From: Actinoalloteichus hymeniacidonis
GTDB lineage: Bacteria; Actinomycetota; Actinomycetes; Mycobacteriales; Pseudonocardiaceae
NCBI RefSeq assembly: GCF_014203365.1
Contig: NZ_JACHIS010000001.1
Coordinates: forward strand, 4,588,001 to 4,652,000
DNA: 64,000 bases
Direction: 5' to 3'
The translations under genes were made by a program, and so were the position numbers. Below are positions 1 through 64,000 of the stretch, piece by piece (position 1 is the stretch's first letter; each line of letters begins with the position of its first letter). Under the pieces are notes generated by a model. That model did not search any database and had not been told where the DNA came from. It saw only the letters and a program-made list of their open reading frames with translations.

Positions 1-698
1 TGCACCAGGAACTGGGCAACCCTCGGGTAGACCTCCAGCGGGAAGAACGTGGTGGAGAACAGCGCCATCGGGAGGATCGCCAGCTGGACGAAGTCGAAAT
101 CCTGGGTGGATCGGATGAATGTGGTCGCCGCCATACCCACCGCAGCGAAGGCGAAGGAGATCAGCAGGGCGACGGGCAGGGCCAACAACGCCCACGGAGA
201 GGTGATCAGCCCCATGCCGAACATCACACTCAAGAACCCCGCCGCGTACACACCACCTCGGAGCACCGCCCAGGCGATCTCGGCGATCGCAACGTCCAGC
301 GGCCCCATCGGCGTGGCCAGCACCGCGTCGTACAGCTTGGCATAGCGCAGTTTGAAGAAGATGTTGAACGTGGCGTCGTAGACGGCGCCGTTCATCGCCG
401 AGACGGCCAATAAACCGGGGGCGATGAACGCCGCGTATTCGATCGGCGCCCCGCCGGGTCCGCTGATCTGGCCGACCATCCCGCCGAAGGCGAAGCCGAA
501 CGAGATCAGATAGAAGACCGGCTCGAAGAAACCCGAGAGGATGGCCAGCCAAGCGCCCTTACCCGCCAGCAATGATCGTTCGACCAGTCTGCTCGCCCGC
601 CCCGCGTACAAGCCCGGCGGAAAAATCCGCAAGCCGCTCGCCCACCTGCTGGGCTGCGGATCGGTCTCGCGTTCGGTCCTCGTCTGCTCGACGGTCAT
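1..698 (-). CDS. ABC-2 type transporter permease, second subunit (partial)
   Basis: Membrane subunit of a drug-type (DrrB/DrrC-like) ABC exporter. Translated from ATG at 698, it starts MTVEQTRTERE and stays open to the left edge, so about 232 residues are present and the C-terminus is missing. Several hydrophobic segments follow a short hydrophilic N-terminus (for example FEPVFYLISFGFAFGG and VALLISFAFAAVGMAATTF). The start overlaps the stop of the preceding permease gene as TGATG, so the two are probably translationally coupled. With two permeases and one ATPase, the exporter is probably a heteromeric ABC-2 system. Its substrate cannot be read from sequence. Confidence 0.85.
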   Translation of the reverse strand, partial: MTVEQTRTERETDPQPSRWASGLRIFPPGLYAGRASRLVERSLLAGKGAWLAILSGFFEPVFYLISFGFAFGGMVGQISGPGGAPIEYAAFIAPGLLAVSAMNGAVYDATFNIFFKLRYAKLYDAVLATPMGPLDVAIAEIAWAVLRGGVYAAGFLSVMFGMGLITSPWALLALPVALLISFAFAAVGMAATTFIRSTQDFDFVQLAILPMALFSTTFFPLEVYPRVAQFLV

Positions 699-1531
699 CA
701 CACCACCAACTGCTTGCGGAAGAGTCGGCACGACAACACCGTGCCGATGGCGAGGAGACCGCCGAGATAGGTCAGATGGCCGACCGTCGGGAGAAGAGTC
801 AACGTGCCGAACGCGGCACCTCTGGCCAGCTCGCTGCCATGCCAGAGCGGCGTGATCCAGGCAATCGGCTGCAGCAGTTCCGGCAGGTTGCTGATCGGAT
901 AGAAAGTCCCGGCGAACAACATCTGCGGCATCACAACGAAGCGGAACAGCGCATTGAATCCGTCGCCCTCGCCCTTCATCGCCGCAGCCAACGCCACCAC
1001 AGGAGCGGCGAAAGCCATCCCTGTGAGCACCGAGAACGGCAGAGCGAGTAACACACCTAACCCACTGACGGCGCCCATCAGCGCCGCGACCAACAGGAAG
1101 GCCACCCCGGAGAAGGTCAGCCGCAAAGCAATCCACACCAGCTTCCCGCAAGCCAACTGCGCGGGAGTGATGGGCGTCGCGGTGACCGCCCAGAAGTTCT
1201 TCTGCCACTTGAAACCGGACAAGACCGGATAGGTGGCTTCGCCCGCACCGTTCTGCACAGCCCCCACGACCAGCATGGCCGGAGCCAGGTACGCCAGGTA
1301 GTCCATGCCTGCGGTTGCTTCACTGGGTTCGATGAGAGCGCCCATCCCCATGCCCAGGGCCACCAGGAACAACACCGGCAGCAGAACGCTGGAGATCACC
1401 GTCGAGCGCCAGTTCAGCCGGTACCAGATCCACTGCCCTTCCAGAATCAGCAAGATCGAGGCAGCGAAGCCACTGACCCGTCCGGTGGAGGCTCGGGCAC
1501 GCGCAGCGGTCGAGGTATGCGAGGTCACCAT
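698..1531 (-). CDS. ABC-2 type transporter permease (DrrB-like)
   Basis: A 277-residue integral membrane protein. A hydrophilic N-terminus of about 25 residues is followed by about six hydrophobic segments. Near the C-terminus is the ABC-2 signature region (ELLQPIAWITPLWHGSELAR), which resembles DrrB/DrrC daunorubicin-type exporters. ATG at 1531 overlaps the stop of the ATPase gene (TGATG) and the stop overlaps the start of the next permease. The three genes therefore form one tightly coupled operon. The family exports drugs, lipids or polysaccharides across the cytoplasmic membrane; which of these applies here is unknown. Confidence 0.88.
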   Translation of the reverse strand: MVTSHTSTAARARASTGRVSGFAASILLILEGQWIWYRLNWRSTVISSVLLPVLFLVALGMGMGALIEPSEATAGMDYLAYLAPAMLVVGAVQNGAGEATYPVLSGFKWQKNFWAVTATPITPAQLACGKLVWIALRLTFSGVAFLLVAALMGAVSGLGVLLALPFSVLTGMAFAAPVVALAAAMKGEGDGFNALFRFVVMPQMLFAGTFYPISNLPELLQPIAWITPLWHGSELARGAAFGTLTLLPTVGHLTYLGGLLAIGTVLSCRLFRKQLVV

Positions 1532-2463
1532 CAGTCCACCAACGTCCGGCCGGTGAGCCGCAGGAAGACGTCTTCCAAGGTGCTTCTGCGAACGAGGCTG
1601 GACACCGGTTGCACGTCGCGGCGGTGAATGGCCGCCAACGAGGCCTCACCATCCGTCGTGTAGAGCAGCAGCCGGTCGGGCAGCGTCTCGATCCGCTCGG
1701 CGGTATCGGCCACCAACGGCGCGAACCGCTGCACCTCGCCCGGCGGGAAGCGCAGTTCAAGCACCTCTCGGGTGCTGTACTGCGTGATCAGCTCACGCGG
1801 CGATCCCTCGGCGGCGATCCGACCGCCGTCCATCACGACCAGGCGGTCGCACAGCTGCTCGGCCTCGTCCATGTAGTGCGTGGTGACGATGAGGGTGACG
1901 CCGTCCTGCTTCAGTCGGAACAGTCGGTCCCACAGCACATGCCTGGCCTGCGGGTCGAGTCCGGTGGTCGGCTCGTCGAGTAACAGGACCTCGGGGTCGT
2001 TGACCAACGACCTGGCGATGGTGAGCCTGCGCTTCATTCCGCCGGACAACGGTTCCACCTTGTCGGCGGCCCGTTCGGACAGCTGGGCGAAGTCGAGGAG
2101 CTCGACCGCCTTCTCCCGCACTGCAGCCCGGGACAGACCGAAGTATCGGCCGTAGACCTGCAGGTTCTCTCGCACCGACAGTTCGACGTCGAGGTTGTCC
2201 TGCTGGGGCACCACGCCGAGCCGCGCCCGGATCCGGGGGCCATCGACGCTCGGGTCCATTCCGAGCACGCGCAGCTCGCCGCCGGTACGCGGCGAGACAC
2301 AGGCGATCATCCGCATCGTGGAGGACTTGCCTGCTCCGTTGGGGCCGAGGAATCCGAAGGCCTCGCCGGGCCGCACGGCGATGTCGATCCCCCGTACCGC
2401 CTCGAAATCCCCGAATCGTTTGGTCAGGCCCTCCGCGTACACCAGGAAGTCGCTCGTCGTCAC
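1531..2463 (-). CDS. ABC exporter ATP-binding protein (DrrA-like)
   Basis: A 310-residue ATPase starting at GTG 2463. It shows Walker A GPNGAGKSS (about residue 40), the signature LSGGMKRRL, Walker B LLLDEPTTGLD and the switch histidine in VTTHYMDEAEQ. The C-terminal 80 or so residues form the extension typical of the daunorubicin-resistance DrrA family. It powers the two permeases encoded directly downstream. Drug resistance or export of a self-made metabolite is the usual role of the family; the sequence does not name the substrate. No clear Shine-Dalgarno precedes the GTG. Confidence 0.9.
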   Translation of the reverse strand: MTTSDFLVYAEGLTKRFGDFEAVRGIDIAVRPGEAFGFLGPNGAGKSSTMRMIACVSPRTGGELRVLGMDPSVDGPRIRARLGVVPQQDNLDVELSVRENLQVYGRYFGLSRAAVREKAVELLDFAQLSERAADKVEPLSGGMKRRLTIARSLVNDPEVLLLDEPTTGLDPQARHVLWDRLFRLKQDGVTLIVTTHYMDEAEQLCDRLVVMDGGRIAAEGSPRELITQYSTREVLELRFPPGEVQRFAPLVADTAERIETLPDRLLLYTTDGEASLAAIHRRDVQPVSSLVRRSTLEDVFLRLTGRTLVD

Positions 2464-2644
2464 GAGGGTGAAGGCTATGCGAGGACCCCGACCGAGGAAA
2501 CCGAATTCGAAACCACTATCCGTTGCCGGCGGCTACCCGGCCGTCATCCGAGGCAGCACCCGGGCGCCGCCGTACCCGAGCCGACCCGCGTAGCGAGTCG
2601 ATCGGGCCGACGGCGAGGGCATCGAGAACGATGCCGACCGGCGA

Positions 2645-3055
2645 TCAGAGGTTCGGGAACCAGAGCTTGATCTCCCGCGACGCCGACTCGGGCGAGTCCG
2701 AGCCGTGGACGAGGTTCGATCCGGTCTCCAGGGCGAGGTCGCCCCGCACCGAACCGGGGGTCGCCTTCTCCACCGGGTCGGTGCCGCCCGCGATCTGACG
2801 GAACGCCGGGATCGCCCGCGGACCCTCGACGACCAGGGCCACCACGGGCCCGGAGGTGATGAAGTCGAGCAGCGAGCCGAAGAATGGCTTGCCATCGTGC
2901 TCGGCGTAGTGCTGCTCGGCGAGATCGCGACTGACGACCCGCAGCTCGAGCGCGGCCAGACGCAGGCCCTTGCGCTCGATACGGGAGACGACCTCGCCGA
3001 CGAGGCCACGTTCCACGCCGTCGGGCTTGACCAGGACCAGGGTGCGCTCGCTCAC
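2645..3055 (-). CDS. ndk: nucleoside diphosphate kinase
   Basis: Transfers the gamma phosphate from ATP to other NDPs and dNDPs through a phosphohistidine intermediate. The 136-residue length matches the family. GTG at 3055 gives [14 protein letters not shown], the conserved N-terminus. The catalytic His is residue 117 in [13 protein letters not shown] reading frame continues upstream of this GTG, but that stretch is not NDK-like and overlaps the next gene. It lies downstream of the DUF4233 gene and folC on the same strand, the usual actinobacterial order. Confidence 0.97.
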
Positions 3056-3168
3056 GGCCGTTCTCTCTCCTTCGGGATTCCCGGCGACCGGGAAGGTCGG
3101 GTGCGGCAGCAGTCGCCGCCGTGCTGTCGGTGCGCAGAGCCTAGTCAGGCGACGCGATGGCACCGTCG

Positions 3169-3645
3169 TCAGTCCTGCGCCTGTTGTTGGCTGGGCAGCA
3201 GACCCTCGTCCATCCGGCGGGCGACGTCGTGCTTGAACCACACCAGTGCGGCCCACACCAGTACGAACGGCACCCCGGGGATGAACAGGAACGGCTCGAT
3301 CAGGCCGACCGCCAGCAGCAGGCCCTGTAGGCCCAACGCGGCCGTCAATCCCCAGCTTCGGCCCTGGACGCCCGCCGCGAGCATCAACAGCACGACCAGA
3401 ACCAGGACGAAGGTCCAACCCAGGCTGCCCGCGCCGTCGCCGAGCCTGCCGACCACCAGCAGGGCCAGTGCGACGACGATCGCCTCCAGCACCAGCGTGC
3501 CCGCGAAGACGCCACGCAGGCCCTTCCACGGGTCGACGGCGGGCGGCGGGACCGGTACGGTGCCGGTGGCCGCGTCGGCCGGCTCGGTCTCGGCGGCCGC
3601 CGAGCTATCGGGTCCGGTCTCCGCCCGGTCGATTGCGTCGCTCAC
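3169..3645 (-). CDS. DUF4233 membrane protein
   Basis: A 158-residue protein with a hydrophilic, acidic N-terminus (about 45 residues) and about four membrane segments, ending in a charged tail rich in Gln. It matches the DUF4233 family found between folC and ndk in actinobacteria. Its start at 3645 overlaps the folC stop (3642-3644) by four bases, so it is co-translated with folC. Its function is unknown. The conserved position only suggests a link to the folate/nucleotide operon. Confidence 0.85.
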
Positions 3646-5005
3646 CCTGGCTCCTTGCCGAAGAAGTGCCTGGCCTCACCTGCAGTGATCACCGATCCGG
3701 TGACCACCACGCCTCGGCCCGCTGCGGGTTCATCCGGATCGTCTGTCTCGCCGGACATCCGCATCGCGGTCTCCAGCGCTTCGCCCAGGGCGGGCTTCAC
3801 TGTCACCTTGGCCTCACCGAACAAGGCGATCGCCATCTCACCCAGCGTCTCGGCGGGCAACGCCCGGGGCGAGGTGTTCTGGGTGATCACCAGGTGATCG
3901 GCGACCGCGCCCAGCTCGGTGAGGATGCCTGCGGCGTCCTTGTCGCCGAGCACACTCACGACGGCGACGAGGCGATCGAAGGCGAACTCACTGGTGATCG
4001 CCGCCCGCAGCGCGGCCGCGCCGTGCGGGTTGTGGGCGGCATCGACCAGCACGGTGGGTGCGGCACGCACGGGTTCGAGCCTGCCCGGGCTGCGTACCTC
4101 GGCGAAGCCCTCCCGGATCACGTCGATGTCGAGCATCCGCTCCCGGCCCGCACCGAAGAACGCCTCCACCGAGGCCAGGGCGATCGCGGCGTTGCGTGCC
4201 TGGTGTGCGCCGTGCAACGGCAGGAAGACGTCCTCGTACACCCCGCCGAGCCCCTGCAGCCGGAGGAGCTGCCCACCGACCGCAACCGTGCGATCGAGGA
4301 CGCCGAACTCCTCGTTCTCCCTGGCCACGGACGCGTCGACCTCGATGCAGCGTTCCAGGAGCACCCGGGTGACCTCGGGCGACTGCGCGGCCAACACGGC
4401 CGTCGAGCCCGGTTTGATGATGCCCGCCTTCTCGTTGGCGATGCCCAGGATGTCGCTGCCCAGGTACTCGACGTGATCCAGCGCGATCGGCGTCACCACC
4501 GATACCCGGCCGTCGACGACGTTGGTGGCATCCCAGCCACCGCCCAGGCCCACCTCGATCACCGCGGCCTCGACGGGTGCGTCGGCGAAGGCCGCGAAGG
4601 CCATCCCCGCGAGCACCTCGAACTTCGTCATCCGGATCTCGCCCTGGCCGTCCACCATCGAGATGTAGGGCTCGATGTCCCGATAGACCTCGACGTAGCG
4701 CTCCGGGGAGATCGGGGCCCCGTCCAGCGCGATCCGCTCGGTCACCGTCTGCAGATGCGGACTGGTGAAGCGCCCGGTGCGCAGGCCGATCCGGCCGAGT
4801 AGTGCGTCGATCATCCGGACCGTGGAGGACTTGCCGTTGGTGCCGCCGACGTGCAGCACGGGATAGGCGTGCTGCGGAGAACCGAGCAGGTCGGCCAACA
4901 CCGAGATGCGGTCCAACGACGGCGCGATGGTCGATTCCTGCCACCGCGTGTCGAGCTCCTCCTCGACCTCGCGTAGCGCCTGGACGGCGTCCGACTCGGT
5001 GCCGC

Positions 5006-5009
<4 letters not shown>
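3642..5009 (-). CDS. folC: folylpolyglutamate synthase / dihydrofolate synthase
   Basis: Adds glutamates to (dihydro)folate with ATP, as a Mur-ligase-type cytosolic enzyme. The protein is 455 residues from ATG 5009. The P-loop [10 protein letters not shown] lies at about residues 54-63. Other family motifs are [13 protein letters not shown], the [10 protein letters not shown] segment and [13 protein letters not shown] in the C-terminal domain. ATG overlaps the valS stop (ATGA), so expression is tied to valS. Reading frame continues upstream inside valS, but the overlap and the N-terminal alignment favour this start. Confidence 0.96.
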
Positions 5010-7657
<2,648 letters not shown>

Positions 7658-7845
7658 CCGAAAAAGTCTACGGAGCGTTGTCGAGCTGGTTGCGGCGGTC
7701 CTCCACCGGGCAGGCCGCCGACCTGGTAGGCAACCGATCGCGCCGACGGCACCGGACGCTCCCTCGGCGAGCAATGAAGATCAAAAACGGTCGGTTATGC
7801 CTGTTATCTTGCGAATATCAACGTGATCTTTCTCAGGGGGAAGTC

Positions 7846-8868
7846 GTGGAACAGCACCCGGGCCAACGGGCACCCGACGAAAAGTGGGACACCACGTCGG
7901 GGAACCCGGGTCCCGCGCAGCCGGGGTTGAACCCGCTGGGCGAACGCCAGTCACCTCGGCTGCGGTGGATACGCGTCCTCGCCCTGGTGACGATCATCGG
8001 CGGCATCCTGGCGGGCGCGGTGCTCTACGGCACCGGTCGACTCGGCATTCCCGCCGTGACCGAGGCGGATGGTGCCGACTCGACCACCGAGGAGCCGCCG
8101 CCGCCCGAGGAATCGGAATCCGCCACGGCGGCCCCGATGACTCCGCCGGTCCAACCGGTCGACCTGGACACCCCCTTCGTCCGCACGGCTGCGGCCAACT
8201 GGGCCGAGGGTGAGGCGGGCGTCGTCGCGGCCGAGGCGACCCCGATCGGAGACCATCCCGCCGCGACGGTGCAGGAGGCCGTCGACGCCGCTCGCGCGGC
8301 GGTGATCGCCGCGCGGCTCGACCCTCGATCGCTGGTGGAGCACGATCCGGAGGGCCTCCTCGGCCTGTTGGCACCGGACCTGCAGACCGGACTGCGCGAG
8401 ACCTTCGCCGAGGACGACGTCGAAGCCGGGCTGTGGATCACCCGCGTGGACGACTCGGGACCGCTGCTGCCGGTACCGCCGAGGGTGAGCGGGCAGATGA
8501 CCGTGGATCTCGATGCCGACGGCGAGATCCTCGTTCGGACCGACTACCTGTTCGCCTACGCCTTCGAGCCGCCCGAGGAGGTGGCGGACGACCCCGGCCT
8601 CACCAACAGCGACCTGGTCGTCTTCACCCGCGTCGAGCAGGACTTCTCCTATGTCACCGGCCAGGAATGGGCCGATAGTTCGCAGGGACTGTGGTCGGAG
8701 GAACTAGTGACGTTCAGCTATGGGATGGCCTGTGACACCGCCGACGAGGGTTTCCTGGCTCCGGGCTTCACCGAGACCCCCAGCAGCCCGCTGACCAGCC
8801 CGGGAGATGTGGACATCCAGGGCATGTTCGATGCCGACCGCCCGATGCCGACCGAGGGGAACTGCTGA
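7846..8868 (+). CDS. membrane-anchored protein of unknown function
   Basis: A 340-residue protein starting at GTG 7846 behind a strong AGGGGG site (7835-7840). A cytosolic proline-rich N-terminus of about 45 residues precedes one transmembrane helix (VLALVTIIGGILAGAVLYG). An acidic Thr/Glu/Pro linker and an extracytoplasmic domain of about 220 residues follow. This is a signal-anchor (type II) layout. I recognise no catalytic motif. It is divergent from valS and ends before a hairpin at 8872-8910, so it is probably monocistronic. Confidence 0.8.
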   Translation: MEQHPGQRAPDEKWDTTSGNPGPAQPGLNPLGERQSPRLRWIRVLALVTIIGGILAGAVLYGTGRLGIPAVTEADGADSTTEEPPPPEESESATAAPMTPPVQPVDLDTPFVRTAAANWAEGEAGVVAAEATPIGDHPAATVQEAVDAARAAVIAARLDPRSLVEHDPEGLLGLLAPDLQTGLRETFAEDDVEAGLWITRVDDSGPLLPVPPRVSGQMTVDLDADGEILVRTDYLFAYAFEPPEEVADDPGLTNSDLVVFTRVEQDFSYVTGQEWADSSQGLWSEELVTFSYGMACDTADEGFLAPGFTETPSSPLTSPGDVDIQGMFDADRPMPTEGNC

Positions 8869-8871
8869 TCC

Positions 8872-8910
8872 ACGGTGCCGGGCCGTCGCACCACGGCGGT
8901 CCGGCACCGT
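8872..8910 (+). terminator. hairpin terminator after the 7846 gene
   Basis: A perfect 10-bp outer stem (ACGGTGCCGG / CCGGCACCGT) encloses a second small stem (GCCGT/ACGGC). It begins three bases after the stop codon. It has no U-run, as is usual in high-GC actinobacteria. Confidence 0.6.
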
Positions 8911-8962
8911 TCGATAGCCGGGCCCCCTGGTTCTCCCACCCTGCTTGTCGCAGGATGGTGGT

Positions 8963-11311
8963 ATGACTCGCGAGGCACCCCGGCAGGACATCGACGAATC
9001 GGAGCTGGTCGTCTCCGAGCCGAAGGAGTGGGCTGCGGGCATCCCCGGCGTCCTGGTCTCCCTCGGCCGAGGCATGGATCAGATGGGTGCAGGACGCACG
9101 GTGAAGACGCTGCGCCTGCTCAATCAACGCAAGGGCTTCGACTGTCCGGGCTGCGCCTGGCCGGAGGGGCAAGGGCACCGCAGCTTCGCCGAGTTCTGCG
9201 AGAACGGAGCGAAGGCGGTCGCCGAGGAGGCGACTCGACGACGGGTCGACGCGGACTTCTTCGCCGAGCACTCCGTAGCCGAGTTGGCGCAGCGCACCGA
9301 CTACTGGTTGGGCAGCCAGGGCCGGTTGACCCATCCGATGGTCCTGCGACCGGGCGCGACGCACTACGAGCCGATCTCCTGGGCGGAGTCCTTCGAACTG
9401 ATCGCGAGCGAGCTGCGCGAGCTGGACAACCCGGACCAGGCGGTGTTCTACACCTCCGGACGCACCAGCAACGAGGCCGCGTTCCTCTATCAGCTCTTCG
9501 TGCGGTCCTTCGGCACCAACAACCTGCCCGACTGCTCGAACATGTGCCACGAGTCGTCGGGCTCGGCGTTGAATCAGACCCTGGGCATCGGCAAGGGCTC
9601 GGTCAGCCTGGACGACATCCACCATGCCGATCTGCTGCTGATCGCCGGGCAGAACCCGGGCACCAATCACCCTCGGATGCTCTCGGCATTGGAGAAGGCC
9701 AAGCGCAACGGCGCGAAGATCGTCGCGATCAATCCGCTTCCCGAGGCGGGCCTGTTGCGCTTCAAGAACCCGCAGAACATCCGCGGTGTGGTCGGCAAGG
9801 GCACCAGCCTGGCCGACGAGTTCTGCCAGATCCGGATCGGCGGCGACCTGGCCTTGTTCCAGGCGCTGGGCCACCTGCTGTTGGCCGCCGAGGACGAGGC
9901 ACCCGGCACCGTCCTGGACGGCGACTTCATCCGCGAGCACACCCATGGCTTCGCCGAGTACTCCGCACACCTGAAGACCCTGGACTGGGCGAAGGTCGAG
10001 GAAGCCACCGGTCTCGAACGGAGCCAGATCGAAACGGTTGCCCGCATGCTCGCCGAGTCCAAGCGCACGATCGTGTGTTGGGCGATGGGCATCACACAAC
10101 ACAAGCATTCAGTCCCCACGATCCGCGAGTTGGTCAACGTCCTGCTGTTGCGCGGCATGATCGGCAAACCGGGCGCGGGCGTCTGTCCGGTGCGTGGCCA
10201 CTCCAACGTCCAGGGCGACCGGACCATGGGCATCTGGGAGAAGCCGCCAGCGGCCTTCCTCGACGCCATGGAACGGGAATTCTCGCTACCGATGCCGAGG
10301 GAACACGGCTTCGACACGGTCGCGGCCCTACAGGCGATGCGCGACCGCTCCGCCGAGGAACGCGGCCTGGTCTTCTTCGCCCTCGGCGGCAACTTCGTGG
10401 CGGCGAGTCCGGACACCGAGGTCACCGAGGCGGCCCTCCGGTCGTGTTCGCTGACCGTGCAGGTTTCAACGAAGCTGAACCGCTCGCATGTCGTGCACGG
10501 GAAGACCGCGCTGATCCTCCCGACTCTCGGGCGGACCGAACGCGACATCCAGCACACCGGGGAGCAGTTCGTCACCGTCGAGGACTCGATGTCGGCGGTG
10601 CACATCTCGCGGGGCAGGTTGGAGCCCGCCAGCGAGACGCTGCACTCCGAGGTGTCGATCGTCGCCAGGTTGGCCCGCGCCGTGCTCGGCGCCGAGCATT
10701 CGGTCCCGTGGGAGGACTTCGAGCGGGATTACGACGAGATCCGGGATCGGATCGCGCGGGTCGTCCCCGGTTGCACGGACTACAACGCGCGAGTGCGCGA
10801 ACCCAACGGCTTCATCCTGCCCAACCCGCCGAGGGATTCGCGGTCGTTCCCCACCGCCACCAAGTTGGCGAACTTCACCGCGAACCAGCTGGAGGTGCTG
10901 CGGATTCCCAAGGGCCGGCTGCTGTTGCAGACGCTGCGCAGTCACGACCAGTTCAACACGACCATCTACGGACTCGACGATCGCTATCGCGGGGTCAAGA
11001 ACGGTAGACGTGTCGTGTTCGTCAACCCGAAGGACTGCGCACGGCTTGGGGTCGAGGACGGGCAGATCGTCGATCTGATCAGCGAGTGGTTGCTGCCCGA
11101 TGGTCGGATGGAGGATCGGCGCGCCGAGGCCTTCCGGGTGGTGGCCTTTCCCACCGCCGTGGGCTGCGCGGCGGCCTACTACCCGGAGGCCAACCCGCTG
11201 GTTCCCTTGGATTCGGTCGCCGACGAGTCCAATACACCGACGTCCAAGTCGATCGTCATTCGGTTGGAGTCCTCGAAGCGGTCTGCTGCGGACGAGACGG
11301 TCCAGAACTGA
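8963..11311 (+). CDS. FdhF/YdeP-family molybdopterin oxidoreductase
   Basis: A 782-residue molybdopterin-guanine-dinucleotide oxidoreductase, related to formate dehydrogenase alpha subunits and closest in layout to the FdhF/YdeP family. ATG 8963 has an AGGA site seven bases upstream. The family motif DCPGCAWPE is near residue 60. SNMCHESSG lies in the cofactor domain, and the C-terminal dinucleotide-binding domain contains LLLQTLRSHDQFNT. There is no N-terminal four-cysteine Fe-S ferredoxin domain and no signal peptide, so the protein should be cytosolic. An FdhD gene and an OFA-type transporter follow nearby, which suggests formate or a related small acid. The true substrate of this family is poorly known. 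Confidence 0.88.
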   Translation: MTREAPRQDIDESELVVSEPKEWAAGIPGVLVSLGRGMDQMGAGRTVKTLRLLNQRKGFDCPGCAWPEGQGHRSFAEFCENGAKAVAEEATRRRVDADFFAEHSVAELAQRTDYWLGSQGRLTHPMVLRPGATHYEPISWAESFELIASELRELDNPDQAVFYTSGRTSNEAAFLYQLFVRSFGTNNLPDCSNMCHESSGSALNQTLGIGKGSVSLDDIHHADLLLIAGQNPGTNHPRMLSALEKAKRNGAKIVAINPLPEAGLLRFKNPQNIRGVVGKGTSLADEFCQIRIGGDLALFQALGHLLLAAEDEAPGTVLDGDFIREHTHGFAEYSAHLKTLDWAKVEEATGLERSQIETVARMLAESKRTIVCWAMGITQHKHSVPTIRELVNVLLLRGMIGKPGAGVCPVRGHSNVQGDRTMGIWEKPPAAFLDAMEREFSLPMPREHGFDTVAALQAMRDRSAEERGLVFFALGGNFVAASPDTEVTEAALRSCSLTVQVSTKLNRSHVVHGKTALILPTLGRTERDIQHTGEQFVTVEDSMSAVHISRGRLEPASETLHSEVSIVARLARAVLGAEHSVPWEDFERDYDEIRDRIARVVPGCTDYNARVREPNGFILPNPPRDSRSFPTATKLANFTANQLEVLRIPKGRLLLQTLRSHDQFNTTIYGLDDRYRGVKNGRRVVFVNPKDCARLGVEDGQIVDLISEWLLPDGRMEDRRAEAFRVVAFPTAVGCAAAYYPEANPLVPLDSVADESNTPTSKSIVIRLESSKRSAADETVQN

Positions 11312-11320
11312 CGCGAGGCC

Positions 11321-11351
11321 GGGGACGGTTCGGATGATCCGGACCGTCCCC
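11321..11351 (+). terminator. oriented hairpin terminator of the FdhF/YdeP gene
   Basis: A 13-bp stem (11321-11333 with 11339-11351) around the loop ATGAT, ten bases after the stop. The single imperfect pair is T opposite G: a G-U pair in the + strand RNA but a C-A mismatch in the other strand. This fits termination of the upstream gene. Confidence 0.7.
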
Positions 11352-11396
11352 CGCTCAGGGTCGATCGCCGCGCGGCCTTGAGCAGGTCTGCGTAGG

Positions 11397-11543
11397 TCAG
11401 GACGTGAAGAGCCCGGCCACCGTGCCGATGAGCTGGGCCAGTCCGTAACCGAACGGCAGGCTCACCCACAGCCAGGCGACCACCATGAGGGCCCGGCGGC
11501 CTCCGCTCGCCGACGTCTCGGTCGGAGGCTGCTCGGCGTTCAT
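11397..11543 (-). CDS. 48-residue membrane partner of the OFA-family transporter
   Basis: Too short for most gene callers. Reading from ATG 11543 gives a 48-residue protein with a hydrophilic N-terminus (MNAEQPPTETSASGGRR), a single hydrophobic helix (ALMVVAWLWVSLPFGYGLAQ) and a short tail. Its ATG overlaps the stop of the transporter gene as ATGA, so the two are made together. Small single-helix proteins in this position are annotated elsewhere as small subunits of OFA/MFS transporters. Stabilisation or regulation of the transporter is inferred. Confidence 0.8.
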   Translation of the reverse strand: MNAEQPPTETSASGGRRALMVVAWLWVSLPFGYGLAQLIGTVAGLFTS

Positions 11544-12925
11544 CGGTTGACTCCTTCCGCAGCGTCTGCGTTCTTGTCCTCGGCGGGCTGCGCGGCGGGT
11601 TCCGGCTCATGGAAGCGAGCGTTGACCGGCCGGATCAGCTCGTTGGCCACGAAGCCGATGACCAGCAGGACGATCATAGCGAACAGCGACGTGGTGTACA
11701 GGTCCGCACCAGTTCGGCCCGCCGCCTGCTGGGAGTCGGCGACCGCGTTGACGATCAGCGGGCCGAGCACGCCCGCCACCGACCAGGCGGTGAGGAGCCG
11801 ACCGTGGATTGCGCCGACCTGGTAGGTACCGAACAGGTCCTTCAGATATGCCGGGACGGTGGCGAAGCCGCCCCCGTAGAACGACAGGATGCCCATCGCG
11901 GCGAGCATGAACACCGGCATCGACAGGTGGCCGACCAGGGCGATGACCAGGTACAACAGCGCGCCGACTCCCAGATACACCCGGTAGATGTTCTTGCGGC
12001 CGATCAGGTCGGACGTCGAGGACCAGACGAAGCGGCCCGCCATGTTGGTCAGCGACAGCAGGGCCACGAAGCCCGCCGCAGCGCCTGCGGCGACCGGGGT
12101 GGGAGTGTCGGCGAAGAAGTCGACGATCATCGGCGCCGCCTTCTCCAGAATTCCGATACCCGCCGTCACGTTGAGGCACAGCACGATCCACACACACCAG
12201 AATTGAGGCGTCCGGATGGCGTTGCGCGCGGAGACGTTACCGGTGCTGATCATCTTGCTCGGTTTGGCGACCGCCTTCGCCTGTCCCGGCGGCCGCCAGT
12301 CCGAGGCGGGCACCCGGATCAGCAGCACGCCCAGCGACATGAAGACCGCGTAGGCGATGCCGTGGACCACCAGGGTGGTCGCGATACCGGCCGAATCGAC
12401 GCCGAAGTTGCCCAGCATCCAGGAAGACCACGGCGCCGCGATGAGGGCGCCGCCGCCGAATCCCATGATCGCGATGCCGGTGGCCATGCCCGGCCGGTCG
12501 GGGAACCATTTGATCAGCGTGGAGACCGGTGAGATGTAGCCGATCCCCAAACCGACGCCGCCGATACCGCCGTAGCCGAGCACCACGAGCCAGAACTGGC
12601 CGGTGGCCACGCCGAGGGCCGCGACCAGGAAGCCGCTGGAGAAACAGACCAGCGAGACGAACATCGCCCACCGAGGGCCGTTGCGTTCGACGAAGGTGCC
12701 GCCGAAGGCCGCCGAGAGGCCCAGCATCACGATGCCCAGTTGGAACGGCAGCGCGCTCTGGGTGCCGCTCAGGTCCATCGCGGACTCCAAGGGCGGTTTG
12801 AACACGCTCCAGGCATAGGCCTGACCGATGGCCAGGTGAACGGATAACGCAGCAGGCGGGACGAGCCATCGGCTCCAGCCCGCCGGGGCGACGATCCGAG
12901 ATCGATCGAGCAGACCGGGAGACAT
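11540..12925 (-). CDS. OFA-family MFS transporter (oxalate/formate antiporter-like)
   Basis: A 461-residue, 12-helix major facilitator. ATG 12925 (MSPGLLDRSRIV) is chosen because TTGGAG lies just upstream. The first helix carries the OFA pattern AIGQAYAWSVFKPPL, followed by GIGYISPVSTLIKWFPDRPG and FYGGGFATVPAYLKDLFG. OFA proteins exchange small carboxylates such as oxalate and formate. Placement between an FdhF/YdeP oxidoreductase and fdhD supports formate or a related acid. It is divergent from fdhD and convergent with the oxidoreductase. Confidence 0.9.
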   Translation of the reverse strand: MSPGLLDRSRIVAPAGWSRWLVPPAALSVHLAIGQAYAWSVFKPPLESAMDLSGTQSALPFQLGIVMLGLSAAFGGTFVERNGPRWAMFVSLVCFSSGFLVAALGVATGQFWLVVLGYGGIGGVGLGIGYISPVSTLIKWFPDRPGMATGIAIMGFGGGALIAAPWSSWMLGNFGVDSAGIATTLVVHGIAYAVFMSLGVLLIRVPASDWRPPGQAKAVAKPSKMISTGNVSARNAIRTPQFWCVWIVLCLNVTAGIGILEKAAPMIVDFFADTPTPVAAGAAAGFVALLSLTNMAGRFVWSSTSDLIGRKNIYRVYLGVGALLYLVIALVGHLSMPVFMLAAMGILSFYGGGFATVPAYLKDLFGTYQVGAIHGRLLTAWSVAGVLGPLIVNAVADSQQAAGRTGADLYTTSLFAMIVLLVIGFVANELIRPVNARFHEPEPAAQPAEDKNADAAEGVNR

Positions 12926-13466
12926 CGACCACTCCAAGCACGTAGCAAGCACCAGAACGGGTGGGCGAACGCTACCCCGAGTGAGCTGACCCTCACGAGC
13001 ACCGGAGAGAAGAAATTTCTTAGTCAACTAGGCAGTCGATCACCGCCCTCTCCGGAGACGGTCGCCACAACAACGCCCATGAACAGGCATGATTCGCTGA
13101 TGATCGCTCGGGCCCCTGACGCCGATCGCAACCAGAATCACGGTGAACGCGACGAGACCATGATCTTCCAGCCGAGCGTGTCGCCCGAATACTGGTCCGA
13201 TCAAGTGACCACCTGATCAGGTGATCACTCCGGGCTTGTGCCACTTCGTCATCCGCGAGGCCCTCGTCGCTATCGCTGTCGTTGACGGGCACTGCCTTCA
13301 CCCGGTGTCACGGAGGCGATCGGCGGGTGACACCCGATCGCGGGCACCCGCGCGCTCCGGCCGCCGCTGGACCATTCGTCTCCCGTCTTACTCGACCAAC
13401 CGAGGTACCGTCGGGTGATCGGTGAACACGAACGAGTGATCAGGCCGTCTTGTCGAAGGAGGCGCA
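12926..13466. other. intergenic region between the OFA transporter and fdhD
   Basis: About 540 bases between two divergent genes, with no convincing coding sequence. It should hold both promoters. The only clear structure is a 14-bp palindrome at 13210-13223, listed separately. Confidence 0.5.
13210..13223. promoter_or_regulatory. 14-bp palindrome, candidate operator
   Basis: CACCTGATCAGGTG is a perfect palindrome between the divergent transporter and fdhD genes. Related GATCA-GTGA sequence sits on both sides (GATCAAGTGAC to the left, GTGATCAC to the right), as if several half-sites are clustered. No regulator gene is adjacent, so the binder is unknown. Confidence 0.4.
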
Positions 13467-14387
13467 ATGGGCCGAGTGACCGTTCGCAGGCAGGTGCTGC
13501 GGATCTCCGGTGGGACCGCCCGCGTTCGACCCGATGCCCTCGCGGCCGAGGAACCGCTCGAGCAACGCGTCAACGGCCGGGCGCTCGCTGTGACAATGCG
13601 GACACCGGGCAGCGACGTAGAACTGGCCCACGGCTTCCTGCTCACCGAGGGCGTCATCGCGCACCGGGAGGACGTGGCGATCGCCCGCTATTGCGACGGG
13701 GTCGACGACCAGGGACGCAACACCTACAACGTGCTCGACATCGCCCTCGCCGACGGAGTCGCGCCGCCCGAGACGGGGGTGGAACGCAACTTCTACACCA
13801 CCTCGTCCTGTGGCGTCTGTGGCAAGGCGGCCCTCGACGCGGTCCGGCTGCGTACCCGACACTCTCCGGCAGACGACGCCCTGCGCATCTCGGCCGACAC
13901 GCTGAGCGCGTTGCCCCCAGCGCTGCGCGCCGCTCAGCGGGTCTTCGACAGCACCGGCGGACTGCACGCCGCCGGACTGTTCACCGCCGACGGCACGCTG
14001 CTGGCCGTCCGCGAGGACGTCGGCAGACACAACGCCGTCGACAAGGTCATCGGTTGGGCGCTACTGGCGGACCGGGTCCCGCTGAGCGGCTGCGTGCTGA
14101 TGGTCTCGGGCCGGGCCTCGTTCGAGCTCGTCCAGAAGGCCGCGATGGCAGGCATCCCGCTGTTGGCGGCCGTGTCCGCGCCATCCTCGCTGGCGGTCGA
14201 CCTCGCCGACGAGCAGGGCATGACGCTCGTCGGATTCCTCAGGGGCGACTCGATGAACGTGTACACCGGCCGCGAGCGCGTCATCGTCGACTCGGCCGAA
14301 TCACCTGCCCAGCCCGTGAATGCCACCCACGGAACCCCGGCTGCGGCACCGGTGGCCCTGTCTCCTGCCACGCCCTCCTCCAGGTGA
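13467..14387 (+). CDS. fdhD: formate dehydrogenase accessory sulfurtransferase
   Basis: FdhD delivers sulfur from a cysteine desulfurase to the molybdenum cofactor of formate dehydrogenases, which is needed for activity. The 306-residue protein starts at ATG 13467 behind AAGGAGG. The sulfur-carrying CxxC motif is in [27 protein letters not shown] and [16 protein letters not shown] are family signatures. Its presence 2.2 kb from the FdhF/YdeP gene suggests it matures that enzyme. The modABC genes at 29-32 kb would supply molybdate. Confidence 0.96.
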
Positions 14388-14498
14388 ATTCGCCCGGCCA
14401 CCACTCGCTCGTCCGTGAGCAGCGGTGGCCGACTTGGCGCAGCTCGACGACGGTGGTTTTCGAGCCAACCGTCGCCCCTGACGTCGAGGAGGTCCTTC

Positions 14499-15407
14499 AT
14501 GGCACCGGACACCACCCCGGATTCCACTCCAGAACCGAGCAGGCGCCGTTTCCTCACCGTGCTTGCCGGTCTGGGTGGGCTCGGTGCCGTGGCGTTGACC
14601 ACCAAGAGCAGCCTCACCCATGACATTCCCCACCAGGCCAGTGGCCTCACCGGCGGGATGTCGCTCACCGAGCTCAGCCGGGGTAGCACGTCTCGGGCGA
14701 TCATCCACCAGGAGCAGGTGTGGTCGGCGGCGCGCGGGCGAACCGTCGGTCTCGTCACGCTGATCCCAGCAGGCTCGCATCACGGCAGGCTGCCGGTGTG
14801 TGTGGTGCTGCACGGCCGGACCGGGCACTCCGAGGAGGTCACGGCCGCCCCGATGCCCCGGACCCTCGACGACACGATCACTCGTGGAGGCACGCCCTTC
14901 GCGGTGATGGCGGTGGACGGCGGCGACGACTACTGGCACGAGCACAACAAGGGCGACGATCCGATGGGGATGCTGCTGCGGGAGGTCCCGATGTGGGCGG
15001 CCGCCCGAGGCCTGGGCGCCCCGGAGGCGGCGGTGGGCGTGTCGATGGGCGGCTTCGGGGCGTTGCTGTACGCACGCAGACGCCGCGAGCAGGGCAGGCC
15101 GTTGCGTGCGGTCGGTGCCATCGCGCCCGCACTGATCCTCTCCTGGGAGGAGATGAGCAAGCGCAACGCCTTCCACGACGAGGCCGACTGGGCGAGCATG
15201 GACCCGCTTCGCAACATCCCAGCACTGGGCAACGTGCCGGTGGGCATCTGGTGCGGTACCGAGGACAGCTTCATCGAGGGAGCCCGGCAGTTCATCGACA
15301 AGGCGAACCCCGAGGTCGCCACCCTCGGCCCCGGAGGCCATACCCGGGCCTTCTTCGACGAGTCCGTGCCGCCCGCGCTTGCCTTCGTCGGCAGCAGACT
15401 GCGCTGA
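14499..15407 (+). CDS. Tat-exported alpha/beta-hydrolase (esterase D / antigen 85-like fold)
   Basis: A 302-residue secreted hydrolase. ATG 14499 follows GAGGAGG and opens a twin-arginine signal (SRRRFLTVLAG) with a hydrophobic core. The nucleophile elbow is GVSMGGFGAL, and HTRAFFDE near the C-terminus supplies the likely catalytic His. A GTEDSF segment precedes it, as in esterase D-like enzymes. Esters or cell-envelope lipids are possible substrates; none is shown by sequence. It ends 11 bases from a convergent hydrolase gene. Confidence 0.85.
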   Translation: MAPDTTPDSTPEPSRRRFLTVLAGLGGLGAVALTTKSSLTHDIPHQASGLTGGMSLTELSRGSTSRAIIHQEQVWSAARGRTVGLVTLIPAGSHHGRLPVCVVLHGRTGHSEEVTAAPMPRTLDDTITRGGTPFAVMAVDGGDDYWHEHNKGDDPMGMLLREVPMWAAARGLGAPEAAVGVSMGGFGALLYARRRREQGRPLRAVGAIAPALILSWEEMSKRNAFHDEADWASMDPLRNIPALGNVPVGIWCGTEDSFIEGARQFIDKANPEVATLGPGGHTRAFFDESVPPALAFVGSRLR

Positions 15408-15418
15408 GCCCGACCTCG

Positions 15419-16033
15419 TCAGCGACCATCCGCCGGCCGGTCCCGACGTGCGGTGTTCAATGCCGCAGTCGCGGGGTCGACCACCCAGTCCAGGGCCTGT
15501 GACCACGGGCCGAACCCCGCCTCCACATCCAGGTGGCGGCCGTCGGGCACCACATCGATCTCGATGCCCAGGGCGGCCGCCAGCCTGCTGGTCTCGGCGA
15601 CGCCGCCCCACGGATCGCCGACCCCGACGACGAGCCGCGTGACCCCGGCCGCCCGCCGCAGGCTCCACCCGTCCGCCGCCGGATAAGGCAGCCCGCTCAA
15701 GTCCGGATGACGCCAGTTCCAGCCTGGTGGAGCCACCAGCAGCACCCGATCCGCCCGCCTCCCCCGCCCGTCCAGCACCGCAGCGTGGTGCATCCACACC
15801 AGGGCTGAGCAGCAGTGTGCGACCACGACGAGTTCCGCCGACCGTGGCACTCGGGCGACGCGGCGTTGCACGACGGCCAGCCACTCCGCCAGTACCGGGG
15901 TGTCGGCCGAGGGCAGTTTCGGGAAATCGACCTCCCAGCCCCGGGCGTACAGCCGGGGCGCCAGCCACAACTGCCAGTGCTCCGGTTGGGGAGTCCGCCA
16001 GCCGTGTAGCAGGAGCACGTGCCGGTCCGGCAT
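15419..16033 (-). CDS. RBBP9/YdeN-like alpha/beta-hydrolase with Cys at the nucleophile position
   Basis: A 204-residue cytosolic hydrolase. ATG 16033 (MPDRHVLLLHGW) follows AGGAG at the right distance. The RBBP9/YdeN pattern is present: LLLHGW at the N-terminus, the elbow VVVAHCCSAL at about residues 70-78, GVGDPWGG, and DGRHLDVEAGFGPW carrying the catalytic His. Family members have Ser in the elbow (AHSLG or GHSSG); here position 74 is Cys. It may be a thiol hydrolase or inactive. Confidence 0.82.
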   Translation of the reverse strand: MPDRHVLLLHGWRTPQPEHWQLWLAPRLYARGWEVDFPKLPSADTPVLAEWLAVVQRRVARVPRSAELVVVAHCCSALVWMHHAAVLDGRGRRADRVLLVAPPGWNWRHPDLSGLPYPAADGWSLRRAAGVTRLVVGVGDPWGGVAETSRLAAALGIEIDVVPDGRHLDVEAGFGPWSQALDWVVDPATAALNTARRDRPADGR

Positions 16034-16465
16034 CCCTGGTCTCCTCACCGTCGCCTGTCCCGTCCCGAACCGCCCGCAGCCGCCCGCCACGGGTCGAGGT
16101 CGCGGCGCCGCCGGATTCCCGCAGGCGGCGAACGTCCGGCCGAGCATGCGACTGCCACCCGTCCTCGGACTCTGCGCGTTCCGACCGAGCCGCGCTCGTC
16201 GAGCCGGTGTGCCCGGGCGGTGAACCGGTCTCACGAGGCCGGTGTGCTCACTGCGCTCGCCGGTGCAGCGAACTCGGCTCGCCGGGTCACACCGGCCCAA
16301 TGCTCACCCAACGCCACCCGACCTCAAACCACCGTGTGGTTGCGGATCGACGGGCTTCGACTCGGTACGGGTGTGAGCGGTGATCATCAGCCGGACAGCG
16401 GTGGGTGCATCGTGCGAAGCGCCCCAGAAACGCACCGACGGCCGAGGGGCCGGAGCCACACGCAC
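16034..16465. other. intergenic stretch upstream of the RBBP9-like gene
   Basis: About 430 bases between the start of the RBBP9-like gene and the clpX terminator. It has several open frames but none with a recognisable protein or a good start. I see only repeated GCCGGTG-type words and no mobile element or RNA gene. Confidence 0.4.
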
Positions 16466-16503
16466 GATCGCACTGACGCTGTGGGGACAGCGTCAGTGCG
16501 ATC
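16466..16503 (-). terminator. clpX terminator
   Basis: A perfect 17-bp stem (GATCGCACTGACGCTGT and its complement) with the loop GGGG, ending 21 bases beyond the clpX stop. It is among the longest perfect hairpins in the window and is a strong intrinsic terminator even without a U-run. Confidence 0.85.
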
Positions 16504-16524
16504 AGCGGTGTCGTCTCTGCCGAC

Positions 16525-17805
16525 TCAGGCCGACTTCTCACGCCGTTCGCGTCGAGACGCCTGCCGCGCGACGATGGTCGGGTTCACGTTCTCCCGAACG
16601 GTCTGCTCGGTGATGACGACCTTGGCGACGTCGCTGCGGCTCGGGATGTCGTACATCACCGACTGCAGTACCTCTTCCATGATCGCCCGCAACCCACGGG
16701 CACCCGTTCCCCGGAGGATCGCCTGATCGGCGATCGCCTCCATCGCCTTCTTGGTGAACTCCAGCTCGACGCCGTCGATGTCGAAGAGCTTCTGGTACTG
16801 CTTGACCAGCGCGTTACGCGGCTCGGTCAAGATCTGCACCAGCGAATCCTTGTCGAGGTTGGTGACCCCGGCGACCACCGGTAGACGACCGATGAACTCG
16901 GGAATCAACCCGAACTTGATCAGGTCCTCCGGCATCACGTCGGTGAAGAAGTCCATGGCGTCGATCTCGGCCTTGGACCGGATCTCCGCGCCGAAGCCGA
17001 GGCCGCGCTTGCCCACGCGATCCTGGATGATCTTCTCGAGGCCCGCGAACGCCCCGGCCACGATGAACAACACGTTCGTCGTGTCGATCTGGATGAATTC
17101 CTGGTGGGGATGCTTGCGTCCACCCTGCGGCGGCACACTCGCCGTGGTGCCCTCCAGGATCTTCAACAGGGCCTGCTGCACACCCTCGCCGGAGACATCT
17201 CTGGTGATCGACGGGTTCTCGCTCTTGCGGGCGATCTTGTCGACCTCGTCGATGTAGATGATGCCGGTCTCGGCCCGCTTGACGTCGTAATCCGCCGCCT
17301 GGATCAGCTTCAGCAGGATGTTCTCGACGTCCTCGCCGACGTAGCCCGCCTCGGTCAACGCCGTGGCGTCGGCGATCGCGAAGGGCACGTTGAGTAGCTT
17401 CGCAAGCGTCTGCGCGAGGTAGGTCTTACCGCAGCCGGTGGGCCCGAGCATCAGGATGTTGGACTTGGTGAGCTCGACGCTCTCCTCACGTCCATCCTTG
17501 GCTCGATCGCCGGCCTGGATCCGCTTGTAGTGGTTGTAGACCGCCACTGCCAGTGACCGCTTGGCACCGGACTGACCGATCACGTATTGATCGAGGAATT
17601 CGTGGATCTCGGCGGGCTTGGGCAGTTCGTCGAGCTTGACGTCTCCCGCCTCGGCGAGCTCCTCCTCGATGATCTCGTTGCAGAGGTCGATGCACTCATC
17701 GCAGATGTACACACCGGGACCCGCGATGAGCTTCTTCACCTGCTTCTGACTCTTCCCACAGAATGAGCACTTGAGCAGGTCGCCGCCGTCACCGATACGT
17801 GCCAT
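16525..17805 (-). CDS. clpX: ATP-dependent Clp protease ATP-binding subunit ClpX
   Basis: AAA+ unfoldase that feeds tagged proteins to the ClpP1P2 chamber. It is 426 residues from ATG 17805 ([18 protein letters not shown]). The N-terminal zinc-binding domain has CSFC and CDEC pairs. Walker A is GPTGCGKT and Walker [11 protein letters not shown], and the [11 protein letters not shown] sensor-2 segment is near the C-terminus. Codons open upstream of this start do not resemble ClpX. It lies downstream of clpP1-clpP2, but a strong hairpin (17920-17954) separates it from clpP2. Confidence 0.97.
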
Positions 17806-17919
17806 GACCGCTGACCTCTGTCCCCTCTGGCACATCCTGACTCGGTGTGCCTGGCCGTGTACGTCATCGACGGTACCTTGCCTGCTCCCAGTCGCCGGGG
17901 GCAAAGCCTCTCCCGTCGC

Positions 17920-17954
17920 CGCCGAGTGTGTCGGGACCTCCGACACACTCGGCG
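17920..17954 (-). terminator. hairpin between clpP2 and clpX
   Basis: A perfect 15-bp stem (CGCCGAGTGTGTCGG and its complement) with the loop GACCT, eight bases after the clpP2 stop. It should end most clpP1-clpP2 transcripts, so clpX probably has its own promoter in the 115 bases between the hairpin and its ATG, or is read by readthrough. Confidence 0.8.
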
Positions 17955-17961
17955 TGTCGGG

Positions 17962-18588
17962 TCAGTTCTGCGAGAGCTTCCGGTACGGAATCACCTCGTC
18001 GACCAGACCATATTCCAAGGCTTCCTGGGCCGTCAGAATCTTGTCCCGCTCGACGTCCTCGCGGACCTGCTCGGCCGACCGATTCGTGTGCCTCGCCAGT
18101 GTGGCCTCCATCTGGCTCCGCACTCGCTGGATCTCGTTCGCCTGAATCTCCAGGTCCGAGACCTGACCGTAAACGCCCTCGATCGCGGGCTGGTGGATCA
18201 GCACCCGCGCGTTGGGCAGGATCAACCGCTTACCCGCCGTACCCGCAGCCAAGATCACTGCGGCAGCCGAGGCCGCCTGACCGAGACAGGCGGTCTTGAT
18301 GTCGGGCCGGACGAATTGCATCGTGTCATAGATCGCCATCAACGAGGTGAAAGATCCACCGGGCGAGTTGATGTACATGGTGATCTCGCGGTCGGGATCG
18401 TCCGACTCCAGGCACAGCAACTGCGCCATCACGTCGTTCGCCGAGATGTCGTCGACCTGCGATCCGACGAAGATGATCCGTTCCTCGAACAGCTTGCTGT
18501 AGGGGTTGGACTCCTTGACCCCGTAGCTGGTCCGCTCGATGAAGGACGGAAGTACATAACGAGACTGTGGACGGTGAAGCTCGTTCAT
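17962..18588 (-). CDS. clpP2: ATP-dependent Clp protease proteolytic subunit 2
   Basis: A 208-residue serine peptidase subunit. The catalytic Ser is in [16 protein letters not shown] and the His in [10 protein letters not shown]. The [10 protein letters not shown] strand is also conserved. It is the downstream member of the clpP1-clpP2 pair, 46 bases after clpP1. In actinobacteria the active protease is a mixed ClpP1/ClpP2 tetradecamer. The order and partner choice (ClpP2 = Rv2460c-like) follow the M. tuberculosis naming. Confidence 0.96.
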
Positions 18589-18634
18589 CGTGGTGACTCC
18601 TCGAGGTCAGCCTGGATCAACGCGGCGGCCGGGA

Positions 18635-19267
18635 TCAGCGCCGGCTTGTGCCCTTGGTGTTGGGCAGCTGGTTGGTACGGCTGACCACATGATCGACGAA
18701 GCCGTACTCCTTGGCCTCCTCGGCCGTGAACCACCGGTCGCGGTCCGAGTCGGCGGTGATCCGCTCGACCGTCTGCCCGGTGTGCTCGGCGATGAGCTCG
18801 GCCATCTCCTTCTTGTCCTTGATCCACACCTCGGCCTGGATCGCGATGTCGGAGGCGGTGCCACCGATTCCGGAGGACGGCTGGTGCATCATCACTCTGG
18901 CGTGCGGGAGCGCATACCGCTTGCCGGGCGCCCCGGCCGACAGGAGGAACTGACCCATCGAGGCGGCGAAGCCCATCGCCACGGTCGACACATCGGGCTC
19001 GATGAGCTGCATGGTGTCGAAGATGGCCATACCCGCGAAGACCGAGCCACCCGGTGAGTTGATGTACAGCCTGATGTCGGCCTCGGGGTCCTCGGCCTCC
19101 AACAGCAGGAGCTGAGCGCAGATCTGGTTCGCGATGTTCTCCTCGACCTGGGAGCCCAGGACGATGATCCGCTCACGAAGCAGGCGCTCGTAGACCGAGT
19201 CGTTCAAGTTGAGACCACTATTGTTCGAACGCATCTCGGGTGTGTTGCTGGGTGGGTGCTGCGTCAC
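18635..19267 (-). CDS. clpP1: ATP-dependent Clp protease proteolytic subunit 1
   Basis: A 210-residue serine peptidase subunit with the catalytic Ser in [12 protein letters not shown] and the His in [12 protein letters not shown], plus [13 protein letters not shown]. The N-terminal 20 or so residues are Ser/Asn-rich and probably processed. It is paralogous to the next gene. It lies downstream of tig but is separated from it by a hairpin terminator (19370-19411), so it should have its own promoter in the 100 bases upstream of 19267. Confidence 0.96.
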
Positions 19268-19369
19268 GTCTGCCTGCCTTCTCCAACCAGTGATGGGGCG
19301 GGTCCGTCCACATCGGCAGCGCTACCGATGTTCCGCCGTTGGTCATCCGGATTACTCAATCGACAGTAA

Positions 19370-19411
19370 CGAACACGGGCGGCGCTGCCTTCCCAGCACC
19401 GCCCGTGTTCG
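19370..19411 (-). terminator. tig terminator (oriented)
   Basis: A 17-bp stem (19370-19386 with 19395-19411) around an 8-base loop, 11 bases after the tig stop. The one imperfect pair reads C-A on the + strand but G-U in the RNA of tig. Confidence 0.85.
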
Positions 19412-19422
19412 CCCAGAGCGTG

Positions 19423-20856
19423 TTACTTCTCCGCAGTGGTTCCCGTCGTCTCGGCCTGACCGCCCTCGGTGTCGGTCGAGGAGTCGGACTCGACCGCGTC
19501 GCCCTCGATGACCGCGCCGCGCTCGGCCTCGGGCTCCTCGGAGCCGAACAGCTCATCGAGGTCGAGGGTGTTGCCGGAGGCGTCGGTGACCGTCGCGTGC
19601 CGGACGACACCTGCCAGGGCCTTGCCCCGACGCACGTCCGCGTAGATGGCGCCGAGCTGGTTGGACTGCTGCGCCCGCTGCACGTACTCGTCCGGGCTGA
19701 TGCCGAAGCGCTGCGCCTGGTAGACGATGCGCTGGGTCAGCTCGTTGTCGGACACCGTGACCTGATCGGCGTCGGCGATGGTGTCCAGCACCAGCTGGGT
19801 GCGCACCGCCTTCTCCGCCTCGGCCTTGGTCTCGGCGTCGAAGCCCTCCAGGGTCTTGCCCTGCTGCTCCAGCCACTCGGCGAACTTGGCCTCGCTGTGG
19901 TCGAAGGGGTGGATCGCGTCGTGCTTGCGCACCTCGATCTCGGCCTCGACGACCTTTTCGGGCAGCGGAACCTCGGTGGTCTCCAACAGCACCTCGAGGA
20001 CCTTGTCCCTGGCCTCCATGCCCTGCTGCATCCGCTTGACGCGGCCGATGCGCTCGCGCAGGTCGGCCTTCAGCTCGTCGAGCGTGTCGAACTCGCTGGC
20101 CATCTGGGCGAACTCGTCGTCGGCCTCGGGAAGCTCGCGCACCTTCACCGACGTCGGCTTGACCTTGACCTCGGCCTCGCGGCCGGTGTGCTCCCCCGCC
20201 ACCAAGGTGGTGGTGAAGGTCTTGGTCTCGTCCTGCGACGCGCCGATCAGCGCGTCGTCGATGCCGTCGACGAGCTGGCCCGAACCGATCTCGTACGAGA
20301 GGCCCTCGGTGCGTGCGTCCTCGACCTCGACGCCGTCGACGGTGGCGGAGAGGTCGACGACGACGAAGTCGCCTGCCTCGATGGGCCGGTCGACGCCGGT
20401 CAGCGTGCCGAACCGAGCCCGCAGCTCGTCGAGCTGGGTGTCGATGTCGGAATCCTCGACGGCCACGTCGTCGACGGAGACGGCGAGCTCGCCGAAGGCC
20501 GGGATGGTGATCTCCGGACGAACGTCGACCTCGGCGCTGAAGGTGAGCAGGTCACCATCGTCGATCTTGGTGACCTCGATCTCGGGCCTGCCGAGGGTCC
20601 GCACCTCGCCGCTGTTCACGGCTTCCATGTACTTCGCGGGGATCGCCTCGTTGACGACCTCGTCGAGCACGACCCCTCGTCCGAGCCTGCTCTCCAGGAC
20701 TCGCGAGGGAGCCTTGCCCGGTCGGAAGCCCGGGATCCGGACCTGCGAGGCGAGCTTGCGGTACGCACGGTCGAAGTCGGGCTTGAGCTCGTCGAACGGC
20801 ACCTCGACGTCGATCCGTACCCGCGTCGGGCTGAGCTGCTCGACGGTGCTCTTCAC
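19423..20856 (-). CDS. tig: trigger factor
   Basis: Ribosome-bound chaperone and peptidyl-prolyl isomerase. It is 477 residues from GTG 20856 (VKSTVEQLSPTRVRID), chosen for AAGGAG six bases upstream. The ribosome-docking motif is IPGFRPGKAP at about residues 41-50. The FKBP-like middle domain and a helical C-terminal domain follow. The last 50 or so residues form an acidic, disordered tail (Glu/Asp/Ser/Thr), common in actinobacterial trigger factors. It sits upstream of the Clp genes, as is usual. Confidence 0.96.
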   Translation of the reverse strand: MKSTVEQLSPTRVRIDVEVPFDELKPDFDRAYRKLASQVRIPGFRPGKAPSRVLESRLGRGVVLDEVVNEAIPAKYMEAVNSGEVRTLGRPEIEVTKIDDGDLLTFSAEVDVRPEITIPAFGELAVSVDDVAVEDSDIDTQLDELRARFGTLTGVDRPIEAGDFVVVDLSATVDGVEVEDARTEGLSYEIGSGQLVDGIDDALIGASQDETKTFTTTLVAGEHTGREAEVKVKPTSVKVRELPEADDEFAQMASEFDTLDELKADLRERIGRVKRMQQGMEARDKVLEVLLETTEVPLPEKVVEAEIEVRKHDAIHPFDHSEAKFAEWLEQQGKTLEGFDAETKAEAEKAVRTQLVLDTIADADQVTVSDNELTQRIVYQAQRFGISPDEYVQRAQQSNQLGAIYADVRRGKALAGVVRHATVTDASGNTLDLDELFGSEEPEAERGAVIEGDAVESDSSTDTEGGQAETTGTTAEK

Positions 20857-21190
20857 GTGATCTCCTTGGGACGTTGCGATCTTGGCCGGCCGGACGTCCA
20901 CACCGCCGGATTCCTGGTGAGCAGGAACCGAGGGAGCGCCCTGGCCTGCACGTAGTGCTGGTCAACGCCAAGAAGTCAGCCGGTGACTCTTGAAGCCCCC
21001 GGGGGAATCGGGGTCGGACTGACTCACGGGGCGCCGCCTGTCGGCGCGATTCTAGGCGAGGTCAGGACGGGCGCGAGCACGGGGATGCGCGCTTCGGGCC
21101 GGAGCCACGCCGGCTCACGGGCCGAGCGTTCGGGCCTGCGCATGAAATGCGTCGTCACCGGAAGGCCACGGCTGGGATCGGGGCGACGAG
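20857..21190. other. tig upstream region
   Basis: About 330 non-coding bases between tig and the tRNA-Pro terminator. It should hold the tig promoter. I see only a short GCGCCG/CGGCGC hairpin near 21031-21047. Confidence 0.4.
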
Positions 21191-21216
21191 CGCCTCGGCA
21201 TCATGAGGCCGAGGCG
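21191..21216 (-). terminator. tRNA-Pro terminator
   Basis: A perfect 9-bp stem CGCCTCGGC/GCCGAGGCG with an 8-base loop, starting 16 bases past the tRNA 3' end. Confidence 0.7.
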
Positions 21217-21232
21217 TCGACGAGGAGTTCTG

Positions 21233-21309
21233 TGGTCGGGCTGACAGGATTTGAACCTGCGACCCTCCGCTCCCAAAGCGGATGCGCTACCAAGCTGCGC
21301 TACAGCCCG
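21233..21309 (-). tRNA. tRNA-Pro (anticodon TGG)
   Basis: A full cloverleaf on the minus strand. The 7-bp acceptor stem CGGGCTG pairs with CAGCCCG. The anticodon loop TTTGGGA carries TGG (21273-21275), and the T-arm has GGTTCAAATCC. CCA is encoded at the 3' end (21233-21235). Confidence 0.97.
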
Positions 21310-21583
21310 TTCGCGGGAGATCGTAGCGCACCCCGAGGCGTCCGTTCACCGACGATCGCGTCCGCGTCGCCGCGTTCGATCTGTTGCCCTGATCCACCGG
21401 GAACGGCCGCACCACCGTCACCGACGCCCGCTCCGGCCTGGAGCGGCCAGAGTAATGGACCGGTCGGTCCAGAACGGGTGACCTTGCCCCACGCTTCGAC
21501 CACGTCAGCTCGGTGATCAGCAGTTTCTGTGGCTGCGGCGACCAAGAGAAAAGCGGAGGTGGCGTCGGATCTACGGCTCGGTG

Positions 21584-22396
21584 CTACAGCGATGCGGACA
21601 TCGACGAGAAATACTGCTCTGAGGGCTCCTTCTTCTGACCGGTGATGAGCGCGAAGGTCAGAAGTTCGCCACGGTCGGTATCGAGCATCGAAATCGTGTC
21701 GCGGGACCCCTGCCTGACAAGCTCGTTGGGGGAATGTTCGGCACAGACCTCGCACCACAGCTTCCAGTCGAGCCAGCCATCGGGTTGCGCCCTGCTTGCG
21801 GTGACCTCGACCAGTCCGGTCTGCTCCCACTGGAAGCGCCACCATTCGGGTGTGTGAAAAGCAAGGGCCTCCCATCCCGCGCCAGACCGGAGATATTCCG
21901 GGATACCGCCGAGGGCGCGCAATTCGCGGTGCAGCGATGGCACGGCGATCGACAGCTGCCCCCCTGCCTTGAGGAACTTACCGATGTAACCGAGGTACAG
22001 ATCGTCAGTACCGAAGTAGTGATAGCTGCCTACTGACAGGATCGCATCGAATTGTTCTGATTCGAACGGCAGGTCATGTGCTTCGGCACGCACGGCGTGG
22101 ACCTGGTCGACGACTCCTGTCTGCTCGAACCGCGCGGTGTTCTCCTCCGGCGCGACCCACAGCTCCGAGGCCCATACCTCGACGCCATACTCGCGCGCCA
22201 GGAAGATCGAGGTCATACCCAGTCCACACCCGAGGTCGAGAACCTTCATTCCGGGCCGGAGCGAACAGTCCCGACCGAGGTCCTCAAGCAGCCATAGTGG
22301 GTTGGGACCCATACAGTTGTCGACCATCCACTGTGGATCGTAGGTCGCCGCACGTGGGTACTTCTCAGGCCTGACGAGTGCATCCAGCGAAGTCAC
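21584..22396 (-). CDS. SAM-dependent class I methyltransferase
   Basis: A 270-residue methyltransferase. The SAM-binding glycine motif is VLDLGCGLGMTSIFLA (about residues 52-67), with an acidic residue after strand 2 (WASELW) and DAILSVGSYHYFG as motif IV. The fold resembles UbiE/MmtN-type small-molecule methyltransferases; the substrate is unknown. The gene is visibly less GC-rich than its neighbours and uses more AT-ending codons. It sits alone between tRNA-Pro and tRNA-Gly, suggesting acquisition next to a tRNA gene. Confidence 0.85.
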   Translation of the reverse strand: MTSLDALVRPEKYPRAATYDPQWMVDNCMGPNPLWLLEDLGRDCSLRPGMKVLDLGCGLGMTSIFLAREYGVEVWASELWVAPEENTARFEQTGVVDQVHAVRAEAHDLPFESEQFDAILSVGSYHYFGTDDLYLGYIGKFLKAGGQLSIAVPSLHRELRALGGIPEYLRSGAGWEALAFHTPEWWRFQWEQTGLVEVTASRAQPDGWLDWKLWCEVCAEHSPNELVRQGSRDTISMLDTDRGELLTFALITGQKKEPSEQYFSSMSASL

Positions 22397-22460
22397 CGCA
22401 TCTTGGTATCAACCGGCGTTTCGACCCGACAACGGATTTCTCCTCGGCGCGACTACGGCA

Positions 22461-22487
22461 ACTCGTCGGTTCGATGAACCGACGAGT
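22461..22487. promoter_or_regulatory. perfect 12-bp inverted repeat upstream of the methyltransferase
   Basis: ACTCGTCGGTTC and its exact complement are separated by GAT, 64 bases before the methyltransferase ATG and between it and the tRNA-Gly terminator. It could be a second terminator or an operator; the very short loop favours neither strongly. Confidence 0.45.
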
Positions 22488-22623
22488 GTGTCCGCAAGGC
22501 CACGCGCCGTGCTCGGCACCGCGGTCGACGTCCTGATCAAGCGCACCCGAATCGGATGAGAGGTGGGCCTGCACCGGAGCCCGTAGCGTCCGTCGCCCAG
22601 TCTGACTCATCCCGGAATAACGG

Positions 22624-22656
22624 CGGCGCCCCTCCCATGATCGGGAGTGGGCGCCG
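22624..22656 (-). terminator. tRNA-Gly terminator
   Basis: A hairpin with outer stem CGGCGCC/GGCGCCG and inner CTCCC/GGGAG separated by a small bulge, about 20 bases past the tRNA-Gly 3' end. Confidence 0.65.
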
Positions 22657-22677
22657 TTTCCGCTGGTGGAATCTCTG

Positions 22678-22748
22678 AGCGGGCGACGGGAATCGAACCC
22701 GCGTAGCCAGTTTGGAAGACTGGGGCTCTACCATTGAGCTACGCCCGC
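22678..22748 (-). tRNA. tRNA-Gly (anticodon TCC)
   Basis: A cloverleaf on the minus strand. The acceptor stem GCGGGCG pairs with CGCCCGC, with T as discriminator. The anticodon stem CCAGT/ACTGG holds the loop CTTCCAA with anticodon TCC (22714-22716). The T-arm is GGGTTCGATTCCC. It is 71 bases long and CCA is not encoded. Confidence 0.97.
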
Positions 22749-22852
22749 GTGCACCCTGCGGTGCTGCCATTGCAGTCTAGCCGGTGGATCGATCGGCCTC
22801 GCACTGGGGCTCGACGATGACCACTCCCCGCTCTCGGGTCCGCCCCGGTCGG

Positions 22853-23464
22853 TCAGTCGGAACCGGAACCCAGGAGTGAGTCGACGGCCAGGTAGAGCGT
22901 GTCGGTCTCGGACTGCAGGATCGAGTCCTCGGCAGGCAACGCCCGCTCCAAGCCGAGCCCGTTGACGAGGGTGATCAGGAATCTCGCCCGCTTCGTGTTG
23001 TCGCCTGCGGCGAGCGCCCCCTCGCTGACGAGCACCGTCAACCAGTACTCGACTCGACGCTGCGCCTCCCGACCTACGGCGAGGTACGCCGCCCGCTGCT
23101 CCTCCGTCGACTCGGGGAGCAGGAAGTCCTCGAAGACCTTGCGGGTGGCCTCGCGAGCCTGCGCCCCCACCCCGGCAGGCGCGAGTACCTGGCGTAGCCG
23201 ACCGACCAGTCGGTCCCTGGCAGGTACCGAGGTGTCGTGGATCTGGTCGTCCTTGATCACCAGGTCGTAGATCCGGGTGAGCACCTCGTCCTGGAGCTCG
23301 CGCTGCGTCGGGAAGTGGTACCTGAGCGAGCCCATGCTCACCCCGGCTCGTGACGCGACCGCGCGCACGCTCAGTCGCGCCGCCGGGTTCTCCCCGAACA
23401 TCGTCATCGCCGCCAGCAGGACTTTGTCTCTGCTACCGAGCTCACCGCCGGCTCGCACCGTCAT
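22853..23464 (-). CDS. TetR-family transcriptional regulator
   Basis: A 203-residue repressor with an N-terminal helix-turn-helix (VRAVASRAGVSMGSLRYHFP) and a ligand-binding helical domain. ATG 23464 follows GGGAGG at five bases. A start 21 bases further upstream is possible but would place coding sequence on the operator. Two CTAGCAC-type operators lie between it and the divergent membrane-protein gene, so autoregulation and control of that gene are likely. The ligand is unknown. Confidence 0.92.
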   Translation of the reverse strand: MTVRAGGELGSRDKVLLAAMTMFGENPAARLSVRAVASRAGVSMGSLRYHFPTQRELQDEVLTRIYDLVIKDDQIHDTSVPARDRLVGRLRQVLAPAGVGAQAREATRKVFEDFLLPESTEEQRAAYLAVGREAQRRVEYWLTVLVSEGALAAGDNTKRARFLITLVNGLGLERALPAEDSILQSETDTLYLAVDSLLGSGSD

Positions 23465-23484
23465 GTCTGCCTCCCTCGCCTGCA

Positions 23485-23501
23485 CTAATACACCGTGCTA
23501 G
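23485..23501. promoter_or_regulatory. TetR operator O1 (imperfect)
   Basis: CTAATAC-ACC-GTGCTAG, an imperfect copy of the perfect operator at 23516. It overlaps the likely -10 element of the tetR promoter (TTGCCA at 23515-23510, 17-base spacer, TGTATT, reading on the minus strand). Confidence 0.75.
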
Positions 23502-23515
23502 TCTCACTTTGGCAA

Positions 23516-23532
23516 CTAGCACAGTGTGCTAG
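23516..23532. promoter_or_regulatory. TetR operator O2 (perfect)
   Basis: CTAGCAC-AGT-GTGCTAG is a perfect 7-bp inverted repeat with a 3-base spacer. Its centre is 31 bp, about three helical turns, from the centre of O1, so two dimers would bind the same face of the DNA. Confidence 0.85.
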
Positions 23533-23560
23533 ACGGCTGCGTCGAGCGTCGGGGGTAGGC

Positions 23561-24217
23561 ATGTTGCAACAGTGGCAGCGGCGGCGGGCCGCAAAACGCC
23601 TGAAGGCGGGAACCGGGCGTCCGCTGAAGCGTTTCCGCTGGTGGCAGACGTTTCTCTCCCGTGCGCTGCTCCATCTCCAGTTAACCGAGGACGACGGCCG
23701 CGAGATCGTCTACAGCATCGATGTGCGACACGGCGGCAGCGGAGAGAACGGCGAGGTGATCGCGCACCTCTACCGGGATGGTCTGCATCACGCCGAGAGC
23801 AAGGTGCCCGCGATCTTCCCGATCGAGGGTGGCGAGATCCAGGTGGCGACGACGCAGTTCGGCGTCAAGCGCTGCCACTACGTCACCGACTACGGGGTGG
23901 AGCACCAGCTCACTCCGGACGCGAAGTCGCCGGAGGGGCGCCGCGCCCGGTTGGAGCGCAACCACCCGACGCTGAGCGGATTCATCGGCATCGTCTCGGT
24001 GATCTTGCTGGTCGCCGGGCTCGGCCTCAACCTCGTGCAGATCATCGAACCGATCTCCGAGATCCCGCCTATCGCCGAGAACCTCGGAACCTTCGAGTCG
24101 CCGATCCGCCTCCCGCTGTGGCTCAACATCGCGCTCGGGTTCGGGGCAGCCCTGGGGAGCACCGAGCGGGCCCTGCGGATGCGCTACCACTGGCTGCTCG
24201 ACGGGGGCGGGAACTAG
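23561..24217 (+). CDS. TetR-controlled membrane protein of unknown function
   Basis: A 218-residue protein from ATG 23561 behind GGGGG. The first 140 residues are soluble and basic at the N-terminus (QRRRAAKRLK). Two hydrophobic helices follow in the C-terminal third (GFIGIVSVILLVAGLGLNL and LWLNIALGFGAALG). The gene is divergent from tetR and shares its operators, so it is the probable target of that repressor. I recognise no family; the protein is not a known efflux pump. Confidence 0.8.
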   Translation: MLQQWQRRRAAKRLKAGTGRPLKRFRWWQTFLSRALLHLQLTEDDGREIVYSIDVRHGGSGENGEVIAHLYRDGLHHAESKVPAIFPIEGGEIQVATTQFGVKRCHYVTDYGVEHQLTPDAKSPEGRRARLERNHPTLSGFIGIVSVILLVAGLGLNLVQIIEPISEIPPIAENLGTFESPIRLPLWLNIALGFGAALGSTERALRMRYHWLLDGGGN

Positions 24218-24227
24218 CTCCGGCGCC

Positions 24228-24268
24228 GGTGCGCGGAGGGACGGCGATTCCGCGTTCCTCCGCGCACC
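24228..24268. terminator. bidirectional terminator
   Basis: A perfect 12-bp stem GGTGCGCGGAGG/CCTCCGCGCACC with a 17-base loop, between the convergent membrane-protein and amidase genes. Confidence 0.7.
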
Positions 24269-24340
24269 ACCGATCGGATCATCGACAACGTCGACACAGA
24301 TGACCGACGTCGCGGATGACTCACTCACGAGAACCGACGC

Positions 24341-25135
24341 TCAGCGCGCGGCCAAGGTCTGCCGGGTGAGCGCCTCGACCCGGGTGATCGGGGCCGTCCA
24401 GGCCGCCGCCCAGGTGTCCGGGCCGACCTCGCCGTCCGCGGCCAGGCCCTTCTCGCGCTGGAAGGCCAGACAGACCTCCTTCGAGGCCGGTCCGTACTCG
24501 GAGTCGACCGTGAGCGACCAACCGCGATCGACCATCCGCTGCTGCCAGGTGCCCACGCTGCTGTGTCGGGTGACGGGTGGGTAGCGGAACACCACGCCGG
24601 GCCAAGCGGGAGCGCCGGGTGTCCCACCGCCCCCGCCGGGATTCAGCGAACCGTCCTGCACCAGCGCGTACAGCCGGTCGCCTGGGCAGGCGGTGGCCAG
24701 GTGGTTCCGGTGTCCGTTGATGCCGTTGGCGGCATTGCCGACGTCACGGAGGTTGGAGATCGCCGACTTGATGCCCGCGATGAGCCCGGCCGGGACCGTG
24801 TCGGCGGCACCGATCAACGCGCACACGCCGTACCAGTTCTGGTTTCCCGAATTGGTCCCGTTCGACGCGGTGCGCACGTTCGGTCCACGACCATGGAAAA
24901 CATAATCGTGGACACACACGAGGTAGGTGTAGGCGATGTCCGCCCAACCGTTTCCATCCATGTGCCCGTTCTGAATTCCACGGACCTGCGCGGCGCACTG
25001 CGAATGATCCGGGCGGGCGACATTGCCGCTTCCGACGTAGTGCACCGTCACGCCGCCGTTCTGTGGCGTGATGTTTCCCGAGACGTTGCCCGGAGCGCGT
25101 GCTCCCCAGCTTGCTCGGCTCACGAACGTCGTCAT
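24341..25135 (-). CDS. N-acetylmuramoyl-L-alanine amidase (PGRP-type) with peptidoglycan-binding domain
   Basis: A 264-residue protein that should cut the amide bond between MurNAc and L-Ala. The N-terminal amidase-2/PGRP domain begins directly with FVSRASWGARAP. It has zinc-site residues in VTVHYVG and INGHRNHLATACPGD, a Gly-rich linker follows, then a PG_binding_1 domain (VGTWQQRMVDRGW to AAAWTAP). No signal peptide is encoded. ATG 25135 overlaps the stop of a tiny Tat-signal gene; GTG 25138 is an alternative start. Confidence 0.85.
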   Translation of the reverse strand: MTTFVSRASWGARAPGNVSGNITPQNGGVTVHYVGSGNVARPDHSQCAAQVRGIQNGHMDGNGWADIAYTYLVCVHDYVFHGRGPNVRTASNGTNSGNQNWYGVCALIGAADTVPAGLIAGIKSAISNLRDVGNAANGINGHRNHLATACPGDRLYALVQDGSLNPGGGGGTPGAPAWPGVVFRYPPVTRHSSVGTWQQRMVDRGWSLTVDSEYGPASKEVCLAFQREKGLAADGEVGPDTWAAAWTAPITRVEALTRQTLAAR

Positions 25136-25341
25136 CACACGCCTCCCTGCTGGCAGGAGACGCCCGCGTTCAGCGGCTCACCGGTGAACTCGTCGACCTC
25201 GGCCTGCGGGACCAGGCCTGCAGCCTGGTTCGACGTGGCGGCCGCCGCCGTCGGCGACAGCACCGCGATCGCGGCACCCGCGGCGAGGACACTTCCCGAT
25301 AACCCCAGGAAGCCACGTCTTGATCTCACTGCTTCGGACAC
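25135..25341 (-). CDS. 68-residue Tat-signal protein coupled to the amidase
   Basis: From GTG 25341, with GGAGG seven bases upstream, the product is 68 residues. It starts with a twin-arginine signal (SRRGFLGLSG), a hydrophobic core and an AAAA cleavage region. Only about 35 residues remain, including the single Cys (GVSCQQGGV). The stop overlaps the amidase start in another frame. It may carry the signal-less amidase through the Tat pore, or the pair may once have been one gene split by a frameshift. Confidence 0.75.
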   Translation of the reverse strand: MSEAVRSRRGFLGLSGSVLAAGAAIAVLSPTAAAATSNQAAGLVPQAEVDEFTGEPLNAGVSCQQGGV

Positions 25342-25782
25342 TCGACATCCTCCGAGGTTCGTCCCAGATAGTGGTTTGAGCAGAATCGTCGGTGGCGCTT
25401 CGATCTTTTCGGGAATCGTTGTCATCAAACTCGAATAGAATCGGCTGAACCACTCAACGTCATGCGCCGCAGCAAATCGGCGGGCATGCCAATGGTTCCC
25501 CCAGAACCTTGACGAGTAGATTCTCGACGCATCGAATAGCGGAAGCGTAACGCGCGCCGAGTGGTCGATCAACGGTTCACCGACTCGTCGGGCAACTTTG
25601 TGAAAAACCTACAAGACATGGCGGTCGTTCGACACACGTCCGACCCCGGATCGGCGGCGGGTTCGGCGCGCAGAGCAACCCCTGACCCGCCCGTCCGCTG
25701 CCGCGCCGGCGTTTCATCGGTCCGGCGATCGGGCAAGCTCCAGGCGCCAGCGAGAGACCTCCAGCGTCTTCGGGAGTCGTCG
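25342..25782. other. intergenic region between the amidase pair and phosphoketolase
   Basis: About 440 bases between divergent genes, less GC-rich in its first half. It should hold both promoters. A frame is open upstream of the phosphoketolase ATG from 25561 but its peptide is low-complexity and unlike the family. I see no riboswitch-like structure. Confidence 0.4.
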
Positions 25783-28179
25783 ATGACGATCGGAACCGAA
25801 CCGCACGATCCGCTCGACGCGAGTGAGCTCGAGAGCCTGCACCGCTGGTGGCAGGCGGCGAACTACCTGTCCGCCGGGCAGATCTATCTGATGGCCAACC
25901 CGCTCCTGCGCGAGCCGTTGCGCCCGGAGCACATCAAGCCTCGACTGCTCGGCCATTGGGGCACGACACCGGGTCTGAACTTCGTCTACGCCCATCTGAA
26001 CCGGGCGATCATGCGCCGCGATCTCGAGATGATGTACGTGATCGGCCCGGGCCACGGCGGTCCCGGTCTGGTCGCCGCGTCATGGCTGGAAGGCAGTTAT
26101 GCGGAGATCTACCCCGATGTCGGACACGACCTCGATGGCCTGACCCGGCTGTTCACCCAGTTCTCCTTCCCCGGTGGGATCCCCAGTCATGTCGCCCCGG
26201 AGACGCCCGGGTCCATCAACGAGGGCGGTGAACTCGGCTACTCGCTGGCGCACGCCTACGGTGCGGCCTTCGACAATCCCGGGTTGACGGTCGCCTGTGT
26301 GGTCGGCGACGGCGAAGCCGAGACCGGTGCGCTGGCGACCTCGTGGCATTCGACCAAGTTCGTCGATCCCGCACGGGACGGCGCGGTTCTGCCGATTCTG
26401 CACCTCAACGGGTTCAAGATCGCCAGTCCGACGGTGCTCGCCCGGATTCCCGAGGAAGAGCTCCGCTCACTGCTACGCGGGTACGGCCATGAGCCTCGGT
26501 TCGTCATCGGGGACGAGCCCACCGCGATGCACCAGTCCTTCGCCTCGGCCCTGGACGACTGCCTCGACGACATCGCCGAGTTCCAAGATCGGGCCCGCCG
26601 CAGGAACACGCCGGACCGGCCCAGGTGGCCGATGATCGTGCTACGGACCCCGAAGGGGTGGACGGGGCCACCGACCCTGCACGGCAAACGGGTCGTCGGC
26701 TCCTGGCGAGCGCACCAGGTTCCGCTGCCCGGACCGCGCACGGATCCCGAACAGCTTCGTCAACTCGAGGACTGGCTGCGCAGCTACGGCCCCGAGGTGC
26801 TCTTCGAACCGGGGGGTGCGCCGATCCCGGAGATCCGCGAGCTGCATCCGGTCGGCTCTCGGCGGATGAGCGCCAGCCCGCACGCCAACGGAGGACTGCT
26901 GCTGCGGGCGCTGCGGCTACCCGACTTCCGCGAGTACGGCGTGGCGGTCGACCGACCCGGCGCGACCACGGCCTCGGCCACCGGGGTGCTCGGTGAGTTC
27001 CTGCGGGATGTGTTGCGGTCCAACGCCGAAGAGGGCTCCTTCCGGCTGTTCTCTCCCGACGAGAACAACTCCAATCGCCTCGGCGCCGTGTTGGACGCGA
27101 CCGGCCGCAATTGGAACGCGGTCCGCGAACCGGAGGACGATGCTGCCCTCGCCGTGGACGGCAGGTTGATGGAGATGCTGTCCGAGCACACCTGCCAAGG
27201 ATGGCTGGAGGGCTACCTGCTGACCGGCCGACACGGGTTGTTCTCCTGCTACGAGGCCTTCGTGCACATCGTGGACTCGATGTTCAATCAACACGCCAAA
27301 TGGCTGAAGGTCACGCGGGAACTGCCATGGCGCAGACCGATCGCCTCACTCAACTATCTGCTCACCTCGCATGTCTGGCGGCAGGACCACAACGGTTTCA
27401 CCCACCAGGACCCTGGATTCATCGATCACGTGATGAACAAGAAGGCCGAGATCGTCCGGGTGTATCTGCCGCCGGACGCCAACACGCTGCTGTCGGTCAC
27501 CGATCATTGCCTCCGCAGCAAGGACTACGTGAACGTCATCGTGGCGGGCAAACAGCCCGAGGCGCAGTACCTCGACATCGAGGCGGCGGCGACGCACTGC
27601 ACCAAGGGCATCGGAGTCTGGGAGTGGGCCAGCAACGATGCCGAGGGCGGACCGGACGCGGTGCTCGGCTGTGCCGGGGATGTGCCCACCTCGGAGGTGC
27701 TCGCGGCGGTGGACCTGCTTCGGACCCGACTTCCGGAACTGCGGCTGCGCGTGATCAACGTCGTCGATCTGATGCGCCTGCAGGACGAACGACAGCATCC
27801 GCACGGCCTGTCCGACATCGCCTTCGACTCCCTGTTCACCACCGACCGGCCGGTCATCTTCGCCTACCACGGCTATCCATGGCTGATCCACCGATTGACC
27901 TACCGCCGGGCCAACCACGAGAACTTCCATGTGCACGGCTACAACGAGGAGGGCACCACCACCACGCCCTTCGACATGTGCGTGCTCAACAAGATCGACC
28001 GATACCACCTGGCGATCGACGTGATCGACCGCGTCGGCGGACTCGGTGCCGCCGCCGATTACGCGCGTCAGGAGTTCCAGGACACGCTGATCCGACATCG
28101 GCGGTACGTCACGACCCACGGCGAGGATCTTCCCGAGGTGCGGGACTGGTCGTGGCCGTCGTGGAACAACCGGAGTTGA
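25783..28179 (+). CDS. xfp: phosphoketolase
   Basis: A thiamine-diphosphate enzyme that cleaves xylulose 5-phosphate and/or fructose 6-phosphate to acetyl phosphate plus a triose or tetrose phosphate. The 798-residue length matches the family. ATG 25783 follows GGGAG at six bases. Conserved stretches include [18 protein letters not shown], the cofactor-binding [20 protein letters not shown] and [17 protein letters not shown]. No acetate kinase or phosphotransacetylase gene is near. Acetyl phosphate may feed acetyl-CoA made elsewhere. Confidence 0.96.
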
Positions 28180-28261
28180 GACGGCTCGTCCGGCGCCGCG
28201 ATCCGGTGGCCCAGCTGGCGCCCACCGCCTCGGTGAACCGGGCGGGGTTACCCTCGCCGAC

Positions 28262-28678
28262 GTGCCACCCGAAGATCTTCCCCGCGCCGAGTTCGGCTTC
28301 CCGGGTCCGCTGCGGGATCTCCTGCTCCGGGCGATCCACGAGGGACGTAAGACCACCACCACAGCCTTGTTCACCGAGTTCGAGGCTGCGGACGAGCCAT
28401 TGCCCAAGCCCGGCAGCCGCGAGGTGCTGATCGACTCGGCAGGCCTGCCGGTCGGGGTCATCGAGATCGTCGAAGTCCGCCGTCTTCGACTGGCCGAGGT
28501 CGACCTCGCGCATGCGATCGCCGAAGGCGAAGGACATCGTTCGGTGCACGATTGGCGCGTCGACCACGAACGCTTCTGGCACAGCCACGAATTCCGCGAC
28601 AGCCTCGGGGATCCCGACTTCGCCGTGGATGACGACACCCTGGTGGTGACGCAGCGATTCCGACTCATCTCACGGTGA
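28262..28678 (+). CDS. ASCH-domain protein
   Basis: A 138-residue protein starting at GTG 28262. The ASCH fold pattern is seen: an N-terminal helix with FGFPGPLRDLLLRAIHEGRKTTTTAL, a GVIEIVEVRRLRLAEVD strand pair, and HSVHDW-type helix before WHSHEF. ASCH domains resemble PUA domains and bind RNA or modified nucleosides; the precise role here is unknown. It follows phosphoketolase by 82 bases and may share its transcript. Confidence 0.78.
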   Translation: MPPEDLPRAEFGFPGPLRDLLLRAIHEGRKTTTTALFTEFEAADEPLPKPGSREVLIDSAGLPVGVIEIVEVRRLRLAEVDLAHAIAEGEGHRSVHDWRVDHERFWHSHEFRDSLGDPDFAVDDDTLVVTQRFRLISR

Positions 28679-28734
28679 GGGCCGAAGGGTCGCTTCGGAT
28701 CGATGGCACCGCCGATCGATCTAAGCTGAGCGTC

Positions 28735-29100
28735 ATGTCCGCCGAATCGCACGGTAGTTCACCGGCTTCCGACGATGTCGCAGCCAGCATCGCCGCGCGG
28801 CGCAGTCTGGGGCCGGATTCCGAGGATGCGGTGATCGCGGCCTTCCTCGACCGAACCGGCGAGTCGATCGATCGTCGGGTCGAGGAACGGGTCGCCGCCG
28901 AGTTACAGGGCAGGGAGACCAAGGCCGCCGCGAACTGGTACGGCAAGCAGCGCAGGGACTCCCAGGCCCTCGCACTGGCGATCGTCTCGCTGGTCCTGGC
29001 CGTTCCGATCACGATCCTCGCCCCGGTGGGATCGGGGACGTTGATCGTCATCTGGCTGGCGATCGTCGCGTTGAACCTCGGGTTCCGCTTCTCCGGCTGA
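28735..29100 (+). CDS. small membrane protein of unknown function
   Basis: A 121-residue protein from ATG 28735. The first 80 residues are hydrophilic and probably helical (AAFLDRTGESIDRRVEERV). Two hydrophobic segments at the C-terminus are separated by a Gly/Ser turn (PVGSGT). Layout resembles small actinobacterial integral proteins near modC, but I cannot assign a function. It ends 12 bases from convergent modC. Confidence 0.7.
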   Translation: MSAESHGSSPASDDVAASIAARRSLGPDSEDAVIAAFLDRTGESIDRRVEERVAAELQGRETKAAANWYGKQRRDSQALALAIVSLVLAVPITILAPVGSGTLIVIWLAIVALNLGFRFSG

Positions 29101-29112
29101 GCACCGATCGAC

Positions 29113-30159
29113 TCAACACGGATAGACCCGGATCTCGCTGGTGCGCACCGTCGCGAACAGCGCGCTGCCCGGGGAGATGCCGAGTTCGGCCACCGTTGCC
29201 GGGGGGACGTCGGCCGACACGGCGGGGTTGCCGTCGAGTCGGATCCGAACGCCACCGCCTGCGGCCGCCACCTCGGCCACCCGGACCGGCCAGGAACCGG
29301 GTACGGCGGCGCGATGCAGCCGGACAGCGCTGGGTGGGAAGGCGAGGAAGACCGAGCCGGTCGTCTCGGCGGCGAACTCCAGGCGGCCGCCACCGTCGAT
29401 CTCGACGAGACGGCCGTCCGAGGTGGCGCGACACAGGTTCAAGCCGACGAGCGTGGCCACGTAGTCGGTGCGGGGCCTGCTCGCGATCTCCAGCGGGGTG
29501 CCCTCCTGCACCACGCTCCCGGATTCCAACACGACGAGCCAGGTCGCGAGCGTCAGCGCATCCAGCAGGTCGTGGGTCACCAACACCGCACAGCCGTCGA
29601 ACTCCGCGAGCTGCGTGCCGAGTTCGGCGCGCACCGACAGGCGGGCGTTCGCGTCGAGCGCCGCCGTCGGCTCGTCCAGGAGCAACAGGTCGGGCCGTAC
29701 CGCCAGGGCCCTGGCCAGCGCGACCCGCTGGGCCTGCCCGCCGGACAGGCTGCCGGGCATGCTGTCGGCCAGCGCAGCGATGTCCAGGCGCCGCAGCCAA
29801 TCCAGGGCGGCAGCCCTGGCCGGGCCGCGTTTGATCCCTCGGGATCGTTGGCCGAACGCGACGTTCTCCAGGGCGCTCAGCTGGCCGAAGAGCCGGTGAT
29901 CCTGGAAGACCACGCCCAACGGCCGTTTCGAGGTCGGGACGAAGCGGCCGGACTCCCCCGGCTCGTCCCACACCTTCTCGCCCAAGGCGATCCGGCCTTC
30001 GTCCAGCGGGGTCAGCCCGGCGAGAGCCCGCAGGGCCGTGGTCTTGCCCGCGCCGTTGGGGCCGAGCAGGGCGACCGTCTGGCCTGCCCTCGCTCGCAGG
30101 GTCACGTCGAGCCGGAATCCGCCGGCCCGCTGCACGACCAGCCGCGCGTCCAGACTCAT
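29113..30159 (-). CDS. modC: molybdate ABC transporter ATP-binding protein
   Basis: A 348-residue ATPase. Walker A is LLGPNGAGKTT, the signature LSGGQAQRVALARAL, Walker B LLLLDEPTAALD, and the switch VTHDLLDALTL. A C-terminal TOBE/MOP-type domain of about 110 residues follows, which in ModC senses molybdate. ATG 30159 overlaps the modB stop (ATGA). It supplies energy for molybdate import used by the molybdopterin enzyme at 8963. Confidence 0.94.
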   Translation of the reverse strand: MSLDARLVVQRAGGFRLDVTLRARAGQTVALLGPNGAGKTTALRALAGLTPLDEGRIALGEKVWDEPGESGRFVPTSKRPLGVVFQDHRLFGQLSALENVAFGQRSRGIKRGPARAAALDWLRRLDIAALADSMPGSLSGGQAQRVALARALAVRPDLLLLDEPTAALDANARLSVRAELGTQLAEFDGCAVLVTHDLLDALTLATWLVVLESGSVVQEGTPLEIASRPRTDYVATLVGLNLCRATSDGRLVEIDGGGRLEFAAETTGSVFLAFPPSAVRLHRAAVPGSWPVRVAEVAAAGGGVRIRLDGNPAVSADVPPATVAELGISPGSALFATVRTSEIRVYPC

Positions 30160-30968
30160 CGCAGGCCCCCCACCCAACGCTCTCGTAGCGTGATCAGCAC
30201 CAACACGCAGACCGCCAACAGCACGAGGCTGAGCACCACGGCGGCGTCCGGGCTGCTCTGCAGCGCCAGGTACACCGCGGAGGGCATGGTCTGCGTCGTG
30301 CCGGGCAGGTTGCCCGCGAAAGTGATGGTGGCACCGAACTCGCCCAGCGCACGTGCCCAGCACAGGACGGCCCCCGCCAACACGCCCGGTGCGACGGACG
30401 GGAGGGTGACCCGCCGGAAGGTCGTCCATCGGGACGCACCCAGGGTCGCGGCCGCCTCCTCGAATCGCCGGTCGGCACCACGCAACGCTCCTTCCACCGA
30501 GAGCACCAGGAAGGGCATCGCGACGAAGGCCTCCGCGATCACCACCGCGACGGTGGTGAACGGGATCGTCACGCCGAACCAGGCGGTCAGGTGCTCGCCG
30601 AGCAGGCCTCGACGGCCGAGCAGCAACAACAGTGCCACGCCGCCGACCACCGGCGGCAAGACCAATGGCAGCGTCACCAGCGCCCGCAGCAGCCTGCGGC
30701 CGGGGAACTCCGATCGGGCCAGCACCCAGGCCAGGGGCACTCCGAAGAGCAGGCACACCACGGTGGCAGCGGTCGCGCAGAGCACCGAGAGCCGCAGCGC
30801 CGCCAATACCTCCGGGCCGGCCAGTCGGGCGGGCAGTTCCGCCCACGGTGCCGCGACCACGAGTCCGACGAGCGGGCCGATCAGGAAGAACGCGGCCAGC
30901 ACGGCGGGCACCAGCACCAGCGGGGGCACGCCCCCGATCTCGGTCCGTCGCGAGGATCGCCCGACCAT
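30156..30968 (-). CDS. modB: molybdate ABC transporter permease
   Basis: A 270-residue inner-membrane permease with about six helices. The EAA loop contacting ModC is seen as EEAAATLGASRWTTFRRVTLPSVAPG. ATG 30968 overlaps the modA stop (TGATG), and its own stop overlaps modC, so modABC is one coupled operon. Reading frame continues upstream inside modA but the alignment starts here. Confidence 0.94.
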   Translation of the reverse strand: MVGRSSRRTEIGGVPPLVLVPAVLAAFFLIGPLVGLVVAAPWAELPARLAGPEVLAALRLSVLCATAATVVCLLFGVPLAWVLARSEFPGRRLLRALVTLPLVLPPVVGGVALLLLLGRRGLLGEHLTAWFGVTIPFTTVAVVIAEAFVAMPFLVLSVEGALRGADRRFEEAAATLGASRWTTFRRVTLPSVAPGVLAGAVLCWARALGEFGATITFAGNLPGTTQTMPSAVYLALQSSPDAAVVLSLVLLAVCVLVLITLRERWVGGLR

Positions 30969-31744
30969 CACGGGGCTTCGAAGCCGAGTTCGGTCAGCAC
31001 CTCGGTGCCTCTGGCCGAGCGAACGAACTCGATGAAGGATTCCGCGAGCCCGGCCTGCGGGGCATCCTCGACGAGCGCGATCGGGTAGTCGTTGACTACG
31101 TCCTGGGACTCGGGAAAGTCGATGCCCACGACGGTCTCGCCCGCCGATCCGACGTCGGTGCGATACACCAACCCCGCATCGGCCTCGCCGAGGACGACCT
31201 TGGTCAGAACGGCCTTGACGTCCTGCTCCTCGGTATCGGGTGCCGGGGTGAGTTCGGCGACGTCGAAGACGGCGGCGGTGGCGGCACCACAGGGCACCTC
31301 CGCAGCGCAGAGCGCGACGGTGTTGCCCGCTTCGGCCAGGTCCTCGAGGCCCTCGACATCTGCCGGGTTGTCCGGTGGCACCGCGATCCGAAGCCGGTTC
31401 GCCGCGAACAGGACAGGGTCCTGCGCCACGACACCCGCATCCACCGCCCGATCCATCGTCGGCACGTCGGCGGTGGCCAACACATCGGCTGGCGCGCCCT
31501 CCGCCAGTTGGTGGACCAGCGCGCCGCTGCCCGCGAAGCTCAGCCGAACGGTGACGCCGGGATTGGCCTGCTCGAACCGGGTGCCCAGCTCGGTGAAGCC
31601 CTCGGTCAGGGACGCGGCGGCGAAGATCGTCAGCTCTCCCGAAGCGCCCTCCGGTCCACCGCCTGTCTGCTGGCCGGTCGTGCCACAGGCCAACAACGGC
31701 AGCGCGCATAACAGCAGTGCGATTCGGCGCGAGGCAAGCGTCAT
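30968..31744 (-). CDS. modA: molybdate-binding lipoprotein
   Basis: Extracellular solute-binding protein of 258 residues. ATG 31744 follows GGGAG; a start at 31771 is possible but has a weaker site. The signal ends in a lipobox (LPLLACGTT), so the mature protein is lipid-anchored. Family features are LTIFAAASLTEGFTEL, FAGSGALVHQL with the oxyanion-binding Ser, and the AGLVYRTD segment. No ModE-type regulator is encoded nearby. Confidence 0.94.
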   Translation of the reverse strand: MTLASRRIALLLCALPLLACGTTGQQTGGGPEGASGELTIFAAASLTEGFTELGTRFEQANPGVTVRLSFAGSGALVHQLAEGAPADVLATADVPTMDRAVDAGVVAQDPVLFAANRLRIAVPPDNPADVEGLEDLAEAGNTVALCAAEVPCGAATAAVFDVAELTPAPDTEEQDVKAVLTKVVLGEADAGLVYRTDVGSAGETVVGIDFPESQDVVNDYPIALVEDAPQAGLAESFIEFVRSARGTEVLTELGFEAP

Positions 31745-31991
31745 AGCGTCTCCCGTCTTGTTCCGCTTCATCGTCGCTATCGAGGTCGATCGTCCGAATC
31801 TACGGCCTCATTGTGGTTAGACAATCCGCATCCTCGGTCAACCGAACGATGTTGTCCAGCCTGGCCGCCATGCCGAATCGACAGGCGCCGCCGCATCGCC
31901 GCAGAGGGGGCTTCAGGCCGTCGTCGGCCGCAGCACTCGGACGGGGTAATTGCCTTGTCAATCACGAGTTCATCCCGGTAATACGACCGGC

Positions 31992-33209
31992 ATGACCGAC
32001 GACGGACTGACCACGCGAGCGCTCACCGACGCCGACTTCGACCAGTTCCGCGACGTCGCGGCGGGGGCCTTCCTCACGTCCGACCCCGAACTGTGGGAGG
32101 TCAACAGGGCCCTGTTGGAGATGGACCGCACCCATGGGGTCTTCGAGGGACCGGAGTTGATCGGCGGCGGCAGCATCCTGACCAGGGATCTCACCCTTCC
32201 CGGCGGGGTGCGGCAGCCGGTGGCGGCGGTGACCTGGGTCGCCACCGCACTCGGACATCGTCGTCGTGGCGTTCTCAGCACGGTGATGGCGACCCAGTTG
32301 ACCGGTCTCCACGAGGCGGGGGCCGAGCCGATCGCCTGCCTCGGAGCCTCGGAGGGCGGCATCTACCGCAGGTTCGGTTACGGCGTCACCACCGAATGGG
32401 CCGACACCGAGGTACCGGGCAAATCCCCGTTTCGCCCCGAGGTGGACCTGGGCGAAGATCGGGTTCGCGAACTGCCTCGAGATCGGGCCTGGGCGCTGAT
32501 CGGCGATCTCTACGAACGGACCGCCGCCGAGACCGGCTGGATGTCCCGGACGCCATCGCAGTGGTCGTTGCCCCTGCTGGACACCCCGAGTGTCCGGGCG
32601 GGCGGCAGTGCCCTGCATTTCGCGCTGCACCCGCAGGGTTATGCGATCTATCGCGTGCACTTCGGCAGCGATGCGCGCGGTCCCCGATACCGGTTGACGG
32701 TCATCGAGCTGGTGGCCACCACACCCGTCGCCCATGCCGCGCTCTGGCGGTATCTGCTGGACGTGGACTGGGTCGCCGAGGTCCGTTATCCGAAGTGCCC
32801 GGTGACCGACCCGATCAGCTCGCTGCTCGCCGACGGCAGGCAGGCCATCCGCAGACACCTGGATGCACTGTGGCTCCGCATCGTCGATGTGGACCGCGCG
32901 CTGGCCGCCCGGCACTACTCGGCGCCCCTGGACGTGGTCTTCGAGGTGGTCGACCGTCGCTGCCCATGGAACGAGGGTCGGTGGCGGCTGTCGGTGGATC
33001 AGGCGGGCACCGCGACCGTGGTGGCCACCGCCGAGGCGGCCGACCTCACGATCGGCGCCGCCGAACTGGGGGCGATCTTCCTCGGGTCCACCCGGTTGAG
33101 CACCCTCGCCGCAGGCGGGCTGGTGCGGGAGCATCGTGCGGGGGCGATCGCCGCCGCCTCGCGTTCCTTCCTCGCCGATCCGGTGCCCTATTGCACCGTT
33201 GATTTCTGA
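31992..33209 (+). CDS. Eis-like GNAT N-acetyltransferase
   Basis: A 405-residue acetyl-CoA-dependent transferase of the Eis family. It has an N-terminal GNAT domain with the acetyl-CoA loop (ALGHRRRGVLSTVM), a second degenerate GNAT domain and a C-terminal sterol-carrier-like domain. Length and the terminal Asp-Phe match Eis proteins, where the C-terminal carboxylate acts in catalysis (established for M. tuberculosis Eis). Eis acetylates many amines including aminoglycosides; the natural substrate here is unknown. It is divergent from modA. Confidence 0.88.
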   Translation: MTDDGLTTRALTDADFDQFRDVAAGAFLTSDPELWEVNRALLEMDRTHGVFEGPELIGGGSILTRDLTLPGGVRQPVAAVTWVATALGHRRRGVLSTVMATQLTGLHEAGAEPIACLGASEGGIYRRFGYGVTTEWADTEVPGKSPFRPEVDLGEDRVRELPRDRAWALIGDLYERTAAETGWMSRTPSQWSLPLLDTPSVRAGGSALHFALHPQGYAIYRVHFGSDARGPRYRLTVIELVATTPVAHAALWRYLLDVDWVAEVRYPKCPVTDPISSLLADGRQAIRRHLDALWLRIVDVDRALAARHYSAPLDVVFEVVDRRCPWNEGRWRLSVDQAGTATVVATAEAADLTIGAAELGAIFLGSTRLSTLAAGGLVREHRAGAIAAASRSFLADPVPYCTVDF

Positions 33210-33399
33210 CGAGCAGCTGCCAGTCCACTATGGACTCTGCTGTACTCGTGGTTCGCAGTGAACGCGCGATGGTGCAAGGGATTTCGGGCTCGACGGCTAG
33301 ATCCACTCCACCGGGGCGTACACCGAGCCGACACCAGGAACCGGTAACGTCTGAATCGTCGGTTTTCGCGGCACTGCCGCGCCGAGAACTGGAGGATTC

Positions 33400-34167
33400 G
33401 TGGGCACCGCAATCGTTCTGATCGTCCTCGCGGTCGTGGTCATCGGAGGGGCGGTGGTGTTCGCACAACGACGCGCGAAGGCGCGACAACTCGAGTTGGA
33501 CGACGCCAAGGCCGACGCCCGCCGCTGGGTGGAGCGCCTCGGCGGTCAGGTGATCAACCTGACCGGCAACAACGACGCCTCCAAGCAGGCATTGGCGGAC
33601 GCCTCCGAGCGGTACACCGCCGCAGGCTCCCAGATGGAACAGGCCAGGACCGCCGAACAGTGCAACCTGGTCACCCAGACCGCGATGGAGGGCCTCTACT
33701 ACGTGCGGGCGGCCCGCACCGCGATGGGCATCGACCCCGGTCCGGAGCTGCCCGACCTCTTCGGTCAGGGTCGCGCGGGCAAGGTCACCGAACAGCGCGA
33801 GGTCGAGTTCGAGGGCAGGCAGATGGTCGCCTCGCCGGAGCCCGACCAGTACGCCTCGCACTACTACCCGGGCGGCGAGGTCGCGGGCAGGCCGGTGCCG
33901 CAGGGCTGGTACAGCGAGCCGTGGTGGAAGCCCGCGCTGGTCGCGGGCGCCTGGGGCGTCGGCTCGGCGCTGCTGTTCAGCGCGATGTTCTCCGGAATGT
34001 CCGGGGTGCCCACCGACGTCTACGGCGACGGGTACGACGACGGTTTCGAGGCAGGCCAGGAGCACGCCGAGCAGGAGGCCGCGGAAGCGGAGGCCGATTC
34101 GGGCGGCGATGACTTCGGCGGCGGAGACGACTTCGGCGGCGGCGATATGGACTTCGGCGACTTCTGA
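33400..34167 (+). CDS. membrane-anchored protein with Gly/Asp-rich tail
   Basis: A 255-residue protein from GTG 33400, five bases after GGAGG (33391-33395). An N-terminal helix (IVLIVLAVVVIGGAVVFA) anchors it. A helical middle part, a second hydrophobic stretch (AWGVGSALLFSAMFSGM) and an acidic tail follow, ending in repeats of DDFGGG. A similar layout occurs in uncharacterised actinobacterial envelope proteins. I cannot assign a role. A strong bidirectional terminator follows. Confidence 0.75.
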   Translation: MGTAIVLIVLAVVVIGGAVVFAQRRAKARQLELDDAKADARRWVERLGGQVINLTGNNDASKQALADASERYTAAGSQMEQARTAEQCNLVTQTAMEGLYYVRAARTAMGIDPGPELPDLFGQGRAGKVTEQREVEFEGRQMVASPEPDQYASHYYPGGEVAGRPVPQGWYSEPWWKPALVAGAWGVGSALLFSAMFSGMSGVPTDVYGDGYDDGFEAGQEHAEQEAAEAEADSGGDDFGGGDDFGGGDMDFGDF

Positions 34168-34226
34168 TCCTGTGGTGGTCTCACCACCGATGCATCAATA
34201 GTCACGAATGTGGTCGACTGACAACG

Positions 34227-34264
34227 ATGCCGTGTCACCCTGAATGCCTGGGGTGACACGGCAT
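34227..34264. terminator. bidirectional terminator
   Basis: A perfect 14-bp stem ATGCCGTGTCACCC/GGGTGACACGGCAT with a 10-base loop, between two convergent genes. Confidence 0.8.
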
Positions 34265-34361
34265 TCGTCGTCTTGGTCGTTGTCACGATCCTGCGCGCTC
34301 GACGACTGGAGAACCCGCAGTGGCCGTGGGCTACGGCCACTCGCGTCTTACCTTGGACCGG

Positions 34362-34940
34362 CTATTCCTCCGCACACCGAGGAATCCGCACTTCCGTCTG
34401 CGCCACCGCCTCGAATCGGCGTCCCGCCTCGTCCCGATACACCGCACGGATCGCCTTGATCGAGCCCGAACCATCGGCGGCTTCCAGCCCGACCGCGAGG
34501 GAGAATTCCTTATCAGGCTCGATCGTCGCTCCCACTGTCTGCTCCCGCGCCGCCCATGCGTCCACGGCGCCAAAGGAAGAGCCCAACGTCTCCGGCGAGG
34601 GTGGATAGCCTGCGTCGTTGGCGGGAACCAGGGTCACGGTCCCGTCCTCGGGGTCGGTACCCGGGACCGGCACCAACACGGCCTCGACGAGGGTCATGCC
34701 CTCGGCCGAGGTCAGGGTGATCTCCTCGATCACCACCGGACCGGTTCCCCGATTCCACAACGGTTCTACCCTGGTCGCTCTCGGGTTGTCGCCGACCGCC
34801 GGGGCGCATAACCGGGACACCGTCTCGCTGAACTGCAACGGCCCCGCGCCCTGTGTGTGGGCGCTGTCGGCGCAACCGGCCACCACGGCCAGCACCATGA
34901 CTACGGCTGGCAGGGCGCCACGGTTGTCGCCACGGCTCAC
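34362..34940 (-). CDS. putative lipoprotein
   Basis: A 192-residue protein from GTG 34940. A signal with lipobox (VLAVVAGCADS) is followed by a soluble domain of about 165 residues rich in beta-forming residues. I recognise no family. It lies ten bases downstream of the Nei-type glycosylase gene on the same strand and may be co-transcribed with it. Confidence 0.75.
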   Translation of the reverse strand: MSRGDNRGALPAVVMVLAVVAGCADSAHTQGAGPLQFSETVSRLCAPAVGDNPRATRVEPLWNRGTGPVVIEEITLTSAEGMTLVEAVLVPVPGTDPEDGTVTLVPANDAGYPPSPETLGSSFGAVDAWAAREQTVGATIEPDKEFSLAVGLEAADGSGSIKAIRAVYRDEAGRRFEAVAQTEVRIPRCAEE

Positions 34941-34950
34941 CGCCTTGACC

Positions 34951-35760
34951 TCATTCCGGCTGGCAATCCGGACACCAATAGAGCTTGCGGCCCTGTAGTT
35001 CCGTCAGCAACACCGTCGTTCCGCAGATCAGGCAGGGCATCCCGGCCCGGCGATAGACGTAGACCTCGCCGCCGTGCCGGTCCTGGCGAGGCGCCCGGCC
35101 GGTGACACTCGGATCGTGTTCCGGTCGTACGGTGTCGATCCGGCCGACCCGTACCCCCTCGCCCATCAAGAAGACCAGATCGGTCCAGATCGCGTCCCAG
35201 CTCTCCCGCCCCAGCTTGGCGCCGGGCAGCATCGGCGGGATGTTGTGCCGAAACAGGACCTCGGCCCGGTAGACGTTGCCCACCCCGGAGAGGATCGACT
35301 GGTCCAACAGCAGCGCGGCAATCGAGGACCTCGACCGTGATATCCGCCGGAAGACCAGGTCGGGGTCGGCATCGGAGCGCAGGGGATCCGGACCGAGCCT
35401 GGCCTGCAGCTCGGCGACCTCCGCCGAGTTGAGAATGCGGCAGGCCGTCGGCCCACGCAGATCACTGAAATGATCCGCGCCGATCAGCCGCATCCGAACC
35501 TGGCCGACCGGCTCGGTGACCGGCTTCGGATACTCGACGAAGGTGCCGTAGAGCCCGAGGTGGATGTGCACGGTCCGATCGCCGTCGTAGGTGTGCAGCA
35601 GGTGCTTGCCGTGTGCCTGTGCCTCGATCATCGTGGTGCCGTCGAGCAGTGCGGCCTCGGCGGCGAAGCGCCCCTGCGGACTGCTCACCGACACCGGTCT
35701 GCCCGCGAACAATCGATGATGCAGCAGGGCCAACCGATGGAGGGTGTGTCCTTCCGGCAT
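34951..35760 (-). CDS. Fpg/Nei-family DNA glycosylase
   Basis: A 269-residue base-excision repair enzyme that removes oxidised bases and nicks the abasic site. ATG 35760 gives MPEGHT, so Pro1 of the mature protein and the following Glu are the catalytic residues. The helix-two-turn-helix is QSILSGVGNVYRAEVLF. The C-terminal zinc finger has two cysteine pairs (CLIC and CPDC). The MPEGHT start marks Nei rather than Fpg (MPELPE). It is the Nei2-like member of the conserved rpiB neighbourhood. Confidence 0.93.
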   Translation of the reverse strand: MPEGHTLHRLALLHHRLFAGRPVSVSSPQGRFAAEAALLDGTTMIEAQAHGKHLLHTYDGDRTVHIHLGLYGTFVEYPKPVTEPVGQVRMRLIGADHFSDLRGPTACRILNSAEVAELQARLGPDPLRSDADPDLVFRRISRSRSSIAALLLDQSILSGVGNVYRAEVLFRHNIPPMLPGAKLGRESWDAIWTDLVFLMGEGVRVGRIDTVRPEHDPSVTGRAPRQDRHGGEVYVYRRAGMPCLICGTTVLLTELQGRKLYWCPDCQPE

Positions 35761-36125
35761 CAGCTGATCATCCACCAGAGGACGAAGGACACGATCACAT
35801 AGCCCAGCAGGGCACAACCCGTCACCGCGGCGATGTCGCGCAGCGCGAGCCCGAGATGCAGACTCCGCCCGCCCTTCTCCCTGGCTCGGCCGAGTACGAC
35901 CGCGAGCACCAGGGCGACGAGTACCGAGGCCGCGCCCGCCACGGGCAACATCACCCCGATGCCGAGCCCGCAGTCGGGAGCGCCGCAGATCTCCTCGATA
36001 CCGCCCGCCAGCGCGGGCACCGCCGCAGCCTGGACCCGCTCCAGGAGTTGGACGCCCACGACGGTGAGCGGGCCGGCCACGAGGGGCACGAGCCACCAGC
36101 GCACCGGTCGGGCGAAGTCAGGCAT
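35760..36125 (-). CDS. small integral membrane protein
   Basis: A 121-residue protein with about three hydrophobic segments and two Cys in a loop (EEICGAPDCGLG) that may form a disulfide. Its stop overlaps the start of the Nei gene (TGATG) and its ATG lies four bases after the rpiB stop, so rpiB, this gene and nei are one unit. Function unknown. Confidence 0.75.
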   Translation of the reverse strand: MPDFARPVRWWLVPLVAGPLTVVGVQLLERVQAAAVPALAGGIEEICGAPDCGLGIGVMLPVAGAASVLVALVLAVVLGRAREKGGRSLHLGLALRDIAAVTGCALLGYVIVSFVLWWMIS

Positions 36126-36129
36126 CTGC

Positions 36130-36603
36130 TCAGCCTGCGGGAAGCGGCGGCGGGGTGCCGGTCTTCTCGTAGTCGCCGATCAACGTCAGTCGTCGAACAT
36201 GGCGTTCCTCGCCGGTGAACGCCTCGTCGAGGAATGCGGTGACGATTCCGATCGCCTCTTCCGTGGTGTGCATCCGGGCACCGACGCCGATGAGTTGGGC
36301 GTTGTTGTGCCTGCGTGCGAGCCTCGCGGTCTCCTGACTCCAGGCGAGCGCCGCGCGAGCACCGGGCACCTTGTTGGCCGCGATCTGCTCGCCGTTGCCG
36401 GAGCCGCCGATCACGATGCCGAGGCTGCCCGGGTCGGCCACCACCCGGCTGGCAGCCTCGATGCAGAACGCGGGGTAGTCGTCGTCGGCGTCATAGGTGT
36501 GGGGACCCACGTCGACGACGTCGTGACCGAGACCGCGAAGGTGGTCGGCCAGTTCGCTCTTGAGTGGGAAGCCTGCATGGTCGGCACCGAGGTAAACACG
36601 CAC
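36130..36603 (-). CDS. rpiB: ribose-5-phosphate isomerase B
   Basis: Interconverts ribose 5-phosphate and ribulose 5-phosphate. It is 157 residues from GTG 36603 (VRVYLGADHAGFPLK). The phosphate-binding and catalytic segments are GADHAGF, GIVIGGSGNGEQI and RRHNNAQLIGVGAR. In the position where RpiB of Escherichia coli type has a catalytic Cys, this protein has Ser in GGSGNGE, as in mycobacterial RpiB. It is divergent from the ComB-like gene. Confidence 0.95.
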   Translation of the reverse strand: MRVYLGADHAGFPLKSELADHLRGLGHDVVDVGPHTYDADDDYPAFCIEAASRVVADPGSLGIVIGGSGNGEQIAANKVPGARAALAWSQETARLARRHNNAQLIGVGARMHTTEEAIGIVTAFLDEAFTGEERHVRRLTLIGDYEKTGTPPPLPAG

Positions 36604-36701
36604 GCGCGCAGTCTGCCAGGTTCCCCGCGCAGGGCAAGGAATCGAGGTCGGCCCGCTCGATCCGGTTGCGCCCACTACCGTGAGTGATCTTCGATACGGC
36701 C

Positions 36702-37463
36702 ATGGCCGATCCCGCGATCTTCCGACAGTCCGCTCATCGGATCCGATTCGACTGGGGCGTGGAGGGGCTCGACGCGCTCGCGCCGGACTGCGCGGTGTTG
36801 GTGGTGATCGACGTGTTGTCCTTCAGCACCACCGTCGACGTGGCGGTCGGACGCGGAGCCACGGTGTTGCCATTGCCGTGGCGCGACGAGCGCGCCGGCG
36901 TGGCGGCCACCCAGGCCGGTGCGGTGCTCGCCGGGCCGCGCAGCGGTCCCGGTTGGACGCTGAGTCCGGCCTCGCTGGCCGATCTGCCTGCCGAGACGCT
37001 GCTGGCGCTGCCCTCGCCCAACGGCGCGACGTTGTGCGCCAGGGCCGCCGAAGCCGACGGCACGGTGCTGGCCGGTTGTCTGCGCAACGCACGTGCCGTC
37101 GCCCGCCTGGCCCGACGACTGGCCGGGACCGAACCGATCGGTGTCATCGCCGCAGGGGAACGGTGGGGGGTGAACGCAGGCCCGGTGCGCTTCGCCATGG
37201 AGGACCTGCTGGGCGCAGGCGCGGTGATCGCCGCATTGTGCGCCGACGGCGTCACCGATCCGTCTGTCGAGGCCGAGTTGGCCGCGCTGACCTTCGAGGC
37301 CCATCGGGATCGCCTGCCGACCACACTTGCGCAGTGCGTGTCGGGCCGCGAGCTCATCGACGAGGGCTTCGCCTCGGACGTCGAACTCGCCGGACAGCTG
37401 GAGATCAGCGACGCGGCCCCCCGATTGGAGAATGGCGTTCTCCGCGACGACCCGACCGTCTGA
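36702..37463 (+). CDS. 2-phosphosulfolactate phosphatase (ComB) family protein
   Basis: A 253-residue protein from ATG 36702; GTG 36684 is a possible earlier start, and neither has a clear ribosome-binding site. ComB-type segments are VVIDVLSFSTTVDVAVGRGA, LPSPNGATLCA and the C-terminal EHRDRL-like helix. True ComB acts in coenzyme M synthesis, which actinobacteria do not make, so the family role here is probably dephosphorylation of another small acid. Confidence 0.82.
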   Translation: MADPAIFRQSAHRIRFDWGVEGLDALAPDCAVLVVIDVLSFSTTVDVAVGRGATVLPLPWRDERAGVAATQAGAVLAGPRSGPGWTLSPASLADLPAETLLALPSPNGATLCARAAEADGTVLAGCLRNARAVARLARRLAGTEPIGVIAAGERWGVNAGPVRFAMEDLLGAGAVIAALCADGVTDPSVEAELAALTFEAHRDRLPTTLAQCVSGRELIDEGFASDVELAGQLEISDAAPRLENGVLRDDPTV

Positions 37464-37482
37464 ACGACCGACAGGAGACACC

Positions 37483-38301
37483 GTGGCCGAGCTCCGAACA
37501 TCCGACGCCCACTGGGAGCCGATCGCGGACGGCGTGTCGGTCCGCAGGCATCGCGAACTGGATCTGTCGACCGGGCTGGTCGTTGGCGACCGGTCATGCC
37601 TGGTCATCGACACCTGCGGTGACCGCAGGCAGGGCGCGGAACTGGCTGCGGCAGTACGCGAGGTCACCCCGTTGCCGTGGATCGTCGTCTACACACACGG
37701 CCATTTCGACCATTGCTTCGGCACCGAGGCGTTCCTGCCGTGCCCGATCTGGGGACATGAGGCATTGCCCGGTTTCCTCGCCGAGTCGGCCGTCGAGCAG
37801 CGGGCGCTGTGGGCAGCGCGGTATCGGGCGCAGGGCGCCCCGCGGCGAGCCGCCGACCTCGAAGGCTCGCAGGCCCTTGCACCGGACCACACGGTGACCG
37901 ACCGGGTGGAGATCGATCTCGGCGGGCGCACGGTGGTGCTGGAGCACCTCGGCCCGGCACACACCGATCACGACCTGATCGTGACCGTGCCCGATGTCGA
38001 TGTCGTCTTCACCGGCGATCTCGTCGAACAGGGGGCGGTTCCGGCCTTCGAAGGCTCCTCTCCGCGCGACTGGGCCGACGTCCTGCTCCGACTCGCGGAC
38101 CGGGGCACGGCAGCAACGCGTTTCATTCCGGGGCACGGCCATCCGGTCGACACCACATTCGTTCGAACGCAGGCCATCGAAGTACGCGAGTTGGTGGAAC
38201 TGGCATCGGCGATCAGCCGAGGCGAGGCCGCCGTCGACTCCGCCGGGACGCACCCGTATGGAGCAGCCACCGTAGAGGAGGTCCGCAAGCTGCTCGCGTG
38301 A
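37483..38301 (+). CDS. metallo-beta-lactamase-fold hydrolase
   Basis: A 272-residue enzyme from GTG 37483 behind AGGAG. The metal-binding HGHFDH motif (residues about 70) is followed by the second-shell His in LGPAHTDHDLIV, the bridging Asp in VVFTGDLVEQG and the last His in PGHGHPVD. The layout is that of class B3-like/glyoxalase II-related hydrolases. Substrate unknown. It follows the ComB-like gene by 19 bases and is probably co-transcribed. Confidence 0.88.
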   Translation: MAELRTSDAHWEPIADGVSVRRHRELDLSTGLVVGDRSCLVIDTCGDRRQGAELAAAVREVTPLPWIVVYTHGHFDHCFGTEAFLPCPIWGHEALPGFLAESAVEQRALWAARYRAQGAPRRAADLEGSQALAPDHTVTDRVEIDLGGRTVVLEHLGPAHTDHDLIVTVPDVDVVFTGDLVEQGAVPAFEGSSPRDWADVLLRLADRGTAATRFIPGHGHPVDTTFVRTQAIEVRELVELASAISRGEAAVDSAGTHPYGAATVEEVRKLLA

Positions 38302-38340
38302 TCTGGGCTTTCCTCAGCGCTATCCCACTTACTGATCAAC

Positions 38341-38352
38341 TTGACCAGTCAA
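38341..38352. promoter_or_regulatory. short inverted repeat upstream of the HTH regulator
   Basis: TTGAC-CA-GTCAA is a perfect 5-bp inverted repeat, 134 bases before the HTH gene, and its left arm resembles a -35 element (TTGACC). A role as operator is only suggested by position. Confidence 0.3.
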
Positions 38353-38486
38353 CGATATGCGCGTGCCCGGTGCGGATATCGTGAGCGGGCCTGCCAGCCG
38401 ATGCGGCAGCGCCTCGACCCGTCCCGGCGGGTACCCGACGCCAGGGCAGGCCCCGCACTCAGTCCGCCTGCTGCGAGGAGGTCCCG

Positions 38487-39506
38487 ATGCACGCAGACCG
38501 GCGACCACCACAGTCGGCGCCGCCGGAATCCGCACCGGTACCGGACCCGGCCCGAAAGACTCCCCTCGGCGGTCCGCAGGACGCCACCCGGCGCGACGAA
38601 CTAGCCGAGGCATTGGCCAACGGACCGTTCAGCGACGCACTGCGGCTGGCCATCGAGGTGAACGGCCTCAGCCTGGACCGGCTGCAGCGACGGTTGGCCG
38701 ACCGAGGTGTGCGCGTCAGCCTCACGACCCTGAGCTATTGGCGGCACGGGCGAAGCAGGCCGGAGCGCCCGGATTCACTGCGCGGTGTCGGCATCCTGGA
38801 AGAAGTGCTCGGCCTGCCGGAACGGTCTCTCATCGGTCTGCTCGGTCCGCGTAGGCCCCGTGGTCGGTGGGTCACTCGAGGCCACGGCACCGTGGACCTG
38901 GACCAGCTCTGGACCGAACCCGAGACGATTCGCCAGCTGCGCGCGCACATCGACCTGCCGCCGCCGAACCAGCTCAGCCCGGTGAGCGTCCAAGACGTCG
39001 TGTTGGTCGGTTCGCAACGCGACGAACGGGCCGTCCGCACTCGAATGGTGATGGAAGCCGCCGTGGGCGGGGTGTTCCGCAGTTTCCTGGTCTACCGCAC
39101 CGAACCCGAACGCGCGGTGGCGATCACCGCGACCCGGCATTGCACGCTCGGCACGGTCATCCACGACCCGAGCGGATTCATGATCGCCGAGCTCGTGCTG
39201 GACCGAACGCTGGCCGAGGGCGAGACCACGATCTTCGAATACGAGGTCGTGGCGCAGCCCGGCGAACCGATCCTGTACCACGACCGACGTTTCGTGATGC
39301 CGACTCGGCAGTACGTCCTCCAGGTCGAGTTCCAGCCCGACATGCTGCCTGCGCGCTGTGTGCGTTACCACCGGCCCAACGCCGATTCCGAGCCACAGGG
39401 CGTGCACGAGGTCGCCATCGGCGCCTCGCACACCGCCCATGTGATCGAACTCGACATGGCTCCCGGCATCTACGGCATGCGCTGGGACTGGCCGGAACTC
39501 GGATGA
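38487..39506 (+). CDS. helix-turn-helix regulator (XRE-like) with C-terminal sensor-like domain
   Basis: A 339-residue protein from ATG 38487 with GAGGAGG upstream. A disordered Pro-rich N-terminus is followed by a helix-turn-helix (SLDRLQRRLADRGVRVSLTT, then YWRHGRSRPERP) at about residues 61-95. The C-terminal 200 residues are beta-rich and highly conserved in style, without a motif I know. It is a common actinobacterial architecture; target genes are unknown, though the divergent or adjacent metabolic genes are candidates. Confidence 0.8.
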   Translation: MHADRRPPQSAPPESAPVPDPARKTPLGGPQDATRRDELAEALANGPFSDALRLAIEVNGLSLDRLQRRLADRGVRVSLTTLSYWRHGRSRPERPDSLRGVGILEEVLGLPERSLIGLLGPRRPRGRWVTRGHGTVDLDQLWTEPETIRQLRAHIDLPPPNQLSPVSVQDVVLVGSQRDERAVRTRMVMEAAVGGVFRSFLVYRTEPERAVAITATRHCTLGTVIHDPSGFMIAELVLDRTLAEGETTIFEYEVVAQPGEPILYHDRRFVMPTRQYVLQVEFQPDMLPARCVRYHRPNADSEPQGVHEVAIGASHTAHVIELDMAPGIYGMRWDWPELG

Positions 39507-39530
39507 TCCGGCCGCCCGACCCGCGCCGCG

Positions 39531-40961
39531 TCAGCGCTGGATGGATTTGACCTCGAGGAACTCCTCCAGTCCGAACCGCCCGAGTTCGCGGCCGACTCCG
39601 GACCGGCGGTAGCCACCGAAGGGCGCCAGAGGATTGAAGGCGGCACCGTTGATGTCGACCTGCCCGGTGCGCAGCCTGCCCGCCACCGCCAACGCCCGGT
39701 CCGAGTCGGCGGAGAACACCGCGCCGGAAAGGCCGTAGTCGGTGGAATTGGCGATTCGCACCGCGTCGTCATCGTCCTGATAAGGCATGATCGACAGCAC
39801 CGGGCCGAAGATCTCCTCCTTGGCGATGGTCATCTCGGGACGGACATCGGCGAAGACGGTCGCCTGCACGAAACTCCCCTCGCCCAGATCGCTCGGCGTC
39901 TCGACGCCACCGGCCACCAACCGCGCGCCCGCATCGATGCCCGATCGGATGTAGCCCAGCACGCGCTCGCGCTGTGCTTGCGAGGCCAACGGGCCCAGCT
40001 TGGTGGCCGGATCGGTCGGGTCCGCCGGGACATACCGGGCCGCAGCCGCCTGGACCAACTCGACCGCTTGGTCGTGCAACCGTTGGGGCACCAGCATCCT
40101 GGACCAGGCGGTGCAGGTCTGCCCGGCGTTGAGGAAGCAGTTCGCCACGCCGATCTTGACCGACTTGGTCAGGTCGGCATCGTCCAGGATGACGTTCGCC
40201 GACTTGCCGCCCAATTCCAACGAGACCTTCTTGATCGTCCCGGCGGCCAAGGCGGCGACTCGGCTGCCTGCCGCGACGGACCCGGTGAAGGACACCATGT
40301 CGACCAAGGGATGCGTGACCAGCGCCTCGCCGACCACCGGGCCGGTGCCGTGCACGATGTTGACCACTCCGGCAGGTACGCCGGCAGTCGCGACGATCTC
40401 GGCGAACAGCCCGGCGGAGACCGGAGCCAGCTCGCTGGGCTTGACCACCACGGTGCACCCCGCGGCCAAGGCAGGGGCGACCTTGGCGACCAGCTGGTGC
40501 AAGGGGTAATTCCACGGGGTGATGCAGCCGACGACCCCCACCGGCTCCCGCGTGATCAGCGAGTTCCCGATCTCTTCAGTGAACGAGTATCCGCCGTCGA
40601 TCAGGTCGGCGATCGACGCAGAGGTGGCCGCGGGCAGGGCGGCCTGCACCTTGGTGGCGAAGGTGATCGGCGAACCCATCTCGGCGGTGATCACGCTCGC
40701 CAACTCGTCGGCCCGTGCCGCGATGCCCGAGGACAACCGCCGCACGATCGCCGCCCGCTGCGTGGCCGGGGTCGCGGCCCAGGCCGGCCAGGCGTCGGCG
40801 GCGGCCCGTACGGCCGCGTCCACCTGGGCTGCGGTACCCGCCGGGATCGTGGAGATCGACCGGCCGGTCGCCGGATTCACCACCTCGATCCACCCATCGC
40901 CGTCGGTAACCGTCTGGCCGCCGATCAGGTGGCCGGTGCTGGTAGCGACAGGAACCGTCAT
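39531..40961 (-). CDS. NAD(P)-dependent aldehyde dehydrogenase
   Basis: Oxidises an aldehyde to the acid. It is 476 residues from ATG 40961 with GGAGG upstream. The catalytic Glu is in [10 protein letters not shown] and the catalytic Cys in [14 protein letters not shown]-binding segments are TPWNYPLHQ and VKPSELAP, with [19 protein letters not shown] is near the C-terminus. Substrate is not evident from sequence. It converges on the HTH gene with 24 bases between. Confidence 0.94.
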
Positions 40962-41071
40962 GGGTCCTCCAGGGATCGGTGTCGGTGTGCTCTCCCACTG
41001 GCGAGCCTGGCACAGGAGGTTCACCGACGGCACCCTCCCCGCCGATCGGGCGGCGGGGAGGACTTGGCCGA

Positions 41072-41701
41072 TCAGGTGAAGTCCAGGTCCCCGGTGCGGG
41101 TCCTCTTCAGCTCGAAGAAGTACGGGTACTCGGCGAGCATCCGCGCGCCGTCGAAGATCCGGCCGGCCTCCTCGCCACGCGGGATCTTGGTGAGTACCGG
41201 CCCGAAGAAGGCGGTGCCGTCGATGTGGATGGTGGGCGTGCCGACGTCCATTCCCACCGGGTCCATGCCTGCGTGGTGACTTTCGCGGAGCCGGTCGTCG
41301 TACTCGGTCGAGTCGGCGGCTGCGGCGAGTTCGGCGGGCAGCTCGTTCTCGGCCAGCGCCTCGGCGATCACGGCCACGTAGTCGGTGCGCTTCTCGTTGT
41401 GGAGCCGGGTGCCCATCGAGGTGTACAGGCCTGCCAGCACCTCACTGCCGTGGTGCTGCTCGGCGGCGATGGCGACACGCACCGGTCCCCACGCCCGTGT
41501 CATGAGCGCTCGGTACTCGTCCGGAAGATCACGTCCTTCGTTGAGCACGGCCAGACTCATCACCTGGAACCGAACCTCGATGTCGCGAACCTTCTGGACT
41601 TCCAGGATCCAGCGCGAGCTGATCCAGGCGAAGGGGCAGGCGGGGTCGAAATAGAAGTCCACCTTGGTGACGGCACCGCTGGTGTTCGAGTCCTGCGTCA
41701 T
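41072..41701 (-). CDS. DsbA-like mycothiol-dependent nitroreductase family protein (Rv2466c-like)
   Basis: A 209-residue thioredoxin-fold protein from ATG 41701. The active-site segment [14 protein letters not shown] is near residue 22. Family segments [25 protein letters not shown] and ALMTRAW are present. Rv2466c of M. tuberculosis is a mycothiol-linked oxidoreductase with, as I recall, a CPWC site. Here the second Cys is Ala (CPFA), so a resolving cysteine is missing. It is divergent from pepN, as in M. tuberculosis. Confidence 0.88.
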
Positions 41702-41880
41702 GCACGTTCTCCTCTTGGCATCCATCGGGTGATCGCCGGTCTGGCGTCGCATCCACGACAACCACGTTGCTTCTCGGAGGATTCCCGGTTCGGTGGACTG
41801 TTGTCGGTCGTCTGCCCCACCGGGGCACGACGTGATTGGATTCGGGCGACCTGACCAAGACTGTTGACCGAGGTGATCCG

Positions 41881-44439
<2,559 letters not shown>

Positions 44440-44445
44440 TCGAAC

Positions 44446-44481
44446 CCGGCGGGGGTGCGGCTCGTGCCGCGCTCCCGCCGG
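44446..44481 (+). terminator. pepN terminator, first hairpin
   Basis: A 16-bp stem (44446-44461 with 44466-44481) with the loop TCGT. Two imperfect pairs are G-U in the + strand RNA and C-A on the other strand, so the hairpin is tuned to pepN. Confidence 0.7.
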
Positions 44482-44502
44482 TCTCGCCGTCGGGGCGAGA
44501 CC
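44480..44502. terminator. second hairpin between pepN and the DUF5130 gene
   Basis: A perfect 9-bp stem GGTCTCGCC/GGCGAGACC with a 5-base loop. It is 15 bases beyond the stop of the convergent DUF5130 gene, and so can serve either strand. Confidence 0.6.
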
Positions 44503-44516
44503 GGGGGTAGCACTTG

Positions 44517-44999
44517 TTACGGTTCGTTTCCTGCTTGGTCGGAGAGCATCCGAAGGCCGCTGAGCAGCCCGCCCACCAGGTCGCCCTCCTTGAAGGACGC
44601 GACCATGCTCATCACGGCGAGTTTGCAGCTGCGGTTCGGCACCCGTCGGGCGGCCTCGCCCCCGGTGACCACCTCGACCACTCGGCCCGCCGGTGACACG
44701 GCGATCAGCAGCGCATCCCGCGCCGAGGCACCCATGGAGGCGTGCAGTTCCTCGGCCCGCGCTCGGCTGTCCTCGCCGAGGGCACCGAGATAGATGCTGA
44801 AGTCGAGGCCGGTGGAACGCCCCGCCAACGTCAACGCCTCATCGAGCCTGGCCAGCTGCGATGGCGTGAACGGCAAGGCGGGTTCCTGAGTCACAAGCCT
44901 GCGGGCGACCGACACGCGGCCGGTGTGGGTCACCACAGCGCCCAAGCCGTGCTCGGCGTTGTCGACCTCCACTCGGCGGGTCAGTTCACCAGTTCCCAC
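44517..44999 (-). CDS. DUF5130 / TPM-domain-like protein
   Basis: A 160-residue protein. GTG 44999 is chosen because GGGAGG lies five bases upstream; GTG 45005 would overlap that site. Segments such as TLAGRSTGLDFSIYLGAL, DALLIAVSPAGRVVEVVTG and VMSMVASFKEGDLVGGLLSGL fit the DUF5130 family (M. tuberculosis Rv2468c-like). Related TPM-domain proteins act in photosystem or envelope quality control, but the actinobacterial role is unknown. It overlaps the upstream small membrane gene by 14 bases. Confidence 0.82.
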   Translation of the reverse strand: MGTGELTRRVEVDNAEHGLGAVVTHTGRVSVARRLVTQEPALPFTPSQLARLDEALTLAGRSTGLDFSIYLGALGEDSRARAEELHASMGASARDALLIAVSPAGRVVEVVTGGEAARRVPNRSCKLAVMSMVASFKEGDLVGGLLSGLRMLSDQAGNEP

Positions 45000-45267
45000 G
45001 AGCACCTCCCCTGGCCGTCGACGCGATTCGGTCGTCGTCGCCCTCTACCTGGTCCCCGTGCTCCTCGGCGGTGGCGGCCCTGGCCCGCTGGGCATCGCTC
45101 AGCCCTGCGGGGTTCGCGGTCCACCACACCGGTTGGAAGTCCCACTCCTGGCCTGGGCGATAGCGCGCAGCCCGAGCGGTCTTCTGCCGCAGGGTCAGCA
45201 TCGCCACCACGCCGCAGATGACCAGGGGGATCAGCACGAAGACGAGGATTGTCTCCACTACGGTCAC
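44986..45267 (-). CDS. small single-helix membrane protein (Rv2468A-like position)
   Basis: A 93-residue protein from GTG 45267, or longer from 45297. One N-terminal helix (VETILVFVLIPLVICGVVAML) is followed by a charged soluble part with a conserved-looking PGQEWDFQPVWWTANP segment. It overlaps and precedes the DUF5130 gene. Function unknown; the pairing with DUF5130 is conserved in M. tuberculosis as I recall. Confidence 0.75.
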   Translation of the reverse strand: MTVVETILVFVLIPLVICGVVAMLTLRQKTARAARYRPGQEWDFQPVWWTANPAGLSDAQRARAATAEEHGDQVEGDDDRIASTARGGARGNW

Positions 45268-45738
45268 GCCTCGTACGGTAGCCCACCAGCCGACCACCAG
45301 GGTGTCTGCGTGTCCAGGGCAACCGATGCCATCGGCTGCGCATCGCCGCCGAGATCGTCCCCCGGCGCGTAATCGACCACCGGCTCACCGATGAACGAAC
45401 GGCGGCGGAGTCTGCGCGCCCGCCCACGGTCGGTCTCCGCAAGGACCGCACACAGCGGAACCAATCATCACGCTACGAATCTGATTCGATACCGACCGTT
45501 GCCTTCGGCTTATACCCTCACTACGTCGGGTAATTCTTGAAGTAGGGAGTTGGCAGCCGATAGATCACTCGGTCAGACCAACAAGCTCCCCCGTTCGGAC
45601 CCGAGCCAGAAGGGGGTGAATGCCACTCGCATTGGCGGCTTGTCCTGCTCCGCTCAGCTCTCTACTTTCACCTGTACAGGCCTTGAACTACGGCGTAATC
45701 CGGGAATTCACTCCGATCAATGTCAAGGAGATGACGAG
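45268..45738. other. upstream region of the AGVRVTR repeat gene
   Basis: About 470 bases between the membrane-protein gene and the repeat-peptide gene. Base composition falls clearly toward AT in 45480-45740. A promoter is expected, for example around TTGCCT (45497) and TATACC (45512), but spacing is not ideal. No structured RNA is evident. A frame upstream of 45739 is open but has no good start. Confidence 0.35.
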
Positions 45739-46251
45739 ATGCTTACCAACTCTCTCATTTGGAGTAACTCCGCCACCCGATCCAGGGATAGCCGCGCTAC
45801 CGACCGACACAGCAGCTGGGCAACTCTCCGTATTGAGGCTTCCCTTCTCACGTCCGGTGTCCGGGTGACGCGGCAAACACCCTCCGCAGGCGTCCGAGTG
45901 ACCCGCGCCGAGTCCCCCACCGCCCCCACGGCAGGCGTGCGGGTCACCAGAGGACGCGACATCATCTCGACTCCGGCGACGACGACCTGCCTACCGTCGG
46001 CAGGCGTGCGGGTGACCAGACAGTCGCCCTCGGCAGGCGTTCGGGTCACCCGTCGGCAGCCGAGCGCGGGAGTGCGCGTCACCAGAGCGGGAGTGCGAGT
46101 GACCCGGGCCGGAGTCGGTGTTACCAGGGCGGGCGTCCGAGTCACACGGAATGCGCCGACCGCCGGGGTCCGCGTGACCCGGCGACAGGACGACCACGTC
46201 GATCGATCGACGTGCCGCGCAGGTGTCCGCGTCACTCCCGGCGGCCGCTGA
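45739..46251 (+). CDS. repeat peptide precursor with eleven AGVRVTR heptads
   Basis: A 170-residue protein from ATG 45739, with AAGGAG eight bases upstream. Residues 1-38 are a Ser/Arg/Thr-rich leader. Eleven heptads follow at 45853, 45886, 45931, 46000, 46033, 46066, 46087, 46108, 46129, 46162 and 46219. Nine read AGVRVT with a final Arg or Pro unchanged otherwise; the first has Ser for Ala, the eighth has Gly for the central Arg, and the last ends in Pro. Heptads 6-9 are contiguous. Others are joined by QTPS, QSPS, RQPS, NAPT or longer linkers, two of which hold the only Cys residues. The final Arg uses CGG, CGC, CGT, AGA and AGG. I know no named family. It resembles a multi-core RiPP-type precursor, but this is inference. 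Confidence 0.75.
   Translation: MLTNSLIWSNSATRSRDSRATDRHSSWATLRIEASLLTSGVRVTRQTPSAGVRVTRAESPTAPTAGVRVTRGRDIISTPATTTCLPSAGVRVTRQSPSAGVRVTRRQPSAGVRVTRAGVRVTRAGVGVTRAGVRVTRNAPTAGVRVTRRQDDHVDRSTCRAGVRVTPGGR
45853..46239 (+). repeat. eleven degenerate 21-bp repeats (AGVRVTR units)
   Basis: Tandem to spaced 21-base units of the form GCN-GGN-GTN-CGN-GTN-ACN-(CGN/AGR). Nucleotide identity between units is only moderate because third positions vary, while the peptide is almost constant. Three copies carry AGA, a rare codon in such GC-rich genomes. On the opposite strand the same bases read VTRTPA units. Confidence 0.9.
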
Positions 46252-46389
46252 GCAGCATCGCCGATCGCAGCCATACCGCCAGGAATCCCCGATTGAGAAT
46301 TCCTCCGAACACCGATGACACCGACGGACCGTCTCGACCGGTGGCGGTCAGACGGCGCGCAGCCGATCAGGCGGGCGGGCTCGCAATGC

Positions 46390-47064
46390 TCACGCTGCGG
46401 GCTCGCCCAGGTAAGGCAACCACAGCGGATCGGTCTCGCCACCTGCCAACAACCGCCAATAGGGCCCAGCAGGCGCCCTCGGAGTCACCAGCAGACGCCA
46501 CCCGAGTTCACGCAACAGCCGGTCGGCCTTGCGGTGATTGCATCGGGCGCAGGAGGCGACGCAGTTCTCCCAGGAATGGCTTCCGCCTCGGGAACGCGGG
46601 ACCACGTGATCCACGGTCTCCGCGCGACCGGCGCAATACGCGCAGCGATACCGGTCCCGCAGCATCAACGCCGCCCTGGTCAGGGGCACCCGCCCGCGAT
46701 AGGGCACCCGCACGAATCGGCTGAGACGGATCACCGAGGGCACTGCCTGCGCGGTGTCGACCGAGTGCACCGCCAAGCCCTGGGGGTCGTCGTGCACGAC
46801 TTCGGCCTTGCCGCAGATCACCAACACGACGGCGCGACGCAACGGCAACGCCGCCAGCGGCTCGAAAGTGGCATTGAGCAGCAGGACCTGCCGCCGGGCC
46901 CAGGGCGACATCGGGGCAGGCTTCGGGACGGGCAGCCCCGGTGACGGAGTCGGCTGTGCTCTGACTATGCTCGGCGAACAGATCTTGGCGCCCGCCGTGC
47001 GCACGACAGCGTTCGGCGCCCACTCCGCAGGAGCGCCGACCGAAGTGGGTTGTCGATCTGGCAC
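46390..47064 (-). CDS. HNH endonuclease-domain protein (Rv2469c-like)
   Basis: A 224-residue protein. GTG 47064 is preferred because GGAGGT lies six bases upstream; the similarity typical of the family starts only at residue 52 (MSPWARRQVLLLNATFEPL). The HNH domain has two Cys pairs (CAYC and CARC) that bind zinc, with the catalytic segment TVDHVVPRSRGGSHSWENCV. The N-terminal half (ATFEPLAALPLRRAVVLVI) is shared by a widespread actinobacterial family of unknown role. It converges on the repeat-peptide gene. Confidence 0.87.
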   Translation of the reverse strand: MPDRQPTSVGAPAEWAPNAVVRTAGAKICSPSIVRAQPTPSPGLPVPKPAPMSPWARRQVLLLNATFEPLAALPLRRAVVLVICGKAEVVHDDPQGLAVHSVDTAQAVPSVIRLSRFVRVPYRGRVPLTRAALMLRDRYRCAYCAGRAETVDHVVPRSRGGSHSWENCVASCARCNHRKADRLLRELGWRLLVTPRAPAGPYWRLLAGGETDPLWLPYLGEPAA

Positions 47065-47252
47065 GCAACCACCTCCACTGGTACGGGAACCAGTCGACCA
47101 CACTTCGTGCCGTCCTCGCACTCCTGAATCGCCAACCGGTCGGTGAACACCGCGTTTCCCGCCGCCCCGGCACGCCCGGTGCCTCCAGAGATCGCCGCGA
47201 CGCGCGCCGGGTTGGTGGCCGCGAGAATGGGCCGTTCTCCTAGAGTGCGGCG

Positions 47253-49370
47253 ATGGCCACCGACTCGCCGAGCTACCCCGATGCGATCCGCTGGGATCTC
47301 ACCGACGACCTGCACGGGCAGATGATCGCCGATCCGTACCGCTGGTTGGAGAGCCCCGAGGACCCGGCGACGCTGCGTTGGCAGGAGCAACAGGACGACC
47401 TCGCCACCACCGCTCTCGGATCGCTGCCCGGCCGGGAACGGTTGACACGTCGGCTCACCGAGCTGGCCAGTGCGGGGTCGGTCTCGGTCCCCGTATGGCG
47501 CGCGGGGCGCGCGTTCTTCACCCGCAGGCGGCCCGGCGAGGACCATCCGGTCTTGTACGTGCGCGACACCGCCGAGGACGGCACCGTCACCGAACGCGTC
47601 CTACTCGACATGAGCAGCTGGGATTCCAGCGGTCGCACCACGCTGGACACCTGGTCGCCCAGTAGGGAGGGCGCACTGCTCGCATTCCAGGTGTCGGTGG
47701 GCGGCGACGAACACTCTCTGCTCCACGTTCTGGACGTCGACAGCGGCGAGATCGTCGAGGGTCCGATCGACCGATGCCGATACTCCCCGGTGTCCTGGCT
47801 GCCGGGCGGCCGCGAGTTCTTCTACGTGCGACGGCTGCCCGCCCAGGAGGTGCCGGAGGACGAGGCCCAGTTCCACCGCCGAGTCTGGCGGCACACGGTC
47901 GGCACCGACCCGACATCCGATGTCGAGATCCACGGCGCCGGGCTCGACCACACCAACTACTACGGGGTCCGGGTCTCGGCCGACGGGCGCTGGCTCATCG
48001 TCGACGCCCGACCGGGTACCGCGCCGAGGAACTCGACGTGGATCGCCGACCTCGCAGCGGGCGGTGAGCTCCGCCTGATCAGCGACGAGGCCGAGAACGC
48101 GATGGTCCACGCCTGGGTCGGGCGCGACGAGCGGCTCTACCTGCTGACCACCCGCGACGCGCCGCGCTGGCGGCTCTGCGTCACCGCACCGAGCACTCCG
48201 GAACCCGCCCACTGGCAGGAGCTGATCGCCGAGGACGACGACTCGGTCCTGTCGGACATCGGTTGGCTGCCGGGCACCGACGAGGTTCCGGCGCAGCTGA
48301 TCGTGCTGCGATCTCGGCACGCGGTATCGGAGTTGTCGCTGCACGATCCGGCGAACGGTGCCAAGACCGGGTCCATCGACCTGCCCGGCCCCGGCACCGT
48401 CACCTCGCTGTCCACCGTGGACTCGCGCACCGACGTCGATGGCGATCGAGTCTGGTTCGGTTGGACGGATTTCCTGACTCCGCCCGGTGTGCGTGGCTAC
48501 TCGGCCACCACCGGGCGGGAAAGCCTGGTGGAGGCCGCTCCCGGCTCGGTGGCACCGCCTGTGGTGCACAGCGAGCAACTCGTGTACACCTCCGCAGACT
48601 CCACCCCGGTGCGACTTTTCCTGATCCGTCCCGAGGCCGCTGCACAGTCACCCCGTCCGGCGATCCTCACCGGTTACGGCGGGTTCTCGGTCAGCAGGCG
48701 CCCGGCCTACAGCTCCGCCGCGCTCGCGTGGGTGGAGGCAGGCGGGATCTGGGCCACCGCCTCGCTGCGCGGCGGCGGCGAGGAGGGCGAGGCCTGGCAC
48801 CGGGCCGGGATGCGGGAGAACAAGCAGAACGTCTTCGACGATTTCCACGCCGCGGCAGGCGAACTCATCGAGCGCGGATTGACCACTCCGGAGCAACTCG
48901 CGATCATGGGCGGCTCCAACGGCGGTCTGTTGGTCGGTGCGGCATTGACGCAGCGCCCGGAGCTCTACCGGGCCGTGGTGTGCTCGGCGCCCCTGCTGGA
49001 CATGGTGCGATACGAGAGGTTCCTGCTCGGTCGAACCTGGAACGACGAGTACGGCAGCGCCGACGACCCCACCGAGCTCGGCTGGTTGCTGAGCTACTCG
49101 CCGTATCACCGCGTGATCGAGGACGTGGAATACCCGTCCGTGCTGTTCACCGTGTTCGAGTCCGACAGTCGGGTCGATCCCTGTCATGCCCGCAAGATGT
49201 GCGCAGCCCTGCAACACGCCACGCTGGGCACCATCGAGAAGCGGCCGATCATTCTCCGCAGGGAGACCGAGGTCGGCCACGGCTCTCGATCCGTCACCCA
49301 GGCAGTCGCCCTCTCGGTCGATCAACTCGCCTTCCTCGCCAACGAGACCGGACTGGATCTCGTCGGTTGA
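47253..49370 (+). CDS. prolyl oligopeptidase family (S9A) serine peptidase
   Basis: A 705-residue cytosolic peptidase from ATG 47253. An N-terminal segment (YPDAIRWDLTDDLHGQMIADPYRWLE) and a seven-bladed beta-propeller precede the alpha/beta-hydrolase domain. The triad is Ser in IMGGSNGGLLVG, Asp in FESDSRVDPCHA and His in EVGHGSRS. No signal peptide is seen. Enzymes of this family cleave short peptides after Pro, or after basic residues in oligopeptidase B relatives. It is divergent from the HNH gene and 1 kb from the repeat-peptide gene. Confidence 0.92.
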   Translation: MATDSPSYPDAIRWDLTDDLHGQMIADPYRWLESPEDPATLRWQEQQDDLATTALGSLPGRERLTRRLTELASAGSVSVPVWRAGRAFFTRRRPGEDHPVLYVRDTAEDGTVTERVLLDMSSWDSSGRTTLDTWSPSREGALLAFQVSVGGDEHSLLHVLDVDSGEIVEGPIDRCRYSPVSWLPGGREFFYVRRLPAQEVPEDEAQFHRRVWRHTVGTDPTSDVEIHGAGLDHTNYYGVRVSADGRWLIVDARPGTAPRNSTWIADLAAGGELRLISDEAENAMVHAWVGRDERLYLLTTRDAPRWRLCVTAPSTPEPAHWQELIAEDDDSVLSDIGWLPGTDEVPAQLIVLRSRHAVSELSLHDPANGAKTGSIDLPGPGTVTSLSTVDSRTDVDGDRVWFGWTDFLTPPGVRGYSATTGRESLVEAAPGSVAPPVVHSEQLVYTSADSTPVRLFLIRPEAAAQSPRPAILTGYGGFSVSRRPAYSSAALAWVEAGGIWATASLRGGGEEGEAWHRAGMRENKQNVFDDFHAAAGELIERGLTTPEQLAIMGGSNGGLLVGAALTQRPELYRAVVCSAPLLDMVRYERFLLGRTWNDEYGSADDPTELGWLLSYSPYHRVIEDVEYPSVLFTVFESDSRVDPCHARKMCAALQHATLGTIEKRPIILRRETEVGHGSRSVTQAVALSVDQLAFLANETGLDLVG

Positions 49371-49401
49371 TCGACCTATCGCCGAGTGGGAGCAACGACG
49401 T

Positions 49402-50007
49402 ATGAACCGCATCCTGCGCACGACCCTCTGCACCACCGCGTTTGCAGCGCTGGCGTTGTCCGGGTGTTCCAACGACGTTGGGGGCGAGGTAACGACCGTC
49501 GATCAGGCGGTGGCCGATGCCGAGGCATCTTCGCCCTCCGATGAGGAACGCACCGTCGACGACCTCGACGTCGATGCGGCGGCGCAGAATCCCTGCGTGC
49601 TCCTGACAGACGAGCAACTCGCGGGCTTGCAGTTGGTCGAACCCGGTGAGCTTGATGAATCGGGCGGCGTCGGGCAGTGCAGCTGGTCCAACCGGGAGAG
49701 CACCTCGGTGAAGCGGCTCTTCGCTGGCCGCGATGATGTCGCCGGTGGTATCGCCGAACTCACCGCGAACTCCGCGAGTTTCCCTTTCTTCGAGGCCGGC
49801 ATCGAGGTCGCAGGCAGGCCAAGCGTGCACTACGACACGATGGCGGAGCCGATCGGGCAGTGCTCGGTTCAGGTCGATCTCACCGCCGACAGCGCGCTCC
49901 TGATCACCGCATACCTGGCAGAAGAGGACCCGGCCTACCACGACCCGTGTACGAAGTCCGACGAGATCGCCAGCCTGATGATCGAGAACATTCATGCCGG
50001 TTTTTGA
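49402..50007 (+). CDS. DUF3558 lipoprotein, copy 1
   Basis: A 201-residue lipoprotein from ATG 49402 (MNRILRTTLCTTAFAALALSGCSND). The lipobox is LSGC. The DUF3558 core follows an acidic linker, with NPCVLLTDEQL, QCSWSNRES and DPCTKSDEIASLMIENI supplying conserved Cys residues. It is a close paralogue of the gene at 50761. It starts 31 bases after the S9 peptidase and may be read with it. DUF3558 lipoproteins are frequent beside type VII loci in Pseudonocardiales. Confidence 0.88.
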   Translation: MNRILRTTLCTTAFAALALSGCSNDVGGEVTTVDQAVADAEASSPSDEERTVDDLDVDAAAQNPCVLLTDEQLAGLQLVEPGELDESGGVGQCSWSNRESTSVKRLFAGRDDVAGGIAELTANSASFPFFEAGIEVAGRPSVHYDTMAEPIGQCSVQVDLTADSALLITAYLAEEDPAYHDPCTKSDEIASLMIENIHAGF

Positions 50008-50392
50008 GACGGGGCGCCATCATGGAGGGAAAGGCGTTCCCTGCCCGTTGGTCGGGCAGTCGACCCGACGGTCGATCAGCCCGCATATCCAATCGACGAA
50101 ACGGGATTGGATCCTGCTGATTGATCACATCGAGCCAGCCCGTTGCCGGTCGGTCCGGTGACCGGTCGCACCGCCGGAACCCGCAGGCCACGGTAGGCGC
50201 CCAGGTTTCGGTATTGCCATGTTGTCCGTACACCAGATGGATTAATCTTGAGTGGAGGCTCGAACTAGCCCACGCGCCGGGAGCTTCGGCGACGCAGGGT
50301 GGTCGGGCGACCACTGGGGAACCGTTGATCTTTTTGCGGCGTCTCAGTAGGGACGATCACGTCGATGACCTGGAGACCTGGAGAGAAGCACG
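50008..50392. other. intergenic region before the ESX-like locus
   Basis: About 385 non-coding bases, less GC-rich around 50210-50260. A weak promoter-like pair, TTGTCC (50222) and TAATCT (50243), is the only element I can suggest. Confidence 0.35.
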
Positions 50393-50764
50393 ATGGAAGA
50401 CCGCGGATATCCCACCGATCCTGGACCCGGCCCCGCCGTCAGTGGTGGGTCGTTCGAGGTCGACCCGGAGAACATCCAGAAGCTGATCGACGGGCTCAAT
50501 GAGGCGATCGATGAGCTCAACGACATCAGTCGTGACGCAACGTCCCGTCTCGGCCAACTGCAGCCACCAGGTGCAGACGACTACAGCACCGGCGCTGTGC
50601 GGTTGATCACCGACCGAGTCTTGGAAGATGACGGCGCGCATGGTGCGGCGAACAAGGCCTTCCGCGAGGCGCTGGAGGCCACCGTCGACAACCTCACCAC
50701 CACGCTGAACGAGTACCGACGCATCGAAGAAGAGAACTCGCAGATCGGAAACATCGACGTATGA
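50393..50764 (+). CDS. small helical ESX-like (EspC/WXG100-type) protein
   Basis: A 123-residue acidic helical protein with no signal peptide. Two long helices (SFEVDPENIQKLIDGLNEAI and the AHGAANKAFREALEATVDNL region) suggest a hairpin as in WXG100 proteins, although no WxG is present. The C-terminus carries a YxxxE element (YRRIE, residues 108-112), the type VII export signature. Its stop overlaps the ATG of the next DUF3558 gene (ATGA). It probably forms a heterodimer with the PPE-like protein encoded two genes later. Confidence 0.75.
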   Translation: MEDRGYPTDPGPGPAVSGGSFEVDPENIQKLIDGLNEAIDELNDISRDATSRLGQLQPPGADDYSTGAVRLITDRVLEDDGAHGAANKAFREALEATVDNLTTTLNEYRRIEEENSQIGNIDV

Positions 50765-51396
50765 ACCGCACCCTGCGCAGCACTCTCTGCGCCACGGCAC
50801 TTGCAGCACTCGCATTGGCCGGGTGTTCCAACGAGACTGGCGGCGAAGCCACACCCTCCGGCCCGACCACAGACGCTCCCGGCGAGACCTCGGCCGCAAC
50901 CGACACCGAGACGTCTGGTGCAGAAGGAGACCGCGCCGTCGAAGACCTCGATATCGGTGGCGGGGCCGAGGACCCATGTTCGCTACTGACCACAGATCAG
51001 GTCACCGGATATGGATTCGCAGAGGCTGGCGAAGTTCGCGAGTCCGGAGTGAGCACACCGGAATGCAAATGGAGCAACCGGGAAGGCACTTCGCTTACGG
51101 ACGTCTACGTCCATCACGACAACACACCTGGCGGGCTCACCGGTTTGATCTCGCGAGAAGCGAACTTCCCGTTCTTCGAGAGCGGAGTCGAGGTCGTGGG
51201 CCGACCTGCTGTGCATACCGACATCACAGCCGCCCCCGAAGGGCAATGTTCGACCTACGTCGACCTCACTGCTGACAGCACGCTGTCCATCTACGTCTAC
51301 ATCTCCGAAGACGACGCCGCTGCCTACAGCGACCCGTGTGCCAAGGCCGACGAGGTGGCCGCGCAGGTGATCGAGAACATTCAAGGGGGGATCTGA
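50761..51396 (+). CDS. DUF3558 lipoprotein, copy 2
   Basis: A 211-residue lipoprotein from ATG 50761 (MNRTLRSTLCATALAALALAGCSNE). The lipobox is LAGC, followed by a Thr/Glu-rich linker and the DUF3558 core (EDPCSLLTTDQVTGYGF, ECKWSNREGT, DPCAKADEVAAQVIENI). It is clearly duplicated from the 49402 gene. It lies between the small helical protein and the PPE-like gene, separated from the latter by one base, so all three are one transcript. Confidence 0.88.
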   Translation: MNRTLRSTLCATALAALALAGCSNETGGEATPSGPTTDAPGETSAATDTETSGAEGDRAVEDLDIGGGAEDPCSLLTTDQVTGYGFAEAGEVRESGVSTPECKWSNREGTSLTDVYVHHDNTPGGLTGLISREANFPFFESGVEVVGRPAVHTDITAAPEGQCSTYVDLTADSTLSIYVYISEDDAAAYSDPCAKADEVAAQVIENIQGGI

Positions 51397-51397
51397 G

Positions 51398-52795
<1,398 letters not shown>

Positions 52796-52806
52796 TACGA
52801 ACAACC

Positions 52807-52843
52807 CACGCACCGGACAGGTGGTTCACCTGTCCGGTGCGTG
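52807..52843 (+). terminator. hairpin between the PPE-like gene and espG
   Basis: A perfect 17-bp stem CACGCACCGGACAGGTG/CACCTGTCCGGTGCGTG with a 3-base loop, 11 bases after the PPE-like stop and 19 before the espG start. It should terminate or attenuate the transcript, giving less chaperone than substrate. Confidence 0.85.
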
Positions 52844-52862
52844 ATCGCGATCGGGAGCAAGG

Positions 52863-53639
52863 ATGTTGCGGAGCAAGATCACCATCTCCAACGTGGCCTA
52901 CGACGTCTTGTGGGAGCAGGAGAAGCTCGAAGACAAACATCTCGCGCTGCGCACGAAGTCCCCGGGAAGAACCTTCGATGAACGCCGTGAGCTGGTGGAC
53001 CAGGCATGGCAGGAGCTCGGCAGGTTGGGGTTGGCCAGGGGCCGTGAGGCGCATCCCGATCTTGTCGACGCCCTACACCTGATCAAGCGGGCCGCTATCG
53101 AGTTCTACGGCTGGTTCAGCAGCGGGAAGAAGGACACTCGATCCGCGTTGGCCGTGGCACACGGCGAACAGGCCCTGCTCGCCGAGCTCGTCGACGACGA
53201 GTTGAGCTTCGCGCCACTGCGCTCCACCGGTCTGATCGACGGTCTGGTCTCCGCGCTGCCGCCCAATCCCGGCGGTCGAGGACGCTCCTTCAATTTCCCC
53301 AAGGCGGCGTTCTCCGGTGGGGACAAGCCCTCAGCGCAGAACGACCTGGGTTTCGAAGGGTCCTCCGGCGGTAACGGCGGCACCGACATCAAGGCGTTGA
53401 AACAGCTGCTCGGGCAGCCACGTTCATCAGCGGGGCAGCTCTACGTCGCGCGCCGCGACCGCTTCGGGAAGCGGCATCGCGTCGAGAACGCGCTCAGCTT
53501 CTTCGACCCGCCGCCCGGCCGGTACCTCGCGCAGGAGACCCCTGGTCCCGACGGCACCACCTGGATGGTCGTCGCGCCCGCGAACGCCAGGGCCCTGTCG
53601 GCACGGCTGTCCGAGATGGTGGGGACGCTTCCCAGCTGA
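52863..53639 (+). CDS. espG: ESX secretion-associated protein EspG
   Basis: A 258-residue cytosolic chaperone of type VII substrates. ATG 52863 follows GGGAG and AAGG. The family core is AGQLYVARRDRFGKRHRVEN followed by ALSFFDPPPGRYL near the C-terminus. An N-terminal beta-strand region and a central helical part (ALHLIKRAAIEFYGWFSSG) agree with EspG structures. EspG binds PPE proteins and keeps them soluble; the adjacent PPE-like gene is the obvious client. Confidence 0.9.
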   Translation: MLRSKITISNVAYDVLWEQEKLEDKHLALRTKSPGRTFDERRELVDQAWQELGRLGLARGREAHPDLVDALHLIKRAAIEFYGWFSSGKKDTRSALAVAHGEQALLAELVDDELSFAPLRSTGLIDGLVSALPPNPGGRGRSFNFPKAAFSGGDKPSAQNDLGFEGSSGGNGGTDIKALKQLLGQPRSSAGQLYVARRDRFGKRHRVENALSFFDPPPGRYLAQETPGPDGTTWMVVAPANARALSARLSEMVGTLPS

Positions 53640-53731
53640 TCTCGCGGAGTTTTTGGCTTGATCGCGCCGGCCGCATACCGTTGATCACGAATCCGTGACG
53701 GCACGCTCGAGCACGATTACCATGACGCTCT

Positions 53732-54694
53732 GTGTTCATCCCCACGACGGCACCCGCCTGCGCACAAGAGCAGGACTCCTGGTGTGACCGGGTCTACCAA
53801 CTCACCGACAACGCTGTCCTCGCGCAGATCTCCCCTGGCCTGATCACCGCGATCCAGATCGTCCTGATCTTCCTCGCTGCGTCCATCATCCGCTTCGTGC
53901 TGCACCGCCTCATCGGCCGGGCGACACAGATGGACGGAAGCCAGAAGGTGCCTGCTCTGCTGCGTCCCCTCCGGGATCGCGCACCGGACGCCCTGGGGCC
54001 GCTACTGTCCGAGCGACGCATCCAGCGGGCCAGAACGATCGGCTCCGTCCTGAAATCGATCACCTCGTTCCTGGTGTTCGGATTCGCCCTGATCTTCTCG
54101 CTCGATCAACTCGGCATCGAGATGGCACCGATCATCGCCTCCGCCGGGGTCCTGGGTGTTGCTCTCGGTTTCGGTGCGCAGAACCTGGTTCGGGACTTCC
54201 TGTCCGGGATGTTCATGATGATGGAGGACCAGTACGGGGTCGGCGACATCGTCGACCTCGGCGACGCGACGGGCACGGTCGAGGCGGTCGGACTCCGCGT
54301 CACCACAATCCGCGATCTGGGCGGCACCGTCTGGTATGTCCGCAACGGCGAGGTCCTGCGGGTCGGCAACTTCAGTCAGGGGCACGCCGTCGCGGTGATC
54401 GATCTCCCGCTGGCCCACACCTCCGACGTCGACGCGGCGCTCCAGCTGGCCCTGGCCACCGCTGCCGAGGCTGCGGCGCAGGCACCGCTGGCCGAGAACG
54501 TTCTGGAGGCCCCCGAGATGTTGGGTGTCGACCAGATCACCTCGGACACCATCACCATCAGACTGACGGTCAAGGTGCGGCCCGGAAAGCAGTGGGCGGT
54601 GCAGCGTGCCCTGCGGGCTCGGATCAAGATCGCATTCGATCAAGCGGAGATCAGCGCCCCCTATCCCAGCGGCCGACACTTCTACCAGGGATGA
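53732..54694 (+). CDS. MscS-family mechanosensitive channel
   Basis: A 320-residue membrane protein from GTG 53732 (VFIPTTAPACAQEQDSW). Three hydrophobic helices are followed by the pore-lining pattern GVLGVALGFGAQNLVRDFLSGMF. The beta domain follows with DIVDLGDATGTVEAVGLRVT and VWYVRNGEV. It should open on hypo-osmotic shock and release solutes. It lies 40 bases before glbO and may share its transcript. Confidence 0.92.
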   Translation: MFIPTTAPACAQEQDSWCDRVYQLTDNAVLAQISPGLITAIQIVLIFLAASIIRFVLHRLIGRATQMDGSQKVPALLRPLRDRAPDALGPLLSERRIQRARTIGSVLKSITSFLVFGFALIFSLDQLGIEMAPIIASAGVLGVALGFGAQNLVRDFLSGMFMMMEDQYGVGDIVDLGDATGTVEAVGLRVTTIRDLGGTVWYVRNGEVLRVGNFSQGHAVAVIDLPLAHTSDVDAALQLALATAAEAAAQAPLAENVLEAPEMLGVDQITSDTITIRLTVKVRPGKQWAVQRALRARIKIAFDQAEISAPYPSGRHFYQG

Positions 54695-54733
54695 CTCCTT
54701 GGTTACCACCCTGGCGGGAAGGGCGTTGCGGGC

Positions 54734-55135
54734 GTGAGCGAGTATGGACGTGTGGGCGCATCGGAGAACTTCTACGAGGCAGTCGGAGGCGAGCAGACCT
54801 TCCGGAGGATCGTCGCCCGGTTCTACTCCGAGGTGGCTCGGGACGAATTGCTGCGCCCCATGTACCCGGAAGAGGACCTGGGGCCCGCCGAAGACCGGCT
54901 TCGCATGTTCTTGGAACAGTACTGGGGCGGTCCGCACACGTACTCCGACCAGCGCGGTCACCCCCGGCTGCGCATGCGCCACGTCGGCTTCACCATCGGT
55001 GAGGCCGAACGCGTCGCGTGGCTGCGCTGCATGCGCGTGGCGGTCGATGAGGCGGACCTCGATCCCGCCCATCGCGACCGACTGTGGTCCTACCTGGAGA
55101 TGGCCGCTCAGACGCTGGTCAACTCCTGGCACTGA
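54734..55135 (+). CDS. glbO: group II truncated haemoglobin
   Basis: A 133-residue haem protein from GTG 54734. The proximal haem-ligand His is in the [10 protein letters not shown] segment (about residues 75-84). [20 protein letters not shown] carries the distal pocket, and [16 protein letters not shown] the G-helix Trp. M. tuberculosis GlbO binds oxygen and is linked to respiration and peroxide handling; a similar role is inferred. Position between MscS and a GH13 enzyme matches that region. Confidence 0.95.
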
Positions 55136-55165
55136 CCACAGGCGGGCGAGAAGCCGGACCCCGAG

Positions 55166-55196
55166 CACGAACGACCCCCGATCGGGGCGATTCGTG
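55166..55196 (+). terminator. glbO terminator
   Basis: A stem CACGAA/TTCGTG with an inner CCCC/GGGG stem and a small internal loop, 30 bases after the glbO stop. Confidence 0.5.
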
Positions 55197-55279
55197 ATCC
55201 ACTTCTCTGCCCAAGGCCGCCATGCCCGATCACCCGTTTGAGGCAACTTCCCCCGAAACAGATGGCAGGATGGCTCCCT

Positions 55280-56875
55280 GTGCGACGATCTGCCGACCTT
55301 CAAACCGAGACTGCGGAGAACTCCGCGTGGTGGCGAAACGCAGTCTTCTACCAGGTCTACGTACGCTCCTTCGCCGACTCCGACGGTGACGGAGTCGGCG
55401 ACATCAACGGCATCCGGGCGAGACTCGGATACCTGGAACTCCTCGGCGTCGATGCCCTGTGGCTGACGCCGTTCTACCGCTCTCCGATGGCCGACCACGG
55501 TTACGACGTGGCTGACCCCAGAGATGTCGACCCCCGATTCGGCGATCTGGCGGCCTTCGATCAGCTGGTGAGCGAGGCTCACGCCTGCGGCATCCGGGTC
55601 ACGATCGACCTGGTACCCAACCACAGCAGTGATCAGCATCCCTGGTTCCAGCAGGCGTTGCGGGCGGGCCCAGGCAGTCCGGAGCGGGATCGCTACGTCT
55701 TCCGTTCCGGCCGTGGCCCGGATGGCTCCCAGCCGCCCAACAACTGGACCAGCATCTTCGGTGGCCCGGCCTGGACCAGGCTGCCGGACGGGCAGTGGTA
55801 CCTGCACCTGTTCGCCCCGCAGCAACCCGATCTGAACTGGGCCAATACCGAGGTCTGGAACGACCTCGAGCAGACCCTTCGGTTCTGGCTCGATCGGGGC
55901 GTCGACGGCTTCCGCATCGACGTGGCGCACGGCATGGCCAAGCCGGACGGGCTGCCGGACATGGACCCCCGCGCAGACCAGGGTTCGGCGGTACTGCACG
56001 ACAACCGGCTCGATCCCCGGTTCGACAACGATGGCGTCCACGACATCCATCGCATGGTCCGCAAGGTTCTCGACCAGTACCCGGGCCGCGTCGCCATCGG
56101 CGAGATCTGGGTCAAGGAATCCGAGCGATTCGCTCGCTATCTTCGGCCCGACGAGCTGCACCTGGGGTTCAATTTCAGGCTCGTCGAGGCACGGTTCAAC
56201 GCGGAATTGATCCGCGAGGCCATCGATCACTCGATGTCGGCCCTGTCGGCCACCGATGCCCCACCGACCTGGACGCTGTCCAACCACGACGTGGTCCGTC
56301 ACGTGTCCCGCTACGGTGGCGGCGCCATCGGGGTGCAGCGGGCCAGGGCGATGACACTGGTCGAGCTGGCTCTGCCGGGAGTCACGTTCCTCTACAACGG
56401 CGAGGAACTCGGGCTGCCCAACGTCGAGCTGCCGGACTGGGCGTTGCAGGATCCGATCTGGGAGCGTTCCCGGCACACCGAACGCGGCCGGGACGGCTGT
56501 CGGATTCCGATGCCGTGGGAGGGCGAGACACCGCCCTTCGGTTTCTCCACCCGGGCCGAGACCTGGCTGCCGATCCCACCGGAATGGGCGGGATTGTCAG
56601 CCGAACATCAACTCGAGGATCCGGACTCGATGCTGTCGCTGTACCGGCAGGCCTTGGAGTTGCGCAAGACCACCTCGGCATTCGAGGGCACCGAGGTCGA
56701 GTGGTACGGGGCTCCGGAGGGCTGCTTCGCGTTCCGACGCAAGGGCGGCGGGCTCATCTGCGCGCTGAACACCTCGTCGGTTCCCGTTCCCCTGCCGCCT
56801 GGGGAGATCCTGTTGTCCAGTGGGCCGCTGGGTGATGGCGAATTGCCGCCGGACACGGCGGCCTGGCTGCGCTGA
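55280..56875 (+). CDS. GH13 alpha-glucosidase (AglA/Rv2471-like)
   Basis: A 531-residue alpha-amylase-family enzyme. GTG 55280 has AGGA nine bases upstream; ATG 55262 and TTG 55238 are alternatives. The GH13 catalytic residues are Asp in GFRIDVAHG, Glu in AIGEIWVKE and Asp in LSNHDVV. VYQVYVRSFADSDGDGVGD is the oligo-1,6/alpha-glucosidase N-terminal pattern, and DLVPNHSS is region I. It should split terminal alpha-glucosides such as maltose. The order glbO then glucosidase matches M. tuberculosis. Confidence 0.93.
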   Translation: MRRSADLQTETAENSAWWRNAVFYQVYVRSFADSDGDGVGDINGIRARLGYLELLGVDALWLTPFYRSPMADHGYDVADPRDVDPRFGDLAAFDQLVSEAHACGIRVTIDLVPNHSSDQHPWFQQALRAGPGSPERDRYVFRSGRGPDGSQPPNNWTSIFGGPAWTRLPDGQWYLHLFAPQQPDLNWANTEVWNDLEQTLRFWLDRGVDGFRIDVAHGMAKPDGLPDMDPRADQGSAVLHDNRLDPRFDNDGVHDIHRMVRKVLDQYPGRVAIGEIWVKESERFARYLRPDELHLGFNFRLVEARFNAELIREAIDHSMSALSATDAPPTWTLSNHDVVRHVSRYGGGAIGVQRARAMTLVELALPGVTFLYNGEELGLPNVELPDWALQDPIWERSRHTERGRDGCRIPMPWEGETPPFGFSTRAETWLPIPPEWAGLSAEHQLEDPDSMLSLYRQALELRKTTSAFEGTEVEWYGAPEGCFAFRRKGGGLICALNTSSVPVPLPPGEILLSSGPLGDGELPPDTAAWLR

Positions 56876-56895
56876 CGGCCTAGGCTCATCGACAC

Positions 56896-56930
56896 AGACG
56901 CCGGATGCGATCGATTCGCATCCGGCGTCT
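56896..56930 (+). terminator. terminator between the glucosidase and the next gene
   Basis: A perfect 15-bp stem AGACGCCGGATGCGA/TCGCATCCGGCGTCT with loop TCGAT. It is 20 bases after the glucosidase stop and can also serve the convergent gene ending at 56969. Confidence 0.8.
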
Positions 56931-56968
56931 TGGGTATATCGAACGGGTGCTGTCGACCCGCGTCGTCC

Positions 56969-57622
56969 TCAGATCAGCAACGGCAGCATGGCGTGCCTGC
57001 GGCGCACCACCGAACCGAATCTGGCATCCAGGCGAAGCCACGAATCGGTGGCGACGACACGCACCTGGTCATCGGCCGTATCGCCTCCCACGAAGCCCAT
57101 CCCGGAGAGGGCGAACAGGCAACGCAACGGGATCTTGACGTCGAGTCCGGACCCGCTGACGGTCAGCACCGTCTGATCCAGCAGCGACGCGGGCGGCGTG
57201 CCATGCGGCCCGGAGTTCTCCCTGGCCACCGATACTCCCCGGTCGGCGAGTTCGGCGATCGTGTCCGCAGGCACGTCGTCCACCCGCTGCCACCCGTTGA
57301 CCGGCGGCAATGCCGATCGCCACATGAGGTCCTGCGGCAACCCGGGGTCCAACCGGTCGCCGCGCACCATGGTGAGCGTGGTCAGCAGGTCGTTGGCCCA
57401 GACCGTGGTGTCGTCCGGCGCGAGCACTCCCTCGACCGAGCGAGTGACCAGCGCGTCGAACGGCGTGGACACCCAGGCATCCAGCATCGGCGGCGCATCG
57501 GCCTCGATTCCGGGGCGATTACGCAACCGCACCACCGCCTGTTGGTCGAGACGCACCGCGCGCGCCACGAACGCGCCGAGGTCGTCTCGCGCGGCAGCGT
57601 CGCCGAGTCGAAGCTCAGCCAT
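56969..57622 (-). CDS. conserved actinobacterial protein (Rv2474c-like)
   Basis: A 217-residue soluble protein without signal or membrane segment. It contains LGAFVARAVRLDQQAVVRLR, WANDLLTTLTMVRGDRLDPG and a central DDVPADTIAELADRG part. I do not recognise a catalytic motif. It matches the position and style of Rv2474c. Its start overlaps the thioesterase stop by eight bases, so the two are co-translated. Confidence 0.8.
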   Translation of the reverse strand: MAELRLGDAAARDDLGAFVARAVRLDQQAVVRLRNRPGIEADAPPMLDAWVSTPFDALVTRSVEGVLAPDDTTVWANDLLTTLTMVRGDRLDPGLPQDLMWRSALPPVNGWQRVDDVPADTIAELADRGVSVARENSGPHGTPPASLLDQTVLTVSGSGLDVKIPLRCLFALSGMGFVGGDTADDQVRVVATDSWLRLDARFGSVVRRRHAMLPLLI

Positions 57623-58124
57623 GGGAATTCACCGCCTGGGGTCGTGGAACGGGAACCTTCGCTCGCCAGCCTGCCAGGAAGTCACGCTCGGTATCGGTGA
57701 GCCTGCGTGGCCTGCCCACGGCGAGGTCATAGGGCACCATCACCGTCTCGGCCGTCGCCGCAACCGGATCGTCGGCCGACCGTCCGCTGCGCAGCACGTA
57801 GACCAGGGTGAACGACGCGGCCCGCAGCTCGTTGACGGCGATCTCGACGCGCAGCGCGCCACCGTCGACCACCAACGGCTTGAGGTAGTCGACGGTGAGC
57901 CGGGCGACGACGGCACCGTCGGCCATCCCGACCTCACCGCGTCGACCGCCCTCGACGAACAACAGCGCGACCCGCGCCTCCTCCAGCAATGTGACCGTGT
58001 TCGCGTGGTTGACATGACCGAACGCATCCATGTCGGACCACCTCGGCGTCACATCAGTGACATACACACCCAAGGGACGAATGCCTCCCAGCGGATCGAC
58101 CTCGTATAGCCGTCGGCTCACCAT
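57615..58124 (-). CDS. acyl-CoA thioesterase (hotdog fold, 4HBT)
   Basis: A 169-residue hotdog-fold thioesterase from ATG 58124. The active-site helix is in RWSDMDAFGHVNHANTVTLL, with the Asp in the position of the catalytic Asp of 4-hydroxybenzoyl-CoA thioesterases. LVVDGGALRVEIAVNEL forms the central strand. It hydrolyses an acyl-CoA, of unknown chain. It follows gdh by 32 bases on the same strand, as in M. tuberculosis Rv2475c. Confidence 0.9.
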   Translation of the reverse strand: MVSRRLYEVDPLGGIRPLGVYVTDVTPRWSDMDAFGHVNHANTVTLLEEARVALLFVEGGRRGEVGMADGAVVARLTVDYLKPLVVDGGALRVEIAVNELRAASFTLVYVLRSGRSADDPVAATAETVMVPYDLAVGRPRRLTDTERDFLAGWRAKVPVPRPQAVNSHG

Positions 58125-58156
58125 AACGCCGGCCGTTACGTCGGCCGGACATCTGC

Positions 58157-61100
58157 TCATCTCACCATGCTGCGGATCTGCCTGGCCGCCACCGACAAGG
58201 TCGCCAGGTCGAGCTTGGCGACGCTGTTGATCGCGGACAACGTCGTCCCGGCTCGTTCCAACCGTGAGGAGTTCGCCTGCTCCCACTGGTCGATCTTCTC
58301 CTGGACGCCTTGGTTCGGGTCGCTGTTGCGCAGTACGTCGATGGTGATCTTGCGCAGCGAAGTGTAGACGTCGTCTCGGAGCGCGAGCCGCGCCAACGCA
58401 TGCCAGCGATTGCCCCGTTCCAGGTCGCTGACGGAGTTCAGAATCCGGTCGATATCCAGGTGCGCGGATACCGCGAAGTACAGCTCGGCGGCCTCCACCG
58501 GGGTGCGCTCGCGGCTGCCGCCGCCGTCTCGTTCCGCCAGCTCCGCGACCTCGGTGATGTCCAGGAGGCTGTAGGTGTGCAGCAGTGCCGCGACCCGCTC
58601 GGCGGTCGCCGCAGGCACGCCCGCGGTCACCAAGCGCGTCGAGAACTCCGTGGCGCTCTCCAGCTCGCGGCCCCGCAACAGACCGAGCACCTGCGGGGTC
58701 AGCTCCTGGATGACGGGCTTGAACCGGGCGATCTCGGCGCCGACGGCGAGCGGTTGCGGGCGGTTGGACAACAACCACCGTGCCGACCGGTCCAACAGAC
58801 GCCGCGACTGGAGCACCAGATCGTCGGCGACGTCGCTGGACACGATCGTGTCCAGCTCGTCGACCGCCTGCCACAGGGCAGGCAGATCGAATACCTCGGT
58901 GACCACCGCGAACGCCCGCACGGCGTCGGTGGTGGTCACGCTCATCTCCTCGGCCAGCCGGAAGGCGTAGGAGACGCCGCCGCCGTCGACCACCTCGTTG
59001 ACGAGCATCGTGGTGATGATCTCGCGGCGAAGCGGGTGCTGCGAGATCAGCTCGCCGAAGCGCTCGCGCAGCTGTGTCGGGAAGTAGCTCGGCAGCCTGC
59101 CCGCGAAGATCTCGGCCTCCGGCAGGTTGCCCGCCAGGATGTCGTCCTTGAGCGCGAGCTTGACGTGGGCCATCAGCGTGGCGAGTTCCGGCGACGTCAG
59201 TCCCTCGCTCGCCTTGTCCATCGCCTTGAAGCGCGCCACGCTGGGCAGTACCTCGAGCTCGCGGTCCAAGCCGTGGTGTGCTTCGAGGTTGGCGACCAGC
59301 CGCGCGTGCACCGACACCATCGGGGCCGCATGCGACCGGGAGACACCCAACACCGCGTTCTGACGGTAATTGTCGGCAAGCACGAGTTCGGAGACCTGGT
59401 CGGTCATCTCGCCGAGCAACGCATTGCGCTGCTCCGGATCCAGACCGCCCGAGGCGATCACCCGGTCCAGCAGGATCTTGATGTTGACCTCGTGGTCGGA
59501 GCAGTCCACCCCGGCCGAGTTGTCCAGGGCATCGGTGTTGACCTTGCCGCCCACCTTGGCGAACTCGATCCGACCACGCTGGGTAAGACCCAGGTTGCCC
59601 CCCTCGCCGACGACCTTGACCCGCAGGTCGCGGCCGTCTACCCGGAGCACGTCGTTGGCCTTGTCACCCACATCGAGATGCGATTCGTCGGAGGCCTTGA
59701 CGTAGGTGCCGATGCCGCCGTTCCACAACAGGTCGACCGGTGCGCCCAGGATCGCCTTCACCAGCTCCGGCGAGGACAGCGTGGTCACCCCTTCGTCGAG
59801 CCCCAGTGCGGCACGCACCTCCGGTCCGATCGGAATGGCCTTCACGCTGCGCGGCCACACGCCGCCGCCCGCGCTGATCAGCGTGCGGTCGTAGTCCTCC
59901 CAGCTCGAACGAGGCAGTGCGTAGAGCCTGCTGCGCTCCGCGAAGGACGTCGCCGCGTCGGGCTCGGGGTCCAGGAAGATGTGCCGGTGGTCGAATGCGG
60001 CGACCAGACGGATGTGCTCGGAGAGCAGCATGCCGTTGCCGAAGACGTCACCGGACATGTCGCCGACCCCGACCACGGTGAAGTCGTCCTGTTGGGTGTT
60101 CACGCCGAGCTCGCGGAAGTGACGTCGCACGCTCTCCCAGGCGCCCTTGGCGGTGATGCCCATCTGCTTGTGGTCGTAGCCGGCCGAACCGCCGGAGGCG
60201 AAGGCGTCACCCAGCCAGAAGCCGTAGGACTGTGCGACCTCGTTGGCGATGTCCGAGAACTTCGCGGTTCCCTTGTCCGCGGCCACCACCAGGTAGGTGT
60301 CGTCTCCGTCGTGCCGGACGACCTGATCGGCGGGCACCACTCGTCCCGCGTCGAGATTGTCGGTGAGGTCCAACAATCCGGAGATGAACATCCGGTAGCA
60401 GGCGATGCCCTCGGCGAGTGCGAGCTCCCGGTCGCGCCCCGGCTCGCCGGTCGGCGTCGGCGGACGCTTCACCACGAAGCCACCCTTGGCGCCGACCGGC
60501 ACGATCACCGCGTTCTTCACCGCCTGCGCCTTGACCAGGCCCAGCACCTCGGTGCGGAAGTCCTCCCGGCGATCCGACCAGCGCAGACCGCCTCGCGCGA
60601 CCGCCCCGAAACGCAGGTGCACGCCCTCGACCCTCGGCGAGCACACGAAGATCTCGAATGCGGGACGCGGCTCGGGCAGGTCGGAGATCTCGCTCGGCCG
60701 GAGCTTGATCGCCAGATACGACTTCTGCTCGCCGTCCGCATCACGAACGAAGTAGTTGGTGCGCAGCGTGGCCCGGATCAGGGTCACGTAGGACTGGAGG
60801 ATCCGGTCCACGTCGAGGCTGGTGACCTCGTCCAGCAGACCGGTGATCTCGGTGAGGAGTTCCTCGGTGGTCTCTCGACGCGACTGCTCGGAGTGGGCGG
60901 GGTCGAACCGGGTCTCGAAAAGTCGGACCAGGGCCTTGGTGACCTGCGGGTTCGCTCGCAGGGTGTCCTCGATGTAGTCCTGGCTGTAGGCGGTGCGGGC
61001 CTGCCGCAGGTACTTGGCGTAGGTGCGGAGCACCACGGCCTGTCGCCAGGTCAGATCGGCGCGCAGGACCAACGAGTTGAAGCCGTCGATCTCGCAGCGT

Positions 61101-63196
61101 CCGTGCCAGGCCGCGACGAACGCATCCTGGAACCGGTTCTGGAACTCGGCCATGTTGAGGGTGGTCTGTTCCTCCAGGAGTGCGGTATCCAACCGCAGTC
61201 CGAAGTCGTACACCCAGCACTGCACGCCGTCGTGCCGGTTGACCTCGTAGGGTCGTTCATCGACGACCTCCACGCCCATCCGCTGCAAAATCGGCAGCAC
61301 CTGGGACAACGTGACGCGCTCGCCGACCATGTAGAGCTTGAAGCGGCGCTCTCCCGGCTCGCCGACGGCCGGTCGGTAGAAGGAGATGTCGACATCGCCC
61401 GGGCCCGAGAGGGCGAAGAGTCGCCGTAGGTCGGCAAGCCCGTCGGCGGCGGAGAAGTCCTCCTTGTAGGCCTCCGAGAAGGCCGAGGCGTACTGCCTTC
61501 CGCGCTCGACTGCCGACTCGGACCGCCGGTCCTCGCCCTCGATGCTCGACACCCGAGGGCTGGCCTCGGAGGCGATGACCTCCTCGACCATCAGATCGCT
61601 CCAGGTGCGGACCGCGAAGGCGAGCTGGTCCTGGAGCAGCCCGGTGTCGACCTCGACCTCGTCATCGGGGTCGGTTCGCACCATGAAGTGCACCCTGGCG
61701 AGCAGCGACTCGCCGATCCGAGCGCTGTACTCGAGTTCGACTCCCCGGAGCTCCCGGAGGAGCACCTCCTGCATGGCCAGCCGCGATGTCGTCGTGTAGC
61801 GGTCCCGGGGCAGGTAGACCAGGCAGGAGAAGAATCGACGGAATTCGTCGCGACGCATGAACAGACGCAGCTGACGCCGCTCGACCAGCGAGAGCAGCCC
61901 GGCCACGGTGTCCTGCAGGGTCTCGGGATCGGCCGAGAACAGCTCGGCGCGCGGGTAGTTCTGGAATTCCTCCAGCATCCGCTGCCCGGAGTAGGACTCC
62001 AGCGGGAAACCGGCTCGGCGGATCACGGTCCGCACCTTGCGGGCGACCACGGGGATGTCGAGGACGTCTTCATGGAGCGCGGTGGTGGTGAACAGGCCGA
62101 GGAAGCGGTGTTCGCCGTTGACCCGGCCCTCGTCGTCGAAGGTCTTGATTCCGACGTAATAGGGGTGCACCGGGCGGTGCACGGTGGACGGCGCGCTGCC
62201 CTGGGTCAACACCAGCAGATTCGGGGCCAATGCCCGCGCCATGCCGTCCGGTACGTGGGCGAAGCCCTTCGTCTCCAGGCTGTCTCGACGCAGCACACCG
62301 AGACCGGAGGCCAGCACGGTACGCAGCGCGGCCTCGTCGTGACCCGGATCGGTCTCGGTACCCGTCGAGGACTCGACGGCGGCGGAATCGGCGGCGGGTT
62401 CGGCGATGAGTTCGTAGTGGCGATAGCCCAGGAAGGTGAAGTGGCCCGCAGCCAACCACCGCAGCAGCCGAGCACCGTCACGAACCTCGGTGACCGGCAC
62501 CGGCAGCGTCGCCGACTCCAGTTCGTTGGCCAGTGATTGGGCCCGCTCCGCCATCCGGTCGGTGTCCTCGATCACCTCTCGGACGTCGTTGAGCACCGAA
62601 TGCAGGCCTCGTTGCAATGCCTCCCTGGCCTCGAGGTCGCCGACCGGCGCGATCTCCAGATGCATCCAGGATTCCACGAGCGCGTCCGCGGGCGGGTCGC
62701 TCGGGTCGGCCGAGTCCAGCACCTCGTGCATTTCACCCGCCAGGTCGCGTCGCACCACCACGATCGGATGCACGATGCGGATCACCGAGGCGTTCTGCCT
62801 GCTCAGACCGGCAACGACCGATTCGACCAGGTACGGCATGTCGTCGGTGACGATCTGGACCACCGTGACGTCGCGGGTGACGCCCGCCTTCTCGTCCTCG
62901 GGCGCGAAGACCCGGATCGCGGGTCTGCCCGCCACGCGGTGTTGGGCGAGTTCGACATGTGAGGACAGCATGGCGAGGAGTTGATCGGAATCATGCGCGA
63001 CGACCTCCTCGGCGGAGACGTCGCGGAAGTACAACCTGAGCAGGCGACCGAGCGAGGGTTGGGTGTCCGCAGCTCGGTCGAGCAACTCGTCGCGAGTGGA
63101 ATCGAGGGCGGCCGCCCGGTCCTGCCGGTGCTTCGGTGCCGCCTCGATGCCGTCGCCATTGACGCGCATCTCGGAACGTGCTCCTATCGAGGTCAT
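58157..63196 (-). CDS. gdh: NAD-specific glutamate dehydrogenase (large, L_180 type)
   Basis: About 1679 residues from ATG 63196, with GGAG nine bases upstream; GTG 63217 and ATG 63169 are possible. It oxidatively deaminates glutamate to 2-oxoglutarate. The long N-terminal half carries ACT-like regulatory domains. The catalytic half has [23 protein letters not shown] and [15 protein letters not shown] (lysine-containing active site), then the NAD-binding [16 protein letters not shown] and [10 protein letters not shown] segments. A long helical C-terminus follows. Enzymes of this class are allosterically controlled and link amino-acid and carbon metabolism. Confidence 0.95.
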   Translation of the reverse strand: [1679 protein letters not shown]

Positions 63197-63322
63197 ATTC
63201 AACGACTCCACACTCACTGGATCTCGGATCTTCGAGACCGAACCACCATAGGTCTCGACCGCAGTCGGGTTGTGTCCGAGGGTGCCTGGAAAACGGCCGT
63301 CATGAGGGCTCTTTCACCCACC

Positions 63323-64000
63323 TCAATCCCCCGGCGGTGTCCAGACCCGATCGGAATCCGAGTCGTTCTCCGCGTGGGGACCAGCATCGACGCCGGGATC
63401 GCTCGCACCGGTGGACTCGTGGGCCAGCGTTGATGCCCGGACTGCCCAGTCCACACCGGTGGTCGGCGACGCCGGGAGTCGCGGGGTGCGGTCGGCGCCC
63501 GGGTGGGGGGTATCACCTTCCGAGCCGGCACGCGGTGCCGGTGCCTGCGGCGCGGTGCGATCCGACGACCGACCGGCCCGAGGCAGTGGCGGCGAGTGTC
63601 CGCCGCTCGGTACCGAGCGGTCGGCCGTACCGGGTGCGGCGGGCGCGATGGGTTCGGCCGAGCGCTGGGCAGGCGGATCCTGCGGCGGCTGGTCGGACGA
63701 ATCGGTCGGGGCCGGGAGGTCCAGCCCGCGCAGGCTCGACTCGTAGGCCACCATCGCGTCGGCCAACAGGTCCCCGATACGCACCTGGGAACGCACCCGT
63801 CGCAGCCTGCCGCTGCTCGTCGTCTCCTCGGCTGCGGGCTGACCTACGGAGCGTTCCGCCGCAGGTGAGGAGCGTTCCTCGGGAGGTCGGATCCCATCGA
63901 CGACGAACGGCGGCGTACCGACCGGCGCGACCGTGTGGCTCGCCATCGGGTCGATCAGCATGCCCAGCGGCGGGGTCGTGGGCGCGACGGCCTCGTCCGG
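63323..64000 (-). CDS. proline-rich protein of unknown function (possibly partial)
   Basis: A soluble, low-complexity protein. ATG 63961 (MLIDPMASHTVAP) gives 212 residues, but the frame stays open to the right edge (PDEAVAPTTPPLG before it), so the true start may lie outside. An ordered-looking segment RVRSQVRIGDLLADAMVAYESSLRGLD is followed by about 120 residues rich in Pro, Ala, Ser and Asp. No motif is known to me. It precedes gdh by 126 bases on the same strand. Confidence 0.6.
   Translation of the reverse strand, partial: PDEAVAPTTPPLGMLIDPMASHTVAPVGTPPFVVDGIRPPEERSSPAAERSVGQPAAEETTSSGRLRRVRSQVRIGDLLADAMVAYESSLRGLDLPAPTDSSDQPPQDPPAQRSAEPIAPAAPGTADRSVPSGGHSPPLPRAGRSSDRTAPQAPAPRAGSEGDTPHPGADRTPRLPASPTTGVDWAVRASTLAHESTGASDPGVDAGPHAENDSDSDRVWTPPGD

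Follow-up and report, generated by a model that had tools for sequence, protein, structure and literature searches.

A gene family of Pseudonocardiaceae encodes repeated copies of an arginine-centred pentapeptide and may specify short-lived multivalent arrays

The window, a stretch of 64,000 nucleotides from Actinoalloteichus hymeniacidonis, contains a member of a gene family whose products are built from many copies of one Arg-centred pentapeptide. The array protein is probably of a kind not yet described, and the family is confined, as far as sampled, to the soil-bacterial family Pseudonocardiaceae. Our preferred reading, which we hold tentatively, is that the gene would encode a short-lived, multivalent array of the pentapeptide motif.

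The window protein is sequentially composed of a leader, a repeat region and a short tail (Table 1). The initial annotation had placed a gene with a strong ribosome-binding site here, and its ATG, Shine-Dalgarno sequence and stop codon are all found where it put them. The leader it described is also present and measures 39 residues instead of about 38. The annotation further read eleven nearly identical AGVRVTR heptads. The eleven units are real: eight are exact copies of AGVRVTR, one is SGVRVTR, one is AGVGVTR and the final one is AGVRVTP, giving the protein an AGVRVTPGGR terminus. However, the unit under selection is the pentad rather than the heptad. One 5-mer occurs ten times in the protein, compared with a maximum of three in 2000 residue shuffles. 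The free codon variation that had been noticed around a fixed peptide is borne out: in the five core codons, the units show a mean pairwise nucleotide difference of 0.04 at first, 0.00 at second, and 0.65 at third positions. AGA, AGG, and CGN codons all occur for the Arg that follows the core, as had also been noted.

Table 1. Positions of the array gene, its control signals and its conserved neighbors in the window
Feature	Position	Strand	Remarks
DUF5130/TPM-domain gene, divergent	44517..45005	-	Pfam
Small divergent gene, 103 aa	44986..45297	-	No Pfam match; next conserved neighbor
-35-like hexamer TTGTCC	45640..45645	+	17 nt before the -10-like hexamer; predicted from conservation
-10-like hexamer TACTTT	45663..45668	+	Often TAGCTT in relatives; assigned by eye; overlaps start of the element
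Conserved element TTTCACCTGTACAGGCCTTG	45666..45685	+	20 bp; spans predicted transcription start
Shine-Dalgarno AAGGAG	45725..45730	+	Read from the sequence ahead of the ATG
Array gene	45739..46251	+	170 aa: 39-residue leader, eleven GVRVT-type units, tail PGGR
Leader, 39 codons	45739..45855	+	Resembles leaders in two other genomes of the genus
Repeat region	45856..46236	+	Ten GVRVT, one GVGVT; spacings 7 to 23 aa
HNH endonuclease gene, convergent	46390..47121	-	Pfam HNH; syntenic anchor

Related loci were anchored on the convergent HNH neighbor, and the best 80 of 471 HNH relatives were kept as named loci, a sample that consequently leans to near relatives. An array of 3–51 pentads is present in the same place and orientation in 79 of these 80 best of 471. 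The sole named locus lacking an array, L091 from a metagenome bin, also lacks the start-site element described below. Searches with the window protein gave matches in all three genomes of its genus, its own included, and weak matches in a few other genera of Pseudonocardiaceae. The initial annotation had tied its reading to the existence of orthologues outside the strain, and these are present in many genera of the family. A class-wide protein search with an Amycolatopsis member, L094, matched 18 of 296 sampled genomes, the match in one of them (G070) being a Pseudonocardiaceae array itself; in the 18 loci fetched outside the family, no frame holds more than one core word. No match was returned by a plasmid search with L094 or by a phage search with the window protein, although the low-complexity filter may mask such queries. 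Pfam and NCBIfam gave no convincing match for the array family, and the window protein lies below the cut-off of every curated family searched in them, in agreement with the earlier remark that no described family is known to have this core. No description of the family was apparent in the literature searched, most subscription papers being outside its reach.

The array gene is preceded by a putative promoter in which a conserved element would span the transcription start. The family consensus of the element is TTTCACCTGTACGGNCCTTGC. A CTTGT or CTTGC sequence lies 18–32 nt upstream of it in all 79 cases (the window and 78 named loci from the best 80 of 471); a strict-consensus promoter scan found no promoter. 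The first 14 bases of the element are present, with at most two mismatches, in 77 of the 80 named loci (best 80 of 471). Of 120 sampled family genomes, 86, representing 35 of 46 genera, contain exactly one copy of the 20-base element, and a reversed-pattern control was found in 1 of the 120. Outside the family, the element was detected in 2 of 171 genomes of the order (a sample of 200 genomes, 29 of them in Pseudonocardiaceae), with one mismatch each and no repeats behind. When the element was used to fetch 35 family loci, 34 of them proved to have repeats downstream. The array starts 70–75 nt after the start of the element in 66 of the 79 named arrays (best 80 of 471), and the distance is 52–53 nt in 11 Lentzea arrays of the same sample. 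The outliers among these best 80 of 471 are one array at 79 nt, a value that depends on automatic start choice, and that of A. caeruleus, which has no recognizable element (genome G025). An SD-like site precedes all 79 named array genes (best 80 of 471), partly by construction, as the start choice favored it.

Family genomes without the element were also inspected. Fifteen of 34 were followed up and an HNH locus was obtained in 13, with an array in five and no array near HNH in eight, including the truncated locus L134. The one exception among the loci fetched by the element, L109 (G140), has no repeats downstream; its array may have been lost naturally with the promoter element retained.

Array proteins vary widely in size. 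L142 (G066) is a minimal member of 31 residues, in which a 7-residue leader is followed by four contiguous GVRINR units. At the other extreme, the Actinokineospora arrays L025 and L041 possess 47 and 51 units and a net charge of about +65. A different repetitive ORF was seen on the minus strand of L181 (G398), from another family; it carries many CRHPRA-like units and none of the pentad core words.

Across the family, the selected unit is the pentad [GS][VTI]R[VI][TSNH]. Among the named loci (best 80 of 471), the core is GTRVT in 40, SVRIT in 21, and GVRIS in nine; rarer cores in the same best 80 of 471 are GVRIH, GVRVN, and GIRVN, in two loci each, and GTRIT, GIRVT, and GVRVT, in one each. 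The entropy over 1690 pattern-found cores in 107 distinct proteins is 0–1.2 bits within the core and 2.1–3.1 bits in the flanks, where the core values are partly fixed by the search pattern and the far flanks of hexad arrays already include the next core. Under a stricter core pattern, 1688 of the 1690 words are of the gene's own type. A pattern-independent count, based on words matching their own gene's core at three of five positions (n = 1730), contains 1662 exact words and 1714 that retain Arg at position 3. Inexact words number at most two in 100 of the 107 proteins and exceed two in L025, L037, L041, L043, L095, L098, and L143. Each genome thus uses essentially one core.

The residue following the core is far less constant. 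Its frequencies in the 107 proteins are A 0.35, R 0.33, G 0.13, M 0.06, S 0.06, and C 0.05. Because this residue varies family-wide, the AGVRVTR 7-mer is a local form of the pentad; only in the window's genus is the core usually followed by Arg. The 7-mers and 11-mers ending in VTR that the initial annotation had predicted are therefore a feature of the genus, and cleavage after Arg does not hold as a rule, since the trailing Arg is not conserved across the family. The core-to-core spacing ranges from 6 to 40 residues; it is mixed in 68 of the 107 genes and constant in 39.

The pentads are under strong purifying selection. Within-gene pN/pS has a median of 0.034 and a maximum of 0.43 over 105 genes with at least five repeats, far from the value of one that the initial annotation had set against selection on the peptide. 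The repeats of a gene are well diverged at synonymous sites, with pS of 0.26–0.72 and low pN. Mapped onto a phylogeny built from 87 HNH proteins, the ten cores and the state 'none' require 11 changes, as compared with a minimum of 10 and a shuffled mean of 40.4; the bootstrap of this tree is unsettled and some branches are weak. On this mapping, the core word clearly behaves as a clade trait. Switches are also seen at short range. Within the genus Prauserella, P. muralis uses GTRVT and P. shujinwangii GVRVT. The GVRVT array of P. shujinwangii and the GIRVT array of A. caeruleus show low pS values of 0.256 and 0.307, respectively, suggesting that a switch may occur when an array re-expands from a variant unit. 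Core switching may simply follow such a re-expansion, with no co-evolution of a partner.

The genes surrounding the array are well conserved. The HNH gene, the small divergent gene and the DUF5130 gene are each present in all 80 named loci (best 80 of 471), and pepN is present in 73 of the same best 80 of 471, some loci ending early. Pfam scans of ten window neighbors revealed an aldehyde dehydrogenase, an Rv2466c-like protein, a peptidase M1, DUF5130, HNH, a prolyl oligopeptidase, DUF3558, and MscS, and two were unmatched. The prolyl oligopeptidase gene is close to the window array, yet it is found in only 39 of the 80 named loci (best 80 of 471). In other families of the order, 14 of 15 sampled genomes contain HNH relatives; none of their 17 loci, which clearly include paralogues, has an array within about 1.5 kb. 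These array-free HNH genes, and those in 8 of the 13 element-free family loci, contradict the array being an obligate partner or antitoxin of the HNH enzyme, and the HNH gene is not thought to be part of the array system.

Several other features of these regions were recorded. In the Streptoalloteichus loci L021 and L036, the small divergent gene, elsewhere close by, is set apart from the array promoter by about 3.8–4.5 kb of extra DNA. Positions 49186–53639 of the window resemble an ESX-type secretion cluster, in which names were given by eye except for DUF3558. The stretch includes two similar adjacent lipoprotein-like genes, the second of which (50761–51396) matches DUF3558, as well as a 123-aa WXG100-like ORF, a Gly-rich ORF of 465 aa, and an EspG-like ORF. 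A 339-aa ORF on the plus strand (38487–39506) has good codon bias and no Pfam match.

Many array proteins end in LAA. This C terminus is found in 50 of the 107 proteins, with LAG in two. Among the best 80 of 471 loci, LAA ends 43 of 79 array proteins but none of the 591 remaining coding-like ORFs that reach 200 aa. The tails, which include QSDYALAA, NDFSLAA, and RITALAA, often conform to (Y/F)(A/S/T)LAA. The tmRNA tags end in ALAA in all 15 genomes sampled, and the LAA tails of the arrays resemble the tags of the family. The LAA tail is likely an ssrA-like degron, through which ClpXP would clear the protein. It is not universal, as the window protein ends in PGGR, in a genome whose tmRNA tag ends in EYALAA. 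Other array proteins end in TAA, RIS, VTA, or RVN.

These features can be combined in a tentative model. Each pentad would serve as an independent short linear motif and dock in a groove on a single host partner, an interaction that we infer from the repeat pattern. The variable linkers and the copy number would set the valency, and the array protein would act as a titrating decoy or a scaffold. LAA-tailed arrays would be rapidly cleared by ClpXP, so that their level would follow transcription from the element-controlled promoter. The loose spacing (6–40 residues, mixed in 68 of 107 genes) suits motifs that act independently better than it suits a fixed solenoid. On the other hand, the single spacing in 39 of 107 genes would also suit a regular fold, and multivalency would be weak in L142, with only four units, and in two Kutzneria genomes, with only three units each. 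Further points against the model are the PGGR end of the window protein, the family loci with HNH but no array, the element without repeats in L109, the absence of both in L091, the array without a recognizable element in A. caeruleus, and the possibility that cores switch by re-expansion with no co-evolving partner. There is no support for the pentads mimicking a host motif that is conserved. An exact-core DNA search for GVRIH, restricted to CGN codons, covered three genomes, two of which carry a GVRIH array; in these two it gave 2 and 3 matches beyond the array, with no host protein evidently in common.

The main alternative, though rather doubtful, is a multi-core peptide precursor, from which an unspecified protease would free many short genus-specific peptides serving as a signal or natural product; the cores might possibly be modified by enzymes encoded elsewhere. 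A leader followed by near-identical cores under strong purifying selection would suit such a precursor, and so would the variable copy number and the change of core by clade, as in peptide signals. Among actinobacteria, thiovarsolin precursors offer a precedent for short cores in repeated copies (PMC6511847). The leader and repeated cores on which the initial annotation based its multi-core RiPP are thus present, but no flanking residue is conserved family-wide as a cleavage site, and no RiPP-modifying enzyme or exporter family was found among the ten window neighbors scanned with Pfam. The lack of such an enzyme among these ten neighbors, the unconserved trailing Arg and the loose spacing together make an Arg-cleaved multi-core RiPP not the best reading. 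In addition, the leader is reduced to seven residues in L142, and the LAA tail of 50 of the 107 proteins would route a precursor to ClpXP, which is hard to reconcile with cores that must survive.

A regular β-solenoid or fiber, in which the pentads would be β-strands stacking into a helix or needle, is unlikely. The core alternates β-branched residues, and the spacing of GTRVT is 6 in 685 of 880 cases. Array proteins give weak profile matches to hexapeptide β-helix enzymes, and the SVRIT members L022, L024, and L049 exceed the Pfam cut-offs of DUF2345 and DUF3540, with some SVRIT members also exceeding those of ChapFlgA or Pirin_C_2. However, three of six scrambled-core controls, constructed from the L049 linkers and permuted core letters, exceed the cut-off of a DUF2345, Gp5_C, Gp5_trimer_C, or RTX model. 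Alternating repeats in general can therefore give β-helix-type hits, which are not specific, and such hits in Pfam, NCBIfam, and the PDB were discounted as evidence. None of the six controls gave a DUF3540, ChapFlgA, or Pirin_C_2 hit, and these hits were discounted on judgement only. Among members with GTRVT, GVRIS, or GIRVN cores, none of those scanned exceeds a profile cut-off. The modal unit length, which is 6, 7, 8, 9, or 11 depending on clade and core type, and the existence of proteins with three or four units also argue against a solenoid.

Two further functions are quite improbable. In the first, ClpXP would not destroy the LAA-tailed polyprotein but cut it, and the pentad-bearing peptides would serve as an internal or exported signal. 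If true, this would amount to a private peptide language of Pseudonocardiaceae, in which each clade keeps, and changes wholesale, its own word. In the second, which we rate equally low, a basic repeat protein would bind nucleic acid through its arginine array. Arg is indeed the best-kept residue, in 1714 of 1730 words, and many members are strongly basic, the net charge of the 107 array proteins having a median of +17 and a maximum of +66. However, the charge reaches down to −10 and is zero or negative in 19 of the 107, every one of the SVRIT type. With a range from −10 to +66, a general electrostatic role on nucleic acid is unlikely.

It is extremely improbable that the DNA or RNA repeat itself is functional, as a binding-site array, an antisense transcript or a selfish minisatellite, with an incidental ORF. 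In its favor, the copy number is variable and at least one antisense frame is open in 70 of 107 genes (none is open throughout in 37). Against it, variation among the core codons of the window array is concentrated at third positions and hardly touches the first and second. AGR and CGN codons are mixed at the core Arg in 56 of 108 array genes, and AGY and TCN codons at the core Ser in 15 of 25. The sense strand retains the start, the SD-like site and portions of the leader. When 27 5′ leaders were folded singly, no RNA fold common to them was apparent by eye, and all Rfam matches lie below the gathering score.

An antisense ORF with VTRTPA repeats (45723–46442) overlaps the window array gene. 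In the frame of this ORF, the wobble positions of the two strands lie opposite each other, and variation at third positions therefore cannot by itself identify the coding strand. The sense strand is favored by the conserved element, the ATG, the SD-like site, the split Arg and Ser codons, and a stop that interrupts the antisense frame in L003, an orthologue within the window's genus. On the basis of this stop, the sense-side start signals and the split codons, the antisense ORF was ruled out as the coding strand.

The start-site element recurs in 35 of the 46 genera sampled from this family, which includes many antibiotic producers. The pattern of the cores predicts one partner or one peptide product, with a reading of five residues and a specificity that differs by clade. 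The array would thus offer a way into a new system of regulation or signalling in Amycolatopsis, Saccharopolyspora, Saccharothrix, and their relatives.

The array proteins share single features with several known systems. Like ssrA-tagged ClpXP substrates produced by tmRNA, 50 of the 107 have an LAA end; however, the array tail is gene-encoded and placed after the repeat array, and the window protein lacks it. Pentapeptide-repeat proteins consist of contiguous A[DN]LXX pentads, whereas the array core is [GS][VTI]R[VI][TSNH] and is separated by linkers; no pentapeptide-repeat model was among the Pfam hits of the array proteins. LbH hexapeptide proteins and VgrG/gp5 needles also have short repeats with alternating β-branched residues, and account for some of the profile matches, but the unit length of the arrays differs between clades. 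Repeat prohormones, such as yeast α-factor and FMRFamide precursors, contain many copies of one short peptide per chain. The arrays similarly carry many copies of one strongly conserved short peptide, but without a conserved processing site and with no secretion signal apparent by eye. The thiovarsolin precursor VarA is composed of a leader and up to five imperfect repeats with a short Arg-bearing core, and varA has YcaO, TfuA, ATP-grasp, amidinotransferase, and transporter genes as neighbors (PMC6511847). VarA resembles the array protein in being actinobacterial and in joining a leader to repeats with a short Arg-bearing core. The array system differs from it in that none of these neighboring genes is seen among the ten neighbors scanned, the copy number rises to 51, the core is fixed within clades and switched between them, and an LAA tail is common.
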